A stretch of DNA of 52,496 nucleotides from Candidatus Moraniibacteriota bacterium (lineage in GTDB: Bacteria; Patescibacteriota; Minisyncoccia; Moranbacterales; UBA2206). Made by a program: the position numbers and the translations under genes. Below the pieces are notes generated by a model. That model was not told the DNA's origin and searched no databases. It worked only from the letters and a program-made list of their open reading frames with translations. The stretch spans positions 1 through 52,496 of the forward strand of contig JAUXSK010000019.1 in NCBI GenBank assembly GCA_030679995.1. The letters run 5' to 3'. Shown here one piece after another: positions 1 through 52,496 of this stretch (positions within the stretch are counted from its first letter, which is position 1; each line of letters begins with the position of its first letter).

Positions 1-2
1 GC

Positions 3-74
3 AGCACCACCAACGAATCCTGCCACGCCAGCCAATCGCTGGATCTCAATTGGAAGGAAGTGAATCCGAATTAG
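3..74 (+). CDS. C-terminal end of an unidentified protein (partial)
   Basis: An open frame enters from the left edge and ends at TAG (72-74), giving a 23-residue tail that ends LNWKEVNPN. It is followed by a good terminator hairpin, which fits the end of a gene. The tail is too short to name; a secreted or pilin-like protein is possible because a pilus operon follows, but that is only inference. The other two plus frames also stay open for part of this stretch, so the choice of frame rests on the position of the terminator. Confidence 0.3.
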   Translation, partial: STTNESCHASQSLDLNWKEVNPN

Positions 75-102
75 AAAAAAACTTGTATTTTAGCTAAGCA
101 AA

Positions 103-129
103 AAAAGCCAGCCGCAAGAGCTGGCTTTT
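103..129 (+). terminator. Rho-independent terminator before pilus operon 1
   Basis: The inverted repeat AAAAGCCAGC / GCTGGCTTTT encloses a 7-nt loop and ends in T residues. It closes the unit that enters from the left edge and separates it from the histidine kinase promoter. Confidence 0.8.
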
Positions 130-172
130 GGATTGTGGGAAGATTTTTTCTGTTCCAAACAAATTGTTTTTA

Positions 173-181
173 TGGTATAAT
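173..181 (+). promoter_or_regulatory. Extended -10 promoter of pilus operon 1
   Basis: TGGTATAAT is a perfect extended -10 element 24 nt upstream of the histidine kinase ATG. No convincing -35 lies at the usual distance. The same nonamer recurs before several other genes in the window. Confidence 0.65.
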
Positions 182-204
182 GCCAATAGAAAATAAAAAT
201 CAAA

Positions 205-1161
205 ATGCATATTGAAAATGATCTCAACTTAAAGAGACAAGCCGATAAATTAGGGGTAAGTATTTGGAGAACCCCGAGTTTTTTGTTTATCATAATAGGC
301 ATCGTCAATGCCGTGGCGATGGCGGTGACCTACTATATCTCCAAACAATATGACAGGCCGGAATTCTTGGTGGTGGCCGAAAGCGTGGTCGTCGCCTGCA
401 TCTTTTCAATCGGTAAATATATCATCGGACAGTTCGAAGAAATCGACGCTTTGAGCAAAATGAAGACTGAATTCGTTTCGGTGGCTTCCCATCAGTTGCG
501 TACCCCATTGTCGGCTATCCGCTGGGAAACAGAATTGATGCTCAGTAAGCTTGATCGCGGCCTGAACAAAAAACAACGCAAGAGCATCAGCACCATAAAT
601 TTATTAGCTACCAGAATGACGCGCCTGGTTAATGATCTTTTGGACGTGACCAGGATCGACCAGGGCAGGTTGATTTTAAAAAAGGAAAAAGTCGACATCG
701 CCAGGATAGTCACTGAGATATCCGGTGAGTTTTTGCCGTTGATCAAAGAGAAAAAGATGAAAGTCATATTCCAAAGCGTCCGCAAATGCAAGACGGACAG
801 ATGTAAACCTTTTGGCGTGCTATCGGACCAGGAAAAATTGAAATTGGTCGTAGAAAATCTTTTCAGTAACGCGATCAAATATACCGGCGCTTATGGCCTG
901 ATTGAAATAGACCTGTCAAAAAAGCGGGGATTTGTGGTTTTCAGTATCAGGGATAACGGTGTGGGCATACCGAAAGAACAGCAGGTCCAGGTTTTCAGCA
1001 AATTTTTCCGAAGTGACAATATCGTGAAATATCAGACGGAGGGAACCGGATTGGGTTTGTATATCGCTAAGAATATCATCGAACAATCCGGCGGTAGAAT
1101 GTGGTTCCATTCCCGGGAGCACACCGGTTCCATATTCAGCTTTTCGTTGCCGGCGGCATAA
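205..1161 (+). CDS. Membrane sensor histidine kinase
   Basis: This is a 318-residue two-component sensor kinase. Two predicted membrane helices (about residues 26-45 and 55-73) leave almost no extracellular sensor region between them. A HisKA dimerisation domain follows with the phospho-acceptor histidine at about residue 96 in SHQLRTPLSAIRW. The HATPase_c domain shows the N box (NLFSNAIKYTG) and the glycine boxes DNGVGIP and TEGTGLGL, so the kinase looks catalytically complete. A receiver protein starts 19 bases downstream and then PilB, so the kinase is the probable input to a phospho-relay acting on pilus assembly. Its stimulus is unknown; the short loop suggests it senses the membrane or a partner. 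No clear ribosome binding site precedes the ATG. Confidence 0.93.
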   Translation: MHIENDLNLKRQADKLGVSIWRTPSFLFIIIGIVNAVAMAVTYYISKQYDRPEFLVVAESVVVACIFSIGKYIIGQFEEIDALSKMKTEFVSVASHQLRTPLSAIRWETELMLSKLDRGLNKKQRKSISTINLLATRMTRLVNDLLDVTRIDQGRLILKKEKVDIARIVTEISGEFLPLIKEKKMKVIFQSVRKCKTDRCKPFGVLSDQEKLKLVVENLFSNAIKYTGAYGLIEIDLSKKRGFVVFSIRDNGVGIPKEQQVQVFSKFFRSDNIVKYQTEGTGLGLYIAKNIIEQSGGRMWFHSREHTGSIFSFSLPAA

Positions 1162-1180
1162 TTATTTTTTTATCATCTAT

Positions 1181-1558
1181 ATGAAAAAGAAGAAGATTTT
1201 GATTGTTGAAGACGAAAATTCACTGCATAACGCTTTGAAGGAATTCCTGCTGACTGAAAATTTCGACGTGATCAGTGCGGGTGATGGTGAATTGGCCGTC
1301 AAATTGGCTAAAAGTGAAAAACCGGATCTTATTTCGCTGGATATAATCCTGCCTAAGAAAGATGGTTTTGAAGTCCTGACCGAATTGCGGGAAGACGGAC
1401 GGACCAATAAAATCCCGATCATCCTGCTGACCAATCTGGAGAGGACCGAAGACATCGGCCGGGCTTTTGATTTGGGCGTGAGCACGTACCTCGTGAAGTC
1501 TAATTATAACCTGAAAGAAATCGCTGATAAAATAAAAGAAACGTTGAAATTGAAATGA
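1181..1558 (+). CDS. Receiver-only response regulator
   Basis: The 125-residue protein is a single CheY-like receiver domain with no output domain. The phosphorylated aspartate is D54 in SLDIILPKKDG, the acidic pair is in VEDE, the switch threonine is in ILLTN and the conserved lysine is in YLVKS. Its TGA overlaps the ATG of pilB by four bases, so the two are probably translationally coupled. With the histidine kinase just upstream it forms a full two-component pair. Lacking a DNA-binding domain, it most likely acts by protein contact, and PilB or PilC are the obvious candidates. That target is inference. Confidence 0.92.
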   Translation: MKKKKILIVEDENSLHNALKEFLLTENFDVISAGDGELAVKLAKSEKPDLISLDIILPKKDGFEVLTELREDGRTNKIPIILLTNLERTEDIGRAFDLGVSTYLVKSNYNLKEIADKIKETLKLK

Positions 1559-3300
1559 GGATAGAAAACAAACAATTATATGAATTTATCAAGGACTCCG
1601 AGTTGATAAAAACCGAGGAGCTTGATTTGGCATATAATGATTCCCAGAACGGCAATAAACGTTTGGGTGAGATATTATTGGAAAAGAAGCTGGTCGATGA
1701 GGTCAAATTGCGGGAATTGTACGCATATATCCTGGGCGTGCCTTTCGTCGATTTATCCAAGGAAATCGTGCCGGCTGATATATTGCAAATCGTGCCAGAG
1801 CCGATCGCCAAGAAATATAAGATTGTGGCTTTCGAGAAAAATGCCCAGGAGCTTAAGTTGGCGATGCTAAATCCGGAGGACATCCAGACAGTCGATTTCA
1901 TCCGCAAAAAAACCGGCTTGAAAATCATAACCTGTCTGACTTCCGAGAACAGCATCAATGTGATTTTGAAACAATATGAAAAAAGCCTGAAGGCCGAGTT
2001 CGGCGATATAATCGAAAAGAATTCTTCGGAGGTGGGCGATGGCGAAGACGAGGATTTGGAAAAAGTGGCGCAAGGCCTGCCCATAATCCGGATAGTCGAT
2101 ACGCTGATCAAACATGCCATTTTGCAGGAAGCCAGTGATATCCATATCGAACCGGATGAAAAAGAGATCAGGGTGCGCTACCGTATCGACGGCATCCTGC
2201 ATGACGCGATGACTTTGCCCAAACAGATCAAGCATGGGATAATCGCCCGTATCAAAGTTTTGTCCAATCTCAAATTGGATGAACATCGGGTGCCGCAGGA
2301 CGGCCGGTTCAAAATCGAGAAGGAGGGTATGAAAATCTCCTTCCGGGTAAGCATTTTGCCGATATTCGATGGCGAGAAAATCGTAATGCGTCTTTTGAAT
2401 GAAAATTCCAAAGGTCTTACTTTGGAAAAGATGGGCCTGGGCGGATTCGGTTTGGAAATCGTGCATCGGCAGATCAAGAAGCCTAATGGGATGATTCTGG
2501 TGACCGGTCCGACCGGTTCGGGAAAAACGACGACTTTATACACGATTATGGATATTTTAAATACGCCGGAAGTCAATATCAGCACGGTCGAGGATCCGGT
2601 CGAATATCGGATGCCCAGAGTCAATCAAACCCAGATTTATACGAAAGTCGGTCTGACTTTCGCGGCCGGACTCAGGGCTCTTTTGCGTCAGGATCCCGAT
2701 ATCATAATGGTCGGGGAAATCCGCGATCAGGAAACGTTGGAGATGGCTATCCACGCCGCGTTGACCGGACATTTGGTCTTGTCGACGCTCCACACCAATA
2801 GCGCGGCGGCGACTTTGCCCAGGATTATCGATATGGGCGCCGAACCGTTTATGGTGGCTTCCACGGTGAATGTCATCATAGCCCAACGGCTGGTGCGCAA
2901 ATTATGCCAGGATTGTAAGAAAGAATATAAAATGACGGCTAAAGAGCTGGCGATATTAGGTGATAGTTACGATATAGCGTCGATTTTAGAGGTGATCAAG
3001 AAAAATGACAGCACCAAAGAGTTGATGTCCGGCAAAACTTCCTGGGAAGAGATAACGCTGTATAAATCCGTCGGGTGCGAACAGTGCGGCAATGAAGGTT
3101 ATCGGGGCAGAAACGGAATTTATGAGGTTTTGGAAGTGGATGCGGATATGGAAAAGATGATTTCACAGAAAGCGCCGACTGAAGAGGTGGAAAGGGCTGC
3201 CAAGAAAAAAGGGATGGTGACGATGGTGGAAGACGGTTTTATCAAGGCGGTCAATGGAATCACTTCGATTGAAGAAATTTTGAGAGTAACTAAAGAATAA
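1555..3300 (+). CDS. pilB: Type IV pilus assembly ATPase PilB (copy 1)
   Basis: This 581-residue secretion ATPase (GspE/PilB family) powers pilin polymerisation at the inner face of the membrane. An N-terminal GspE_N domain (about residues 1-150) precedes the ATPase core. Visible motifs are Walker A GPTGSGKTTT (about 318), the Asp box and Walker B region IIMVGEIRD (about 383), and the His box STLHTN. Two CxxC pairs (about residues 452/455 and 509/512) make the tetracysteine zinc site typical of PilB. It overlaps the receiver gene by four bases and precedes pilC. The length matches the family. A second pilB lies at 32037-33707; the two proteins are clearly homologous but diverged. Confidence 0.96.
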   Translation: MRIENKQLYEFIKDSELIKTEELDLAYNDSQNGNKRLGEILLEKKLVDEVKLRELYAYILGVPFVDLSKEIVPADILQIVPEPIAKKYKIVAFEKNAQELKLAMLNPEDIQTVDFIRKKTGLKIITCLTSENSINVILKQYEKSLKAEFGDIIEKNSSEVGDGEDEDLEKVAQGLPIIRIVDTLIKHAILQEASDIHIEPDEKEIRVRYRIDGILHDAMTLPKQIKHGIIARIKVLSNLKLDEHRVPQDGRFKIEKEGMKISFRVSILPIFDGEKIVMRLLNENSKGLTLEKMGLGGFGLEIVHRQIKKPNGMILVTGPTGSGKTTTLYTIMDILNTPEVNISTVEDPVEYRMPRVNQTQIYTKVGLTFAAGLRALLRQDPDIIMVGEIRDQETLEMAIHAALTGHLVLSTLHTNSAAATLPRIIDMGAEPFMVASTVNVIIAQRLVRKLCQDCKKEYKMTAKELAILGDSYDIASILEVIKKNDSTKELMSGKTSWEEITLYKSVGCEQCGNEGYRGRNGIYEVLEVDADMEKMISQKAPTEEVERAAKKKGMVTMVEDGFIKAVNGITSIEEILRVTKE

Positions 3301-3417
3301 TTTTAAATTATAAATTTTAAGTTTTAAATTAATTTTAAATTGTTAAATCGCTAAATTTTAAAACTCCAATTCCGGATTTATTTAAAATTTTAAATTTAGG
3401 ATTTAAAATTTCCAATC
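3301..3417. repeat. A/T-rich intergenic repeat between pilB and pilC
   Basis: The gap between pilB and pilC consists of repeated TTTTAAATT / AATTTAAAA words, many of them mutually complementary. It belongs to the A/T-rich family that fills other gaps in this window (26682-26755, 34150-34295, 45270-45398 and 49165-49350). No gene or clear promoter is visible. Confidence 0.7.
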
Positions 3418-4638
3418 ATGGACGTATTTTATACCGCGAAAGGTTTTTTTGGGGAAACCAAGAGCGGCGAGGCGAAAGTCAAGGATGAACGTGAGCTGGT
3501 CGACCAATTGCGGGCCGAAGGGTTCGTTTTGACGTCTGTCAAAGAATTGAAAAGTGAAGACGACCAAGATATCAAAATAAAATTTATGGACCGGTTCATC
3601 GGGATATCGGTGGCGGAAAAAATGATGTTCGCCAAAAATCTGAGCGTGATGATCTCTTCCGGGATGCCGCTGTCAAAATCATTGCAGAATATCAAGGCGC
3701 AAACCCAGAACAAGAAATTCATCAGCGTCCTTGATCATGTGAATAACGATATCCAGACCGGAGTCAGTTTCGCGGACAGCTTGGCGAAATTTCCCGGCAT
3801 CTTCGATGAACTTTTCGTCAATATGATCAGGGTCGGCGAGGTAAGTGGTAATTTGGAAGAGGTTTTGAATATTTTGGCGATGCAGCTGGAAAAAGACCAT
3901 GAACTCATCAAGAAAGTTACGGGCGCTCTGGTCTATCCAGCGGTCATCCTGGTCGCGATGGGCCTCATCGGTATCGTGATGATGGTCTATGTCGTGCCGC
4001 AGATAACCGGAGTATTCGAGGATTTGGACGCGACTTTGCCGGCTTCGACCCAGTTCATCATTTCTATGAGCGATTTGATCAGGAATTATTGGTATGCTTT
4101 GGTTTTCCTATTCCCACTGTTCGGCATTATGGTCAAATTTTTATCTACGACCCAGGTGGGCAAGAAGTTGGCCAGTCTTATCCTGATCAATCTTCCGGTA
4201 ATCAAGAACATAGTCATCAAGGTGAATTGCGCCAGGTTCGCGCGGATATACAGTTCCCTTTTGAAGAGCGGCGTTTCTGTCGTGGAATCTTTGAAAATAC
4301 TTTCAAAAACCCTGACCAATTTCTATTATCAGAACGCGCTGGCGCGCGCGGTGGTGGATGTCCAAAAGGGTGTCAATCTGAGCAAGATAATTTTTGCCGA
4401 GAGGAAGATTTTCCCTGTCTTGGTGCCGCAGATGATCGAAGTGGGCGAGGAAACCGGAAAAACCGAAGTGGTTTTGTCCAAGCTTGCCGAATTTTATGAG
4501 GCCGATGTCGACCAGATAACCAAAAACTTATCCTCTATAATCGAGCCGGTTTTGATGCTTCTGATCGGAAGCGTCGTCGGGTTTTTCGCGGTTTCCATCC
4601 TACAGCCGATGTATAGCGTGCTGGAGAATATCAAATAG
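3418..4638 (+). CDS. pilC: Type IV pilus platform protein PilC (copy 1)
   Basis: A 406-residue inner-membrane platform protein of the GspF/PilC family. It has the usual two T2SSF domains. The first contains SGMPLSKSLQNI and the RVGEVSGNLEEVL motif, the second SLLKSGVSVVESLKIL and the parallel EVGEETGKTEVVL motif. Predicted membrane helices lie near residues 165-195 and 220-245, with a last one near the C-terminus. It couples PilB motion to pilin assembly. A repeat-filled gap of 117 bases separates it from pilB, but the strand and order indicate one operon. Confidence 0.95.
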   Translation: MDVFYTAKGFFGETKSGEAKVKDERELVDQLRAEGFVLTSVKELKSEDDQDIKIKFMDRFIGISVAEKMMFAKNLSVMISSGMPLSKSLQNIKAQTQNKKFISVLDHVNNDIQTGVSFADSLAKFPGIFDELFVNMIRVGEVSGNLEEVLNILAMQLEKDHELIKKVTGALVYPAVILVAMGLIGIVMMVYVVPQITGVFEDLDATLPASTQFIISMSDLIRNYWYALVFLFPLFGIMVKFLSTTQVGKKLASLILINLPVIKNIVIKVNCARFARIYSSLLKSGVSVVESLKILSKTLTNFYYQNALARAVVDVQKGVNLSKIIFAERKIFPVLVPQMIEVGEETGKTEVVLSKLAEFYEADVDQITKNLSSIIEPVLMLLIGSVVGFFAVSILQPMYSVLENIK

Positions 4639-4654
4639 AAATTTTAAAATCCAA

Positions 4655-6043
4655 ATGAAAATGAAAAAATTCCAAAAATTTTCCATAGCTTCAAATATGC
4701 CAGCATTCACCTTAGTCGAGGCTTTAGTGCTACTTTTCGTTTTTTCGGTGATTACCGTGACTTTCTATTCGGTCTTCACCCTGGGCGGCAGATATATTAT
4801 CGAATCGAAAAATCGTTTCGGGGCGGTGGCTTTGGCGAATGAAAAAATGGAGATAATCAGGAATCTCCAATATGACAATATCGGAATCGTGGGGGGGATA
4901 CCGAGCGGAAGCATACCGGCCGAAGAGGATGTTACGGAAAGCGGCCATACGTACCATGTCAAAACTTTCATCCAGTATGTGGATGACCCGTTTGATGGAA
5001 TCAGCCCGATAGATTTGGATTACAAACGGGTCAAGGTCACGATTTCTTGGAATGGAACGGGTGATGAAGATAGTAATGTTTTTTTAATAGCCAGATTTGT
5101 CCCGCCGGGCATAGAACAGAACCTGGCTGGCGGTACGCTTTCGGTGAATGTTATCGGCAGCGATGGAATCGGGGTCCCGCAGGCTTCGGTGCACATCGTC
5201 AATAGTGAAATATCTCCAGGAGTCAATTTGTCCGTGATGACGGATGATACCGGCAATTTGATGTTGCCGGGAGCCCAACAATCCATCCAAGGATATGACA
5301 TTACCGTTTCCAAAGACGGGTATGAAACGGTGGAGACGATCGATCCGGCCTCGGTCACTTATTCTATTATCGACACCCCAGCTTCAGTCGTTGAGAATAT
5401 GTTGAATGTGAAAAGCATCGTTGAGGATAAACTCATCAATTTGAAATTCCTGTCCGTCGATTATCTGGGCAATCCCTTGCCGAACGTCGCTTTCCATATG
5501 GAAGGCGGCAGGATTTTAGGTTATGATATGCTGCAATCCCCGGCGGCGCCTATATATAATCTGATTTCCGACAGTACGACGGATGAGAATGGCGAAGAAA
5601 ATTTCGAGAATATCAGCCCGAGCCAATTTTTCATTTCTGGTGTGGGGGCGGTAGAAGGATATACGCTGATCGGTTTGAATAATTTATCCAGTTTCGATCC
5701 TATTGGAAATAAATATGCGGTGTTGGTCGTTCCGGGCAATTCGCAGGAGGTTGCGATAAGATTCGCTAAGAATGACGACAATTCATTATTGGTCAACGTG
5801 CTTAAGGCGGCGGATGATGCGCCGTTGGCTGATGCATATGTGGAATTGACCAATGCGGACGGTTATAGCGAAAATTCGACAAGCTTGGTGGATGGAGTCG
5901 TTTTTTTCCCGGTTTCATCCAATCCACTTGTCGCGGGCACATACAATTTGAAGATAACGGCAGAGGGATATGAAGAATATTCCGGCACGGTGGCGATTGA
6001 CAAACTGACGACGCAGCAAATAAAATTAATCGCTGTCGAATAA
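4655..6043 (+). CDS. Large prepilin-like minor pilin with Ig/carboxypeptidase-regulatory-like repeats
   Basis: The 462-residue protein starts with a class III signal: basic leader, then FTLVEALVLLFVFSVITVTFY, with the essential glutamate at +5. The residue before the cleavage site is alanine (MPA|FTLVE) instead of the usual glycine. After about 150 pilin-like residues come at least three beta-sandwich repeats of the carboxypeptidase-regulatory/Ig type (for example LSVNVIGSDGIGVPQASVHI, LKFLSVDYLGNPLPNVAFHM, LLVNVLKAADDAPLADAYVEL). Such repeats on a minor pilin suggest an extended stalk or adhesive tip on the pilus surface. It lies between pilC and another prepilin gene, inside operon 1. The repeat assignment is by pattern and not by search. 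Confidence 0.8.
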   Translation: MKMKKFQKFSIASNMPAFTLVEALVLLFVFSVITVTFYSVFTLGGRYIIESKNRFGAVALANEKMEIIRNLQYDNIGIVGGIPSGSIPAEEDVTESGHTYHVKTFIQYVDDPFDGISPIDLDYKRVKVTISWNGTGDEDSNVFLIARFVPPGIEQNLAGGTLSVNVIGSDGIGVPQASVHIVNSEISPGVNLSVMTDDTGNLMLPGAQQSIQGYDITVSKDGYETVETIDPASVTYSIIDTPASVVENMLNVKSIVEDKLINLKFLSVDYLGNPLPNVAFHMEGGRILGYDMLQSPAAPIYNLISDSTTDENGEENFENISPSQFFISGVGAVEGYTLIGLNNLSSFDPIGNKYAVLVVPGNSQEVAIRFAKNDDNSLLVNVLKAADDAPLADAYVELTNADGYSENSTSLVDGVVFFPVSSNPLVAGTYNLKITAEGYEEYSGTVAIDKLTTQQIKLIAVE

Positions 6044-6047
6044 AATT

Positions 6048-6686
6048 ATGGATAACAGGCAAAAAAAAGGATATTCCGGTATGACCATCATCGAAATGAT
6101 GGTCGCCATTTCAATTTTCACCATCGCCATAATGGGATTCACGCTGTTGTTCATACGCAGTTGGAATATGAATTCTTACACCATAGAAATGGGCCAGTCA
6201 GCCTACGCGGTTTCCCAAGGAGTCAATAATATGGTGGGTTATTTGCGTAAAGTGCGGCAAGCTGATGATGGTTCGTACCCGATCAAATCGGCCTCCGAAA
6301 ATGATTTGGTGGTTTTTTCCGATTATGATAAAGATGGCATCACGGAGAGGCTCCATTTCTATCTGCAGAGCGGGCAAATAATTATGGGCATAACGAAGCC
6401 GACGACCGGAATCCCCAAAACATATGTATCATACGACCAACAAACTAAGATTTTAGCTGAAAGGATCGTCAATGATGCCGATGAGCCGATTTTTTACTAT
6501 TATAATAAAGATTATCCTGGCGATACGGTAAACAATCCAGTAGCAATGCCGGTGGATGTTTCCAATATCAGGCTTGTTAGGATATCGTTGAAAATAAACA
6601 TCGATCCCAATCGGGCGCCGGACAATATCGAAACCCAGTCGTTCGTGGAACTGCGCAATTTGAACGATTATGATAGAATGAAATAA
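6048..6686 (+). CDS. Prepilin-like minor pilin (PilW/GspJ-like)
   Basis: This 212-residue protein has a short basic leader and a clear prepilin peptidase site, SG|MTIIEMMVAISIFTIAIMGF, followed by one long hydrophobic helix. The rest is a globular domain (SQGVNNMVGYLRKVRQADDG...) of the kind seen in GspJ/PilW minor pseudopilins. It starts four bases after the previous stop and lies 17 bases before the PilX-like gene, so the three are almost certainly co-translated. Minor pilins of this class prime pilus assembly at the tip. Confidence 0.82.
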   Translation: MDNRQKKGYSGMTIIEMMVAISIFTIAIMGFTLLFIRSWNMNSYTIEMGQSAYAVSQGVNNMVGYLRKVRQADDGSYPIKSASENDLVVFSDYDKDGITERLHFYLQSGQIIMGITKPTTGIPKTYVSYDQQTKILAERIVNDADEPIFYYYNKDYPGDTVNNPVAMPVDVSNIRLVRISLKINIDPNRAPDNIETQSFVELRNLNDYDRMK

Positions 6687-6703
6687 AGGGAAAAATAAAA
6701 AAT

Positions 6704-8137
6704 ATGAAAAAAAATAAAAAAGGGTCAGCCTTGGCCTACGGGCTGATAATGATGGCCGTAGTCTCGATTATCTTGGTTTCGCTATTGCGGTATATCTCTT
6801 CGCAGATGAGGGCCAGTCTCAATCGGGGCGAAAAAGAACAAGCGTTCCAGGTCGCTGAGGCCGGTGTGTATTTTTATCGGTGGTATTTGGCGCATCAGGT
6901 TTCAGGGAAAACCGTCCAGCAAATAAAAACTTTTTGGGAAACAGGCGACCCATATGGCGTCGATGTCCCGTATGAAGCTGAATTTTTCGATCCGGAAGGC
7001 GGAGCTATCGGAAAATATCGGATCGAAGTCCAACCGCCAGAACCGGATTCGACTATCGTGATGGTGCGGTCAACCGGCTGGACATATAATGAACCTAATA
7101 TCCAAAGAGTGGTCCAGGCCAGATTCAGACGTCCGTCTTGGAGCGAATTTGCGGTAATCGCGAACGATGTTATGCGTTTCGGTGAAGATACCCAGGTTTT
7201 TGGTAAAGTGCATTCCAATGACGGAATCCGTTTTGACGGCGTGGCGCATAATATCGTGAGCAGCTCTATGGATAAATATGACGATCCCGACCACTCCGGT
7301 GGCGATGAATTCGGCGTGCATACCCATATCGCTCCGGTCGATCCGTTGCCTCCGAATCCGGTTCCGCAACGCGTGGATATTTTCCAGGCCGGACGGCAAT
7401 TTCCGTTGCCGACGGTCGATTTCAATGGATTGCTTGCGGATCTTAATAATATGAAAACCGAATCGAAAATCAGCGGCCATGGCTTATATTTCGATGAAAC
7501 CGGGCGTGGCAGGAAGATAATTCTTAAGAGCAATGATACTTTCGATATATGCACCGTGGAAACATATGATTCTACTTCACACAAAGTTTCCAAATATAAA
7601 AAGAAAAACAAAGGCGGGTCTTGCAGTTCCTGTAGCGATCCGGATTGTTTCCAGACGTATCCTATCCCGAATAACGGGGTGATTTTCGTCGAGAATAATA
7701 TTTGGGTGGAAGGTAGAATTGATAGCGCTAGGTTAACGATTGTCGCGGCTAATTTGATCGGCGGGACGAAACCTAATGTCTATATCGGCGAAGACAACCT
7801 ACTTTATACCAATTCAGATGGCAAGGATATCATCGGGCTGATCGCCCAACAAGATATAAGCGTCGTCAGGGACAGTTTGAATGATCTGACTGTCGATGCG
7901 GCGTTGTTAGCGCAATCCGGCCGGGTCGGACGCGATTATTACAGCTCCGTTTACAATAAGGATTCGATAACGGTCAACGGTTCGATCGCGACCAACTTGC
8001 GTTATGGGTTCGCCTATACGGACGGAACCGGATACCATACGCGCATCCTGAACTTCGACAATAACCTATTATATTATCCGCCACCGTATTTTCCGACCGG
8101 TACCGAGTATTCCATAGATCTTTGGGATGAATTATAA
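6704..8137 (+). CDS. PilX-like minor pilus protein with large C-terminal domain
   Basis: A 477-residue protein with a type III-like leader (KKG|SALAYGLIMMAVVSIILVSLLRYI) and the PilX N-terminal signature RGEKEQAFQVAEAGVYFYRW. It lacks the glutamate at +5, as usual for PilX/GspK-type proteins. The long remainder is rich in beta-prone residues, and around residues 305-315 has a cysteine cluster (GGSCSSCSDPDC) that could bind metal or form disulfides. Placement beside two prepilin genes suggests a tip-complex component. A similar PilX-like N-terminus with a different C-terminal domain is encoded at 41583-42584 in operon 2. Confidence 0.8.
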   Translation: MKKNKKGSALAYGLIMMAVVSIILVSLLRYISSQMRASLNRGEKEQAFQVAEAGVYFYRWYLAHQVSGKTVQQIKTFWETGDPYGVDVPYEAEFFDPEGGAIGKYRIEVQPPEPDSTIVMVRSTGWTYNEPNIQRVVQARFRRPSWSEFAVIANDVMRFGEDTQVFGKVHSNDGIRFDGVAHNIVSSSMDKYDDPDHSGGDEFGVHTHIAPVDPLPPNPVPQRVDIFQAGRQFPLPTVDFNGLLADLNNMKTESKISGHGLYFDETGRGRKIILKSNDTFDICTVETYDSTSHKVSKYKKKNKGGSCSSCSDPDCFQTYPIPNNGVIFVENNIWVEGRIDSARLTIVAANLIGGTKPNVYIGEDNLLYTNSDGKDIIGLIAQQDISVVRDSLNDLTVDAALLAQSGRVGRDYYSSVYNKDSITVNGSIATNLRYGFAYTDGTGYHTRILNFDNNLLYYPPPYFPTGTEYSIDLWDEL

Positions 8138-8199
8138 TGGATTAGAAAAACGCAACCCGTAAGATTTTTAAAAAGCCCTTAATTTCGATAGGCCAGGAT

Positions 8200-9282
8200 A
8201 TGAGTTTTTTGAATAAAAACATAATAAATTTAGAGCCGAGGATTTTCGGATTGGATCTGAGCGATCTTTCGGTTAAGGTTTTCCAATTGGAAAAAAATGG
8301 CAAAAGAGATGTGGTCCGTGGCTATGGTTCATTAGATATCCCGCCAGGTAATATAGAAGACGGACGGATAATCAACAGGGAACAGGTCGCCGTTGCGATA
8401 AAGACCTTGTTGAAATCACCTAGCGCTAAAAAAATAAATTCCAATAAAGTCATCTGTTCTTTGCCTGAGTCGAAAGCTTTCGTGCGGATAATCACGATTC
8501 CGAAGATGAGCGAAGAAGAAGCCCACGAAGCGGTGCGCTGGGAGATGGAGGCCAGTATGCCGATGCTGCTCAATGAGGTATATTTCGATTGGCAATTTTT
8601 GGATGACGATGATAGTAAGACCCAGAAAGTTTTGACGGCGGCGGTATCGCGCGAAGTCGTCGACGATTGGATGGAAGTTCTGGCTTTAGCCGGATTGGAT
8701 GTCTATGGGATGGAAATCGAATCGATGGCGACCATCCGGAGTTTGGTGAAAAACAACACCACTGAAGATGAAGCGGTGAGTTTGATTGTCGACTTGGGGG
8801 CTAGAAGGACCAGTTTCATAATCGCGGAAGGCATCGTCCCATATTTCACTTCCAGCATCCCGTTTTCATCGGAAGGTATAAACGATGCTATAATCAAAAC
8901 TTTGAATGTGAGCGATCAAGAAGCGGAAGAGGTCAAAATAAACAATGGGATCGAAAATAGGGATGAAGGTAATCCGATTTTCACGGCAGTCAGTCCATTG
9001 TTGGAGAACCTGGTGATGGAAATCACCAAGACGATGGATTTTTATGGGGAGATGTCCAAGCAATCCCAGGAAGTGAAAAGGATCATCCTGTGCGGAGGGG
9101 GGTCGAATATGAAGGGTATGGCTCAGTATTTGAATGAACGGATTAAGAAAGAAGTGGTTATGGGCGATCCTTGGATAAATTTGAATTTAGGAAACAGTTT
9201 ATCGGTAATAGATAGATCGGTGTCAGTGCGATATGTTACCGCCATCGGATTGGCGATCCGGTCATTAAATTATGGAAATTAA
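8200..9282 (+). CDS. pilM: Type IV pilus assembly protein PilM (copy 1)
   Basis: This 360-residue protein is an actin-like ATPase-fold protein of the PilM/FtsA type that forms a cytoplasmic ring under the pilus machine and binds the N-terminus of PilN. Diagnostic segments are FGLDLSDLSVKVFQLE near the N-terminus, DLGARRTSFIIAEG and LCGGGSNMKGMAQYL. Its last 11 bases overlap the start of the PilN-like gene, so coupling is tight. Gene order pilM-N-O is conserved in type IV pilus systems. Confidence 0.93.
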   Translation: MSFLNKNIINLEPRIFGLDLSDLSVKVFQLEKNGKRDVVRGYGSLDIPPGNIEDGRIINREQVAVAIKTLLKSPSAKKINSNKVICSLPESKAFVRIITIPKMSEEEAHEAVRWEMEASMPMLLNEVYFDWQFLDDDDSKTQKVLTAAVSREVVDDWMEVLALAGLDVYGMEIESMATIRSLVKNNTTEDEAVSLIVDLGARRTSFIIAEGIVPYFTSSIPFSSEGINDAIIKTLNVSDQEAEEVKINNGIENRDEGNPIFTAVSPLLENLVMEITKTMDFYGEMSKQSQEVKRIILCGGGSNMKGMAQYLNERIKKEVVMGDPWINLNLGNSLSVIDRSVSVRYVTAIGLAIRSLNYGN

Positions 9283-9823
9283 ACTTAATCTGATTCCCGA
9301 AGGGAAAAAAAATGAAATAGCGCAATCAGGCAGATTGCGGCGTGTTTTGCGCTGGGAAATGAGTTTATCTTTCGTGCTGGTTATTTTTTTCGCGCTTATC
9401 CTCAGTTTGGATTATTTATTGCAAATCAATCTTGACGTGCAAGTAAATGAAACTGAGAGCGGGCAAAATAAGGCCCGTTATGAAAAAATTTCCGAATTGG
9501 ACAGTAATTTTAAGGAAATAAACGCCAAGGCTTCTTTTAACGAATCTATCCAAAACGACCAATTGTATTGGACGAAGATATTTAAAAAATTAAATGCCGC
9601 GACGCCGGACGGCATCAGTGTGGTTAAAATGGCCAATAAAAATTATAAGTTTTTACTTGCCGGAACGGCGGATACGCGGGATATTCTAGTGGCGATGAAA
9701 ACCAGTTTTTCCCAGGAACCTTGTTTTATGGATGTGAATTTGCCGCTTTCCAGCTTGGTTTCCAAGGAGAATGTCGATTTTCAAATAGAATTCAACATAA
9801 GAGAAGAATGTATAAAAAAATAA
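9272..9823 (+). CDS. pilN: PilN-like pilus assembly protein (copy 1)
   Basis: A 183-residue protein starting MEIKLNLIPEGKK, which matches the INLLP-type motif with which PilN binds PilM. A single membrane helix follows at about residues 28-50, then a coiled-coil stretch and a small ferredoxin-like domain. The topology (short cytoplasmic tail, one helix, outer domain) is that of PilN. It overlaps pilM and directly abuts the PilO-like gene. Confidence 0.83.
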   Translation: MEIKLNLIPEGKKNEIAQSGRLRRVLRWEMSLSFVLVIFFALILSLDYLLQINLDVQVNETESGQNKARYEKISELDSNFKEINAKASFNESIQNDQLYWTKIFKKLNAATPDGISVVKMANKNYKFLLAGTADTRDILVAMKTSFSQEPCFMDVNLPLSSLVSKENVDFQIEFNIREECIKK

Positions 9824-10492
9824 ATGAAGGAATTCTTAAGAAAAAATAAAATAAAACTGGCAGTAACTATATTTATGGTAGTGGTGTTAAGTTTCACCTA
9901 TTTTTTAGTTATGCCTGCGGTAGAGGGGATAATCGCCAGGGCGAACGATATCCAACAGAAAAAAATCGACAAGGAGTTGAATGAAAAAAAACTTTCTTCG
10001 GTCGCTGCGATGGAATCGGATTATGCCAAGGTTAAAGATAACGCTGATAAGTTCGATATCATAATAGAACAGTCGAAAGAGTTGGATTTTATCAAAGAAT
10101 TGGAGATTCTAGCGGAACAAACCGGCAATAAGATCGAATTCAAATTGCAAGATCTAGCAACTGCCAAACCGGTGGCTAAATCGAAAAATGGCGAGCTGGA
10201 CATTAAGAGCAAACTGGCATATTCCAATTTCCTTTCTATGCAGATCGCCCTGGAAGGCAATTATGCGGGTTTGTTGAATTTCATCAATAAGCTGGAAAAT
10301 TATAAAAAGTATGTCAACATCATTACGATAAGTTCCGAGAAAAGGACTATCGAATCCATCGCCAGTCCGGTTGTCAGACCCGCTCCAGCCACTCCCGATC
10401 CTTTTGCGGTAGCTGAACGGCCGCAGGAAAAAAAGCTGACAAAGGAAGTCATAAATAGCATTTTAGACGTGGTAGTCTATATAAAAAAATGA
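9824..10492 (+). CDS. pilO: PilO-like pilus assembly protein (copy 1)
   Basis: This 222-residue protein has a basic N-terminus, one membrane helix (about residues 11-33), a coiled-coil region and a ferredoxin-like domain (FLSMQIALEGNYAGLLNFINKLENYKKYVNI) characteristic of PilO. PilN and PilO form the periplasmic-side alignment complex. There is no intergenic space after pilN and a four-base overlap with the next gene. A proline-rich stretch near residues 188-198 may be a linker. Confidence 0.83.
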   Translation: MKEFLRKNKIKLAVTIFMVVVLSFTYFLVMPAVEGIIARANDIQQKKIDKELNEKKLSSVAAMESDYAKVKDNADKFDIIIEQSKELDFIKELEILAEQTGNKIEFKLQDLATAKPVAKSKNGELDIKSKLAYSNFLSMQIALEGNYAGLLNFINKLENYKKYVNIITISSEKRTIESIASPVVRPAPATPDPFAVAERPQEKKLTKEVINSILDVVVYIKK

Positions 10493-10818
10493 AAATCGGA
10501 TTAAAAAATATCCCATCCGGAATCGACTCTAAAAATGTTTTTAAAAAAACATCCGGCTTTGCCAATCGGCATGAATCATTTGTCGTCTTTTTGATATTTT
10601 CGGTTTTGTTCGCGTATGTCGGTTTCCTGTGGTATCGATACGCATATGATTACCGATGGAGCGAGGCCAAGAAACAAGAATATGTCAGCTCTAAAAATGA
10701 GTTGAATGATTTCAATAAGGTTAAGTTTGATAAGGTTCTGAGGGATATAAACTTCAGGCAGGAAGACTATCAAAAAAACATAGAGGTCGTCAAGGATATT
10801 TTCAGACTGAAGCAATAG
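10489..10818 (+). CDS. Small membrane protein at the end of pilus operon 1
   Basis: The 109-residue protein has one predicted membrane helix (about residues 32-50, FVVFLIFSVLFAYVGFLW) and a charged, probably coiled-coil C-terminal half. I do not recognise the family. Its ATG overlaps the pilO stop by four bases and a strong terminator follows 25 bases later, so it is the last cistron of the operon. The topology resembles another PilN/PilO-type alignment protein or a lipoprotein-free PilP substitute; both readings are guesses from position. Confidence 0.75.
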   Translation: MKIGLKNIPSGIDSKNVFKKTSGFANRHESFVVFLIFSVLFAYVGFLWYRYAYDYRWSEAKKQEYVSSKNELNDFNKVKFDKVLRDINFRQEDYQKNIEVVKDIFRLKQ

Positions 10819-10842
10819 GTTTTTCTGAAAAAGCGTAAAGCA

Positions 10843-10870
10843 AAAAATCCTCCCGGAAGGGAGGATTTTT
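10843..10870 (+). terminator. Terminator of pilus operon 1
   Basis: A perfect 12-bp stem (AAAAATCCTCCC / GGGAGGATTTTT) with a GGAA tetraloop. It sits 25 bases after the last pilus gene. Its symmetry also lets it act on minus-strand transcripts leaving the tRNA cluster. Confidence 0.9.
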
Positions 10871-10875
10871 AGATT

Positions 10876-11034
10876 CGGTGCGCCCTGAGGGATTTTCGCG
10901 TCGTCCGCGGCGGACTCCTTGTCCTGGGCAGCGCTGGATGCTCGCTTGCTCACATCCATCGTCGTTTGTCTGTGCCGCGGCGGGCTTGCTTCACTCCTGC
11001 CCGTTCGAATTCCTCATGGAAAATTTAAAAAAAA
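10876..11034 (-). repeat. tRNA-appended element, copy A (behind tRNA-Arg-TCG)
   Basis: Read on the minus strand, the tRNA-Arg 3-prime end is followed by a short U-rich spacer, then an inverted copy of the tRNA's own T-arm strand (11003-11019, 15 of 17 matching), a GC-rich core, and a 19-bp direct copy of the tRNA 3-prime end (10876-10894, identical to 11035-11053). The core of about 115 bp is shared, with few changes, with copy B at tRNA-Glu. It contains hairpins GGGCAG/CTGCCC, GGATGT/GCATCC and GTCCGC/GCGGAC. No protein-coding content is credible. I know of no name for this element. Confidence 0.85.
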
Positions 11035-11037
11035 CGG

Positions 11038-11110
11038 TGCGCCCTGAGGGATTCGAACCCCCGGCCCTCTGGTTCGAAGCCAGATACTCTATCCACTGAG
11101 CTAAGGGCGC
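11038..11110 (-). tRNA. tRNA-Arg (anticodon TCG)
   Basis: A complete cloverleaf on the minus strand: acceptor GCGCCCT/AGGGCGC, D-arm AGCTCAGTGGATAGAGT, anticodon loop CTTCGAA (TCG) on stem TCTGG/CCAGA, and T-arm GGGGGTTCGAATCCC. The gene has A73 and then CC but not the full CCA. With tRNA-Arg(GCG) at 23882-23954 it can read all four CGN codons. Copy A of the tRNA-appended element follows its 3-prime end. Confidence 0.96.
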
Positions 11111-11137
11111 AAACAATAAAAAAAATAGGCGGAACTT

Positions 11138-11174
11138 CCTGCCTGCCAGCAGGTATCCGTTGAGTTAAGGGTGC
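11138..11174 (-). pseudogene. Degenerate tRNA 5-prime remnant joined to a small palindromic repeat
   Basis: On the minus strand a 21-nt tRNA-like start (GCACCCTTAACTCAACGGAT at 11174 downward) resembles the acceptor and D-arm of the neighbouring tRNA-Lys and tRNA-Arg. It then runs directly into CCTGCTGGCAGGCAGG (11153-11138) instead of an anticodon arm. No full cloverleaf can be built. It looks like a tRNA cut by a GGCAGG-type repeat, a motif also present at 49205-49244. Confidence 0.55.
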
Positions 11175-11206
11175 ATAACTTTTGATTTTTTAAGAAATCT
11201 ACAGGG

Positions 11207-11279
11207 GGGCGATCACTGGGAATCGGACCCAGATACTCGGTACCACAAACCGATGTTCTACCACTGAACTATGATCGCC
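11207..11279 (-). tRNA. tRNA-His (anticodon GTG)
   Basis: Acceptor stem GCGATCA/TGATCGC, D-arm AGTTCAGTGGTAGAAC, anticodon stem TCGGT/ACCGA around loop TTGTGGT (GTG), and T-arm CTGGGTCCGATTCCCAG. The gene shows the tRNA-His hallmark of an extra 5-prime G opposite C73. The 3-prime CCA is not encoded (CCC follows). Confidence 0.95.
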
Positions 11280-11308
11280 ACTCTGGAGACTTCCCGTTCT
11301 CTTTCCTG

Positions 11309-11381
11309 TGCACCCACTAGGACTTGAACCTAGGACCATATCCTTAAGAGGGATCTGCTCTACCAACTGAGCTATGGGTGC
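11309..11381 (-). tRNA. tRNA-Lys (anticodon CTT)
   Basis: Acceptor GCACCCA/TGGGTGC, D-arm AGCTCAGTTGGTAGAGC, anticodon loop CTCTTAA (CTT) and T-arm CTAGGTTCAAGTCCTAG on the minus strand. The outermost anticodon-stem pair is a G/A mismatch. CCA is not encoded. Confidence 0.94.
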
Positions 11382-11410
11382 AAAACTATAATTTTAAATT
11401 GCCGATTATG

Positions 11411-11483
11411 TGCGCCTGGCAGGAATCGAACCTGCGACCAATAGCTTAGAAGGCTACTGCTCTATCCACTGAGCTACAGGCGC
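11411..11483 (-). tRNA. tRNA-Arg (anticodon TCT)
   Basis: Acceptor GCGCCTG/CAGGCGC, D-arm AGCTCAGTGGATAGAGC, anticodon stem GTAGC/GCTAT with loop CTTCTAA (TCT), and T-arm GCAGGTTCGATTCCTGC. It reads AGA/AGG. CCA is not encoded. It is the first gene transcribed in the minus-strand cluster Arg-Lys-His-Arg. Confidence 0.96.
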
Positions 11484-11587
11484 AGATTTCAATGCTTAAA
11501 GGGCGCGATAAGAGTCAAAACATAAAATTGCCTAAAGGCAATATAGCCATCCTAGCAGGAAAAGCGCAATCAGTCAATATTTGCCGG

Positions 11588-12886
11588 CTAAGTCCGCTTA
11601 TTTTCTTTCAAATATTTCGACCATTCATTTTTTGACCAATCATCAGGTTTTTCAGTTAAGACTTGTCCGGGATGCGGGTATTTATTCGGTGAATCATAAC
11701 TGCTATTGAAGACGTCTTCCCGGATCAATTTGCCATCAGCATCAAATACTTGCTGGGAAAAGGTCGTTTTCATCGATCCGTCCGGTTTTCTTTCAAGAAT
11801 AGTCGGACCGATCACATCGGTCTTGCGGCCATCCGAAGTGCCGAAGAATCTGAATATTAATTCCGTTCCGACAATTTCAGTCTGGATCAGGATATGGCCG
11901 GGGGTGTTGTTAATGAAGCGCAAATCGGGCCGGGGCACATAGACTGTGGCATCCATACCTTGAGGATTGTAATACGAAACCGGATAGGCGTGATTACGGC
12001 GGGCGGTTATTTCAAGGCCGCCATAAATAGCGGCACGGAAAGCCGTGGTTGAAACTTGGCAGATTCCGCCGCCGAATTCCGGCTCGGTTTTGTCTTTTTT
12101 AATGACCAATTCCGGTAGATAGCCATGCTCGCCATCGACTTCACCTAATATTTTTACAAAAGAGAATTCTTCACCTGGCTTGATGAGTGTTCCGTTAAAA
12201 CGGTTGGTGGCGACTTTGATATTGAAGACGCGGTTCTTAGGGGAGCCACGAAAATTTGAGCGTCCCTCGCCGATAAGGGAAGTGATGCCGAGATTATCGA
12301 TAGAATCAGTTCTGACTTCCGGATTTTTCTGGATGTATGGCAAATCAAGGGTGTCGGATGCCCCTTTTTGTGCTAGATGGTTGGCTAGGATAGCGATGCT
12401 TTTTTCTTGGTCAAGTTCGATGCCAAGCTGACTTAGGGTAAAAACTGAGACCTTGCCATTCTCTATAGTCAATTTGGCATTGGTCGGTTCTATGTTCGCT
12501 TGCCTGGATAGATCTTCAATGAACCGTTTCGTTGATCCGGTATCCAAATAGAGGACTGAAGATTTTTGGATATGGTCTTGGTCTTTCAAACTTAGCGCCA
12601 GCGCGCATAGGATGGATTTTTCGTGCTGGCAGATATCCTTGTTTTCAATTTCGGAAACGTAGTCCGGGTTATAGGTGAGGACATTTTTTTCTTTGATCCA
12701 GCTGGAAAGCTCCGTCTTGGTCAGCGGATAGGTCTTAGTGCCGACTTTAAGCGTGAGTTCCTTGAATACGCCGTCAGTTTGGCTGGCAGAAGAAAACTTT
12801 CCCAAAGGGATTGTTTCGGCCAGAGCGGTGCTACTTCCGATAAGGAGTAGACAGCTAAAAATGATTGTTGTCAGAAGATTTAACAT
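11588..12886 (-). CDS. VanW-family secreted protein
   Basis: A 432-residue protein with a signal peptide (hydrophobic residues 4-20, then TALA). A peptidoglycan-binding-like N-terminal domain (about 30-190) is followed by the VanW domain (about 195-380), recognised by GRSNFRGSPKNRVFNIKVA, the conserved core FGGGICQVSTTAF and the ARRNHAYPVSYY segment. VanW proteins are cell-envelope proteins found near glycopeptide resistance genes and widely in CPR bacteria; their biochemical role is not established. A lone minus-strand gene here; the region after its stop holds only the tRNA cluster. Confidence 0.9.
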   Translation of the reverse strand: MLNLLTTIIFSCLLLIGSSTALAETIPLGKFSSASQTDGVFKELTLKVGTKTYPLTKTELSSWIKEKNVLTYNPDYVSEIENKDICQHEKSILCALALSLKDQDHIQKSSVLYLDTGSTKRFIEDLSRQANIEPTNAKLTIENGKVSVFTLSQLGIELDQEKSIAILANHLAQKGASDTLDLPYIQKNPEVRTDSIDNLGITSLIGEGRSNFRGSPKNRVFNIKVATNRFNGTLIKPGEEFSFVKILGEVDGEHGYLPELVIKKDKTEPEFGGGICQVSTTAFRAAIYGGLEITARRNHAYPVSYYNPQGMDATVYVPRPDLRFINNTPGHILIQTEIVGTELIFRFFGTSDGRKTDVIGPTILERKPDGSMKTTFSQQVFDADGKLIREDVFNSSYDSPNKYPHPGQVLTEKPDDWSKNEWSKYLKENKRT

Positions 12887-12937
12887 AAGTTAAGAATAGC
12901 CTAAATTTGCTCTAAAATCAATACTTCCGGGATATGG

Positions 12938-12964
12938 AAAACGCCCCGCATATCGGGGCGTTTT
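12938..12964 (-). terminator. Terminator of hsp20
   Basis: An 11-bp stem AAAACGCCCCG/CGGGGCGTTTT with a 5-nt loop lies just after the hsp20 stop on the minus strand and before the VanW start. Confidence 0.88.
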
Positions 12965-12980
12965 GTCGCACTTTTCGGCT

Positions 12981-13505
12981 CTAGAAGCCGCGAACCTGGA
13001 TTTTTTTAGTCTTAGTATTGTCAGCTTTCGGCAGGCGGATAGTCAAAATTCCGTTTTTCATCGAAGCTTCCGCTTTGTCAGCCAGGACATCGATCGGTAA
13101 AATAACCGATCTGGAGAAACTTCCCCAGTAACATTCCTGGTAGTAATAATTTTCTTCACTGACCATTTCTTCATTCTTCCTTTCGCCACGGATACTGACC
13201 ATATCGCTGTTGATTGTCACATCCAAATCTTCCGGTTTGACGCCCGCTATAGTCGATTTGATGACGATATCATTGTCAGTTTGATAGACATCTATGGTGA
13301 GTTGTCCTTCACCGTCTTCACTGGAAGCCGGGCTTTCTTCCGGCATGGTCCTCCGGGTGGAAGAATTTATCAACATTTCCTCGGATTCTTCCTCTTCTTC
13401 ATAGATTTTAGCTAATGGCCTGATAGGGGTTTCAAATTCCTGATTTTCATCAATATTACTTGAACCGGTGAGTCTTTCCAAAAAAGATCGCTTCACTTTA
13501 ATCAT
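12981..13505 (-). CDS. Hsp20/alpha-crystallin small heat-shock protein
   Basis: This 174-residue ATP-independent holdase has a long acidic N-terminal region (residues 15-65) and a C-terminal alpha-crystallin domain (about 68-170). Visible family features are DNDIVIKSTIAGVKPEDLDVTI, the RSVILP segment and the closing motif MKNGILTIRLPKAD, matching the A-x-x-x-n-G-v-L consensus. It binds unfolding proteins in the cytoplasm during stress. It has its own promoter (TATAAT, 13539-13544 minus) and terminator. No CIRCE-type operator is visible. Confidence 0.93.
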   Translation of the reverse strand: MIKVKRSFLERLTGSSNIDENQEFETPIRPLAKIYEEEEESEEMLINSSTRRTMPEESPASSEDGEGQLTIDVYQTDNDIVIKSTIAGVKPEDLDVTINSDMVSIRGERKNEEMVSEENYYYQECYWGSFSRSVILPIDVLADKAEASMKNGILTIRLPKADNTKTKKIQVRGF

Positions 13506-13538
13506 TTTTTTGTGAATATTATTTTATTATCTGAAATA

Positions 13539-13544
13539 ATTATA
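13539..13544 (-). promoter_or_regulatory. Putative -10 box of hsp20
   Basis: TATAAT on the minus strand, about 34 bases upstream of the hsp20 start codon. No matching -35 is clear. Confidence 0.4.
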
Positions 13545-13585
13545 ATCGAAGGCGCCATATTTTGCAAATGACAAAAATTCCGCGA

Positions 13586-14146
13586 TCAGACTTTTGTCCG
13601 GATGGATTTGCGGTTGAATGCGGCCAGCAAAAGGAAAGAAAATGCTAGCTCTGAATAAATTGCCACATAACCCAAACCATATATAACCGATAAATTATAA
13701 GCCAGATGCAGGGCGAAGGCGAGTCCGATGATTTTGATGGCCGGGATATTTTTTTTGAGCAATAGCGTGCCGATAATTCCGGCAGTAGCGATATGCAATA
13801 ATGGGGTGCCTAATAACCGGAAGCCAAGGAGGTCATCGTGGGATGGGAAAGTTTGGCTCAGGAAAAAAAGTATTTCAACCAAGGAGAAGCCTGCTCCGAA
13901 AACAAGCGCCATGGAAATTTTTGGCGGCTGGCTGCCAAGCGCGGAATATAATTTGACTAGCAGGATATATTTGGAAATCTCCTCAACCAAAACGACGATA
14001 AGCAAAAAGATCGTCATTCCGATAAAATAATCCACTGCGATGTCTTTTGAGGATACGACGTAATATGCATTCGACAGGATAAGTTCGATGCACAGCGCTC
14101 CCGAAGCGGCTAGTAAACCAAAGACAAGGGATTTGATGAATCGCAT
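13586..14146 (-). CDS. PrsW-like intramembrane metalloprotease (CPBP/PrsW clan)
   Basis: A 186-residue protein with about six predicted membrane helices. Four motifs expected of PrsW-type proteases occur in order: EEISK (about residue 55), FSLVE (about 88), HIATAGIIG (about 117) and HLAYN (about 146), supplying the glutamates and histidines for metal binding. PrsW cleaves anti-sigma factors in Bacillus, and a sigma factor with a membrane partner is encoded about 1.2 kb away (15333-16681). That functional link is an inference. The gene lies 13 bases after tsaD and is probably co-transcribed with it. Confidence 0.7.
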   Translation of the reverse strand: MRFIKSLVFGLLAASGALCIELILSNAYYVVSSKDIAVDYFIGMTIFLLIVVLVEEISKYILLVKLYSALGSQPPKISMALVFGAGFSLVEILFFLSQTFPSHDDLLGFRLLGTPLLHIATAGIIGTLLLKKNIPAIKIIGLAFALHLAYNLSVIYGLGYVAIYSELAFSFLLLAAFNRKSIRTKV

Positions 14147-14159
14147 ATTTTGTATTTTT

Positions 14160-15221
14160 TTATAACTTCAAATTAGCTTCGGTTGTAAGCTCTTTCCAAT
14201 TGGAAAACAGCGTATCGTTGAGGCCATTTTTTTGCTGCCTGAAAAAAGCGGCGGTAGCGACCATAGCCGCGTTATCCAATTGGAAGGAGGGATCCGGGAA
14301 AGAAAAGTCCGTGCCGGCAAGTTGTTGCGAAACGGCTTTGCCAAGCTGGATTTGCAACTGGGTGTTGGCACTGACTCCGCCGGCCAGTATGATAGTTTTC
14401 GGTTTGTGGATTTTTGCGGCCGCGACGGTTTTTGCCAGGAGGACGTCGATAACGGCTTGTTGGAATTCATAGGCGACTTGCCGGACGAATTTTTTATCAG
14501 CCAGCCGGGCTTGGTTTTTTTTCACAAGATAGAGGACGGATGTTTTGAGGCCGGAAAAAGAAAAATTAAAATTTTTGCTGGCGATCATCGGTCTGGGAAA
14601 ACTGATCGGAAAAAGGGATTTTTCCGGCTTGAATTCGTCCGCCAATTTTGAAATTATCGGTCCGCCCGGATAGCTAAGGCCTAGGATCCTGGCAACCTTA
14701 TCGAAGGCTTCGCCAGCGGCGTCATCTTGCGTTTCACCGATTATTTCATAATCCAAATGTTTTTTCATCAATACTAGCTGTGTGTGTCCGCCGGAAACGA
14801 CCAGGCAGAGGACAGGGAAAGCGATATCCCCAGGATCTTTAGCAATAAAATTGGCATAGATATGTCCTTCGATATGATGGATGCCCAGTAATGGTTTTTG
14901 CCAGGCGTAAGCGATAGTTTTGGCGGTGTTGGTGCCGATAAGAAGGGCGGGAATGAGTCCCGGGCCTTGGGTGACGGCGATAAGGTCAATGTTTTCCTTA
15001 CGGATGTCCGCTTCAGCCAGGCTGGCTTGTATGACCGGCAGGATATTGCGCAGATGCTCGCGTGCCGCCAGATTAGGCACTACGCCGCCCCATCGGGCGT
15101 GCAAGCGTATCTGGGAAGAGATAACATTGGATAACGGTTTGATAGAACCGCTTTTTTCATCTATTCTTATTATAGCGGCTGCGGTTTCATCGCAAGAAGT
15201 TTCTATTCCTAAGATATACAT
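14160..15221 (-). CDS. tsaD: tRNA N6-adenosine threonylcarbamoyltransferase TsaD
   Basis: This 353-residue protein transfers the threonylcarbamoyl group from TC-AMP to A37 of tRNAs reading ANN codons. It begins MYILGIETSCDETAAAII, the classic Kae1/TsaD N-terminus. The metal-binding motif HHIEGHIYAN is near residue 110, and glycine-rich ATP-fold segments are seen in CLVVSGGHTQLV and LAGGVSANTQLQ. The length is typical. It is the first gene of a minus-strand pair with the PrsW-like gene and is divergent from the sigma factor. Confidence 0.97.
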   Translation of the reverse strand: MYILGIETSCDETAAAIIRIDEKSGSIKPLSNVISSQIRLHARWGGVVPNLAAREHLRNILPVIQASLAEADIRKENIDLIAVTQGPGLIPALLIGTNTAKTIAYAWQKPLLGIHHIEGHIYANFIAKDPGDIAFPVLCLVVSGGHTQLVLMKKHLDYEIIGETQDDAAGEAFDKVARILGLSYPGGPIISKLADEFKPEKSLFPISFPRPMIASKNFNFSFSGLKTSVLYLVKKNQARLADKKFVRQVAYEFQQAVIDVLLAKTVAAAKIHKPKTIILAGGVSANTQLQIQLGKAVSQQLAGTDFSFPDPSFQLDNAAMVATAAFFRQQKNGLNDTLFSNWKELTTEANLKL

Positions 15222-15255
15222 ATTTTTTTTGCCTGATTCGGCGCAAGACGGATTA

Positions 15256-15264
15256 TGGTATCAT
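15256..15264 (+). promoter_or_regulatory. Possible extended -10 promoter of the sigma factor gene
   Basis: TGGTATCAT is a one-mismatch extended -10 element 69 bases before the TTG start. A second candidate (TAGGATAAT) lies near 15285-15293. The region is the divergent gap with tsaD. Confidence 0.35.
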
Positions 15265-15332
15265 ACATTGGTATTGTATGCGATTCTAGGATAATTCACA
15301 AATGAAATATTGGTTCTGATAATAAGTATTAA

Positions 15333-15977
15333 TTGATAATCAGCGTGGAGGAAATCAGCAAAATAGGCGATTTTGAAGCTATGGGAAAAGCGCAGGCCGG
15401 ATTGGATGATAACCAATTGGTCAAATTGATCCAAGCCGGAGAGGTGGATTTGTTTGCTGCGATTATCGAAAGATACCAAGGCAAGCTGTTCGCTTATCTT
15501 TATCGCTTGATCGGCAACCGGGAGGAAGCGGAAGATCTGTTGCAAAATGTTTTTATCAAGGCTTTTGAAAACATGCAAAGCTACGATGCGGAGCGGAAAT
15601 TTTCTTCCTGGATATATCGGATCGCCCACAATGAGGCGGTCAACTATATCAAGAGGAAGTCGCTGAAAAAATTCATTTCCTGGGAAGATATCACTTCGAC
15701 CAAAGATAAATTGGCGAGCAATAGCGCGGAAGACGGCGCCGACCATCTTTGGCTTCGGAAAGAGGCGATAGGGGAGGTTGATGAAGCCATCAATCGGCTG
15801 CCGATCAAATACAAACAGGTCCTGATATTGCGCTATTATTCGGAAAAATCATATGAGGAAATAAGCGAGATTTTGCAAAAACCGGTCAATACGGTCGGAA
15901 CATTGATTAACAGGGCTAAGAAAAAAATGGCGGAAGAAATGGAGAAATTGAACGACCGGAGCAATCCGCCAAGCTAG
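15333..15977 (+). CDS. ECF-type RNA polymerase sigma factor
   Basis: A sigma-70 family protein of up to 214 residues. Region 2 (about residues 45-115) shows YRLIGNREEAEDLLQNVFIKAF and FSSWIYRIAHNEAVNYIKR; region 4 (about 150-205) shows INRLPIKYKQVLILRYY and a helix-turn-helix SYEEISEILQKPVNTVGTLI. Region 3 is absent, as in ECF sigma factors. The TTG at 15333 gives the longest frame, but ATG at 15381 (MGKAQAG) begins right before the conserved part; neither has a strong ribosome binding site. The next gene, 44 bases on, encodes a membrane protein that could be its anti-sigma factor. Confidence 0.92.
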   Translation: MIISVEEISKIGDFEAMGKAQAGLDDNQLVKLIQAGEVDLFAAIIERYQGKLFAYLYRLIGNREEAEDLLQNVFIKAFENMQSYDAERKFSSWIYRIAHNEAVNYIKRKSLKKFISWEDITSTKDKLASNSAEDGADHLWLRKEAIGEVDEAINRLPIKYKQVLILRYYSEKSYEEISEILQKPVNTVGTLINRAKKKMAEEMEKLNDRSNPPS

Positions 15978-16021
15978 ATTTTTATCCAAACGGAAAGTAT
16001 ATCAATTAAGCGAGAAACAAG

Positions 16022-16681
16022 ATGAAACAGGAAATAATGCAGAAGATAAAGGAAAAAAAAATCCGGATGCGGCCCGCTTCCCTTTTTTTGGCTCAAAAAT
16101 TGGGGTTGGAAAGCGTTTTGGCGTTGTCGATTCTGGCTAGCGCTTTTTTATTGAGTACATTCCTGTATTTTTTGAAAAAAACCGGGGTTATGAAGTTTAT
16201 GGCGTTCGGCTGGCCGGGGCTGAAGATAATTTTACTGACATTGCCGTATGATTACATCATCCTTTTTATCATAACCATCGTATTGGCTAATTTCATAATC
16301 CATAAATTCGATTTGTCGCGCGGAATATGTATGGATTCCAATATAGCCGTCCTTGCCTTGCTGGCAGTTACGCTCCTTTTGGGTTCTTTTTTCGCGGTCG
16401 CCGGCGCAGAAGATGTTATGGGTGGATGGTTCAAGAAAACGATTCCGGGCGACATCGCCGTTTCAGGTCGGATTATCGAATCTTCCGGCAACCAAGTCGT
16501 AATCAGGGATTTTGACGGCTCCGTACGGATATTGAATTTTGACAGCCTGAAGGATATCGATAGCTCTCCGGACAGAAAAAAATATGAACAAAACAAAATT
16601 TTGCGGGCGGTCGGCAAGCGCGACGATGAGAATCGGGCCGAATTCCATGTTGAAATAGTCGAGTGTTGCGATGAGGATTAG
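16022..16681 (+). CDS. Membrane protein downstream of the ECF sigma factor, possible anti-sigma partner
   Basis: The 219-residue protein has a basic N-terminal segment, about three membrane helices (around residues 32-52, 75-97 and 107-128) and a soluble C-terminal domain (about 140-219). That domain is a small beta-rich fold (IAVSGRIIESSGNQVVIRDF) reminiscent of an OB-like domain. I do not recognise a family, and no zinc-binding anti-sigma motif (HxxxCxxC) is present. Only its position, directly after the sigma factor, argues for an anti-sigma role. Confidence 0.75.
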   Translation: MKQEIMQKIKEKKIRMRPASLFLAQKLGLESVLALSILASAFLLSTFLYFLKKTGVMKFMAFGWPGLKIILLTLPYDYIILFIITIVLANFIIHKFDLSRGICMDSNIAVLALLAVTLLLGSFFAVAGAEDVMGGWFKKTIPGDIAVSGRIIESSGNQVVIRDFDGSVRILNFDSLKDIDSSPDRKKYEQNKILRAVGKRDDENRAEFHVEIVECCDED

Positions 16682-16796
16682 GTTTTTCGGTTTGATAGCA
16701 TGAATCGACATATAGGGTAATTTTCAGCGGTTTTCCAGCAGCCGCTTGATTTATTTTTAGTTTGTGTTATTATTTCTACTGTTATCAAAAAGACAT

Positions 16797-16874
16797 GCCG
16801 CCATCGTCTAGCCCGGTCAGGACGCCAGGTTTTCATCCTGGAAATCAGGGGTTCGAATCCCCTTGGCGGTACCA
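16797..16874 (+). tRNA. tRNA-Glu (anticodon TTC)
   Basis: Acceptor GCCGCCA/TGGCGGT (first pair G-T), D-arm TCTAGCCCGGTCAGGA, anticodon stem CCAGG/CCTGG with loop TTTTCAT (TTC), T-arm AGGGGTTCGAATCCCCT, and an encoded CCA. Its 3-prime end and the terminator behind it are duplicated 180 bp downstream as part of copy B of the tRNA-appended element. Confidence 0.96.
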
Positions 16875-17092
16875 AAAAGAAAAGCTTCCCTTAACAGGAA
16901 GTTTTTTTGTCGTCAAGGGGATTCGAACGGGCAGAGGTGAGGCAAGCCGCCGCGGCGCAGACGAATGCCGATGGATGCGAGCAAGCGAGCGTTCAGCGCT
17001 GCCCAGGACAAGGAGTCCGCCGCGGACGACGCGAAAATCCCCTTGGCGGTACCAAAAAGAAAAGCTTCTCTTAACAGGAAGTTTTTTTTGTC
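16856..17092 (+). repeat. tRNA-appended element, copy B (behind tRNA-Glu)
   Basis: The last 16 bases before the CCA of tRNA-Glu, the CCA and the terminator (16856-16911) are repeated almost exactly at 17036-17092, 180 bp away. Between them are an inverted copy of the T-arm strand (AAGGGGATTCGAAC, from 16915) and a GC-rich core nearly identical to copy A. The ends AAGGGGATT (16915-16923) and AATCCCCTT (17036-17044) are perfect inverted repeats. Inside are stems GGGCAG/CTGCCC (16929-16934 with 16999-17004), GGATGC/GCGTTC (16973-16994) and GTCCGC/GCGGAC (17015-17027). Confidence 0.87.
16884..16908 (+). terminator. Terminator of tRNA-Glu
   Basis: Stem CTTCC/GGAAG with a 7-nt loop followed by seven T. 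A second copy with one stem mismatch occurs at 17064-17089 as part of the duplication. Confidence 0.7.
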
Positions 17093-17101
17093 CGGATTAA
17101 G

Positions 17102-17110
17102 TGGTATAAT
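17102..17110 (+). promoter_or_regulatory. Extended -10 promoter of the glycosyltransferase gene
   Basis: TGGTATAAT, identical to the element before pilus operon 1, 85 bases upstream of the start codon. A weaker copy (TGGTATGCT, 17168-17176) is close to the start. Confidence 0.6.
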
Positions 17111-17194
17111 CCGGAAAGATGGGCGGTTGGCGATTTGCTGGGGTCGATTGACCTTTGCGCCAGAAAGTGGTATGCTGTCCGATAAATCCTATAT

Positions 17195-18880
17195 ATGTTC
17201 AAATTTCCCGATCCAAAAACTATCGACCCGCAGGAGCGCAAAAAACAGCGCTTTTTTGAGGTTATTCCCGGGGCGATGACCTGGAGCACTTTCGCTTTGA
17301 TGATCGGTGTGTCCTGGTTTTTTCCGGTGGCGGCGGCTATCGCGATCATAGTTTTCGACGTCTATTTCATCTTGAAAATAATCTTCATCACTTACTATTC
17401 CCTGAAAGGCCATTTCAAGATGTTGGAAGGCAAGAAGACCGACTGGTGGGAGCGTTGCCAAAACATCGTCCATCCGGAAGAATATGCTTCGGATCTGGCA
17501 CTGCGCATCCAGGCGATGCGAACGTCTTTGAAAGAGATGCCGTTTTTCGACATCAGGAAAAGGTGGACGGTCAGGTCCAGGATAAAGAAAGAAAAAATAT
17601 TATTGAAAGAAGTGGAAAAGTTGGTTCCGATCGCTTCGGAAATTTGGGATTGGCGCTCCATCGTGCACGTGGTTTTTTTGCCGACAGCTAATGAGCCGGC
17701 GGAAATTATCGAACCGGCCATCCAATCTTTGGCGGATGCGAATTTTCCTAAGAGCCAGATGATCATCGTTTTAGGCACGGAGGAACGGGAGAGTCCGGAA
17801 ACGCGCTTGCCAAAGGTGGAATATCTGACCAAAAAATTCCAAGGAGTCTTCCGGGATTTTTTGGTGACTACGCATGAGGTGGCGGCCGGAGAGATGAGAT
17901 GCAAGGCGTCTAACGCGGCGTATGCCTCGAAAAAACTGATGGCCTATCTGGATGAAAGGCAAATCGATTACAAGAAAGTGATTTTTTCTAATTTCGATTG
18001 CGACAGCGTGGCCCATCCGGAATATTTTGCTGCGCTGACTTACGCTTATATCACGACACCCAAGCGGTTACAACGCGCCTATCAGCCGATCCCGGTCTAT
18101 CATAACACTCTGTGGGACACCAATGCGATCGTGCGGATGATCGTGACCGGTTCGTCCTTCTGGCATCTCTACCAGAGCACGCGCCGCGAGATGGTGACAT
18201 TCTCTTCACATAGCGAACCTTTCGACACTTTGGTCAAAGTCGGTTTCTGGCCGGTCAATATGATCAGTGAGGACTCGATCATCTATTGGAAATGCCTGTC
18301 GTATTTCGACGGCGACTATGAGGTCTATCCGATCCATCTGCCGATCTCATTGGACGCGGTGCTGGCGGAAACCTATTGGAAGACTATCAAAAACCAGTAC
18401 AAGCAGAACCGCCGCTGGGCGTATGGCATTGAAAATTTCCCGATTACGATGCGCGCGATTTGGCCGAATAAAAAAATCGCCCTGAAAACGAAATTGCGGA
18501 TTTCTTTCGAGATGTTGGAAGGCCACTATACTTGGGCAACGACCGCTTTCGTCCTGGCGTTCCTGGGGTGGCTGCCGCTGGCGTTGGGCGGGGAAATTTT
18601 CCGCACGAGCGTTTTGGCGCACAACCTGCCGTTGATCACGCAATACTTGATGCAGATTTCCTTGATGGGGATGTTCGTGTCCATCCCGTTATCGATGCTG
18701 TCGTTGCCGCCGAAACCGGAAAAATATCACTGGACCCGCTATTTCAATATGTTGTTCCAATATGTCCTGTTCCCGATCGTCGCGCTTTTTTCCGCTTTCC
18801 CGGCCATTGATTCGCAGACTCGGATAATGACCAAGAACTATTTCGGCGATTTCTGGGTCACGGAAAAAATCCGCAAGTAG
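17195..18880 (+). CDS. Membrane family 2 glycosyltransferase (cellulose synthase-like)
   Basis: This 561-residue processive-type glycosyltransferase has an N-terminal pair of membrane helices (about residues 28-70), a GT-A catalytic domain and further helices at about 450-540. Catalytic motifs are the DxD equivalent SNFDCDS (about residue 268), the acceptor-site ED pair in SEDSIIYW (about 353) and QNRRWAYG (about 408), the QxxRW motif of cellulose/hyaluronan synthase-like enzymes. It probably makes or exports a surface polysaccharide; the substrate cannot be told from sequence. It has its own promoter and stands apart from other envelope genes. Confidence 0.88.
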   Translation: MFKFPDPKTIDPQERKKQRFFEVIPGAMTWSTFALMIGVSWFFPVAAAIAIIVFDVYFILKIIFITYYSLKGHFKMLEGKKTDWWERCQNIVHPEEYASDLALRIQAMRTSLKEMPFFDIRKRWTVRSRIKKEKILLKEVEKLVPIASEIWDWRSIVHVVFLPTANEPAEIIEPAIQSLADANFPKSQMIIVLGTEERESPETRLPKVEYLTKKFQGVFRDFLVTTHEVAAGEMRCKASNAAYASKKLMAYLDERQIDYKKVIFSNFDCDSVAHPEYFAALTYAYITTPKRLQRAYQPIPVYHNTLWDTNAIVRMIVTGSSFWHLYQSTRREMVTFSSHSEPFDTLVKVGFWPVNMISEDSIIYWKCLSYFDGDYEVYPIHLPISLDAVLAETYWKTIKNQYKQNRRWAYGIENFPITMRAIWPNKKIALKTKLRISFEMLEGHYTWATTAFVLAFLGWLPLALGGEIFRTSVLAHNLPLITQYLMQISLMGMFVSIPLSMLSLPPKPEKYHWTRYFNMLFQYVLFPIVALFSAFPAIDSQTRIMTKNYFGDFWVTEKIRK

Positions 18881-18913
18881 TTAAACGCATGCATTGGATT
18901 TTTAATTAACATT

Positions 18914-19438
18914 ATGGTCCTTAAGAGAAAATTTTATAACCGAGATACTCTGCAAACAGCCCAAGATTTATTAGGCTGTTTTTTAGTGCGCAAGATCGGC
19001 AGAAAAACCATCCGGGCGATGATAACCGATGTGGAAGCCTATGCCGGCGAGGATGACCTGGCAAGCCACGCTTCCAAGGGCCGGACGCCGCGGACGGAGA
19101 TGATGTACGGCCAGGCCGGTCACAGTTATATCTATCTGGTCTATGGGATGCATAATGTGATGAATATCGTGACGGAGAAAAAGGATTTTCCGGCGGCGGT
19201 GATGCTCAGGGGTGTGAAAATTGAAAACGTAGATTATAAAAAAACCGATGGCCCTGGCAAATTGTGTAAAGTATTGGAAATAGACCGCCAGCTGAACGGA
19301 TGCAATTTGACCAAGGGGGAGAAATTGTGGATTGAAAAAGGTGAAAAAATCAAAAAAGAAAATATCAAAACTGGCCGAAGGATCGGCATCGATTATGCCC
19401 GGCATTGCAAGCATTATTTGTGGCGGTTCTATTTTTAA
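18914..19438 (+). CDS. 3-methyladenine DNA glycosylase (AAG/Mpg family)
   Basis: A 174-residue base-excision repair glycosylase that removes alkylated purines. The family signature is clear: DLLGCFLVRKIG, the catalytic-glutamate segment TDVEAYAGEDDLASHASKGRTPR and the DNA-intercalating tyrosine region YIYLVYGMHNVMN. The end (GRRIGIDYARHCKHYLWRFY) also fits the family, which usually has about 180-200 residues. It faces recG, with a shared terminator between them. Confidence 0.94.
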   Translation: MVLKRKFYNRDTLQTAQDLLGCFLVRKIGRKTIRAMITDVEAYAGEDDLASHASKGRTPRTEMMYGQAGHSYIYLVYGMHNVMNIVTEKKDFPAAVMLRGVKIENVDYKKTDGPGKLCKVLEIDRQLNGCNLTKGEKLWIEKGEKIKKENIKTGRRIGIDYARHCKHYLWRFYF

Positions 19439-19447
19439 AAAAATAGA

Positions 19448-19478
19448 GTGTCGCTTAACCGTTTAAGCGGCACCTTTT
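19448..19478. terminator. Bidirectional terminator between the DNA glycosylase and recG
   Basis: An 11-bp stem GTGTCGCTTAA/TTAAGCGGCAC (one G-T pair) with T-run on the right and A-run on the left, placed between two convergent genes. Confidence 0.85.
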
Positions 19479-21652
19479 TATTCCAAATGGATCTTTTCTT
19501 GGAATTTTTGCAGGGCCTGAGCGAGGAGCGGATGGTTTGCCAGTTCCGGGTCGGAGGACAGGATATTTTGCGCTTCGGCGCGGGCGAATTTGATGAGTTT
19601 TATGTTGGACAAGTGTTCCATCGCGATGTCGGGCAGGCCGGATTGGACGAGGCCGAAGAATTGCCCGGGACCGCGCAGTTCGAGGTCTTTTTGGGAAATC
19701 TCAAAACCGTCCGAAGTGTCTTCCATCGCTTGCAAGCGTTCCAAGGCTTTTTCCGTGTCGGAATTGGTGAATAGGAAGCAATAGGATTGGTGTTCTCCGC
19801 GTCCGACCCGTCCGCGGAACTGGTGCAGCTGCGACAGGCCGAAGCGGTCGGCGTCTTCGATGATAATCACTGACGCGTTGGGGATATCGATGCCGACTTC
19901 GACTACGGAAGTGGCGACGAGAACATCACTTTTTTTATTTTTAAAATCTTCCATCACAGCTTCTTTTTCTTTGGATTTCAATTTGCCATGCAAAAGTCCC
20001 AGACGCAGATCGGGAAAAATTTCTTCGGATAATCTTCGATGTTCGCTGGTTGCGGCCTTCAATTCGGTCAAAACTTTTGAATCTTCCACGAGAGGCAAAA
20101 TGACAAAAGCCTGCCTGCCGTTTTTAATTTCTTGGCGGATAAAATCATAGGCTTCTTGGCGGACTGTCGCGGGGATTATTTTAGTGATGATTTCTTTGCG
20201 GTTTTTAGGCATCTCGTCCAAAAGGGAAAGCTCCAAACTGCCGAACATCGCGATGGCTAAAGTCCTTGGAATGGGGGTGGCGGTCATCGTCAAAAGATGT
20301 GGGATAGTCTTTTTCTGGCCATCGCGGACGTCCATCGTTTCTTGTTGCAAATAAGCGCGTTGGGCCACGCCAAAACGGTGTTGCTCATCGATGATAATCA
20401 GCGCCAGATTTTTAAATTGGACGTCTTCCTGGATGATGGCGTGGGTTCCGATGATAATTTGCATGTTGCCGGACTTGATTTCATCCAGTAGCGCATTTCG
20501 AGATAATTTTGAATTTGGAATTTTGAATTTTGAATCATTTTTTAAATTAGAATTTTGAAAATTGGAGTCTGAGTCGAAACTCGAAACTCGAAACTCGAAA
20601 TTGTTAGCCAGCTTGTATGAATTAGTCAAAAGCGCAATGTTTATATTGTAATTTTCAAATATTTTACAAAAACTCTCAAAATGCTGGCGCGCCAAAACTT
20701 CTGTCGGCGCCATAATCGCCGTTTGGAAGCCGGCGCTGGCTGTTTGCAGGGAGGCGATGGCGGCCACCACGGTCTTGCCGGAACCGACGTCGCCGTTCAA
20801 GAGGCGGTTCATCGGTAGTGGATTTTCCAAATCTTTCAAAATTTCAAATGAAGCTTTGCGCTGGGCGTCAGTCAGTTTGAAAGGCAGTTTTTTGACGAAG
20901 CCTTGGATCAGTTTTTCGTCGAACTTGATCGGCGAAGCCGGGTTGTTTTCCCACTGGGTTTTGATTTGCAAGGTCCGCAACTGCACCAGAAACATTTCTT
21001 GGAAGGCGAACCTTTTCTGGGCGCGCAAAAGTTTTTCGCGGGATTCGGGAAAATGGATTTGGGAGAGGGCGGTGTAAATGTCATAGAGGTTCAATCTTTG
21101 CCGGAGATCATAGGGGAGGACATCCTCCATCTGCCGGGCGGTTTCCAAGAGCGGTTTTAGTTGCCAGCGGATCCATTTGGAGGTTATACCGCTGGTTTCG
21201 CTGTATATGGGAACGAGGCACCCAGTGTTAGTGGTTTCGCGGGCGGCTTTTTCCCAGGACGGGTTGGTCATCTGCAATGTCTTGCCGCGCAGGGTCATTT
21301 TGCCGCTCAGGCGCGCGAAAGTCCCTTCCCGCAAAGATTCCAGTACGAAGGGTTGATTGAACCAGATAGCCTTCAAGGGAGTTTTATTATCATCTTCGAT
21401 AGTCACTTCTGTAATCGTCATCTTGCGACGAGGGATCCGGGCTGATTTGGTTTTGGTCACGACGCCTTCGATGGTCACGGTCTGGTTGATATATTCCGGG
21501 GAAACTTTGACGGTCTGTGAAAAGTCATCATAACGGAAAGGGAAGTATGATAAAAGGTCTTCCACGGTGCGGAGTTCCAATTTGTCCAAAATCTTGTGGT
21601 ATTTCGGGAGGATTTTGGAAATATTTTTGAGCGGAGTTTTGAGGGTTAACAT
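19478..21652 (-). CDS. recG: ATP-dependent DNA helicase RecG, with in-frame repeat insertion
   Basis: RecG (724 residues from this start) remodels stalled forks and branched DNA. It has the N-terminal wedge/OB domain, Walker A GDVGSGKT, the DEQHR box, motif III TMTATPIPRTLA and the C-terminal QLHQFRGRVGRG motif. I start at the ATG at 21652 (MLTLKTPLKN); a longer frame to 21724 adds 24 residues unlike the family. Between LLTNSYK and RNALLDEIKSG, where other RecG proteins have only a few residues, about 35 extra residues rich in N, S, K and F are encoded by the A/T-rich repeat at 20508-20606. Frame and motifs around it are intact, so the protein is probably functional. Confidence 0.95.
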   Translation of the reverse strand: MLTLKTPLKNISKILPKYHKILDKLELRTVEDLLSYFPFRYDDFSQTVKVSPEYINQTVTIEGVVTKTKSARIPRRKMTITEVTIEDDNKTPLKAIWFNQPFVLESLREGTFARLSGKMTLRGKTLQMTNPSWEKAARETTNTGCLVPIYSETSGITSKWIRWQLKPLLETARQMEDVLPYDLRQRLNLYDIYTALSQIHFPESREKLLRAQKRFAFQEMFLVQLRTLQIKTQWENNPASPIKFDEKLIQGFVKKLPFKLTDAQRKASFEILKDLENPLPMNRLLNGDVGSGKTVVAAIASLQTASAGFQTAIMAPTEVLARQHFESFCKIFENYNINIALLTNSYKLANNFEFRVSSFDSDSNFQNSNLKNDSKFKIPNSKLSRNALLDEIKSGNMQIIIGTHAIIQEDVQFKNLALIIIDEQHRFGVAQRAYLQQETMDVRDGQKKTIPHLLTMTATPIPRTLAIAMFGSLELSLLDEMPKNRKEIITKIIPATVRQEAYDFIRQEIKNGRQAFVILPLVEDSKVLTELKAATSEHRRLSEEIFPDLRLGLLHGKLKSKEKEAVMEDFKNKKSDVLVATSVVEVGIDIPNASVIIIEDADRFGLSQLHQFRGRVGRGEHQSYCFLFTNSDTEKALERLQAMEDTSDGFEISQKDLELRGPGQFFGLVQSGLPDIAMEHLSNIKLIKFARAEAQNILSSDPELANHPLLAQALQKFQEKIHLE
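20508..20606 (-). repeat. A/T-rich repeat inserted in frame in recG
   Basis: This stretch consists of TTTTGAATTT/AAATTCAAAA words like those of the intergenic family, plus a short tandem run of ACTCGAA units (20577-20600). It keeps the reading frame and encodes FEFRVSSF-like residues followed by an N/S/K-rich segment. Confidence 0.85.
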
Positions 21653-21718
21653 ATTTGCAGTATAGCTTATCCGGATTTCCGTAGCCAGTCCTGGGAAAAA
21701 ATCCCGTAATAAAAATAA

Positions 21719-21764
21719 GCCCATACCGCAACCGACATTGTCATTGTCGGTTCGCAGTATGGGC
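21719..21764 (-). terminator. Terminator of the secreted-protein gene
   Basis: A long stem of about 19 bp (GCCCATACCGCAACCGACA with TGTCGGTTCGCAGTATGGGC, two mismatches) followed on the minus strand by a T-rich run. It lies between the gene ending at 21785 and the recG start. Confidence 0.82.
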
Positions 21765-21784
21765 AGGACGGCGTTTGCGAAAAG

Positions 21785-22931
21785 TTATGGCGCAAGCACC
21801 TGGACCGGCCACAAGGTAGCCGGGATTTCGTAGTTGTGGATGAATTCGATTACCCGCAATGCATCATTTGTGTCGCGGACGAAAGACGCAATGTTATTGG
21901 AAGCCACCGGCTCGCCGTTTATGTAGGCGAGCCAATCCAGCAGATTAATTTCTGTTGTATACCAGCTGCCTGGGGAGTTTCCGGGCTGGATCACATCGAT
22001 CTCCTGGTCAAAGTATGTATTCCGCCAGTAACCGAGGCCGCGGAAATTGACGAAGTCCGGATTTTCCGGCAGGCAATTCGTCGAGTTAGGGATGGCTAAT
22101 ATCCGATTGAGGTACTGGACCAAATCAGCCGTAATGGTACCGGTCTTATCTGCTGCTGCGGCCAAGAAGAATCCGGCGAAAGTCAGGTCATCATTGGTCA
22201 GGGGTTCGGCTTCGATGCTGTTCGGAACCACTGGCAGCAGGAAACGGACCCTTGTCCCAAACTTGCCGTAATCGGTATCCGCGTCGAGAGTCGGATGTAG
22301 AGTAACTTCACCTCCGTGCTCATCCGCAACTGTTTCCGCTGTCTGTATATGGCCGTTCCGCATCAGGTATGAGTATAAGGCCAGATTTTCCAGTGGCGAG
22401 TCAATCGTTTTTTGGGTCACTTCCCCCGTTGCAGTGAGTGTCTCCAGTCGTAAACGTCCTGCAGCATCTACATCAATATGCCTGCAAAGCTTGATGAGGG
22501 AGATTACCTCGTCAAAGCTTGACTCCAAGACGCTGTCCGGCGAACGGGCCACGCTCAACCGACCGAAATCCACTTCGACGGGCACGTTGTCCACAGCTTC
22601 TATGACTCCGCACTCTTCATCGAGAAGCAGGAGATTGCCATCGGCATCCAGGGGTTGGAGACATCCTGCTGCGGAAAGGATGGGCACGCCATCCAGATTC
22701 CGCAAGACAACATAGAGATCGCCATAATCAGTGGATGCGCTGGGCTTTCCGCCGCCTTTGCCGCCTGAGGTGGTTGCTTTGCCACCCTTGGTTGTAGGGA
22801 CAGTCGTAACCGCAACTTCAGTCTTACCTCTCGCCTTTCCTCCTTTTTTTTTCGATGATATTTTTTGCCGCGACAGGCGCGGCAAGACACAGGACCAGAA
22901 GAACGCACAAATAAGGCAGTAGCTTTTTCAT
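21785..22931 (-). CDS. Secreted protein of unknown function, signal peptide out of frame at an A9 run
   Basis: Two frames together form one likely gene. The first starts at ATG 22931 behind a strong GGAGG site and encodes a textbook signal peptide (MKKLLPYLCVLLVLCLAA then PVAA), but stops at 22824 after 35 residues. The second is the 366-residue frame 21785-22885. Their overlap contains nine A (22844-22852 on the minus strand); losing one A fuses signal peptide and body exactly at KK-GGKARGKTE. A low-complexity G/K/T linker then leads to a domain of about 310 residues I do not recognise (from DYGDLYVVLRNLDGVPIL). Either the assembly has an extra base, or slippage on A9 controls secretion. The shorter product alone would be cytoplasmic and odd. 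Confidence 0.7.
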
Positions 22932-23126
22932 TTTTTCCTCCACTTCAGTTATTTTTCAGTTAACATCCTCAGAAAAATCCCAACCAACAATCCGTCGTAA
23001 AATCACCTCCTTTTTGATGTAAGTTGATTACCTTTTTCGGTTAAACATCGTCTAACTGGATAATATTTTTTAAAGGACCGCGCTTAACTCCAGTATTAAT
23101 ATCAATCAGGAAACTGGTTTATTGCA

Positions 23127-23154
23127 AGTATAGCCTTTTTAATGGAATATTCAA
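23127..23154 (-). promoter_or_regulatory. Promoter of the secreted-protein gene
   Basis: On the minus strand, TTGAAT (23149-23154) and TATACT (23127-23132) are 16 bp apart, a good housekeeping promoter. It implies an untranslated leader of roughly 190 nt that contains an unused perfect Shine-Dalgarno sequence (23001-23015). Confidence 0.6.
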
Positions 23155-23204
23155 GTAAAAATAAGTTGCGGAAAAGGATACTTTATCGCGGTGTAGCGCA
23201 AAAC

Positions 23205-23228
23205 AAAAACAGGATAAAATCCTGTTTT
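23205..23228 (-). terminator. Terminator of tRNA-Ser(GCT)
   Basis: Stem AAAAACAGGAT/ATCCTGTTTT with a 3-nt loop, directly after the tRNA 3-prime end on the minus strand. Confidence 0.85.
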
Positions 23229-23233
23229 ATGAT

Positions 23234-23323
23234 TGGCGGAGAGGCAGGGATTTGAACCCTGGAACCCGGTTAGGAGTTAACACGTTAGCAGTGTGCCGCT
23301 TTCGACCACTCAGCCACCTCTCC
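23234..23323 (-). tRNA. tRNA-Ser (anticodon GCT)
   Basis: A class II tRNA with acceptor GGAGAGG/CCTCTCC, G73 and an encoded CCA. The anticodon loop is CTGCTAA (GCT), with a long variable arm and T-arm CAGGGTTCAAATCCCTG. It reads AGC/AGU. Confidence 0.95.
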
Positions 23324-23493
23324 AGACGTTGACCGTACTTTCCAGTACATTAGATAGGATAACAAACTATGCTTATTTTATCAAGTTTCGGGGCCTGACT
23401 AGCGGCTTGACTGGGAAATGCGCCCGTGATATGCTCCATTGCAGAGGTGATGATTTCGAAATAGTTTTATTTAGGAAATATAGATAAGCTAGG

Positions 23494-23550
23494 AGTAGGG
23501 TCACCATTTAATCCCGTGCAAAGCGGGATCTAGAAAGAGAGGTGACTACT
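23494..23550 (+). promoter_or_regulatory. Structured 5-prime leader that covers the Shine-Dalgarno site
   Basis: GTCACC (23500-23505) pairs with GGTGAC (23541-23546) and AGTA (23494-23497) with TACT (23547-23550), leaving a 2-nt bulge. An inner hairpin ATCCCG/CGGGAT (23511-23529) closes the structure. The ribosome binding site of the following gene (GAGAGGTGA, 23537-23545) is inside the outer stem, so translation should depend on opening it. Confidence 0.65.
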
Positions 23551-23555
23551 ACAAA

Positions 23556-23804
23556 ATGGCTTATCAAGATCAAGGAGCAAGGCCGCAGAGGCAGATGTTT
23601 GATGTTTCAGCGATGAATATCACCTGTTCAGAGTGCGGAGCTGCTATCAACGAACTACCGTTCGAACCGACCAAGAAAGAAGACGGGACATTGGGCAATC
23701 TTTTCTGTTACGAATGTAACAAGAAAAGAAACGCCAATAAACCGAGAAGGGGAGGATTCGGAGGTGGAAACAGAGGCGGATTCGGAGGCGGAAAGAGATT
23801 CTAA
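23556..23804 (+). CDS. Small zinc-ribbon protein with RGG tail
   Basis: The 82-residue protein has two CxxC pairs (CSEC near residue 25 and CYEC near 53) that should bind one zinc ion, and a C-terminal tail PRRGGFGGGNRGGFGGGKRF typical of RNA-binding proteins. Proteins of this kind are common in CPR genomes; a nucleic-acid role is likely but unproven. It stands alone, with a structured leader over its ribosome binding site and a strong terminator, the layout of a post-transcriptionally controlled, highly expressed gene. The ATG follows the GAGAGGTGA site by about ten bases. Confidence 0.85.
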   Translation: MAYQDQGARPQRQMFDVSAMNITCSECGAAINELPFEPTKKEDGTLGNLFCYECNKKRNANKPRRGGFGGGNRGGFGGGKRF

Positions 23805-23826
23805 CTTGTCGAAAAACCTATGGATA

Positions 23827-23857
23827 AAAAAAGAACGGCTTTCAGCCGTTCTTTTTT
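23827..23857 (+). terminator. Terminator of the zinc-ribbon gene
   Basis: A 14-bp stem AAAAAAGAACGGCT/AGCCGTTCTTTTTT with a 3-nt loop. It also can serve the minus-strand tRNA-Arg(GCG). Confidence 0.9.
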
Positions 23858-23881
23858 GTTGTCCTTCCCGTTTTTTTAGTG

Positions 23882-23954
23882 TGCGCTTAGCAGGAATCGA
23901 ACCTGCGACCTTCTGGACCGCAACCAGACGCTCTATCCACTGAGCTATAAGCGC
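23882..23954 (-). tRNA. tRNA-Arg (anticodon GCG)
   Basis: Acceptor GCGCTTA/TAAGCGC, D-arm AGCTCAGTGGATAGAGC, anticodon stem TCTGG/CCAGA with loop TTGCGGT (GCG), T-arm GCAGGTTCGATTCCTGC, A73, no encoded CCA. Most bacteria use ACG here, edited to inosine; GCG reads CGC/CGU without editing. Confidence 0.94.
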
Positions 23955-23978
23955 TTTTTATCTAGCCAATATAGCTTA

Positions 23979-24581
23979 CTACATATGTAGAAATCTTTCA
24001 AATGCGTCCACGATATTCGGTTCTTGTTTGATTTCCTCGATATGGTCTAGTAAGATTTTGCGGATCGCTACCGGATCCTCATTGTGGATGGGGATATGGA
24101 CATAGGGCATAAGATAACTGTCCGTGCGCAGGCTGATGACCTTCAGCCCCTCGGCTTCGTAGAAAATCCAGAATGATTTTATAGCTTCGTATTTGAAAAT
24201 TTCATTGCCGGCGATAATCCCGTCGTAAGTTACCATAAAATCAAGGACGCGCGGGTCTTTGTTCATATAGATATAACCGACAACTCCGAACAGGACGAAG
24301 GTTATAGCCATAATGGGGCTGTTGGCGTAGATGGCATAGGCGATAAGGGCGATGAACAGCAAGGTGACATACAAAAATCTTCTTTTGTTTTGCTCATGGA
24401 CTTCGAATTCAGGCGCTCGCCAATGCGCCAAAACATCAGCGGAGTGTTCCGCGATCAGCTTTTCCTCCTCCGGCGCCGCTATTTTCTCCGCCACTTTTTT
24501 TGAATGCGAAAAAAAGCTATCTATTTTCTCCTCGCTTTTTTTGCCGTCCTTGATGTTTTCATCGAAATCACCTACATACAT
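23979..24581 (-). CDS. Membrane protein of unknown function (CPR-type)
   Basis: A 200-residue protein with a charged N-terminal region (about residues 1-68), two adjacent membrane helices (about 69-85 and 89-107) and a soluble C-terminal domain (about 112-200) with DFMVTYDGIIAGNEIFKYEAIKSFWIFYE. This PH-like arrangement (two helices, then a beta-rich domain) resembles small CPR membrane proteins of DUF5673-like type, but I cannot assign it firmly. It stands between two tRNA genes, with no operon partner. Confidence 0.8.
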   Translation of the reverse strand: MYVGDFDENIKDGKKSEEKIDSFFSHSKKVAEKIAAPEEEKLIAEHSADVLAHWRAPEFEVHEQNKRRFLYVTLLFIALIAYAIYANSPIMAITFVLFGVVGYIYMNKDPRVLDFMVTYDGIIAGNEIFKYEAIKSFWIFYEAEGLKVISLRTDSYLMPYVHIPIHNEDPVAIRKILLDHIEEIKQEPNIVDAFERFLHM

Positions 24582-24754
24582 CCTTTTAATCCTAATGCTT
24601 TATGCCTCCCCATACTACCATATTTACAAATCCATTTCCAGATGGTAGGATGGATGGGTGAATCGGCGGCCTGAGCAGCGGGGTTTGAATCTGGGAAAAA
24701 CGGATTTCCACTTGCTGATAGGCATCTAAGGCGGAAAAAATACAAATCAATAAT

Positions 24755-24841
24755 GGAAGAGTGCCCGAGCGGTTTAAGGGAACAGTCTTGAAAACTGTCG
24801 TGGGTGAAAGTCCACCGAGAGTTCGAATCTCTCCTCTTCCT
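24755..24841 (+). tRNA. tRNA-Ser (anticodon TGA)
   Basis: A class II tRNA: acceptor GGAAGAG/CTCTTCC, D-arm CCCGAGCGGTTTAAGGG, anticodon stem ACAGT/ACTGT with loop CTTGAAA (TGA), a long variable arm (GTGGGTGAAAGTCCACC) and T-arm GAGAGTTCGAATCTCTC. No CCA. The short copy C of the tRNA-appended arrangement follows. Confidence 0.94.
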
Positions 24842-24927
24842 CAATGAACAGCGTGAATGAGAAAGAGGAGAGATGAGAAGTTTATACTCGGGAGTGAAAC
24901 GGACAGGTAAATCTTTCCTCTTCCTCA
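24826..24927 (+). repeat. tRNA-appended element, short copy C (behind tRNA-Ser-TGA)
   Basis: The tRNA 3-prime end AATCTCTCCTCTTCCTCA (24826-24843) recurs with one mismatch at 24910-24927. An inverted copy of the same strand lies at 24858-24879. Only about 30 bases separate inverted and direct copies, so the GC-rich core of copies A and B is missing; CGGGAGTGAAAC (24889-24900) vaguely resembles the start of that core. Inverted and direct copies can form a 17-bp hairpin with two mismatches. Confidence 0.75.
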
Positions 24928-24948
24928 GACAAGGATCGGACGGAAATT

Positions 24949-24982
24949 GTTGCATAAATTGTTACATAACAGTTTATGCAAC
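24949..24982. repeat. 34-bp near-perfect palindrome
   Basis: GTTGCATAAA and TTTATGCAAC flank TTGTTA-CA-TAACAG, so the whole 34 bp reads almost the same on both strands. There is no T-run, so it is more like an operator or recombination site than a terminator. It lies between copy C and the DUF1761-like gene. Confidence 0.6.
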
Positions 24983-25076
24983 ATCAGCCATCTGCTGGGA
25001 AAGTCCCGCCGCGTTTCCGGCGGTTGCCAGCGAGGGTCATCGCGATATTTTCCCGCTTTCAAACTGTGCCAGCGTT

Positions 25077-25487
25077 ATGGAATTTTTCAAGTTAACTTTG
25101 TTGCCGATTTTTTTAGCTGCCGGCGCCGGCATGGCCGGCAGTTTTTTGTGGTACGCGCTTTTCCTGAAAAAAGACGGCCGGACGGCCAAGGAAGAGCTGG
25201 CGGGGGAAAAGCCCGCCAAGAGCTGGAAGAGCCTTTCGCAAGCGTCTTTTCTGGCGAATTTTTTTTCTGCCGCCGCCGCCAGTATGCTCCTGGACATATT
25301 CCAAGCTAAGACTTTTTTCCAAGGATCAAAAATCGCTTTGGCGGTTTTTTTCTTCCTGACGGCCGTTTCCGGCATAAAAAAAGTGGTCATCGAAAACAAA
25401 TCGATGGAAAACTTTATGCTGGGAGCCGGGCATAACTTGGTGAATATCGGCATCATTTTTTCCATCCTGATTCTGGCTGGCCGGTAG
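25077..25487 (+). CDS. DUF1761-like membrane protein
   Basis: The 136-residue protein has about four membrane helices and the pattern of DUF1761 proteins: an N-terminal helix followed by GSFLWYALFLKKDGRTAKEE, then helices with ASMLLDIF and a final GHNLVNIGIIFSILIL. I start at the ATG at 25077; the frame stays open upstream to 24873, but that part crosses the tRNA-Ser element and the palindrome and is unlikely to be coding. The function of the family is unknown. Nothing else is clearly in its operon, although the HIT gene is 40 bases downstream. Confidence 0.72.
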   Translation: MEFFKLTLLPIFLAAGAGMAGSFLWYALFLKKDGRTAKEELAGEKPAKSWKSLSQASFLANFFSAAAASMLLDIFQAKTFFQGSKIALAVFFFLTAVSGIKKVVIENKSMENFMLGAGHNLVNIGIIFSILILAGR

Positions 25488-25527
25488 CGTTCGCGCGTGA
25501 TATCTAAAAATTAATCCAATAAATCTT

Positions 25528-25950
25528 ATGAGTTGCCCATTTTGCAATCCGGAAACCATCGCCAAGCAGAAAATATTCGAGACGGAAAACGAATATGTTT
25601 TCTATAATCTGAGCCCGAAAACAAAAGGCCAATGCTTGGTCGTGCCAAAACGGCACGTGGAAGGCGTGCGGGAATTGGACGCGGAGGAATCAGCCAGTTT
25701 GATGCGGACGGTGGGATTCGTTTCGGAAAAACTGGACGGATATCTGCATCCGGCCGGTTTCAATTACGGTTTCAACGAGGGTTCCATCGCCGGCCAGACG
25801 GTCTTTCATCTGCATTTCCATATAATGCCGAGATATGTCGGCGACGGCGTGGAAGTTTCCCATATATTCCATCGTAAACCGGAAGACAAAATATTTATGA
25901 CGGATGAGGAAATGCGTCCGCTGGCTGAAGAATTCAGGGCTATATTTTAA
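25528..25950 (+). CDS. HIT-family nucleotide-binding hydrolase
   Basis: A 140-residue histidine-triad protein. The triad is HLHFHIMPR near residue 95, the family's active site for nucleotidyl hydrolysis. An N-terminal CPFC pair plus histidines may bind zinc, as in Hint-type proteins. The usual GHCLVVPKRH-like segment is seen as GQCLVVPKRHVEGV. The length is typical. It probably clears aminoacyl- or other adenylates. It converges on comF, with only four bases between the stops. Confidence 0.93.
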   Translation: MSCPFCNPETIAKQKIFETENEYVFYNLSPKTKGQCLVVPKRHVEGVRELDAEESASLMRTVGFVSEKLDGYLHPAGFNYGFNEGSIAGQTVFHLHFHIMPRYVGDGVEVSHIFHRKPEDKIFMTDEEMRPLAEEFRAIF

Positions 25951-25954
25951 AAAT

Positions 25955-26680
25955 TCATTTGACTTCCTGTCTGGCTAGGACGGCGCCGAAAACTTTTTTG
26001 GCGCCGTTTCGTTTCAACTCTTTGGCGCATTCAAAAAGAGTGGCGCCGGTGGTGGCGATGTCATCGACCAGAAGGATGGTCTTATCTTTTATATCTCCAG
26101 GCTTGCCCGCAATGAAAGCGTTTTGCAGATTATCCAGACGTTCGGCGTATTTTTTGATTTTCATCTGGGGCGGGGTGTATCTTTTCCGGCGCAAGATATC
26201 CGTTCCGAGCGGGATTTCAAAACCGGGCGCCAGATTCCGGCTGATATGGCCGGCCAGCAGTTGCGATTGGTTGAAACCGCGCCAGCGCTGGCGCCGCGGA
26301 TGGAGCGGTATCGGGATGATTATGTCCGGAATAGGCAAGCGTGATTGCAAGATGGCCTCGGTGAGGATTTTCCCTAATGGGATATGCAGGTCTTCAATAA
26401 ACCGGTATTTATACAGATGCACCAATTTGCCAAGATGGTCATCTTTGTATTTGGCGGCGACGAGCAATCCGTCCAATGCGGAAGAAAATTTGCAATTCCG
26501 GCAGACGTGCCCGCTGTCAGTTATAGCGTCTTCGCATTCCGGACAAACTTGGACGGAGAGCGGTTCTATCCGGCGCAGGCAATCATCGCAAAGCCAAACG
26601 TCGTCGCGGCCGCAAGATACGCAGGATATGGGGAAGAGGGTGTCTAAAATAAAATCCTTTGTGTTTTGGAAGATATTCAA
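25955..26680 (-). CDS. comF: ComF-family phosphoribosyltransferase-like protein
   Basis: This 241-residue protein has an N-terminal zinc-ribbon region with four CxxC pairs (CVSCG, CDDC, CPEC, CRNC), then a type I phosphoribosyltransferase domain with the PRPP loop ILLVDDIATTGATLFE near residue 200. ComF proteins support DNA uptake in competent bacteria. With the pilus operons nearby this suggests natural transformation, but no ComEC or ComEA is in the window. It lies downstream of clpC with a repeat-filled gap of 66 bases. Confidence 0.92.
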   Translation of the reverse strand: MNIFQNTKDFILDTLFPISCVSCGRDDVWLCDDCLRRIEPLSVQVCPECEDAITDSGHVCRNCKFSSALDGLLVAAKYKDDHLGKLVHLYKYRFIEDLHIPLGKILTEAILQSRLPIPDIIIPIPLHPRRQRWRGFNQSQLLAGHISRNLAPGFEIPLGTDILRRKRYTPPQMKIKKYAERLDNLQNAFIAGKPGDIKDKTILLVDDIATTGATLFECAKELKRNGAKKVFGAVLARQEVK

Positions 26681-26681
26681 A

Positions 26682-26755
26682 TTTCAAATTTTAATATTTA
26701 GAATTTTGAATTTATTTATGATTTGCGATTTTGCATTTGTAATTTATCAAGTAAG
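26682..26755. repeat. A/T-rich intergenic repeat upstream of comF
   Basis: TTTCAAATTTT, GAATTTTGAATTTATTTATG and TTTGTAATTTAT words fill the gap between clpC and comF. The order gaatttattt ... gattt ... tttgtaattt matches the right part of the larger copies at 34150-34295, 45270-45398 and 49165-49350. Confidence 0.75.
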
Positions 26756-29227
26756 CTTGATCTCCCCTTTCCTCGCGTCCACATTGATCTTGCCATTTTT
26801 GACTTTGCCATACATTATCATCTCCGCGATCGGATTTTCCAATAATTCCTGGATGTTTTTGCGGACGAGGCGGGCACCTTGGTTGAAAGCGAGGCTTTTT
26901 CCGGCAATGAATTTAACGGTATCGTTTTTGAGCAGCAATTTGATTTTTTGTCCGGACAGGCGGGCGGCCAACCCTTCCAGTTCTTTCGCGGTTATCCGTT
27001 CTATTTCCGATTCGTTCAAAGCGTTGAACACTATGACGTGGTCCAGGCGGTTCAAAAGTTCGGGGCGCATTTTTTTCTCAAGATCCTTGAGGGCGCCGTC
27101 CTTGATCCGGTTGAATTTTTCGTGCAAGCCACCTTTCGTTTGTTCGGATTCGAAACCGACCTTGGAGGCGTTGGTGAATTCGGAGGTCCCGATGTTGGAA
27201 GTGAGGATAATAATGGTGTTTTTAAAATCGACGCGGGTGCCTTCGGCATCGGTCAGGATGCCGTCTTCCAAGATTTGCAGGAGGATGTTGAAAACATCGG
27301 GGTGGGCTTTTTCGATTTCATCCAGCAGGATGACTGAATATGGGTTCCGGCGTACCTTTTCCGTGAGCTTGCCTCCCTCGCCATAGCCGACATAGCCGGC
27401 GGGCGAACCGATAAGCGAAGCGACATTATGGCGCTCCATCAATTCGCTCATATCGATCCGGATGAGCGATTTGGGGCTGCCGAAAAATTCTTGCGCCAAG
27501 ACTTTGGCGGTCAGGGTTTTGCCGACGCCGGTCGGGCCGAGGAATAGGAATGATCCAATCGGGCGGTCCGGGTTACCGATGCCGGATTGCGAGCGCAAGA
27601 GGGCGCTGGAAAGTTTTTCGATAGCTTGCTGTTGGCCGATAACGTGCGAAGCGAGATTTTGCCGGATGTTTTTTATCCGCAGGTTTTTTTCCTGCAAGAT
27701 TTTTTCAACGGGGACTTTTGAAATCCTGGACACGGTTTTCGCGATGTCGGCCGCGGTTATTTCGACGGGGTTGTTTTTTTCTTCAACTGTTTGGTTTTGT
27801 CGCAGGAGCTTCAACTGTTCCGCGACCTTCTTTTCTTCGCCGCGCAAGCCGGTAGCTTTTTCGTAGTGTTCCTGCTCGACCAATTTTTCTTTTTTCGCAA
27901 GCAAGTCTGACTTCCGGTCTTCTAATTTCCTGATTTGGCGCAGCGTTTCGGAAAGCTTGCGGCGTGAGCGCAAATCGGAAGCGGTTTCATCAAGCACATC
28001 TATGGCTTTGTCTGGCAGGAACCGGTTTTGGATATAACGGATGCTCAATTCGACCGCCGCCGCGATGGCCGCGTCCGAGATGGCGGCATTGTGGAAAATT
28101 TCGTAATTTTTCCGGATACCGAAAAGTATTTTTTCAGTTTCAGCCCGGGTGGGTTCTTCGACGTGGACCGGTTGGAATCTCCGTTCAAGCGCTGCGTCTT
28201 TCTCGATATGTTTTTTGTATTCTTCAAAAGTCGTCGCGCCGATAATTTGCATATCGCCGCGGGCCAGGGCGGGCTTCAATATATTGGCCAGATCAAGTCC
28301 GCCAGGCATATTGCCGGCGCCGACGATAGAATGAAGCTCGTCGATAAAGAGGATGATATCCGGGCTTGCAGTCACTTCCTTGACGATTTCTTTCAGTCTG
28401 GACTCGAATTCCCCCCGGAAGCTGGTTCCGGCAATCAATTGTGCCACGTCCAGGCCCATTATTTTTTTGCGGTAGAGTGATTGGGGAACCTCGCCGGTAT
28501 TTATCTTTTGCGCCAGTCCGGAAACGATGGCGGTTTTCCCCACGCCCGCTTCGCCGATAAGGACAGGGTTGTTCTTGTTTTTCCTGCCTAAAATATTGAT
28601 TATCCGCTGGATCTCTTTTTCGCGGCCGATAACCGCTTCATTCCTTTTCCGGACTTCCTCGTTCTTATCGACGCAGAATTTGTCGACAAAGGGCGTGGTG
28701 GAGGATTTTTTGGCGGTCTTTTTTCTGAGGCCTATTTCCGGAATGTCGAAAATCTTGGGCAGGCCGGAGAGTTGGCTCGGATCGAAAAGTGCCATAATCG
28801 ATTTATGGATATCTTTAAGATCGGCGCCTGACAAAATTTTCATAATCGTTTCATCGCCGGAATTGATGATGGCATAGGTCAGGTGTTCCGTGCCGACATA
28901 CGGGTATTCGAATTCCTTGGCGATGCCGTAGGCGCGAGTGAAAGTTTTTTTGAGATTGTCGGAGATAGCAAGTCGGGAGTTTCCAGGATCGGTTGCCGTG
29001 GCCGCCAATCCGGGCAGGAGGCTATCGAAAGATTTTTTTTCGATCCCGAGGTCATTCAGGATATTGCTGCCCAGACTGCCCTTTTCCAAATAGATGGCAT
29101 AGAGCAGATGGAGATTGTCGAGTTTAGAATGTTTGGACTTTCGAGCTAATTGCTCAGCTTCAAGGAAAGCTTTTTTGGCGTGGTTGGTCAATTTGTGTCC
29201 GGCTAATTGATCGGTTGAATTTGGCAT
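26747..29227 (-). CDS. clpC: ClpC/ClpB-type AAA+ unfoldase
   Basis: The 826-residue protein has two Clp_N repeats (about 10-150), AAA+ module 1 with Walker [10 protein letters not shown] (about 225) and Walker [14 protein letters not shown], a middle coiled-coil with a UVR-like [23 protein letters not shown]+ module 2 with Walker A GPTGVGKT (about 555), and a ClpB_D2-small C-terminal domain. The short middle domain with a UVR-like motif favours ClpC over the ClpB disaggregase. Its partner would be ClpP, which is not in this window. No CIRCE or CtsR site was found upstream. Confidence 0.93.
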
Positions 29228-29517
29228 ATATTGGACTAAAGGATTATCCCTACCAGTTTATTTTTAAAACCAGCCTATGTCAAACCGCGCGGATCCGTCC
29301 TGAGTGGATGTGGCACGGTCCGCGGAAATCCGCTGGCGCGCATTGGGACGTGCGGTCCTCCGGATAATTTCCTGATGCTGTGGATAAATTCCCGATGCTG
29401 GGTATGGTTGTTTGCGATAAAATATGTTACAATAATATTGTGAATATTTTCCAAGAAAAAAATACCCCCGTAGCGGCCGGCGATAGCGGGGTTTCCATAA
29501 ATAAAAAATAAAAACAA
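29228..29517. other. Divergent intergenic region between clpC and pilus operon 2
   Basis: The left part (29280-29375) is clearly richer in G and C than its surroundings and holds overlapping inverted repeats built on GCGGATCCG, GGTCCGCGG and GGACGTGCGGTCC. The right part is A/T-rich and carries the probable promoter of pilus operon 2. Nothing here looks coding. Confidence 0.6.
29425..29433 (+). promoter_or_regulatory. Probable extended -10 promoter of pilus operon 2
   Basis: TGTTACAAT has the TGn extension and a good -10 (TACAAT), 84 bases before the pilM ATG. A partial -35 (TTGTTT) is too close to be convincing. Confidence 0.45.
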
Positions 29518-30627
29518 ATGTTCGGATTAGGAGAAAAAAAATTCATCGGGATCGACGTAGGGACTTCCAATATAAAGATGGTCGAATTGAAAATCGGCAA
29601 GAACAAACCGGTCCTGTCGAATTATGCGCGCGTACGGATAAACGGCCTGATGGGGGATAATGATTTGAAAGCTTCCTATTTCGAAACCGTTTTGCCGGAA
29701 TACATACGCAGGATGGTCAAAATATCAGGTATGTCCGGGCGCAACGCATATTTTTCCATCCCGTCTTTCGGGGGTTTGATAACCCTCATCGAATTTCCCG
29801 ATATGTCAAAAGATGATCTTAACCAGGCTATCAAATTTGAAGCGCATAAATATATCCCAATTTCATTGGATGACGTCGTTTTGAGCTGGGATATCGTCGG
29901 CAAGAAAGATTCGAAAAAAACTTTGGTCAGTCAGGATAAGGACGCTCCTGCTGCTGTTTCCGTGCCGGAAGGCGCGGGCAACGGCAAAGTGCAAGTCTTA
30001 TTGGTGGCGGCTCCCAAAAACAAAGTCATCAAATATGAGAAGTTGGCCAGCAATACCGAGTTGCATTTGAAATCCATTGAAATAGAAAGTTTCTCCCTGG
30101 TCAGGGCTCTGATCGGCAACGACCAAGGCAATTTCGTTATCGTGGATATTGGATCGCGCATATGCAATATCATTCTGGTTGAAAAAGGCGTGATCAAAGC
30201 TAACCGCAATATCGATGCCGGCGGCCGGGATATCAGCAAGGTGATTGCCAAAAGTATGAATATAGACGATGAGCGGGCGGATAAGTTGAAAGTTTCTGGC
30301 AAAAATTTCCTGACTGGAGATTCCAGCATAACTTTTCCGGTAATTGATCTGATTGTCGGGGAAATTTCGCGGGTGATGAACGCGTATTACAAAACTGATT
30401 CGAAAGCGGCGGTCGATGGCATAATCCTTTCCGGAGGGACAGCCGGATTTTCCGGGCTGGATGGATATTTTTCCAAGGCGCTGGGTATCAAGACGATGAT
30501 CGGAAACCCCCTGGGCAGGATCGAATATGACAAGCGGCTCGAGCCGAAAGCCAAGGAACTTGGAAACCAATTTTCGGTAGCTATCGGCCTGGCCTTGAGC
30601 GGCGTCGATGATAATTTGAAAAAATAA
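29518..30627 (+). CDS. pilM: Type IV pilus assembly protein PilM (copy 2)
   Basis: A 369-residue actin-like protein that starts FGLGEKKFIGIDVGTSNIKMVEL, with the nucleotide-binding DIGSRICNIILVEKG and LSGGTAGFSGLDGYF segments. It is closer to the standard PilM pattern than copy 1 (which has FGLDLSDLS). A spacer (about 138-152, KDAPAAVSVPEGAGNGK) is predicted to be flexible. It is the first gene of pilus operon 2 and is followed by pilN. Confidence 0.94.
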   Translation: MFGLGEKKFIGIDVGTSNIKMVELKIGKNKPVLSNYARVRINGLMGDNDLKASYFETVLPEYIRRMVKISGMSGRNAYFSIPSFGGLITLIEFPDMSKDDLNQAIKFEAHKYIPISLDDVVLSWDIVGKKDSKKTLVSQDKDAPAAVSVPEGAGNGKVQVLLVAAPKNKVIKYEKLASNTELHLKSIEIESFSLVRALIGNDQGNFVIVDIGSRICNIILVEKGVIKANRNIDAGGRDISKVIAKSMNIDDERADKLKVSGKNFLTGDSSITFPVIDLIVGEISRVMNAYYKTDSKAAVDGIILSGGTAGFSGLDGYFSKALGIKTMIGNPLGRIEYDKRLEPKAKELGNQFSVAIGLALSGVDDNLKK

Positions 30628-30675
30628 TAAGGACATCTAAATAAATAAAATCCCGATTAACGGGAGAAAAAATAT

Positions 30676-31206
30676 ATGGTGAATATAAATCTGTCGACCA
30701 ACCAGTCGATGCCACAGGATAGCCAAAGAACTGCTGCGGCTAAAAGCGGAGTAGCGGTGGTTGAAATGATCCTGCTGATCGTGGCTGTCATCAGCGGCGG
30801 ACTGATGCTGTGGGTGAATAATCTCGATAATAAAGTGGTTGCCGTCGAAGCTTCGTATGCCGACAAGGAGGCCGGATTGATGGCGAATGTCAGGAATAAG
30901 GATATTGTTGATTTCCAAAACCGGCTTTCGCTTTCTGATGAGTTGGTAGATCAGAAAAACCTGACATTCGATGTCCTACAAGAGGTTGAGAGAAATCTTG
31001 TTTCCGGCGTTTATATCACCGCCTTTGAAGCTGACAAGGAAGCTAAGACACTCAAGCTGGAATGCGTCGCGGATAATTACGAAGCGGTGGCCAGGCAGGT
31101 CCTGGGCTTCAAAAGTTCGAATTATTTTTCCGAAGTGGTCGTAAAGAGCGCGAACATTTCAAATGAAGGAAAGGCTGTCTTTTCAATGGAGATAGGACTT
31201 AATTAA
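30676..31206 (+). CDS. pilN: PilN-like pilus assembly protein (copy 2)
   Basis: This 176-residue protein starts MVNINLSTNQ, a weak version of the PilM-binding motif of PilN. One membrane helix (about residues 31-52) follows and then an outer domain with VERNLVSGVYITAFEADKEAKTLKLEC. Position between PilM and PilO is the main support. Sequence similarity to copy 1 is low, as usual for this family. Confidence 0.75.
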   Translation: MVNINLSTNQSMPQDSQRTAAAKSGVAVVEMILLIVAVISGGLMLWVNNLDNKVVAVEASYADKEAGLMANVRNKDIVDFQNRLSLSDELVDQKNLTFDVLQEVERNLVSGVYITAFEADKEAKTLKLECVADNYEAVARQVLGFKSSNYFSEVVVKSANISNEGKAVFSMEIGLN

Positions 31207-31246
31207 TTTTTTTAAAAGCGGCCCTTGATCGAGAGCCGGCAATATT

Positions 31247-32005
31247 ATGAAGCTAAAAATTTTGTTTACTCCGCTGATGCTGGTGATTATAATATATCTG
31301 GCTATTTGGGTGGCCATACCGGCTTATTCCGGCCCGGAGGGAGTCGTCGCGACTGGTAAAAAATTGCAAGGCGCCGAATTGAAATTGGCGGACATAAGTT
31401 TGAAAGAGGAAAACGCCGGGAGTCTGGTGGCGGCTTTGAACGATAGCAGCGAACAGCAGAAAATCCTTCTGCAATATCTGCCGGAAAAGAAGACCGATGA
31501 AGATGTGATCGCCAATCTGAATTCGATCGCATCCGGCGCGGGCGTATTTTTGTCCGGCGTGACAATGGATGATGAGAGTCCTGTTGCCGTTGTCCAACCT
31601 GAAGAGGCATTTGTGTTGGATGAGAATGGCAATGAAGTTCCGGTCGAGGTGGCGCCGAAAACCGTGGCAAAAAACTTCAAAGCGAGCGTGGCTTTGGTGG
31701 GTGATTATGAGAGATTGAGGCAGTTTATCGCGGATGTGTCCAGATTGAAACGTTTCAACGAGATAGTCTCGATGAAGATAACTAAAAATTCCGGTTCGGA
31801 CAATGGGGCGTTGCAGATGGATGCCGTCATCAGATTCAATTATCTTGACAAGACCGGTTCGATCGCAAGTATGAGCAATGAAGTTTTTTCGATGGGGATG
31901 TTCGATATGGGCGTTATCGACAAAATCAAAGCTAAGACAAATATGGATGTCTTCAAAGTTGAAGCTGGTTCGATTGGACGATCCAATCCATTTTCCGCTT
32001 CCTAA
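31247..32005 (+). CDS. pilO: PilO-like pilus assembly protein (copy 2)
   Basis: A 252-residue protein with an N-terminal membrane helix (about residues 5-24), a coiled-coil region and a ferredoxin-like PilO domain (NFKASVALVGDYERLRQFIADVSRLKRFNEI) near the C-terminus. It is the outer partner of PilN. The gene fits the order pilM-N-O-B. An acidic proline-containing linker separates the coiled coil from the domain. Confidence 0.8.
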   Translation: MKLKILFTPLMLVIIIYLAIWVAIPAYSGPEGVVATGKKLQGAELKLADISLKEENAGSLVAALNDSSEQQKILLQYLPEKKTDEDVIANLNSIASGAGVFLSGVTMDDESPVAVVQPEEAFVLDENGNEVPVEVAPKTVAKNFKASVALVGDYERLRQFIADVSRLKRFNEIVSMKITKNSGSDNGALQMDAVIRFNYLDKTGSIASMSNEVFSMGMFDMGVIDKIKAKTNMDVFKVEAGSIGRSNPFSAS

Positions 32006-32036
32006 ATAATAAAAAACCGTTCAGCTTGTAGTTTCT

Positions 32037-33707
32037 ATGGATAACAATCTTGGCGTAAAAAACGATACCGCGGTGAAAAATGGCGATGGTATCGCAGAGA
32101 GGGCCGCTTCATTGAATATCGCTTATTTGGATAAGGCTCCGAAGGCTATCGATGGCCGGGCCATCAGGATAATTCCGGAAGAAGTCGCGAAGAAATACGG
32201 CTTCATCGTTTTTGATGCGGCTGGCGATACCATAAAAGTGGCGATGCTCAATCCGCAGGATATAGACGCTCTCAACACTTTGCGGTTCATCGCTGAGAAA
32301 GAAAAAAAGGAGATTTCCATTTATCTTGTTTCGGAGAATGTTTTCAAAGAGCTGTTCAGGTTCTATGTCGGTCCGGCTGATATCGTGAAAGAGGCGGTTA
32401 AATCGTTTGCGGAAGACAAAGGGTCTTTGGAAATTATCGAAAACGACGATGAGTCCGCGAAAGAGCAAAATTTGAAAGAAGCGCCGGTCGCGAAATTGGT
32501 CGAAGTTATCGTGAGCCATGCCATCGAAGGACACGCGAGCGATATCCACATCGAGCCGATGGAGCGCGATTTCCGCGTCAGGTTCCGCGTGGATGGAGTG
32601 TTGCATGTCAGTCTGATTATCCCCAAGGAAATCGGGCCGGTCGTGGTATCGCGGATAAAAATCCTTTCCAATCTGAAAATCGATGAAAAAAGAAAGCCGC
32701 AGGACGGACGTTTCCGGCTGATGCATAATGGCAATGCGATCGATTTCCGCGTTTCGACTTTGCCGGTCATCAATGGGGAAAAAGTCGTGATGAGGATTTT
32801 GGATAAGGATAAGGGCGTAAGCGACATCGAAACGATGGGCTTGATAGGGATGGGGTTGGATAATATGAAAGACGCCATAAAAGAAACTTACGGGATGATC
32901 CTGATGACCGGTCCGACCGGATCAGGAAAATCCACGACCTTGTACGCGATGTTGAAAATATTGAATAACGAAGAGCGGAATATCATCACCTTGGAAGATC
33001 CGATCGAATATGACATCGAAGGCTTGAACCAGAGCCAGATAAAACCGGAAATCGGCTACACTTTCGCTTCAGGCCTGCGGACGATTTTGCGCCAAGATCC
33101 GAATGTCATTATGGTCGGCGAGATCCGCGACGGCGAAACGGCCGAGCTGGCGGTGCATGCGGCGCTCACGGGACATTTGATGTTTTCGACGTTGCACACC
33201 AATACGGCCATCGGCGCCATTCCGCGGCTGGTCGATATGGGTATAGAACCGTTCCTGCTGTCCTCTTCCCTGCGGCTCGTGATGGCCCAGCGGTTGGTGC
33301 GGCGGATTTGTGAAAATTGTAAGGCTGAAATAGAAGTATCGGAAATATTAAAAAAGCAGATTATCAAAGAAGTCGAAAATATATCCAAAAGCGAGTTGGA
33401 GAGGTATGGCGTGGATCTGTCGGGAAAAATCAGCTTGTTCCGGGGCAAGGGCTGTGACGCTTGCAATGGGACCGGGCTTACTGGGCGGGTGGCGATTTTC
33501 GAAGTCGTGCGCGTGACGGATGCGATGCGCACGATTATCATCGAAAAAAGAGGCAGTGAAATCCTGTTGAACCAGGAGCGGGACAAGATGGGCTCCTTGA
33601 CGATCAGGCAGGATGGGATCTTGAAAGCTTTGAAAGGAGCTACGACATTTGAAGAAATCGAGCGAGTGACCGAGGGTAGCATCACGCTTGAAGAGGAGAA
33701 TGATTAG
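32037..33707 (+). CDS. pilB: Type IV pilus assembly ATPase PilB (copy 2)
   Basis: The 556-residue ATPase has a shortened GspE_N domain, Walker A GPTGSGKSTT (about residue 292), the Walker B region VIMVGEIRDGET, the His box STLHTN and two zinc CxxC pairs (CENC and CDAC). It is shorter at the N-terminus than copy 1 and has a GKST instead of GKTT Walker A. It is followed after 30 bases by a receiver protein, the mirror of operon 1 where the receiver comes first. Both PilBs look active. Confidence 0.96.
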   Translation: MDNNLGVKNDTAVKNGDGIAERAASLNIAYLDKAPKAIDGRAIRIIPEEVAKKYGFIVFDAAGDTIKVAMLNPQDIDALNTLRFIAEKEKKEISIYLVSENVFKELFRFYVGPADIVKEAVKSFAEDKGSLEIIENDDESAKEQNLKEAPVAKLVEVIVSHAIEGHASDIHIEPMERDFRVRFRVDGVLHVSLIIPKEIGPVVVSRIKILSNLKIDEKRKPQDGRFRLMHNGNAIDFRVSTLPVINGEKVVMRILDKDKGVSDIETMGLIGMGLDNMKDAIKETYGMILMTGPTGSGKSTTLYAMLKILNNEERNIITLEDPIEYDIEGLNQSQIKPEIGYTFASGLRTILRQDPNVIMVGEIRDGETAELAVHAALTGHLMFSTLHTNTAIGAIPRLVDMGIEPFLLSSSLRLVMAQRLVRRICENCKAEIEVSEILKKQIIKEVENISKSELERYGVDLSGKISLFRGKGCDACNGTGLTGRVAIFEVVRVTDAMRTIIIEKRGSEILLNQERDKMGSLTIRQDGILKALKGATTFEEIERVTEGSITLEEEND

Positions 33708-33737
33708 CAGGGCGTATAATTTTTAATTTTAGATAAT

Positions 33738-34148
33738 ATGGAAAAACAAACTATTCTGATCGTGGAGGATGACTCATTCGTGATGGACATCTATCAGACT
33801 AAATTATCGCTGGAAGGATTCGATGTCATAGCGGCCAATAACGGGATGGAGGCTTTGAAAAAATTGGAAAGCGGGGAGTGCGTCCCTGATCTTATCTTGC
33901 TGGATATCATAATGCCGTATGTGGACGGTTTGGAGGTTTTGAAGAAAATCAAGGCCAATGAAGAATTGCGGAAAATCCCGGTGATCTTGCTGACCAATCT
34001 CAGTCAGAAAGAGGAAATCGGACAAGGTTTCGTCCTGGGAGCCAAGGACTATCTTATCAAATCCCACTTTACCCCGTCGGAAGTTTTGGAAAAAATCCGG
34101 ATTTATTTGCCAAAAGAAGAAGTTAAAACAGAAGAAATTAAAAACTGA
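33738..34148 (+). CDS. Receiver-only response regulator (operon 2)
   Basis: A 136-residue CheY-like single domain protein. Acidic pocket VEDDS, phosphorylated aspartate in LILLDIIMPYVDGLEV (about residue 55), threonine in VILLTN and lysine in DYLIKSH. The last 15 or so residues are a charged tail. It sits between pilB and pilT. No histidine kinase accompanies it here, so the kinase at 205-1161 or an unseen one would have to serve it. Confidence 0.92.
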   Translation: MEKQTILIVEDDSFVMDIYQTKLSLEGFDVIAANNGMEALKKLESGECVPDLILLDIIMPYVDGLEVLKKIKANEELRKIPVILLTNLSQKEEIGQGFVLGAKDYLIKSHFTPSEVLEKIRIYLPKEEVKTEEIKN

Positions 34149-34149
34149 T

Positions 34150-34295
34150 TTTAAAAAACCAAAATACAAAGCATCGAATCCAGAATAAATTACAACAATC
34201 AAAATTTAAAATTCAAAACGATTTTGAATTTTGAAAATTGCAATTTCGAATTTATTTAGGATTTGTGATTTATAATTTGTAATTTCGCTTCATTA
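34150..34295. repeat. A/T-rich intergenic repeat upstream of pilT
   Basis: A copy of about 145 bp with the same order of words as at 45270-45398 and 49165-49350: aataaattacaa...tcaaaatttaaaattcaaaa, a dyad at TTCAAAACGATTTTGAA, then aaattgcaatttc, gaatttatttag, gatttgtgattt and tttgtaattt. It ends just before the pilT start codon. Confidence 0.8.
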
Positions 34296-34299
34296 TTTT

Positions 34300-35379
34300 A
34301 TGGGTACAGTGCATACCGAACAAAGGGTAAAAAATCTGATGCGGCTGGTGGCGCAACAGGGCGCTTCCGATTTGCATTTGGTGGTGGGGAGATATCCGAC
34401 GCTCAGGATCGACGGCCGGCTGTTTCCCGTGTCGCAAGACGCCGTGCTGACCCCGGCTGATACCCAGGCGATGAGCGATGTCATCATCGGTAACAACGAG
34501 GAAAACAAAAATAAATTCCTGGCGGACGGACAGATCGATTTGTCATATAACTTCGAAGACAAGGCGCGTTTCCGGGTGAATATATTTTTCCAGCAAGGCT
34601 ATGTAAGCGTGGCGATGCGTCTCATCCCGCGCGAGATCAGGAAATTGGACGAATTGAATATGCCGGAAGTGCTCTATGATTTCACTAAATTCACGCAAGG
34701 TCTGGTTCTCGTAGTCGGTCCGGTGGGGCACGGCAAGTCCACGACCTTGGCGGCGCTTATTAATGAGATAAATCATACGCAGGAGAAGCATATCGTGACT
34801 ATCGAGGATCCGATCGAATATATCTATGAGCAGGACAAATGCATCATCAACCAGCGGGAGGTTTTCCAAGATTCGAAATCATTCCAGACGGCTCTGAAAG
34901 CGGTTTTCCGCGAAGATGCCAATGTAGTTTTGGTCGGAGAGTTGCGTGATCTGGAAAGTATCAGTATCGCGATGACCGGCGCGGAAACGGGACACTTGAT
35001 TTTCGCCACTTTGCATACCAATGATTCCGCGCAGACCATCGACCGTATCATCGACGTTTTTCCGGCCCATCAGCAAAACCAGGTGCGGGCGCAATTGGCC
35101 AATACCCTGCTCGGCGTGATTTCGCAGAGATTGGTCCCGCGGGTAGATGGCGGTCGCGTGCCGGCGGTGGAGATAATGATAAAAAACCACGCTATTGAGA
35201 ATCTGATCCGGGAAGGCAAAGCCTATCAGATCGACAACAGCATCGAGACGAGCTCCGACCAGGGGATGGTCACGATGGACAAATCATTGTCGGAATTGAC
35301 CAGGCGGGGAATCATTTCCATCGACACAGCGCTGTCTTTCGCCAAGGAAAAAAATAATTTCCAAGCCCTGTTGCGTTAA
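34300..35379 (+). CDS. pilT: Pilus retraction ATPase PilT
   Basis: This 359-residue ATPase drives pilus retraction and twitching or DNA uptake. PilT traits are the N-terminal PAS-like domain with GASDLHLVVGRYPTLRIDG, Walker A GPVGHGKSTT (about residue 140; histidine where GPTGSGKS is usual), the Asp box TIEDPIEYIYEQDKC, Walker B VVLVGELRD, the His box ATLHTNDSAQTIDR and the C-terminal IISQRL-type segment GVISQRLVPR. The AIRNLIRE-like motif of PilT is seen as AIENLIREGKAYQ. It is the only pilT in the window, so it may serve both pilus operons. Confidence 0.95.
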   Translation: MGTVHTEQRVKNLMRLVAQQGASDLHLVVGRYPTLRIDGRLFPVSQDAVLTPADTQAMSDVIIGNNEENKNKFLADGQIDLSYNFEDKARFRVNIFFQQGYVSVAMRLIPREIRKLDELNMPEVLYDFTKFTQGLVLVVGPVGHGKSTTLAALINEINHTQEKHIVTIEDPIEYIYEQDKCIINQREVFQDSKSFQTALKAVFREDANVVLVGELRDLESISIAMTGAETGHLIFATLHTNDSAQTIDRIIDVFPAHQQNQVRAQLANTLLGVISQRLVPRVDGGRVPAVEIMIKNHAIENLIREGKAYQIDNSIETSSDQGMVTMDKSLSELTRRGIISIDTALSFAKEKNNFQALLR

Positions 35380-35413
35380 TTCGATCCAGCCCTAGGATAT
35401 TTCGCTTTCTGGG

Positions 35414-35421
35414 TGTATAAT
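35414..35421 (+). promoter_or_regulatory. Possible promoter upstream of pilC2
   Basis: A TATAAT box (35416-35421) preceded by TG lies about 97 bases before the pilC start, after the 138-base gap behind pilT. A small dyad with CGCCTGAGGCG (35486-35496) flanked by TCGGAT/ATCCGA follows in the leader. Confidence 0.4.
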
Positions 35422-35517
35422 AAAAACAAGAAAAAAACATAGTTTTAAAATAAACATAAAATGGAAACCTGGATCGGATGTCGCGCCTGAGGCGGAATCC
35501 GACAGGACAAAGAAAAA

Positions 35518-36729
35518 ATGAAATTTATTTTCAAAGCCAAGACCAAGGACGGGGAATTGAAAGAAGGAATCATCGACGCGGTGAGTAGCGAAGTGGCGGT
35601 TGAACTGTTGCAGAAAAACGCGCTCTTCCCGTTGTCGATCGCGACTGAGAAAGAAAAAAATTCTCTGGAAAAGACCTTTCTTCGATATTTCGACAAAGTC
35701 AATGACAAGGAATTGATGGTTTTCTTCCGCCAACTGTCGATTTTGATCGAGGCCAAGGTTCCGATCGTCGCTTCATTGACGGCCATCAAGGAGCAGATGG
35801 TCAACCGCTATTTCCAAAAGATAATCGGCGAAGTGGTGAATGATATCCAGGACGGCTTGCCGCTTTCGGACGCGTTGAAAAAACATAAACACATCTTTTC
35901 CAATCTGGCCATCAACATCGTCAAGGCCGGGGAAGTTTCGGGAAACCTGAAGAAGTCCGTGGAATATGTGGCCAATAATATCGAAAAAAATTATACGCTG
36001 ACCCAGCGCGTCAAGTCGGCGATGACCTATCCGGTCATCGTGATGATCGTGTTTTTCATAATCGCTTTCTTGGTTGTGGCTTTCATCATTCCCAAACTGA
36101 CGCTGATGATCAAGAGTATGGAAAACGTGGCGGTACCTTGGTATACCAGCGTGGTGATCGGAGTCAGTGATTTCATGGCGGCCTATTGGTGGGCGATCGC
36201 GATTATGATATTGGGAATCATCGGCAGTGTCATCTATTATATCAAGACCGAAGACGGATCTAGGGAATGGGATCGCATAAAGATCCGCTTGCCGATTTTC
36301 GGGACGATCTACCAATATCTGTACATCGCGCGTTTCGCGGACAACCTATCGGTGCTTTTGTCAGGTGGTATCCCGATTATTCAGGCTCTCAAAATCGTCA
36401 GTTCGGTCATTGGCAATACGGTTTATGAAGCGATTTTCCTGAAGGCGGCGGATGAAATCCGGATCGGCGGGGTGATGAGCGACGTTTTGCGCAAGTCTTC
36501 GCAGATTCCGCCAATCGTTTCACAGATGGTGAAGATTGGCGAGGAATCCGGGCAGATCGATCTGGTGTTGCAGCACGTGGCGAAGTTCTATGAGCAGGAA
36601 GCTTCAGATATGGCCAAAAACCTTTCTACTCTGATCGAGCCATTGTTGATGGTGTTGATCGGCGTGGCGGTGGCCTTCCTGGCTTTCTCAGTCATTATGC
36701 CGATTTATAATATCGCGGGACAATTTTAG
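35518..36729 (+). CDS. pilC: Type IV pilus platform protein PilC (copy 2)
   Basis: A 403-residue GspF-family protein with two T2SSF domains: the first with FFRQLSILIEAKVPIVASL and IVKAGEVSGNLKKSV, the second with NLSVLLSGGIPIIQALKIV and MVKIGEESGQIDLVL. Membrane helices lie near residues 168-195, 218-243 and 375-398. It has the same architecture as copy 1, and is followed directly by the pilin genes, so assembly platform and pilins are expressed together. Confidence 0.95.
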   Translation: MKFIFKAKTKDGELKEGIIDAVSSEVAVELLQKNALFPLSIATEKEKNSLEKTFLRYFDKVNDKELMVFFRQLSILIEAKVPIVASLTAIKEQMVNRYFQKIIGEVVNDIQDGLPLSDALKKHKHIFSNLAINIVKAGEVSGNLKKSVEYVANNIEKNYTLTQRVKSAMTYPVIVMIVFFIIAFLVVAFIIPKLTLMIKSMENVAVPWYTSVVIGVSDFMAAYWWAIAIMILGIIGSVIYYIKTEDGSREWDRIKIRLPIFGTIYQYLYIARFADNLSVLLSGGIPIIQALKIVSSVIGNTVYEAIFLKAADEIRIGGVMSDVLRKSSQIPPIVSQMVKIGEESGQIDLVLQHVAKFYEQEASDMAKNLSTLIEPLLMVLIGVAVAFLAFSVIMPIYNIAGQF

Positions 36730-36750
36730 GGAATTTTAACGAGCAAAAAA

Positions 36751-37182
36751 ATGCAAACGAACGGGATGGCCGCATCTGCCGGCAAAAGAGGTTTCACGCT
36801 GATCGAACTTTTGATCGTAATCGCCATTATCGGAGTTTTGGCCTCGATCGTGCTGGTGGTAGCCAATGGTGCGAAAGAGCGGGCGATGCGCGCTTCGGCG
36901 CTGTCATCCGCTTCGAGTGTGATGGGCGAGCTTACTCTGTGCGCGGATGATGGAGGCGGGACGGACGGATCGGCCAGCGCGATCATCTGTACGGACGGCA
37001 CCGGAGGCAATGTCGCCTATGGCGGCCATAGCGCGGAGTGGCCGGATATCAGCCGGACGGGATGGATTTTTGTCGCCGCGGCGGAACTGCCTGTGTTGGA
37101 TACGACGACCTATTCCTACACCCTGACCAAAGCCGGACAAACCGATATCAATTGCAGTTTTAGCACGAAAGCCTGCCAATAG
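36751..37182 (+). CDS. Type IV pilin (pilin 1 of three)
   Basis: The 143-residue prepilin has a leader ending [25 protein letters not shown], the classic prepilin peptidase site with E5 and a helix for filament packing. The globular part is rich in Ala, Gly and Thr and has four cysteines (ELTLCADD, AIICTDG and two near the end) that could pair. It shares the first 30 mature residues with the next two pilins but little after that. Confidence 0.9.
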   Translation: MQTNGMAASAGKRGFTLIELLIVIAIIGVLASIVLVVANGAKERAMRASALSSASSVMGELTLCADDGGGTDGSASAIICTDGTGGNVAYGGHSAEWPDISRTGWIFVAAAELPVLDTTTYSYTLTKAGQTDINCSFSTKACQ

Positions 37183-37285
37183 GAAAAAGCCGCGTCAGCC
37201 GGCAGGAAAACAAAAAATTAAAAAGATATTTGGAAGTTTAAAGATAGATAAAAAATAAAAAAAACTAGAAAGGCAGGTGAAATAA

Positions 37286-37708
37286 ATGAAAAAATTTGAA
37301 AAAGGTTTTACCCTGATCGAACTCTTGATCGTAATCGCCATCATCGGTATTTTGGCGTCCATCGTTTTGGTGAGTTTGAATAACGCGAGAGTAAAGGCTA
37401 ACGCAGCAGCGTTCAAGGCGACCGTTTCCAGTTTACAACCAGCGGTAGTTTTGTGTTGCGATACTGCAACTAATACTTTTAACACAGGTGTTGACCCGGT
37501 TGCTACTGATGTGTGTAGTAGTCCAATTGGATCAATATTGCCACTGGCAGCTGATCTGAAGGTTGAAACAGGTGGTGTTACGTATGCAGTTGGTGCTGCT
37601 TGCGATCAGACAACCCCACAGCTTAATATTACCTTGGATGGTCCTGGGACTAACTGTACTGGCGCAACTGTAACCTCCGAAAGAGTAACTTTCCCTGCTG
37701 GATGCTAG
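37286..37708 (+). CDS. pilA: Type IV pilin, probable major pilin (pilin 2)
   Basis: A 140-residue prepilin with the site [27 protein letters not shown] and a small globular domain with paired cysteines (VLCCD, DVCSS, GAACDQ, PAGC at the end). It has the strongest ribosome binding site of the set (AGGCAGGTGA). Its codon choice differs from that of neighbours (many GTT, GCT, ACT, GGT), and a large stem-loop sits right after its stop. Strong translation signals and a stem-loop point to the most highly expressed pilin; this is inference. Confidence 0.88.
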
Positions 37709-37730
37709 TTCTGAATTGAAAGTTTTCTTG

Positions 37731-37767
37731 CTTGCCAATCTGACCGCCTAGGCGAAATTGGCAAGCG
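37731..37767 (+). terminator. Stem-loop after pilin 2 (partial terminator or mRNA stabiliser)
   Basis: GCTTGCCAAT pairs with ATTGGCAAGC around an inner GCC/GGC stem, with A-T-rich sequence and a short T-run (TTTTT near 37776) further downstream. It would allow more pilin-2 message than message for downstream genes. Confidence 0.6.
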
Positions 37768-37806
37768 GATAAAATTTTTAATCATAACTTGTTTTATTTT
37801 AAAAAA

Positions 37807-38328
37807 ATGAGAAAAGATAATAGAAGAGGTTTCACCCTGATCGAACTTTTGATCGTAGTGGCTATCATTGGCATCCTGTCGAGTGTCATTCTGGTGAGTC
37901 TTACTAATTCCCGCAGAAGGTCGGACGGCGCGGCTTTCAAGACGACGATGTCCACGCTGAAGGGGGCAGTGGCTTTGTGTTGTGCCGATTCTACGAATGT
38001 TCTGCGGACGATCACTACCGCTACCGGCACCCAGACCGTGTGTGTGACTTCGACTGGCACTGCTGTCGGAACCAGCTATTTGCCGACGGCCACTGAGCTG
38101 AATTTGGGCACGGGTACCGCCAGATATGCCGGCAATATCGTCGGCTACAGATGTTCCAATGCAAATCCGATATTGAGGGTCCGCATAGCGAACGATTCAA
38201 AAAATCCGGCTTGCAGCATCACTGCCACCTCCGCGATTTATTATTATGTGGGTGCCAATGATATCTCCTATGGTATGACCGCGACGCCGACTGCCGCATC
38301 GATAAAGGGCTTTCCGCCAGGGTGCTAA
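37807..38328 (+). CDS. Type IV pilin (pilin 3)
   Basis: This 173-residue prepilin (ATG 37807, [24 protein letters not shown]) is a paralog of the two pilins before it. Its globular domain is threonine-rich and longer. Cysteines in VALCCADS, QTVCVTS, GYRCSN, NPACSI and PPGC echo the spacing in pilin 2, so the two probably share a disulfide scaffold. A TTG-initiated extension upstream (37789) is unlikely. It is followed by a terminator hairpin. Confidence 0.88.
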   Translation: MRKDNRRGFTLIELLIVVAIIGILSSVILVSLTNSRRRSDGAAFKTTMSTLKGAVALCCADSTNVLRTITTATGTQTVCVTSTGTAVGTSYLPTATELNLGTGTARYAGNIVGYRCSNANPILRVRIANDSKNPACSITATSAIYYYVGANDISYGMTATPTAASIKGFPPGC

Positions 38329-38368
38329 GCTGGGTATTGAAAATAAGTCCATAATTTTGATCCATACG

Positions 38369-38398
38369 AAAACCGTCCGCATCGGCTTGGCGGTTTTT
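38369..38398 (+). terminator. Terminator after the pilin genes
   Basis: Stem AAAACCGTC/GGCGGTTTT (one G-T pair) with an 11-nt loop and a T-run, 40 bases after pilin 3. Confidence 0.75.
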
Positions 38399-38419
38399 GC
38401 GTGAAAGATAAAAAAATAT

Positions 38420-38785
38420 ATGAATCTGAAAATGAAACACATCATTTTGGCGCTGGCCAGCCTGGTTTTGCTGGGTGCGGTTTTCGTGGTGCCGGTGAAA
38501 ATCAATGGGAAGGATGACGCCAAGGATTTGTCCTTCGGTTATCCTTTCGCTTTCGTGGAACAGGATTTTTCGACCAAGTCCTTCATCAGTTTGCCGTGGT
38601 ACCAGAATTTTGAAATCAAACGGCCGGTCGCGGAATTTTCCTGGGTGAAATTCACCGCTTCGTTCGCCAGTTTTTTTCTGGGTCTGGAACTTGTGGTTTT
38701 CATCCTGGAGCTGGTCAAATGGCGCACCCGGGTTTTCTTCAGGAAAAGGAAGGAGCGCAAGGATTCCGAGCTGATTGCCGCTTGA
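38420..38785 (+). CDS. Small membrane protein between pilins and pilD
   Basis: The 121-residue protein has two predicted membrane helices (about residues 6-26 and 74-98) joined by a polar segment that would be outside, and a basic C-terminal tail (RTRVFFRKRKERKD) expected to stay in the cytoplasm. I do not recognise the family. Its place between the pilin genes and pilD suggests an accessory role in pilus biogenesis, which is unproven. Confidence 0.75.
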   Translation: MNLKMKHIILALASLVLLGAVFVVPVKINGKDDAKDLSFGYPFAFVEQDFSTKSFISLPWYQNFEIKRPVAEFSWVKFTASFASFFLGLELVVFILELVKWRTRVFFRKRKERKDSELIAA

Positions 38786-38918
38786 CGCCGGGCGGAAGAA
38801 ATTTATGATTCCGTGTGGATAACTTTTTTCGCTTGTTTTTATTTTTTATGATAAGATATATCCAGGCGCGGCTTCCGTCAGCGCCGGATATAAACATAAA
38901 AATAATCGGTAATAATCT

Positions 38919-39719
38919 ATGATTTTTTTCATCTTTCTCGTCCTGGGTCTCATTGTCGGAAGTTTTTTGAACGTGGTGGTCTACCGTTTGCGCGTGGCGG
39001 AAACTTTGGTGGCGGACCGGTCGCATTGCCCGCATTGCAAGAATCTGATCGCTTGGTATGACAATATCCCCGTCCTGAGTTTCATTTTGCTTAAATTCCG
39101 TTGCCGCAGTTGCCGGGAAAAGATTTCCTGGCAATATCCGCTGGTGGAAATTTTCACCGGTTTGGTTTTCGCCCTCATCGGCCGCCGGTATTTTGATGCG
39201 GTCGACGTGTCAACTTGGGCGTCGACTATCTATTATTTGGGTATATCAAGTTTTCTGATTGTGATTTTTGTATATGATTTCCTGTATTTGGAAATCCCGG
39301 GCCTGGTCTTGTGGCCGGCGATCGGTTTCACGGTGGTTTTCAATCTGGTTTTTGATTGGGGGATGACCGGCTTTGGCAATGACGTCTTGAATCTAGCGAC
39401 CTATTCTGGCACATTGGGAGCAAGCACGGCTTTTCTGTTTTTTTTCCTATTAGTGGCGCTGAGCAAAGAAAAATGGATGGGGATGGGCGATGCATATTTG
39501 GTGATTTTATTGGGTTTTATCCTCGGTTGGCCGGAGATTCTTTTGGGGTTGATGCTGGCTTTTTCCTTGGGCGCGCTTTCAGGCATAGTCCTTATCCTTC
39601 TCAAGAAGAAAAAGATGGGCAGTCAGATCCCCTTCGCGCCATTTCTGGTGCTGGGATCGTTGATCGCGATGTTTTGGTATGCGCCGATAACGAATTGGTA
39701 TTTCGGATTGTTTTATTAG
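38919..39719 (+). CDS. pilD: Prepilin peptidase PilD
   Basis: This 266-residue membrane aspartic protease cuts prepilin leaders and N-methylates the new N-terminus. It has the N-terminal methyltransferase-associated domain GSFLNVVVYRL, the zinc tetracysteine pairs CPHC and CRSC, and seven to eight membrane helices. The two catalytic aspartates are visible in YDFLYLEIP and in GMGDAYL, the conserved GxGD motif. It is the only such enzyme in the window, so it should process the prepilins of both operons. Confidence 0.96.
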   Translation: MIFFIFLVLGLIVGSFLNVVVYRLRVAETLVADRSHCPHCKNLIAWYDNIPVLSFILLKFRCRSCREKISWQYPLVEIFTGLVFALIGRRYFDAVDVSTWASTIYYLGISSFLIVIFVYDFLYLEIPGLVLWPAIGFTVVFNLVFDWGMTGFGNDVLNLATYSGTLGASTAFLFFFLLVALSKEKWMGMGDAYLVILLGFILGWPEILLGLMLAFSLGALSGIVLILLKKKKMGSQIPFAPFLVLGSLIAMFWYAPITNWYFGLFY

Positions 39720-39771
39720 GTATTTCAATTGAAATTTAAAATTGAAATTATTTTAGATATTTAACAAAGCT

Positions 39772-40275
39772 ATGTTTTTCAATAACAAACAATTTTACAA
39801 AGGCGTGACTTTTATGGAGTTATTGGTTGTCATCGCCATCATAGGCATTATGGGCAGCGTGGGCCTGGTGTCTTTGCAATCGTCCAAACTGGATGCGCGG
39901 CTTAAGGCGGCGCAGGGAGAATTGGTGGCGTCCATTAGGCTGGCGCAAAGCTATGCTTTGCAAGGAAAGACGCAGGACGGAGCAGCGCCGTGCGGCTATG
40001 GGTTCCGGTTCGCTTCACAAACCGACTACTCGATTTTTTACCGGACTCCCGATGCCGGAGGCTGCAATCCGGCTAGCCCGCGCCATAACGCGGAGAGTTT
40101 CGTTCTAAAGGACGGGGTTCAAATCGATCCGGCTGATGTCAATCAGGAAATCTATTTCACTGTTCCATTCGGCAATATATCCGGATCGGGCATCGGTGAT
40201 TTCGTCTTGACGCATCCGAACGCGGACAATAAGACGGTTACCGTGAATAACGTGGGAAATGTCGTTGAAAATTAA
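39772..40275 (+). CDS. Prepilin-like minor pilin (GspH/FimT-like)
   Basis: A 167-residue prepilin-like protein: YKG|VTFMELLVVIAIIGIMGSVGLVSL, then a helix with AAQGELVASIRLAQSYALQGK and a beta-rich end (DFVLTHPNADNKTVTVNNVGNVVEN). The sequence around QSYAL is typical of GspH/FimT minor pilins. It begins a set of four minor pilin genes behind pilD. Confidence 0.88.
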   Translation: MFFNNKQFYKGVTFMELLVVIAIIGIMGSVGLVSLQSSKLDARLKAAQGELVASIRLAQSYALQGKTQDGAAPCGYGFRFASQTDYSIFYRTPDAGGCNPASPRHNAESFVLKDGVQIDPADVNQEIYFTVPFGNISGSGIGDFVLTHPNADNKTVTVNNVGNVVEN

Positions 40276-40307
40276 TTCCGCTTTGCAAAGCGGAACTGAA
40301 TAAATAT

Positions 40308-40862
40308 ATGGAAAAAACAAATAAAAACGAAAAAACAACCCGGAAATATAAGGCTTTTTCCTTGATTGAGACTTTGTTCGCAATCCTCTTGATTACGACC
40401 GGCATATTGACCACGATGGGGCTGGTCGGCACCGGGATGGCGGTTTCGATAGACGCGCGCAACCAATTGATCGCAGTTGAATTGGCGCAGGAAGGCGTGG
40501 AATTGGCGCGCAATATCCGGGATAATAATTGGGAAAATAATGTCGGGACTTTCGACAGCATTACGGCTGGCGCCAATTGCCGGGTGGATAAGACCTATAA
40601 TTATCCGAATCCGATAGTTTGCAACGGGCAATATCGATTGTATCTCGACGGCAACGGTTTTTATACTCATAATTCCGCCGGGACGCCAACCCGTTTCTAT
40701 CGGAAGTTGGATATCGGCAACGGTACGGACAATAGGTCGGTCATAAGTATGGTGACTTGGGACAGTCGGGGAACATCGGCTCTTCCGAATGACGCGGCTG
40801 ATTGCGACACGGTCCATAAATGCGCCTATGCCGAAGTGGTATTGAGCCGGTGGGGAGAATAG
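40308..40862 (+). CDS. Prepilin-like minor pilin (PilV/GspI-like)
   Basis: The 184-residue protein has the prepilin motif KA|FSLIETLFAILLITTGILTTMGL with alanine before the cleavage point, and the PilV-type segment QLIAVELAQEGVELARNIRDNNW. The globular region carries cysteines in ANCRVD, PIVCNG and DCDTVHKCAY. It belongs to the minor pilin set behind pilD. The -1 alanine is shared with the large prepilin of operon 1. Confidence 0.87.
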   Translation: MEKTNKNEKTTRKYKAFSLIETLFAILLITTGILTTMGLVGTGMAVSIDARNQLIAVELAQEGVELARNIRDNNWENNVGTFDSITAGANCRVDKTYNYPNPIVCNGQYRLYLDGNGFYTHNSAGTPTRFYRKLDIGNGTDNRSVISMVTWDSRGTSALPNDAADCDTVHKCAYAEVVLSRWGE

Positions 40863-40901
40863 GCGGAATTTTTAAAAATTACAAAATTAATCCAAGAAAC
40901 T

Positions 40902-41495
40902 ATGTTTTCAAAAAACGGAAAAAATAAATACAAAGGTTTTTCGCTGATGGAAATGGTCGTGGCGATTTTCGTTTTTTCTTTGGTGATGACGACCGCCACG
41001 GCGGTTTTCATCAAGGTGGCCAGTGCGCGCAAGAAAGTCAAAACGATCCAGAAAGACGTGGAGGATGCGAGGTTCGCGATGGAGCAGATGGCCAAGACTT
41101 TGCGGACGAGCACGATAATGTACGTCAAACCGCTTGCAGGCGTCAGTCACTCACAGGATATACAAGTTTATGACAACTCGCAGGGAAGATGTGTCGAATA
41201 TAGGATTAGCAACCAAAAAATCCAATCCAGAACAGGCGCCTCCAGTGATTCGAATGATGATGGTAAGGTGGATAGTTGTTCTTTCGTGAATGTTCCATTT
41301 GGCGATATGGTAGGAGCGAATGTCGGCGACCTCAAGTTTGACGTGGTCAAATCGGATGGTTCTGCGAATAAAATCGGCAAAGTAACTATTTCCGCACAGA
41401 TTTGTTATGGCGGTTCAACCACATGCGCCGGATCAAGCGATATGGTCAGGATTCAAACGACCGTATCACTCAGGGATTATTGGGAAGTGAACTAA
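40902..41495 (+). CDS. Prepilin-like minor pilin (PilW/GspJ-like)
   Basis: A 197-residue prepilin-like protein with site YKG|FSLMEMVVAIFVFSLVMTTATAVFIKV and the long helix-plus-beta domain (FAMEQMAKTLRTSTIMYV) of GspJ/PilW minor pilins. Paired cysteines are in GRCVEY and DSCSF, and again in QICYGGSTTCAG. It corresponds to the gene at 6048-6686 in operon 1. Confidence 0.87.
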   Translation: MFSKNGKNKYKGFSLMEMVVAIFVFSLVMTTATAVFIKVASARKKVKTIQKDVEDARFAMEQMAKTLRTSTIMYVKPLAGVSHSQDIQVYDNSQGRCVEYRISNQKIQSRTGASSDSNDDGKVDSCSFVNVPFGDMVGANVGDLKFDVVKSDGSANKIGKVTISAQICYGGSTTCAGSSDMVRIQTTVSLRDYWEVN

Positions 41496-41499
41496 TTGT

Positions 41500-41575
41500 G
41501 GAATTTTAAATTTCAAATTATAAATTTCAAAATCAATTTTAAATCTTATAATGTTTTAATCCATAATTGGCAACT
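41500..41575. repeat. A/T-rich repeat before the PilX/FISUMP gene
   Basis: TTTTAAATTTCAAATTATAAATTTC and related words fill the gap behind the minor pilin at 41495. An ORF extension through this repeat (start 41496) would encode an N/K/F-rich leader that I judge to be artefactual. Confidence 0.65.
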
Positions 41576-41582
41576 AAAATTT

Positions 41583-42584
41583 ATGCGAACCAAAAACCAT
41601 CCCGCCTCCATCTTAGTTGTCACGATGATGATAATGGGCATCATCCTGGTCTCGGCCCTGAGTATCTCATTGGTTTCCATTCAGGAACGCAAAGCTTCGA
41701 TGGGCGCCAACAAATCCAACCAAGCTTACCAGATCGCCGATACCGGCATTGAGATGGTGATGGACGATATCGTCAGGGGGAATAAAGGCCAGGTCAGTGA
41801 TCTGACCGGCTGCCAATCAGATGGTTTGATTCACGGCACCGACTATACAGTCGAACTCAAAGACGCGGATGAAAACAAAATCGCCTGCAACTCCGCTACC
41901 GACATAGCCGAAGTGGTCCACATCAAATCCGTCGGTACCGCTTCCGGACAAGCCCAGAGATCGATCGAGGCAGCGGTGGCTGGTTGTGGCAACGATATTA
42001 TAAAAGATTCGATTACCTATGGCACGGTCCGTGGCGCTGACGGAAAATGTTGGCTGGACCGCAATTTGGGTGCTAGCCAGATAGCGACCACTTTTGATGA
42101 TACTGCGGCGTATGGTTGGCTCTTCCAGTGGGGCAGGGATGCTGATGGCCATCAAGAAATAAATAGCGGCACTGTTGCGGTGACGAGCGATTCTGATGAT
42201 CCTGGGATTGATAGCTTTATTTTGAATACGAGCGACTGGCGTGATCCGCAAAATGATGATTTATGGCAAGACTTAGAGGGCACCAATAATCCATGTCCGA
42301 GCGGTTTCCGTTTGCCGACTGAATCTGAGTGGGTTGCGCTGGTTGCGGCGGATAATATTACGGATTATACGACCGCCTTTGATTCTTCATTAAAATTGAC
42401 TGCGCCTGGCTTCCGCGATAGGGGTACCGGCGACATCCATGATCCTGACGAAGGAGGTTTTTATTGGTCGAGTACCGTATTCGGTGTTGATACTGAATTT
42501 CTCGAGTTCAAATCCAACTATGCCAATACGGGTGTCCGTGAAAAGCGTGCCAACGGTCTCTCCGTGCGTTGCATTAAAGATTGA
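41583..42584 (+). CDS. PilX-like pilus protein with C-terminal FISUMP domain
   Basis: This 333-residue protein (ATG 41583) begins with a PilX-type membrane anchor (ASILVVTMMIMGIILVSALSISLVS) and the PilX helix NKSNQAYQIADTGIEMVMDDI. From about residue 135 it carries a Fibrobacter succinogenes major paralogous (FISUMP) domain: GTVRGADGKCWLDRNLGAS, WGRDADGHQ, NPCPSGFRLPTESEWVAL, GGFYWSSTV and the end NGLSVRCIKD. FISUMP domains occur on secreted proteins and are related in plan to formylglycine-generating C-lectin-like folds, so ligand binding at the pilus tip is plausible. That role is inference. It is the last gene of operon 2. Confidence 0.85.
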   Translation: MRTKNHPASILVVTMMIMGIILVSALSISLVSIQERKASMGANKSNQAYQIADTGIEMVMDDIVRGNKGQVSDLTGCQSDGLIHGTDYTVELKDADENKIACNSATDIAEVVHIKSVGTASGQAQRSIEAAVAGCGNDIIKDSITYGTVRGADGKCWLDRNLGASQIATTFDDTAAYGWLFQWGRDADGHQEINSGTVAVTSDSDDPGIDSFILNTSDWRDPQNDDLWQDLEGTNNPCPSGFRLPTESEWVALVAADNITDYTTAFDSSLKLTAPGFRDRGTGDIHDPDEGGFYWSSTVFGVDTEFLEFKSNYANTGVREKRANGLSVRCIKD

Positions 42585-42667
42585 TTTTTGGAACAATCCG
42601 GTTGATTCGATAAATTAGGGCTTAGCGGCTCTACTTGTCCAGCCAGGGATTTTTGTCGTGGATCGTG

Positions 42668-42676
42668 TGGTATAAT
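42668..42676 (+). promoter_or_regulatory. Extended -10 promoter of ligA
   Basis: TGGTATAAT, seven bases before the ligA ATG counting from its end. The short distance implies a nearly leaderless transcript. Confidence 0.5.
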
Positions 42677-42679
42677 TGA

Positions 42680-44875
<2,196 letters not shown>

Positions 44876-44984
44876 AGCCGATGCGAAACTACAAAATTTA
44901 CACGAATCTACGAACGGTAAGAAATAGTTCAGAAGTTGTTCGTAGATTCGCACTATATTCGTAGATTCGAATCGGATCAAACAT

Positions 44985-45266
44985 ATGATAACCAAGGAAG
45001 AAGTCCAACACATCGCAGGTCTGGCTCGCATCGGGGTGGATGAAAAAGATTTGGATAAGTTCGCGGCTGATTTGTCGGCTGTTTTGGATTGGATAGAAGA
45101 ATTGAAGGAAGTGGAGGTGGAGGGTGTCGAACCGACCGCGCATATCACGGGGATGGAAAATCGGATGCGGGAAGACGCGCAAATCGATTTTGAAAACAAG
45201 AATGCGATAGTGGATTTGTTCCCGGAGAAGAAGGATAATTACGGAAAAGTTAAAAGTGTACTATAA
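44985..45266 (+). CDS. gatC: Glutamyl-tRNA(Gln)/aspartyl-tRNA(Asn) amidotransferase subunit C
   Basis: A 93-residue subunit of the GatCAB transamidation complex, which makes Gln-tRNA (and possibly Asn-tRNA) from misacylated tRNA. The start MITKEEVQHIAGLARIGVDEKDL and the central LDWIEELKEVEVEGVEPTAHIT are diagnostic. gatA follows after a repeat-filled gap; gatB is not in the window. Confidence 0.95.
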   Translation: MITKEEVQHIAGLARIGVDEKDLDKFAADLSAVLDWIEELKEVEVEGVEPTAHITGMENRMREDAQIDFENKNAIVDLFPEKKDNYGKVKSVL

Positions 45267-45269
45267 AAA

Positions 45270-45398
45270 ATATAAAATCCAAAATCTCAAATTCCAAATA
45301 AATTACAATGACCAAAATCTAAAATTTAAAAACATTTTGAATTTTGAAAATTGCAATTTTGAATTTATTTGGAGCTTGTAATTTTGAATTTGTAATTT
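45270..45398. repeat. A/T-rich repeat between gatC and gatA
   Basis: A full copy of the large form: caaattccaaataaattacaatgacc, aaaatttaaaaacattttgaattttg (a dyad), aaattgcaattttg, gaatttatttgg and tttgtaattt. It runs right up to the gatA start codon. Confidence 0.82.
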
Positions 45399-45399
45399 A

Positions 45400-46851
45400 A
45401 TGATAAAAGATCTTCACAATAAATTAATAAACAAAGAAATCACCGCTGTCGCTTTGGCGGAGGAATATTTCGCGGCGATCGAAAAGAACGATAAGGATAT
45501 TTTCGCCTATCTGACCTTGACTAGGGATTTGGCTTTGGAACAGGCCAGGATGGTGGATGGAAAAATCGCGCGCGGGGAGGAAATCGGGATATTGGAAGGC
45601 ATTCCGGGCGTGGTCAAGGATAATCTATGCGTGGCAGGCGTGCGGACGACGGCGGCTTCGAAGATTCTGGACAACTATATCGCGCCGTATGATGCGACAG
45701 CGGTCGCCAGATTGAAAGAGGCGGGTGCGGTAATCCTAGGCAAGGCCAATATGGATGAATTCGCGATGGGATCTTCGACTGAACATAGCGCCTATGGTCC
45801 GACCAAAAATCCGGTTGATTTGGGGCGGGTTCCGGGCGGATCTTCCGGCGGTTCCGCGGCGGCGGTAGCGGCAGGCGAGGCTGTGTGGGCTCTTGGAACG
45901 GATACAGGCGGCTCGATCCGCCAGCCAGCGTCATTTTGCGGGGTAGTGGGTTTGAAACCGACCTATGGACGGGTTTCACGCTATGGCGCGATCGCGATGG
46001 CTTCTAGTCTGGACCAAATCGGTCCGATCACTAAGACCGTGGAGGACGCGGCGATCGTTTTAAGCGTGATTTCCGGTGAAGACAAAATGGATTCGACCAG
46101 CGCGCAAAGTCCGGCCAAAGATTATACTAAATTTCTGACCGGTTCGGTGGCGGGGATGAAAATCGGCGTCGTGAAAGGATACGCGGACAGTCTTGGGGAG
46201 GAGGCTAAAGCTTCCTTCGAAAAAGTCGTGGAGAAATATAAAGAATTGGGAGCGGAAATCCAAGAAATCGAATTGCCGAATGTGAAATATTCTTTGCCGG
46301 TTTACTATATCATTATGCCTTGCGAGGTGAGTTCCAATCTGGCTAGGTTCGACGGCGTCAAATATGGGATGCGGGCGGTTGATCATAAAAATACAGTTTT
46401 GGATTTCGAGCCGGAAAACCGGACATTGATTGAGACTTATCTTGATTCCAGACGATACGGTCTGGGTGCGGAAACGAAAAGGCGGATAATGCTCGGTACC
46501 TACGCGCTTTCCTCCGGTTATTATGACGCCTATTATTTGCGCGCGCAGAAAGTGCGGACGCTGATCAAAAGGGATTTTGAGAAGGCTTTTGAAGAGGTCG
46601 ATCTTATTTTGACGCCGACCACGCCGAGTCCAGCTTTCAAATTCGGAGAGAAATCGGCCGATCCGATCGAGATGTATTTGGAAGACGTTTTCACGATTAC
46701 CGCGAACATCGTCGGGGTGCCGGCCATCAGCGTGCCTGGTCCTCTCGTGGAGGTTGATGGCAAGCTGTTGCCGCAAGGTTTCCAATTGTCCGCGAAGTGG
46801 TTCGATGAGGAAAATCTGTTGCGGGCTGCGCATACCTATGAAATAAATTGA
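45400..46851 (+). CDS. gatA: Glutamyl-tRNA(Gln)/aspartyl-tRNA(Asn) amidotransferase subunit A
   Basis: The 483-residue amidase subunit releases ammonia from glutamine for the transamidation. The amidase signature is complete: catalytic lysine in PGVVKDNLC, GKANMDEFAMGSSTE, the Gly/Ser-rich VPGGSSGGSAAAVAAGE and GTDTGGSIRQPASFCG with the Ser-cisSer-Lys residues. Length is normal. It shares an operon with gatC. Confidence 0.97.
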   Translation: MIKDLHNKLINKEITAVALAEEYFAAIEKNDKDIFAYLTLTRDLALEQARMVDGKIARGEEIGILEGIPGVVKDNLCVAGVRTTAASKILDNYIAPYDATAVARLKEAGAVILGKANMDEFAMGSSTEHSAYGPTKNPVDLGRVPGGSSGGSAAAVAAGEAVWALGTDTGGSIRQPASFCGVVGLKPTYGRVSRYGAIAMASSLDQIGPITKTVEDAAIVLSVISGEDKMDSTSAQSPAKDYTKFLTGSVAGMKIGVVKGYADSLGEEAKASFEKVVEKYKELGAEIQEIELPNVKYSLPVYYIIMPCEVSSNLARFDGVKYGMRAVDHKNTVLDFEPENRTLIETYLDSRRYGLGAETKRRIMLGTYALSSGYYDAYYLRAQKVRTLIKRDFEKAFEEVDLILTPTTPSPAFKFGEKSADPIEMYLEDVFTITANIVGVPAISVPGPLVEVDGKLLPQGFQLSAKWFDEENLLRAAHTYEIN

Positions 46852-46906
46852 TTAAACCAGTCCGGCCGGACAGTCCGTTTGAGGCGGATCCGGGGGATAA
46901 ATAAAA

Positions 46907-47440
46907 ATGGATTTACAATCAATCATCATATTGTTGTATAACGACATAATCCGGTTCTATCATTCGAACTTGTTTTTGGTGCTAAAAGTCCTGCTGGGAA
47001 TTTATACCTTAGTCTTGTTTGTTGATATCGTCCTGCTTTTGGTCCAGAGAGGCATCCGCGGCAATATGCGGGAAATGTTCACGGGTATGGATGTGCCGGT
47101 GGAAATTACCAGCAAAAAGAAAAAAATGAAAGAAAAATGGGGAAAAATCAGGCAGCGGTTGGATAGTCCGAATGAAACGGAATATAAAGTGGCGATTATC
47201 GAGGCGGATGATATCATCGATGCCTTGGTAGCCGGCTTGGGTTATGCGGGAAAAAATTTCAGCGAACGCCTGGATAATATTCCGGACACGCAAATCGCCA
47301 ATATCGAAGGTATGCGGCAAGCCCACGAGGTGCGGAACAGGATCATTCACGATGATAAATTCACGCTCAGCCGGGAAGACGCGGACATCGCCCTGGGCCA
47401 ATATGAAGAACTTCTGAGACATTTCCAAGTGATAGATTGA
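46907..47440 (+). CDS. Membrane-anchored protein with HEPN-like RNxxxH segment
   Basis: A 177-residue protein with one membrane helix (about residues 24-46), a basic linker (SKKKKMKEKWGKIRQRL) and an all-helical domain (about 88-177). Near its end, AHEVRNRIIHDDKF matches the R-x4-H pattern used by HEPN ribonuclease and nucleotide-binding domains. The match is short and could be chance; no toxin-antitoxin partner is adjacent. It follows gatA by 55 bases and may be in the same transcript. Confidence 0.75.
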   Translation: MDLQSIIILLYNDIIRFYHSNLFLVLKVLLGIYTLVLFVDIVLLLVQRGIRGNMREMFTGMDVPVEITSKKKKMKEKWGKIRQRLDSPNETEYKVAIIEADDIIDALVAGLGYAGKNFSERLDNIPDTQIANIEGMRQAHEVRNRIIHDDKFTLSREDADIALGQYEELLRHFQVID

Positions 47441-47459
47441 CATTTGGGAGCTGTTTGAT

Positions 47460-47465
47460 TATAAT
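47460..47465 (+). promoter_or_regulatory. Possible -10 box of the Met-Met-Asp tRNA cluster
   Basis: A TATAAT preceded by TG (two bases apart) lies about 84 bases before the first tRNA. Confidence 0.4.
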
Positions 47466-47548
47466 GACAAATAGTTTATGAATCGCTATAAGGCAGACAA
47501 TGGGTTATATTGGAAGTCAGGATGTGGTAAGGAGCGATTGAAAATTAT

Positions 47549-47622
47549 AGCGGGGTGGAGCAATGGCAGCTCGCGTGGCTCATAACCATGAGGTTGCAGG
47601 TTCGAATCCTGCCCCCGCAACA
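47549..47622 (+). tRNA. Initiator tRNA-Met (anticodon CAT)
   Basis: Acceptor with unpaired A1 and A72 (an initiator trait), stem GCGGGG/CCCCGC, D-arm GGAGCAATGGCAGCTC, anticodon loop CTCATAA and T-arm GCAGGTTCGAATCCTGC. The anticodon stem shows TGG/CCA where the usual initiator has GGG/CCC, so one of the three conserved G-C pairs is a T-A pair. CCA is not fully encoded. Confidence 0.9.
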
Positions 47623-47695
47623 AGACGGATTAAATATTAAAAATAAAATATCAAATATTTTTTTGATTTTTAATTTTTGATATCTGATATGAATT

Positions 47696-47769
47696 GGCAG
47701 GGTAGCTCAGTTGGTTAGAGCACAGCACTCATAACGCTGAGGTCATGGGTTCGAATCTCATCCCTGCTA
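47696..47769 (+). tRNA. Elongator tRNA-Met (anticodon CAT)
   Basis: Acceptor GGCAGGG/CCCTGCT, D-arm AGCTCAGTTGGTTAGAGC, anticodon loop CTCATAA on stem CAGCA/CGCTG, T-arm ATGGGTTCGAATCTCAT. The overall pattern follows elongator tRNA-Met. An Ile2 (lysidine) identity cannot be excluded from sequence but is less likely. Confidence 0.9.
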
Positions 47770-47908
47770 CAAAGCATATCAAAGGTCAAAATTTTTTGGA
47801 TGAATTGGAGGAATATTCAAAAATATTTGGGAAGAGTATCATAACATTGAAAAATAAAAATTAGCTTAGAATATTTGATGTTTTATTTTTAATATTTAAT
47901 ATGATTAC

Positions 47909-47982
47909 GGGGGCGTAGCTCAGTTGGTTAGAGCGACTGCCTGTCACGCAGTAGGTCACCGGTCCGAGTCCGGCCGTCCCCG
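47909..47982 (+). tRNA. tRNA-Asp (anticodon GTC)
   Basis: Acceptor GGGGGCG/CGTCCCC, D-arm AGCTCAGTTGGTTAGAGC, anticodon stem CTGC/GCAG with loop CTGTCAC (GTC), T-arm ACCGGTCCGAGTCCGGC, discriminator G73. CCA is not encoded in full. Confidence 0.95.
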
Positions 47983-47994
47983 CACAACGCTTTT

Positions 47995-48028
47995 AGCAGG
48001 CAATCCAATGCCTGCTTTTGCTTTTTTT
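47995..48028 (+). terminator. Terminator of the tRNA-Asp cluster
   Basis: Stem AGCAGGCA/TGCCTGCT with a 6-nt loop followed by a T-rich tail of about 11 bases. Confidence 0.85.
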
Positions 48029-48038
48029 ATGGTGCATA

Positions 48039-48067
48039 TTTACAAGGCGGATTATCTGTGCTAGGAT
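48039..48067 (+). promoter_or_regulatory. Promoter of the small gene at 48136
   Basis: TTTACA and TAGGAT are 17 bp apart, 70 bases before the ATG that follows AAAAAAGGAG. Confidence 0.5.
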
Positions 48068-48135
48068 GGAACATCGTAAGAACCTTTACGATATGGGTGG
48101 TATTTTTAATAATTTTTAGAAAAAAGGAGTTGCCA

Positions 48136-48444
48136 ATGGGGGAGAGCTTGGAAGATAATCCGCTTGATTGTCCCGTGCCTCTGGAAGATGTCGCAAAGGT
48201 GTGGAATGGCGCATCTTTGGAAAAAAAGAGGCATTTTTTGAGAACGATTTTAGAAACATTCTCAAACGCCAGGGTTGCGGATGATGGCCAGCGAATCGGG
48301 CTGGTTGAATTCAACCGCTTAGTCGAGGAAAAATTTTGTAAAATGCCCCAGAATATTCGGGGCTATGTCGTTTTAGCCTTCGACTCAGAAAGGAGAATTT
48401 TCAATTGCGGCCAAGCTAAAAAGGTGGCCGGAATCAGTGTTTGA
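48136..48444 (+). CDS. Small soluble protein of unknown function
   Basis: A 102-residue acidic, mainly helical protein that I do not recognise. The ATG at 48136 is chosen because AAGGAG lies seven bases upstream; an open frame starting at 48058 would add a spurious hydrophobic leader through the promoter and leader. It has its own promoter and terminator, so it is a monocistronic gene. No motifs stand out beyond two cysteines (CPVP and FNCGQ). Confidence 0.75.
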   Translation: MGESLEDNPLDCPVPLEDVAKVWNGASLEKKRHFLRTILETFSNARVADDGQRIGLVEFNRLVEEKFCKMPQNIRGYVVLAFDSERRIFNCGQAKKVAGISV

Positions 48445-48458
48445 TACTATGCGCTAGC

Positions 48459-48500
48459 GAGGCCTTTGGGATGTGTCTATCCCGAGGGTCTCCTTTTTTT
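48459..48500 (+). terminator. Terminator of the gene at 48136-48444
   Basis: GAGGCCTTTGGGAT pairs with ATCCCGAGGGTCTC around a 6-nt loop with a few wobble or mismatch positions, and eight T follow. Confidence 0.82.
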
Positions 48501-48599
48501 TGCCTTATCTGAGCCTTTGCCAAAATATCCAGAATCAGCTATACTATGATTGTGGGATAAGGAAAAGCGGGACACTGCGTTCCTGTTGCTTATTTCGGC

Positions 48600-48767
48600 C
48601 TAAAAGCCTGTTCAAAATCTCCGTTTTCTGCTGCAAATTCCAAATTTCGGCTGCAAAACTTTCAGATTTCGTCAGGTTATCCCAGGATAGCCCTCCTCAA
48701 TCTTCAAGTTTTTCGCTCGAAATTTGAAATTTTCGCGACGAAAGAGAGATTCTGAACAGGCTCTAAA
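48600..48767. mobile_element. 158-bp foldback (MITE-like) element with 5-bp target duplication
   Basis: Ends AGCCTGTTCAAAATCTC (48605-48621) and GAGATTCTGAACAGGCT (48746-48762) are inverted copies with one mismatch. The duplication CTAAA flanks the element exactly (48600-48604 and 48763-48767). The inside is also a long imperfect palindrome, ending in a small GGCTATCC/GGATAACC hairpin at the centre. No transposase is encoded; a small reading frame across it (48473-48727) is not credible. It resembles a MITE mobilised by an IS transposase elsewhere; the AGCCTGTTC end recalls IS5-type ends, but that is only a memory-based hint. Confidence 0.88.
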
Positions 48768-48778
48768 ATAAAAAAACA

Positions 48779-49150
48779 ATGACATTCCGAGATTACATCT
48801 GGGGAATATGGTTGGTAACCCTCTTGTCGCTGGTAGCTTTTGTTTTCGTAGTCAGGTTCGTCGATCCAGACTCAACGGGCATCGCCGGCAAGCTTCTTTT
48901 TTATCTGAGCTTGTTTTTTGTCGGCAGCGGGATTTTCAATCTGGTTTTGTTGCGGTTGCGCAAAGGAACATTGAATGCGGAAACCGCCTCTTCCAATATC
49001 GGCCTGAGCTTTCGCCAGGGGATGCTGCTCGCGCTTTTTATGATCGGACTGCTGGTCCTGCAAAGTTTCCGCGTATTGGTCTGGTGGGATGGCTTATTAT
49101 TGTTCGGGGGGATATTTCTCATAGAGCTGTATTTCGTATCAAAAGAATAA
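48779..49150 (+). CDS. Small polytopic membrane protein (CPR-type)
   Basis: The 123-residue protein has four predicted membrane helices (about 8-28, 39-59, 79-99 and 101-120) separated by short loops, with RLRKGTLNAETASSNIGLSFRQG between the second and third. Proteins like this are common in CPR genomes; I know no function. The foldback element ends 12 bases before its ATG, so any native promoter has been displaced or the element now supplies part of the leader. Confidence 0.8.
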   Translation: MTFRDYIWGIWLVTLLSLVAFVFVVRFVDPDSTGIAGKLLFYLSLFFVGSGIFNLVLLRLRKGTLNAETASSNIGLSFRQGMLLALFMIGLLVLQSFRVLVWWDGLLLFGGIFLIELYFVSKE

Positions 49151-49164
49151 GAAATTTAAATAAT

Positions 49165-51464
<2,300 letters not shown>

Positions 51465-51471
51465 GGAAAAT

Positions 51472-51505
51472 AAAGACGCGCCCGCGAGGCGCGTCTTTAT
51501 TTTTT
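51472..51505 (+). terminator. Terminator of gyrB
   Basis: An 11-bp stem AAAGACGCGCC/GGCGCGTCTTT with a 5-nt loop and T-rich tail. Confidence 0.9.
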
Positions 51506-51538
51506 CTAGGATATCATATTGTCCACGTATGGTTTAGG

Positions 51539-51547
51539 TGGTATAAT
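51539..51547 (+). promoter_or_regulatory. Extended -10 promoter of the surface protein gene
   Basis: TGGTATAAT, seven bases before the start codon; the same spacing as at ligA. Confidence 0.5.
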
Positions 51548-51553
51548 CAAGCT

Positions 51554-52285
51554 ATGAAAAAAATAAAAAACAAAAGGATATTTATTCTGATATTTTTTCT
51601 ATTGATACCGGTTTTCACGCGGGCGATGAGCAGTAATAATTATTCCATTGATTCTGACGTAATCGGATCTTTCGGCAGTCAAAGTTCATCGGATAATTTT
51701 TCCCTAGGCGATACGGGCGGCGAAGTGGGTACGGGCGGATCGGCTAGCACGACGTACGAAGTTTTGGCCGGTTTCTGGTCGAGCCTATCGGGCGGAACCA
51801 TTTCGATGGCTTGCCCGGATAGCGTGACGATGGGTCCGATCATAGGCGTCGGCCAATCCGATCTTTCGACTAACAGTATGACTTGCAATATAAAAACCGA
51901 TAGCGTGACCGGATATAAATTGGACTGGTTGGCCGGAAGCGCTACGATGAACAGCGGGTCGGATACGATCGCCGCCTATTCCCCATCCGTGGCGGATACA
52001 CCGGAAATTTGGTCGGTCGATGCCGCCAGTTCCGAATGGGGAGCGCATTTGGGCGCGGGCAGCACGACAGTTGATACGGATATGTGGGGCGCCGCCGATA
52101 CATATGCCGGCGGAAAATGGTTGGATATCGGCACGAGTCCGTTTATGGTCATCGATAGACATAGCGCCACTGATCCAACTGGAGATGAAGAAATAATCTT
52201 TTTCGGTTCTGAAATCGGCTCTAACAAATTCCAACCCTCCGGTTCATATTCAGTCAATGTGACGATGACGGCCACGATATTGTAG
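51554..52285 (+). CDS. Secreted surface protein (CPR-type)
   Basis: A 243-residue protein with a signal peptide (KKIKNKRIFILIFFLLIPVFTRA) and a Ser/Gly/Thr-rich mature part. NYSIDSDVIGSFGSQSSSDNFSLGDTGGE and the STTYEVLAGFWSSL segment are patterns I have seen in secreted CPR proteins, whose function is not known. The end (YSVNVTMTATIL) is a typical beta-sandwich edge. It probably faces the outside, as a single gene with its own promoter. Confidence 0.82.
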   Translation: MKKIKNKRIFILIFFLLIPVFTRAMSSNNYSIDSDVIGSFGSQSSSDNFSLGDTGGEVGTGGSASTTYEVLAGFWSSLSGGTISMACPDSVTMGPIIGVGQSDLSTNSMTCNIKTDSVTGYKLDWLAGSATMNSGSDTIAAYSPSVADTPEIWSVDAASSEWGAHLGAGSTTVDTDMWGAADTYAGGKWLDIGTSPFMVIDRHSATDPTGDEEIIFFGSEIGSNKFQPSGSYSVNVTMTATIL

Positions 52286-52322
52286 CTGTGGATAACTTCT
52301 TCCCGGATGGATTTTTTTGTGC

Positions 52323-52466
52323 TATAATATAATCATAGGATTGAAGATCGTCCGAATCTAAAAAAACCAAAACAAAACTCCGGGTGAAAAAAACGATCAA
52401 AAAAACAATTTCCCAATTGGCAGTTTCTTCAAACCGAAGGAGCGGATTTCTATCCGGTTCTTTTTT
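52323..52466 (+). ncRNA. Candidate small RNA or leader with terminator
   Basis: A strong -10 (TATAAT, 52323-52328, after TTTTTTTGTGC) is followed by about 100 bases with no start codon and ribosome site, then a hairpin (AACCG...CGGTT and CGGAT/ATCCG, 52431-52459) with T6. A second pair, GATCGT near 52350 and ACGATC near 52394, closes a 5-prime stem. This is the layout of a short transcript or of an attenuated leader for a gene beyond the right edge. Confidence 0.4.
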
Positions 52467-52496
52467 AATTTCCCCAATCAAAAATCTCATCCGAAA

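What the first reader, a model, noticed from the sequence alone, without database searches (positions are those of the whole stretch)
16856..17092. tRNA-Glu is followed by an inverted and a direct copy of its own 3-prime end, enclosing a structured GC-rich core
The tRNA 3-prime end plus its terminator is duplicated 180 bp downstream, and an inverted copy of the T-arm strand opens the insert. The core folds into several stems. The inverted copy (AAGGGGATTCGAAC) could pair either with the tRNA's own T-arm strand or with the distal copy, so the element could interfere with folding or processing of the tRNA precursor, or mark a tRNA-targeting mobile unit that rebuilds the target end. I know of no described element with this plan.
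Basis: partly seen in the sequence, partly recalled or inferred. Interest (0 to 1): 0.88.

Follow-up and report, generated by a model that had tools for sequence, protein, structure and literature searches.

The report
Tiny mobile element invading tRNA genes
A roughly 110-base folded, non-coding piece of DNA has spread among the tRNA genes of tiny uncultured bacteria, leaving each tRNA intact by duplicating its 3' end and always carrying a 10-base stretch complementary to the exact spot it entered; no enzyme that moves it could be identified.

Summary
The core is one copy of a repeated, structured, non-coding element. The window holds a second copy after tRNA-Arg (10895-11012, minus strand), and the genome at least four. 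With a covariance model I collected 102 copies in Patescibacteria; 83 lie directly 3' of a tRNA or tmRNA (14 amino acids plus tmRNA). The shared plan is: intact tRNA; spacer (often a terminator); 10-nt arm S' complementary to the host's own T-loop (positions 53-62, centred on the insertion point); three-helix core; displaced copy of the tRNA from A58 to its end. S' follows host T-loop variants (11 of 590 mismatches; shuffled hosts about 69), including positions absent from the displaced copy. One genome's eight copies, at several different tRNA types, form one clade, so both ends are remade from each target. Related genomes show the empty sites. One copy sits in the last codons of a helicase gene and again carries an arm matching that target (9 of 10). 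No Rfam family, phage or plasmid match was found. A single-contig genome with eight copies has no detectable tyrosine recombinase, reverse transcriptase or Cas1. Best reading: a non-autonomous mobile element whose insertion involves base pairing with the target, mobilised by an unknown enzyme.

The parts
16797..16874 (+). Host tRNA-Glu(TTC), intact (regenerated) target
   Evidence: ARAGORN and Rfam
16851..16860 (+). Target site: T-loop GTTCGAATCC (positions 53-62); insertion point between 57 and 58 (16855|16856)
   Evidence: Direct-repeat start at 16856; same start in other copies
16856..16908 (+). Proximal copy of the direct repeat (tRNA A58 to 3' end plus terminator)
   Evidence: in most other copies the repeat covers only A58 to the tRNA end (17-20 nt)
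16880..16908 (+). Terminator-like hairpin with T-run between tRNA and element
   Evidence: sequence; similar hairpins in most copies
16919..16928 (+). S' arm GGATTCGAAC, reverse complement of host T-loop 53-62; complementarity extends to 16915
16929..17035 (+). Structured core: P2 16929-16934/16999-17004; inner hairpin 16969-16978/16989-16998; P3 with tandem G.A 17012-17019/17023-17030
   Evidence: covariation in A2; R1 score 123.9 bits (this copy is in the training set)
17036..17054 (+). Displaced copy of tRNA-Glu 3' end (A58 on); pairs with S' to close the fold (P1)
17036..17088 (+). Distal copy of the 53-nt direct repeat including second terminator
11036..11110 (-). Host tRNA-Arg(TCG) of the second copy
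11003..11012 (-). S' arm of second copy, GAATTCGAAC (9 of 10 to tRNA-Arg T-loop)
10895..11002 (-). Core of second copy, about 91% identical to the first
   Evidence: R1 117.2 bits
10877..10894 (-). Displaced copy of tRNA-Arg 3' end; native terminator and downstream DNA follow (empty ortholog in G001)

Best explanation
A non-autonomous, non-coding mobile element of Patescibacteria. SHOWN: it lies at the T-loop (between positions 57 and 58) of many kinds of tRNA gene and of tmRNA; the tRNA next to it stays whole and the 3' part of the target (A58 to the end, about 19 nt, sometimes more) is present twice; the core is a conserved three-helix fold closed by pairing of S' with the displaced tRNA end; S' is complementary to 5+5 nt around the insertion point of whatever target is occupied; relatives have empty sites; copies of one clade sit at different tRNA types with new ends. 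INFERRED: it moves as a folded single strand (DNA at least as likely as RNA) that pairs through S' with the target loop, an enzyme supplied in trans joins it there, and S' and the duplicated end are remade from the new target during insertion or repair. NOT KNOWN: the enzyme, the strand, and whether S' selects the target or is copied from it.
For: Repetition at different tRNAs in one genome. Empty sites: tRNA-Arg filled in G000, empty in G001; filled in G023, empty in G022, native downstream DNA on the distal side; tRNA-Glu empty in G011 ahead of what looks like the same downstream gene. Of 102 copies, 83 lie within 230 nt 3' of a tRNA/tmRNA on the same strand. S' versus own host T-loop: 11/590 mismatches against a shuffled mean of 68.6 (minimum 53 in 20,000); positions 53-57, absent from the displaced copy, 3/295 against 16.0. 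Structure: 91.8% of cells paired against 30-47% when slid, 18 of 31 pairs with double changes, no shuffle as high. Clade of eight G184 copies at Thr, Glu, Gly and Lys tRNAs, support 100/100. Off-tRNA copy in the last codons of a UvrD-type helicase gene with a 17-20 nt duplication and S' 9/10 complementary to that site, relatives without it. tmRNA copy, 10/10. Tandem arrays of whole units.
Against: No mobilising gene found. Within-genome similarity of cores could partly reflect gene conversion. The direct repeat in the window runs 34 nt past the tRNA, longer than in most copies. Two copies in G364 (L281, L283) lie in a tRNA D-loop on the 5' side and do not show the S' rule. S' was located as the best match near a fixed place, a small bias (offset 0 or 1 in most of the 59). 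Wobble pairs are only slightly commoner than A-C mismatches (44 versus 26), so neither the RNA form nor the strand is established. No element has been seen to move.
Confidence: 0.62

Rival explanations
1. Miniature integrative islands: circles carrying a tRNA 3' end are inserted at the T-loop by a tyrosine recombinase in trans, regenerating the tRNA, like ordinary tRNA islands.
For: Same signature (regenerated target plus displaced fragment, tandem arrays), T-loop is a known crossover subsite (PMC4383910). Larger insertions sit at the same tRNAs (1.6 kb in G006, 1.7 kb with an AbiEii-type pair in G022). 38 of 40 genomes searched have a PF00589 protein.
Against: G214 (eight copies, one contig) and G270 (four copies) have no PF00589 match. 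Copies of one clade sit at different tRNA types with that tRNA's own end, which a carried end would not give without breaking the tRNA. It does not explain S' or its tracking of positions 53-57.
Confidence: 0.18
2. A structured RNA that acts on its neighbour tRNA: S' pairs with the T-arm of the precursor and controls folding, processing or 3'-end choice.
For: Adjacency, strand, covarying fold, exact complementarity to the host T-loop.
Against: Present in only 19 of 380 sampled genomes of the phylum and at different tRNAs in each. A terminator often separates tRNA and core. In G007 tRNA-Arg has G59 while S' and the displaced copy keep A59; A59 is the state in G000 and G023, so the pairing seems not to have been maintained. 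Pairing shows little wobble excess over A-C, unlike tRNA acceptor stems from the same loci (21 versus 1; that control favours paired stems). One copy is in a protein gene.
Confidence: 0.1
3. Enzyme-free spread by replication template switching: stalled synthesis at tRNA hairpins jumps to another copy and back, duplicating the tRNA end, and quasi-palindrome correction makes S' match.
For: S' is an inverted copy of the target and in several Moranbacteria copies continues 8-9 nt further into the acceptor strand. Tandem units and partial duplications occur. No enzyme was found.
Against: The insertion point is nearly constant (57|58) in dozens of tRNAs and the core boundaries are fixed, which suggests a specific enzyme. 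The G007 mismatch suggests that S' is not continually corrected.
Confidence: 0.1

Closest known systems
tRNA/tmRNA-integrated genomic islands (tyrosine integrase; T-loop subsite; Islander, PMC4383910)
   Same: Regenerated tRNA at one side, displaced 3' fragment at the other; T-loop crossover; tandem arrays; tmRNA also used.
   Different: About 110-190 bp instead of at least 2 kb (Islander rejects shorter ones and those without an integrase), no integrase, a conserved folded core, an arm complementary to the target, and spread between tRNA types.
Integron cassettes with attC sites (folded single-strand recombination sites, PMC2727003)
   Same: A folded site whose outer arms are inverse copies of the recombination site, the last part contributed by the next unit or the host; tandem arrays.
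   Different: Target is a tRNA loop, no integron integrase shown, the core is conserved in sequence and has a three-way plan, usually no gene in the unit, and the inverse arm changes with the target.
Group I introns in bacterial tRNA genes
   Same: Found in the same bacteria (two elements sit after intron-bearing tRNAs); an internal guide pairing with both exon ends recalls S' pairing with 5+5 nt around the junction.
   Different: No group I core in the element (no Rfam match), the tRNA is not interrupted, the core is about 105 nt, and S' matches each new target.
Short non-coding mobile repeats of bacteria (MITEs, REP/RAYT; general knowledge)
   Same: Short, folded, non-coding, repeated, presumably mobilised in trans.
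   Different: No fixed terminal inverted repeats; the inverted arm is target-derived; duplication of about 17-20 nt; strict tRNA-loop preference.

Membership tests
tRNA-integrated islands (tyrosine integrase) | Intact tRNA plus displaced 3' fragment flanking the insert | tested here: met
tRNA-integrated islands (tyrosine integrase) | Integrase gene in the element | tested here: not met
   the usual unit (under 200 bp) has no room for such a gene; no PF00589 match anywhere in G214 or G270
tRNA-integrated islands (tyrosine integrase) | attP carries the target fragment, so element lineages stay with one tRNA | tested here: not met
   one clade at Thr, Glu, Gly and Lys tRNAs of G184
Integron cassettes | attC-like foldable site at the unit end | tested here: inconclusive
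   folded, covarying site with inverse arm, but a conserved three-helix core and no attC consensus
Integron cassettes | Integron integrase in the genome | tested here: not met
   no PF00589 match in G214 or G270; IntI was not searched separately elsewhere
Group I intron | Group I catalytic core | tested here: not met
   no Rfam match to the element, while true group I introns in neighbouring tRNAs are found
Any Rfam RNA family | Score above the family's gathering threshold | tested here: not met
Retroelement (RT-mobilised) | Reverse transcriptase in the genome | tested here: not met
   no PF00078 in G000, G214, G184 and others with copies
Casposon / Cas1-mediated insertion | Cas1-type integrase | tested here: not met
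   1 of 26 element-bearing genomes has Cas1
MITE / IS derivative | Terminal inverted repeats shared with a transposase-bearing relative | tested here: inconclusive
   no fixed terminal repeats seen; transposase families other than PF00589, PF00078 and PF01867 were not searched

The most novel reading that the evidence does not exclude
A self-retargeting mobile element: a minimal folded nucleic acid finds tRNA loops by pairing a 10-nt arm across the insertion point and rewrites that arm and its flanking duplication from each new target, moved by a class of enzyme not yet recognised.
Probability: 0.35. Interest if true: 0.93.

Novelty: categorically new. Interest (0 to 1): 0.86.

Why it matters
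Patescibacteria are among the least understood bacteria and few of their mobile elements are described. A roughly 110-nt element that inserts into nearly every kind of tRNA gene without damage, with an arm complementary to each target, would be one of the smallest site-directed mobile elements known. It would point to an unrecognised mobilising enzyme, possibly a base-pair-directed one. Because the copies carry natural target variants (off-tRNA, tmRNA, TTCA and GTCCGA loops), the pairing rule can be tested directly.

Tried and rejected
Chance repeat or local artefact: rejected by copies in many genomes. Known RNA family: no match at gathering or relaxed thresholds. Phage or plasmid element: no hits in phage and plasmid records nor with left-end patterns in IMG/VR; six IMG/VR pattern hits score at most 18 bits with the model and are treated as chance. 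Presence outside Patescibacteria: of 79 further loci from the genome-wide pattern, only Patescibacteria loci and a few unnamed-bacterium contigs that match family genomes score over 40 bits. Tyrosine recombinase, reverse transcriptase and Cas1 as mobiliser: not consistently present. RNA form inferred from wobble pairs: I first thought so, but 44 G-U against 26 A-C cells is weak. A viral-contig search with the neighbouring glycosyltransferase gave nothing. Literature searches for this plan found no description, but the library is open-access only and one intended search failed. Dropped: that the 53-nt repeat is a simple target duplication; other copies show 17-20 nt, so the longer one may be a remnant of a tandem unit.

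Full report
OBSERVATION. In the window, tRNA-Glu(TTC) at 16797-16874 is followed by a 53-nt direct repeat of its own 3' part and terminator (16856-16908 and 17036-17088, 98% identical) and by an inverted copy of the T-arm. The stretch folds better than all dinucleotide shuffles.

IT IS A REPEATED ELEMENT. A DNA search of the window's own genome (31 contigs, 99% complete) finds further copies: in the window itself after tRNA-Arg(TCG) (10895-11012, minus strand), after tRNA-Glu(CTC) and, decayed, after tRNA-Gly(TCC). Nine of 34 family genomes have copies, again after tRNAs Glu, Arg, Gly, Tyr, Gln and Leu. A relative's contig (G001:C19) has the same length and the same element sequence as a Candidatus Moraniibacteriota record, so the window is most likely from that group. 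A pattern scan of one genome per species found 90 stretches; those with the full plan are in Moranbacteria, Uhrbacteria and other Patescibacteria, or in unnamed-bacterium contigs whose sizes match family genomes. A covariance model finds it in 19 of 380 genomes of the phylum, in about ten families, with up to eight copies per genome, and in 16 of 49 genomes of one order.

ANATOMY. All copies share: intact tRNA; a spacer of about 6-75 nt, often a hairpin terminator; S', ten nt complementary to positions 53-62 of the tRNA; a core that opens GGGCAG, GGGTTG or similar and closes with its complement, an inner variable hairpin, then a second hairpin with tandem G.A pairs; then the tRNA again from A58 (or 59) to its 3' end, followed by native DNA. 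S' pairs with the displaced end to close the fold. On 24 sequences the structure pairs in 91.8% of cells (30-47% when slid); 18 of 31 pairs show changes on both sides, and no shuffle reaches the covariation score. Wobble pairs (44) are only slightly commoner than A-C mismatches (26), whereas tRNA acceptor stems from the same loci show 21 against 1 (that control selects well-paired stems). The fold therefore need not be RNA; folded single-stranded DNA is at least as likely.

HOSTS. Of 102 copies examined, 83 lie within 230 nt 3' of a tRNA or tmRNA on the same strand, covering 14 amino acids and tmRNA, median distance 52 nt. The rest are mostly later members of arrays, copies at contig ends, or copies beside tRNA remnants. 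Two follow tRNAs that carry group I introns. The model was trained on tRNA-adjacent copies and includes the arms, so the fraction is somewhat biased, although the search itself covered whole genomes.

THE ARM MATCHES THE HOST. Over 59 copies with a nearby host, S' has 11 mismatches in 590 positions to its own host's T-loop; hosts shuffled among copies give 68.6 (minimum 53 of 20,000). At positions 53-57, which the displaced copy lacks, 3 of 295 against 16.0. Odd T-loops are followed exactly: GTCCGA, GTGCGA and TTCA loops in Glu, Pro, Leu and Met tRNAs. In some Moranbacteria the complementarity continues 8-9 nt into the acceptor strand, differently for Glu, Lys and Ser. In G007 tRNA-Arg the host carries G59 while S' and the displaced copy keep A59, the state of tRNA-Arg in G000 and G023. 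The match therefore seems to be set at insertion and not maintained afterwards.

IT MOVES. Empty sites: tRNA-Arg is occupied in G000 and empty in G001, and occupied in G023 and empty in G022, with the native downstream sequence on the distal side. tRNA-Glu is empty in G011 ahead of what looks like the same gene that follows in the window (read from the protein start, not aligned). In the tree of cores, all eight G184 copies, at Thr, Glu, Gly and Lys tRNAs, form one clade (100/100), and copies cluster by genome (27 changes against 48.4 shuffled; about 110 columns, so many forks are unresolved). Spread between tRNA types with new ends means that the flanking tRNA copies and S' come from the target; gene conversion among resident copies is the alternative I cannot exclude. 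One copy (G214, L228) sits in the last codons of a UvrD/PD-(D/E)XK helicase gene, with the target duplicated and S' 9/10 complementary to it. Two family relatives end the gene at the same place without the insert. A copy in the tmRNA T-loop has S' 10/10. Whole units also occur in tandem.

WHAT MOVES IT IS UNKNOWN. G214, a single-contig genome with eight copies, has no PF00589, PF00078 or Cas1 match; G000 has tyrosine recombinases but no reverse transcriptase; Cas1 is in 1 of 26 element-bearing genomes. It is absent from phage and plasmid records and not found with left-end patterns in IMG/VR. Other transposase families were not searched.

MECHANISM. Best supported: a folded, probably single-stranded form pairs by S' with the loop around the insertion point (5+5 nt) and is joined there by an enzyme in trans, with the target's 3' part duplicated and S' matched to the new target. 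The pairing and the duplication are shown; the single-strand form, the enzyme and the order of events are inferred. The regenerated-target signature is that of tRNA islands (PMC4383910), but no integrase is present, the unit is far shorter, and lineages change tRNA type. The folded site with an inverse arm completed by the neighbouring sequence resembles integron attC (PMC2727003, abstract only), but the core is conserved and S' changes with the target. I therefore file it in neither.

LIMITS. MAG data; no transcripts; no observed movement; S' located by best match near a fixed position; two G364 copies in tRNA D-loops do not fit the rule and are unexplained.

Noticed in passing
L281 and L283 (G364:C2:91265-91394 and G364:C10:263038-263143): Two relatives of the element lie in the D-loop at the 5' side of tRNA-Asn and tRNA-Glu, with the tRNA 5' part and upstream DNA duplicated instead of the 3' part; the S' rule is not evident.
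   Followed up: partly
L064 2247-3195 (minus), G022:C24: Between tRNA-Glu(CTC) and a downstream element copy lies a 1.7-kb stretch with an AbiEii-type nucleotidyltransferase and a DUF6922 protein, like a toxin-antitoxin cargo, with a second inverted T-arm copy next to the tRNA.
   Followed up: partly
L051, L060, L062 (G009, G027, G030), downstream of tRNA-Glu: A different short insert (AATTGGTGTGGGGCAAG..., about 30-60 nt) is followed by a second copy of the tRNA 3' part; perhaps a second family of the same habit.
   Followed up: no
L068 and L067 (G001:C19, G001:C23): Damaged tRNA-Glu copies carry inserted GC-rich palindromes (CCTCGCCTCGACGAGCGGTCGTC... and CCTGCCTGCCGGCAGG); the latter kind also sits between S' and core in some element copies (L011, L256).
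   Followed up: no
L221 6373-6648 (minus) and L258 2634-2988: Group I introns in tRNA genes that are also hosts of the element; the L221 one lies beside an HNH ORF, and L258 has a similar small ORF without a Pfam match.
   Followed up: partly
L222 (G297:C33:14000-25000): Two element copies 3 kb apart downstream of tRNA-His, with a reverse transcriptase gene and a Fic protein gene in the stretch between tRNA and second copy.
   Followed up: partly
L069 (G022:C24:59500-62760): After the element at tRNA-Gln a third copy of the tRNA end lies several hundred bp further on with a terminator, as if a larger island had entered the same tRNA.
   Followed up: no
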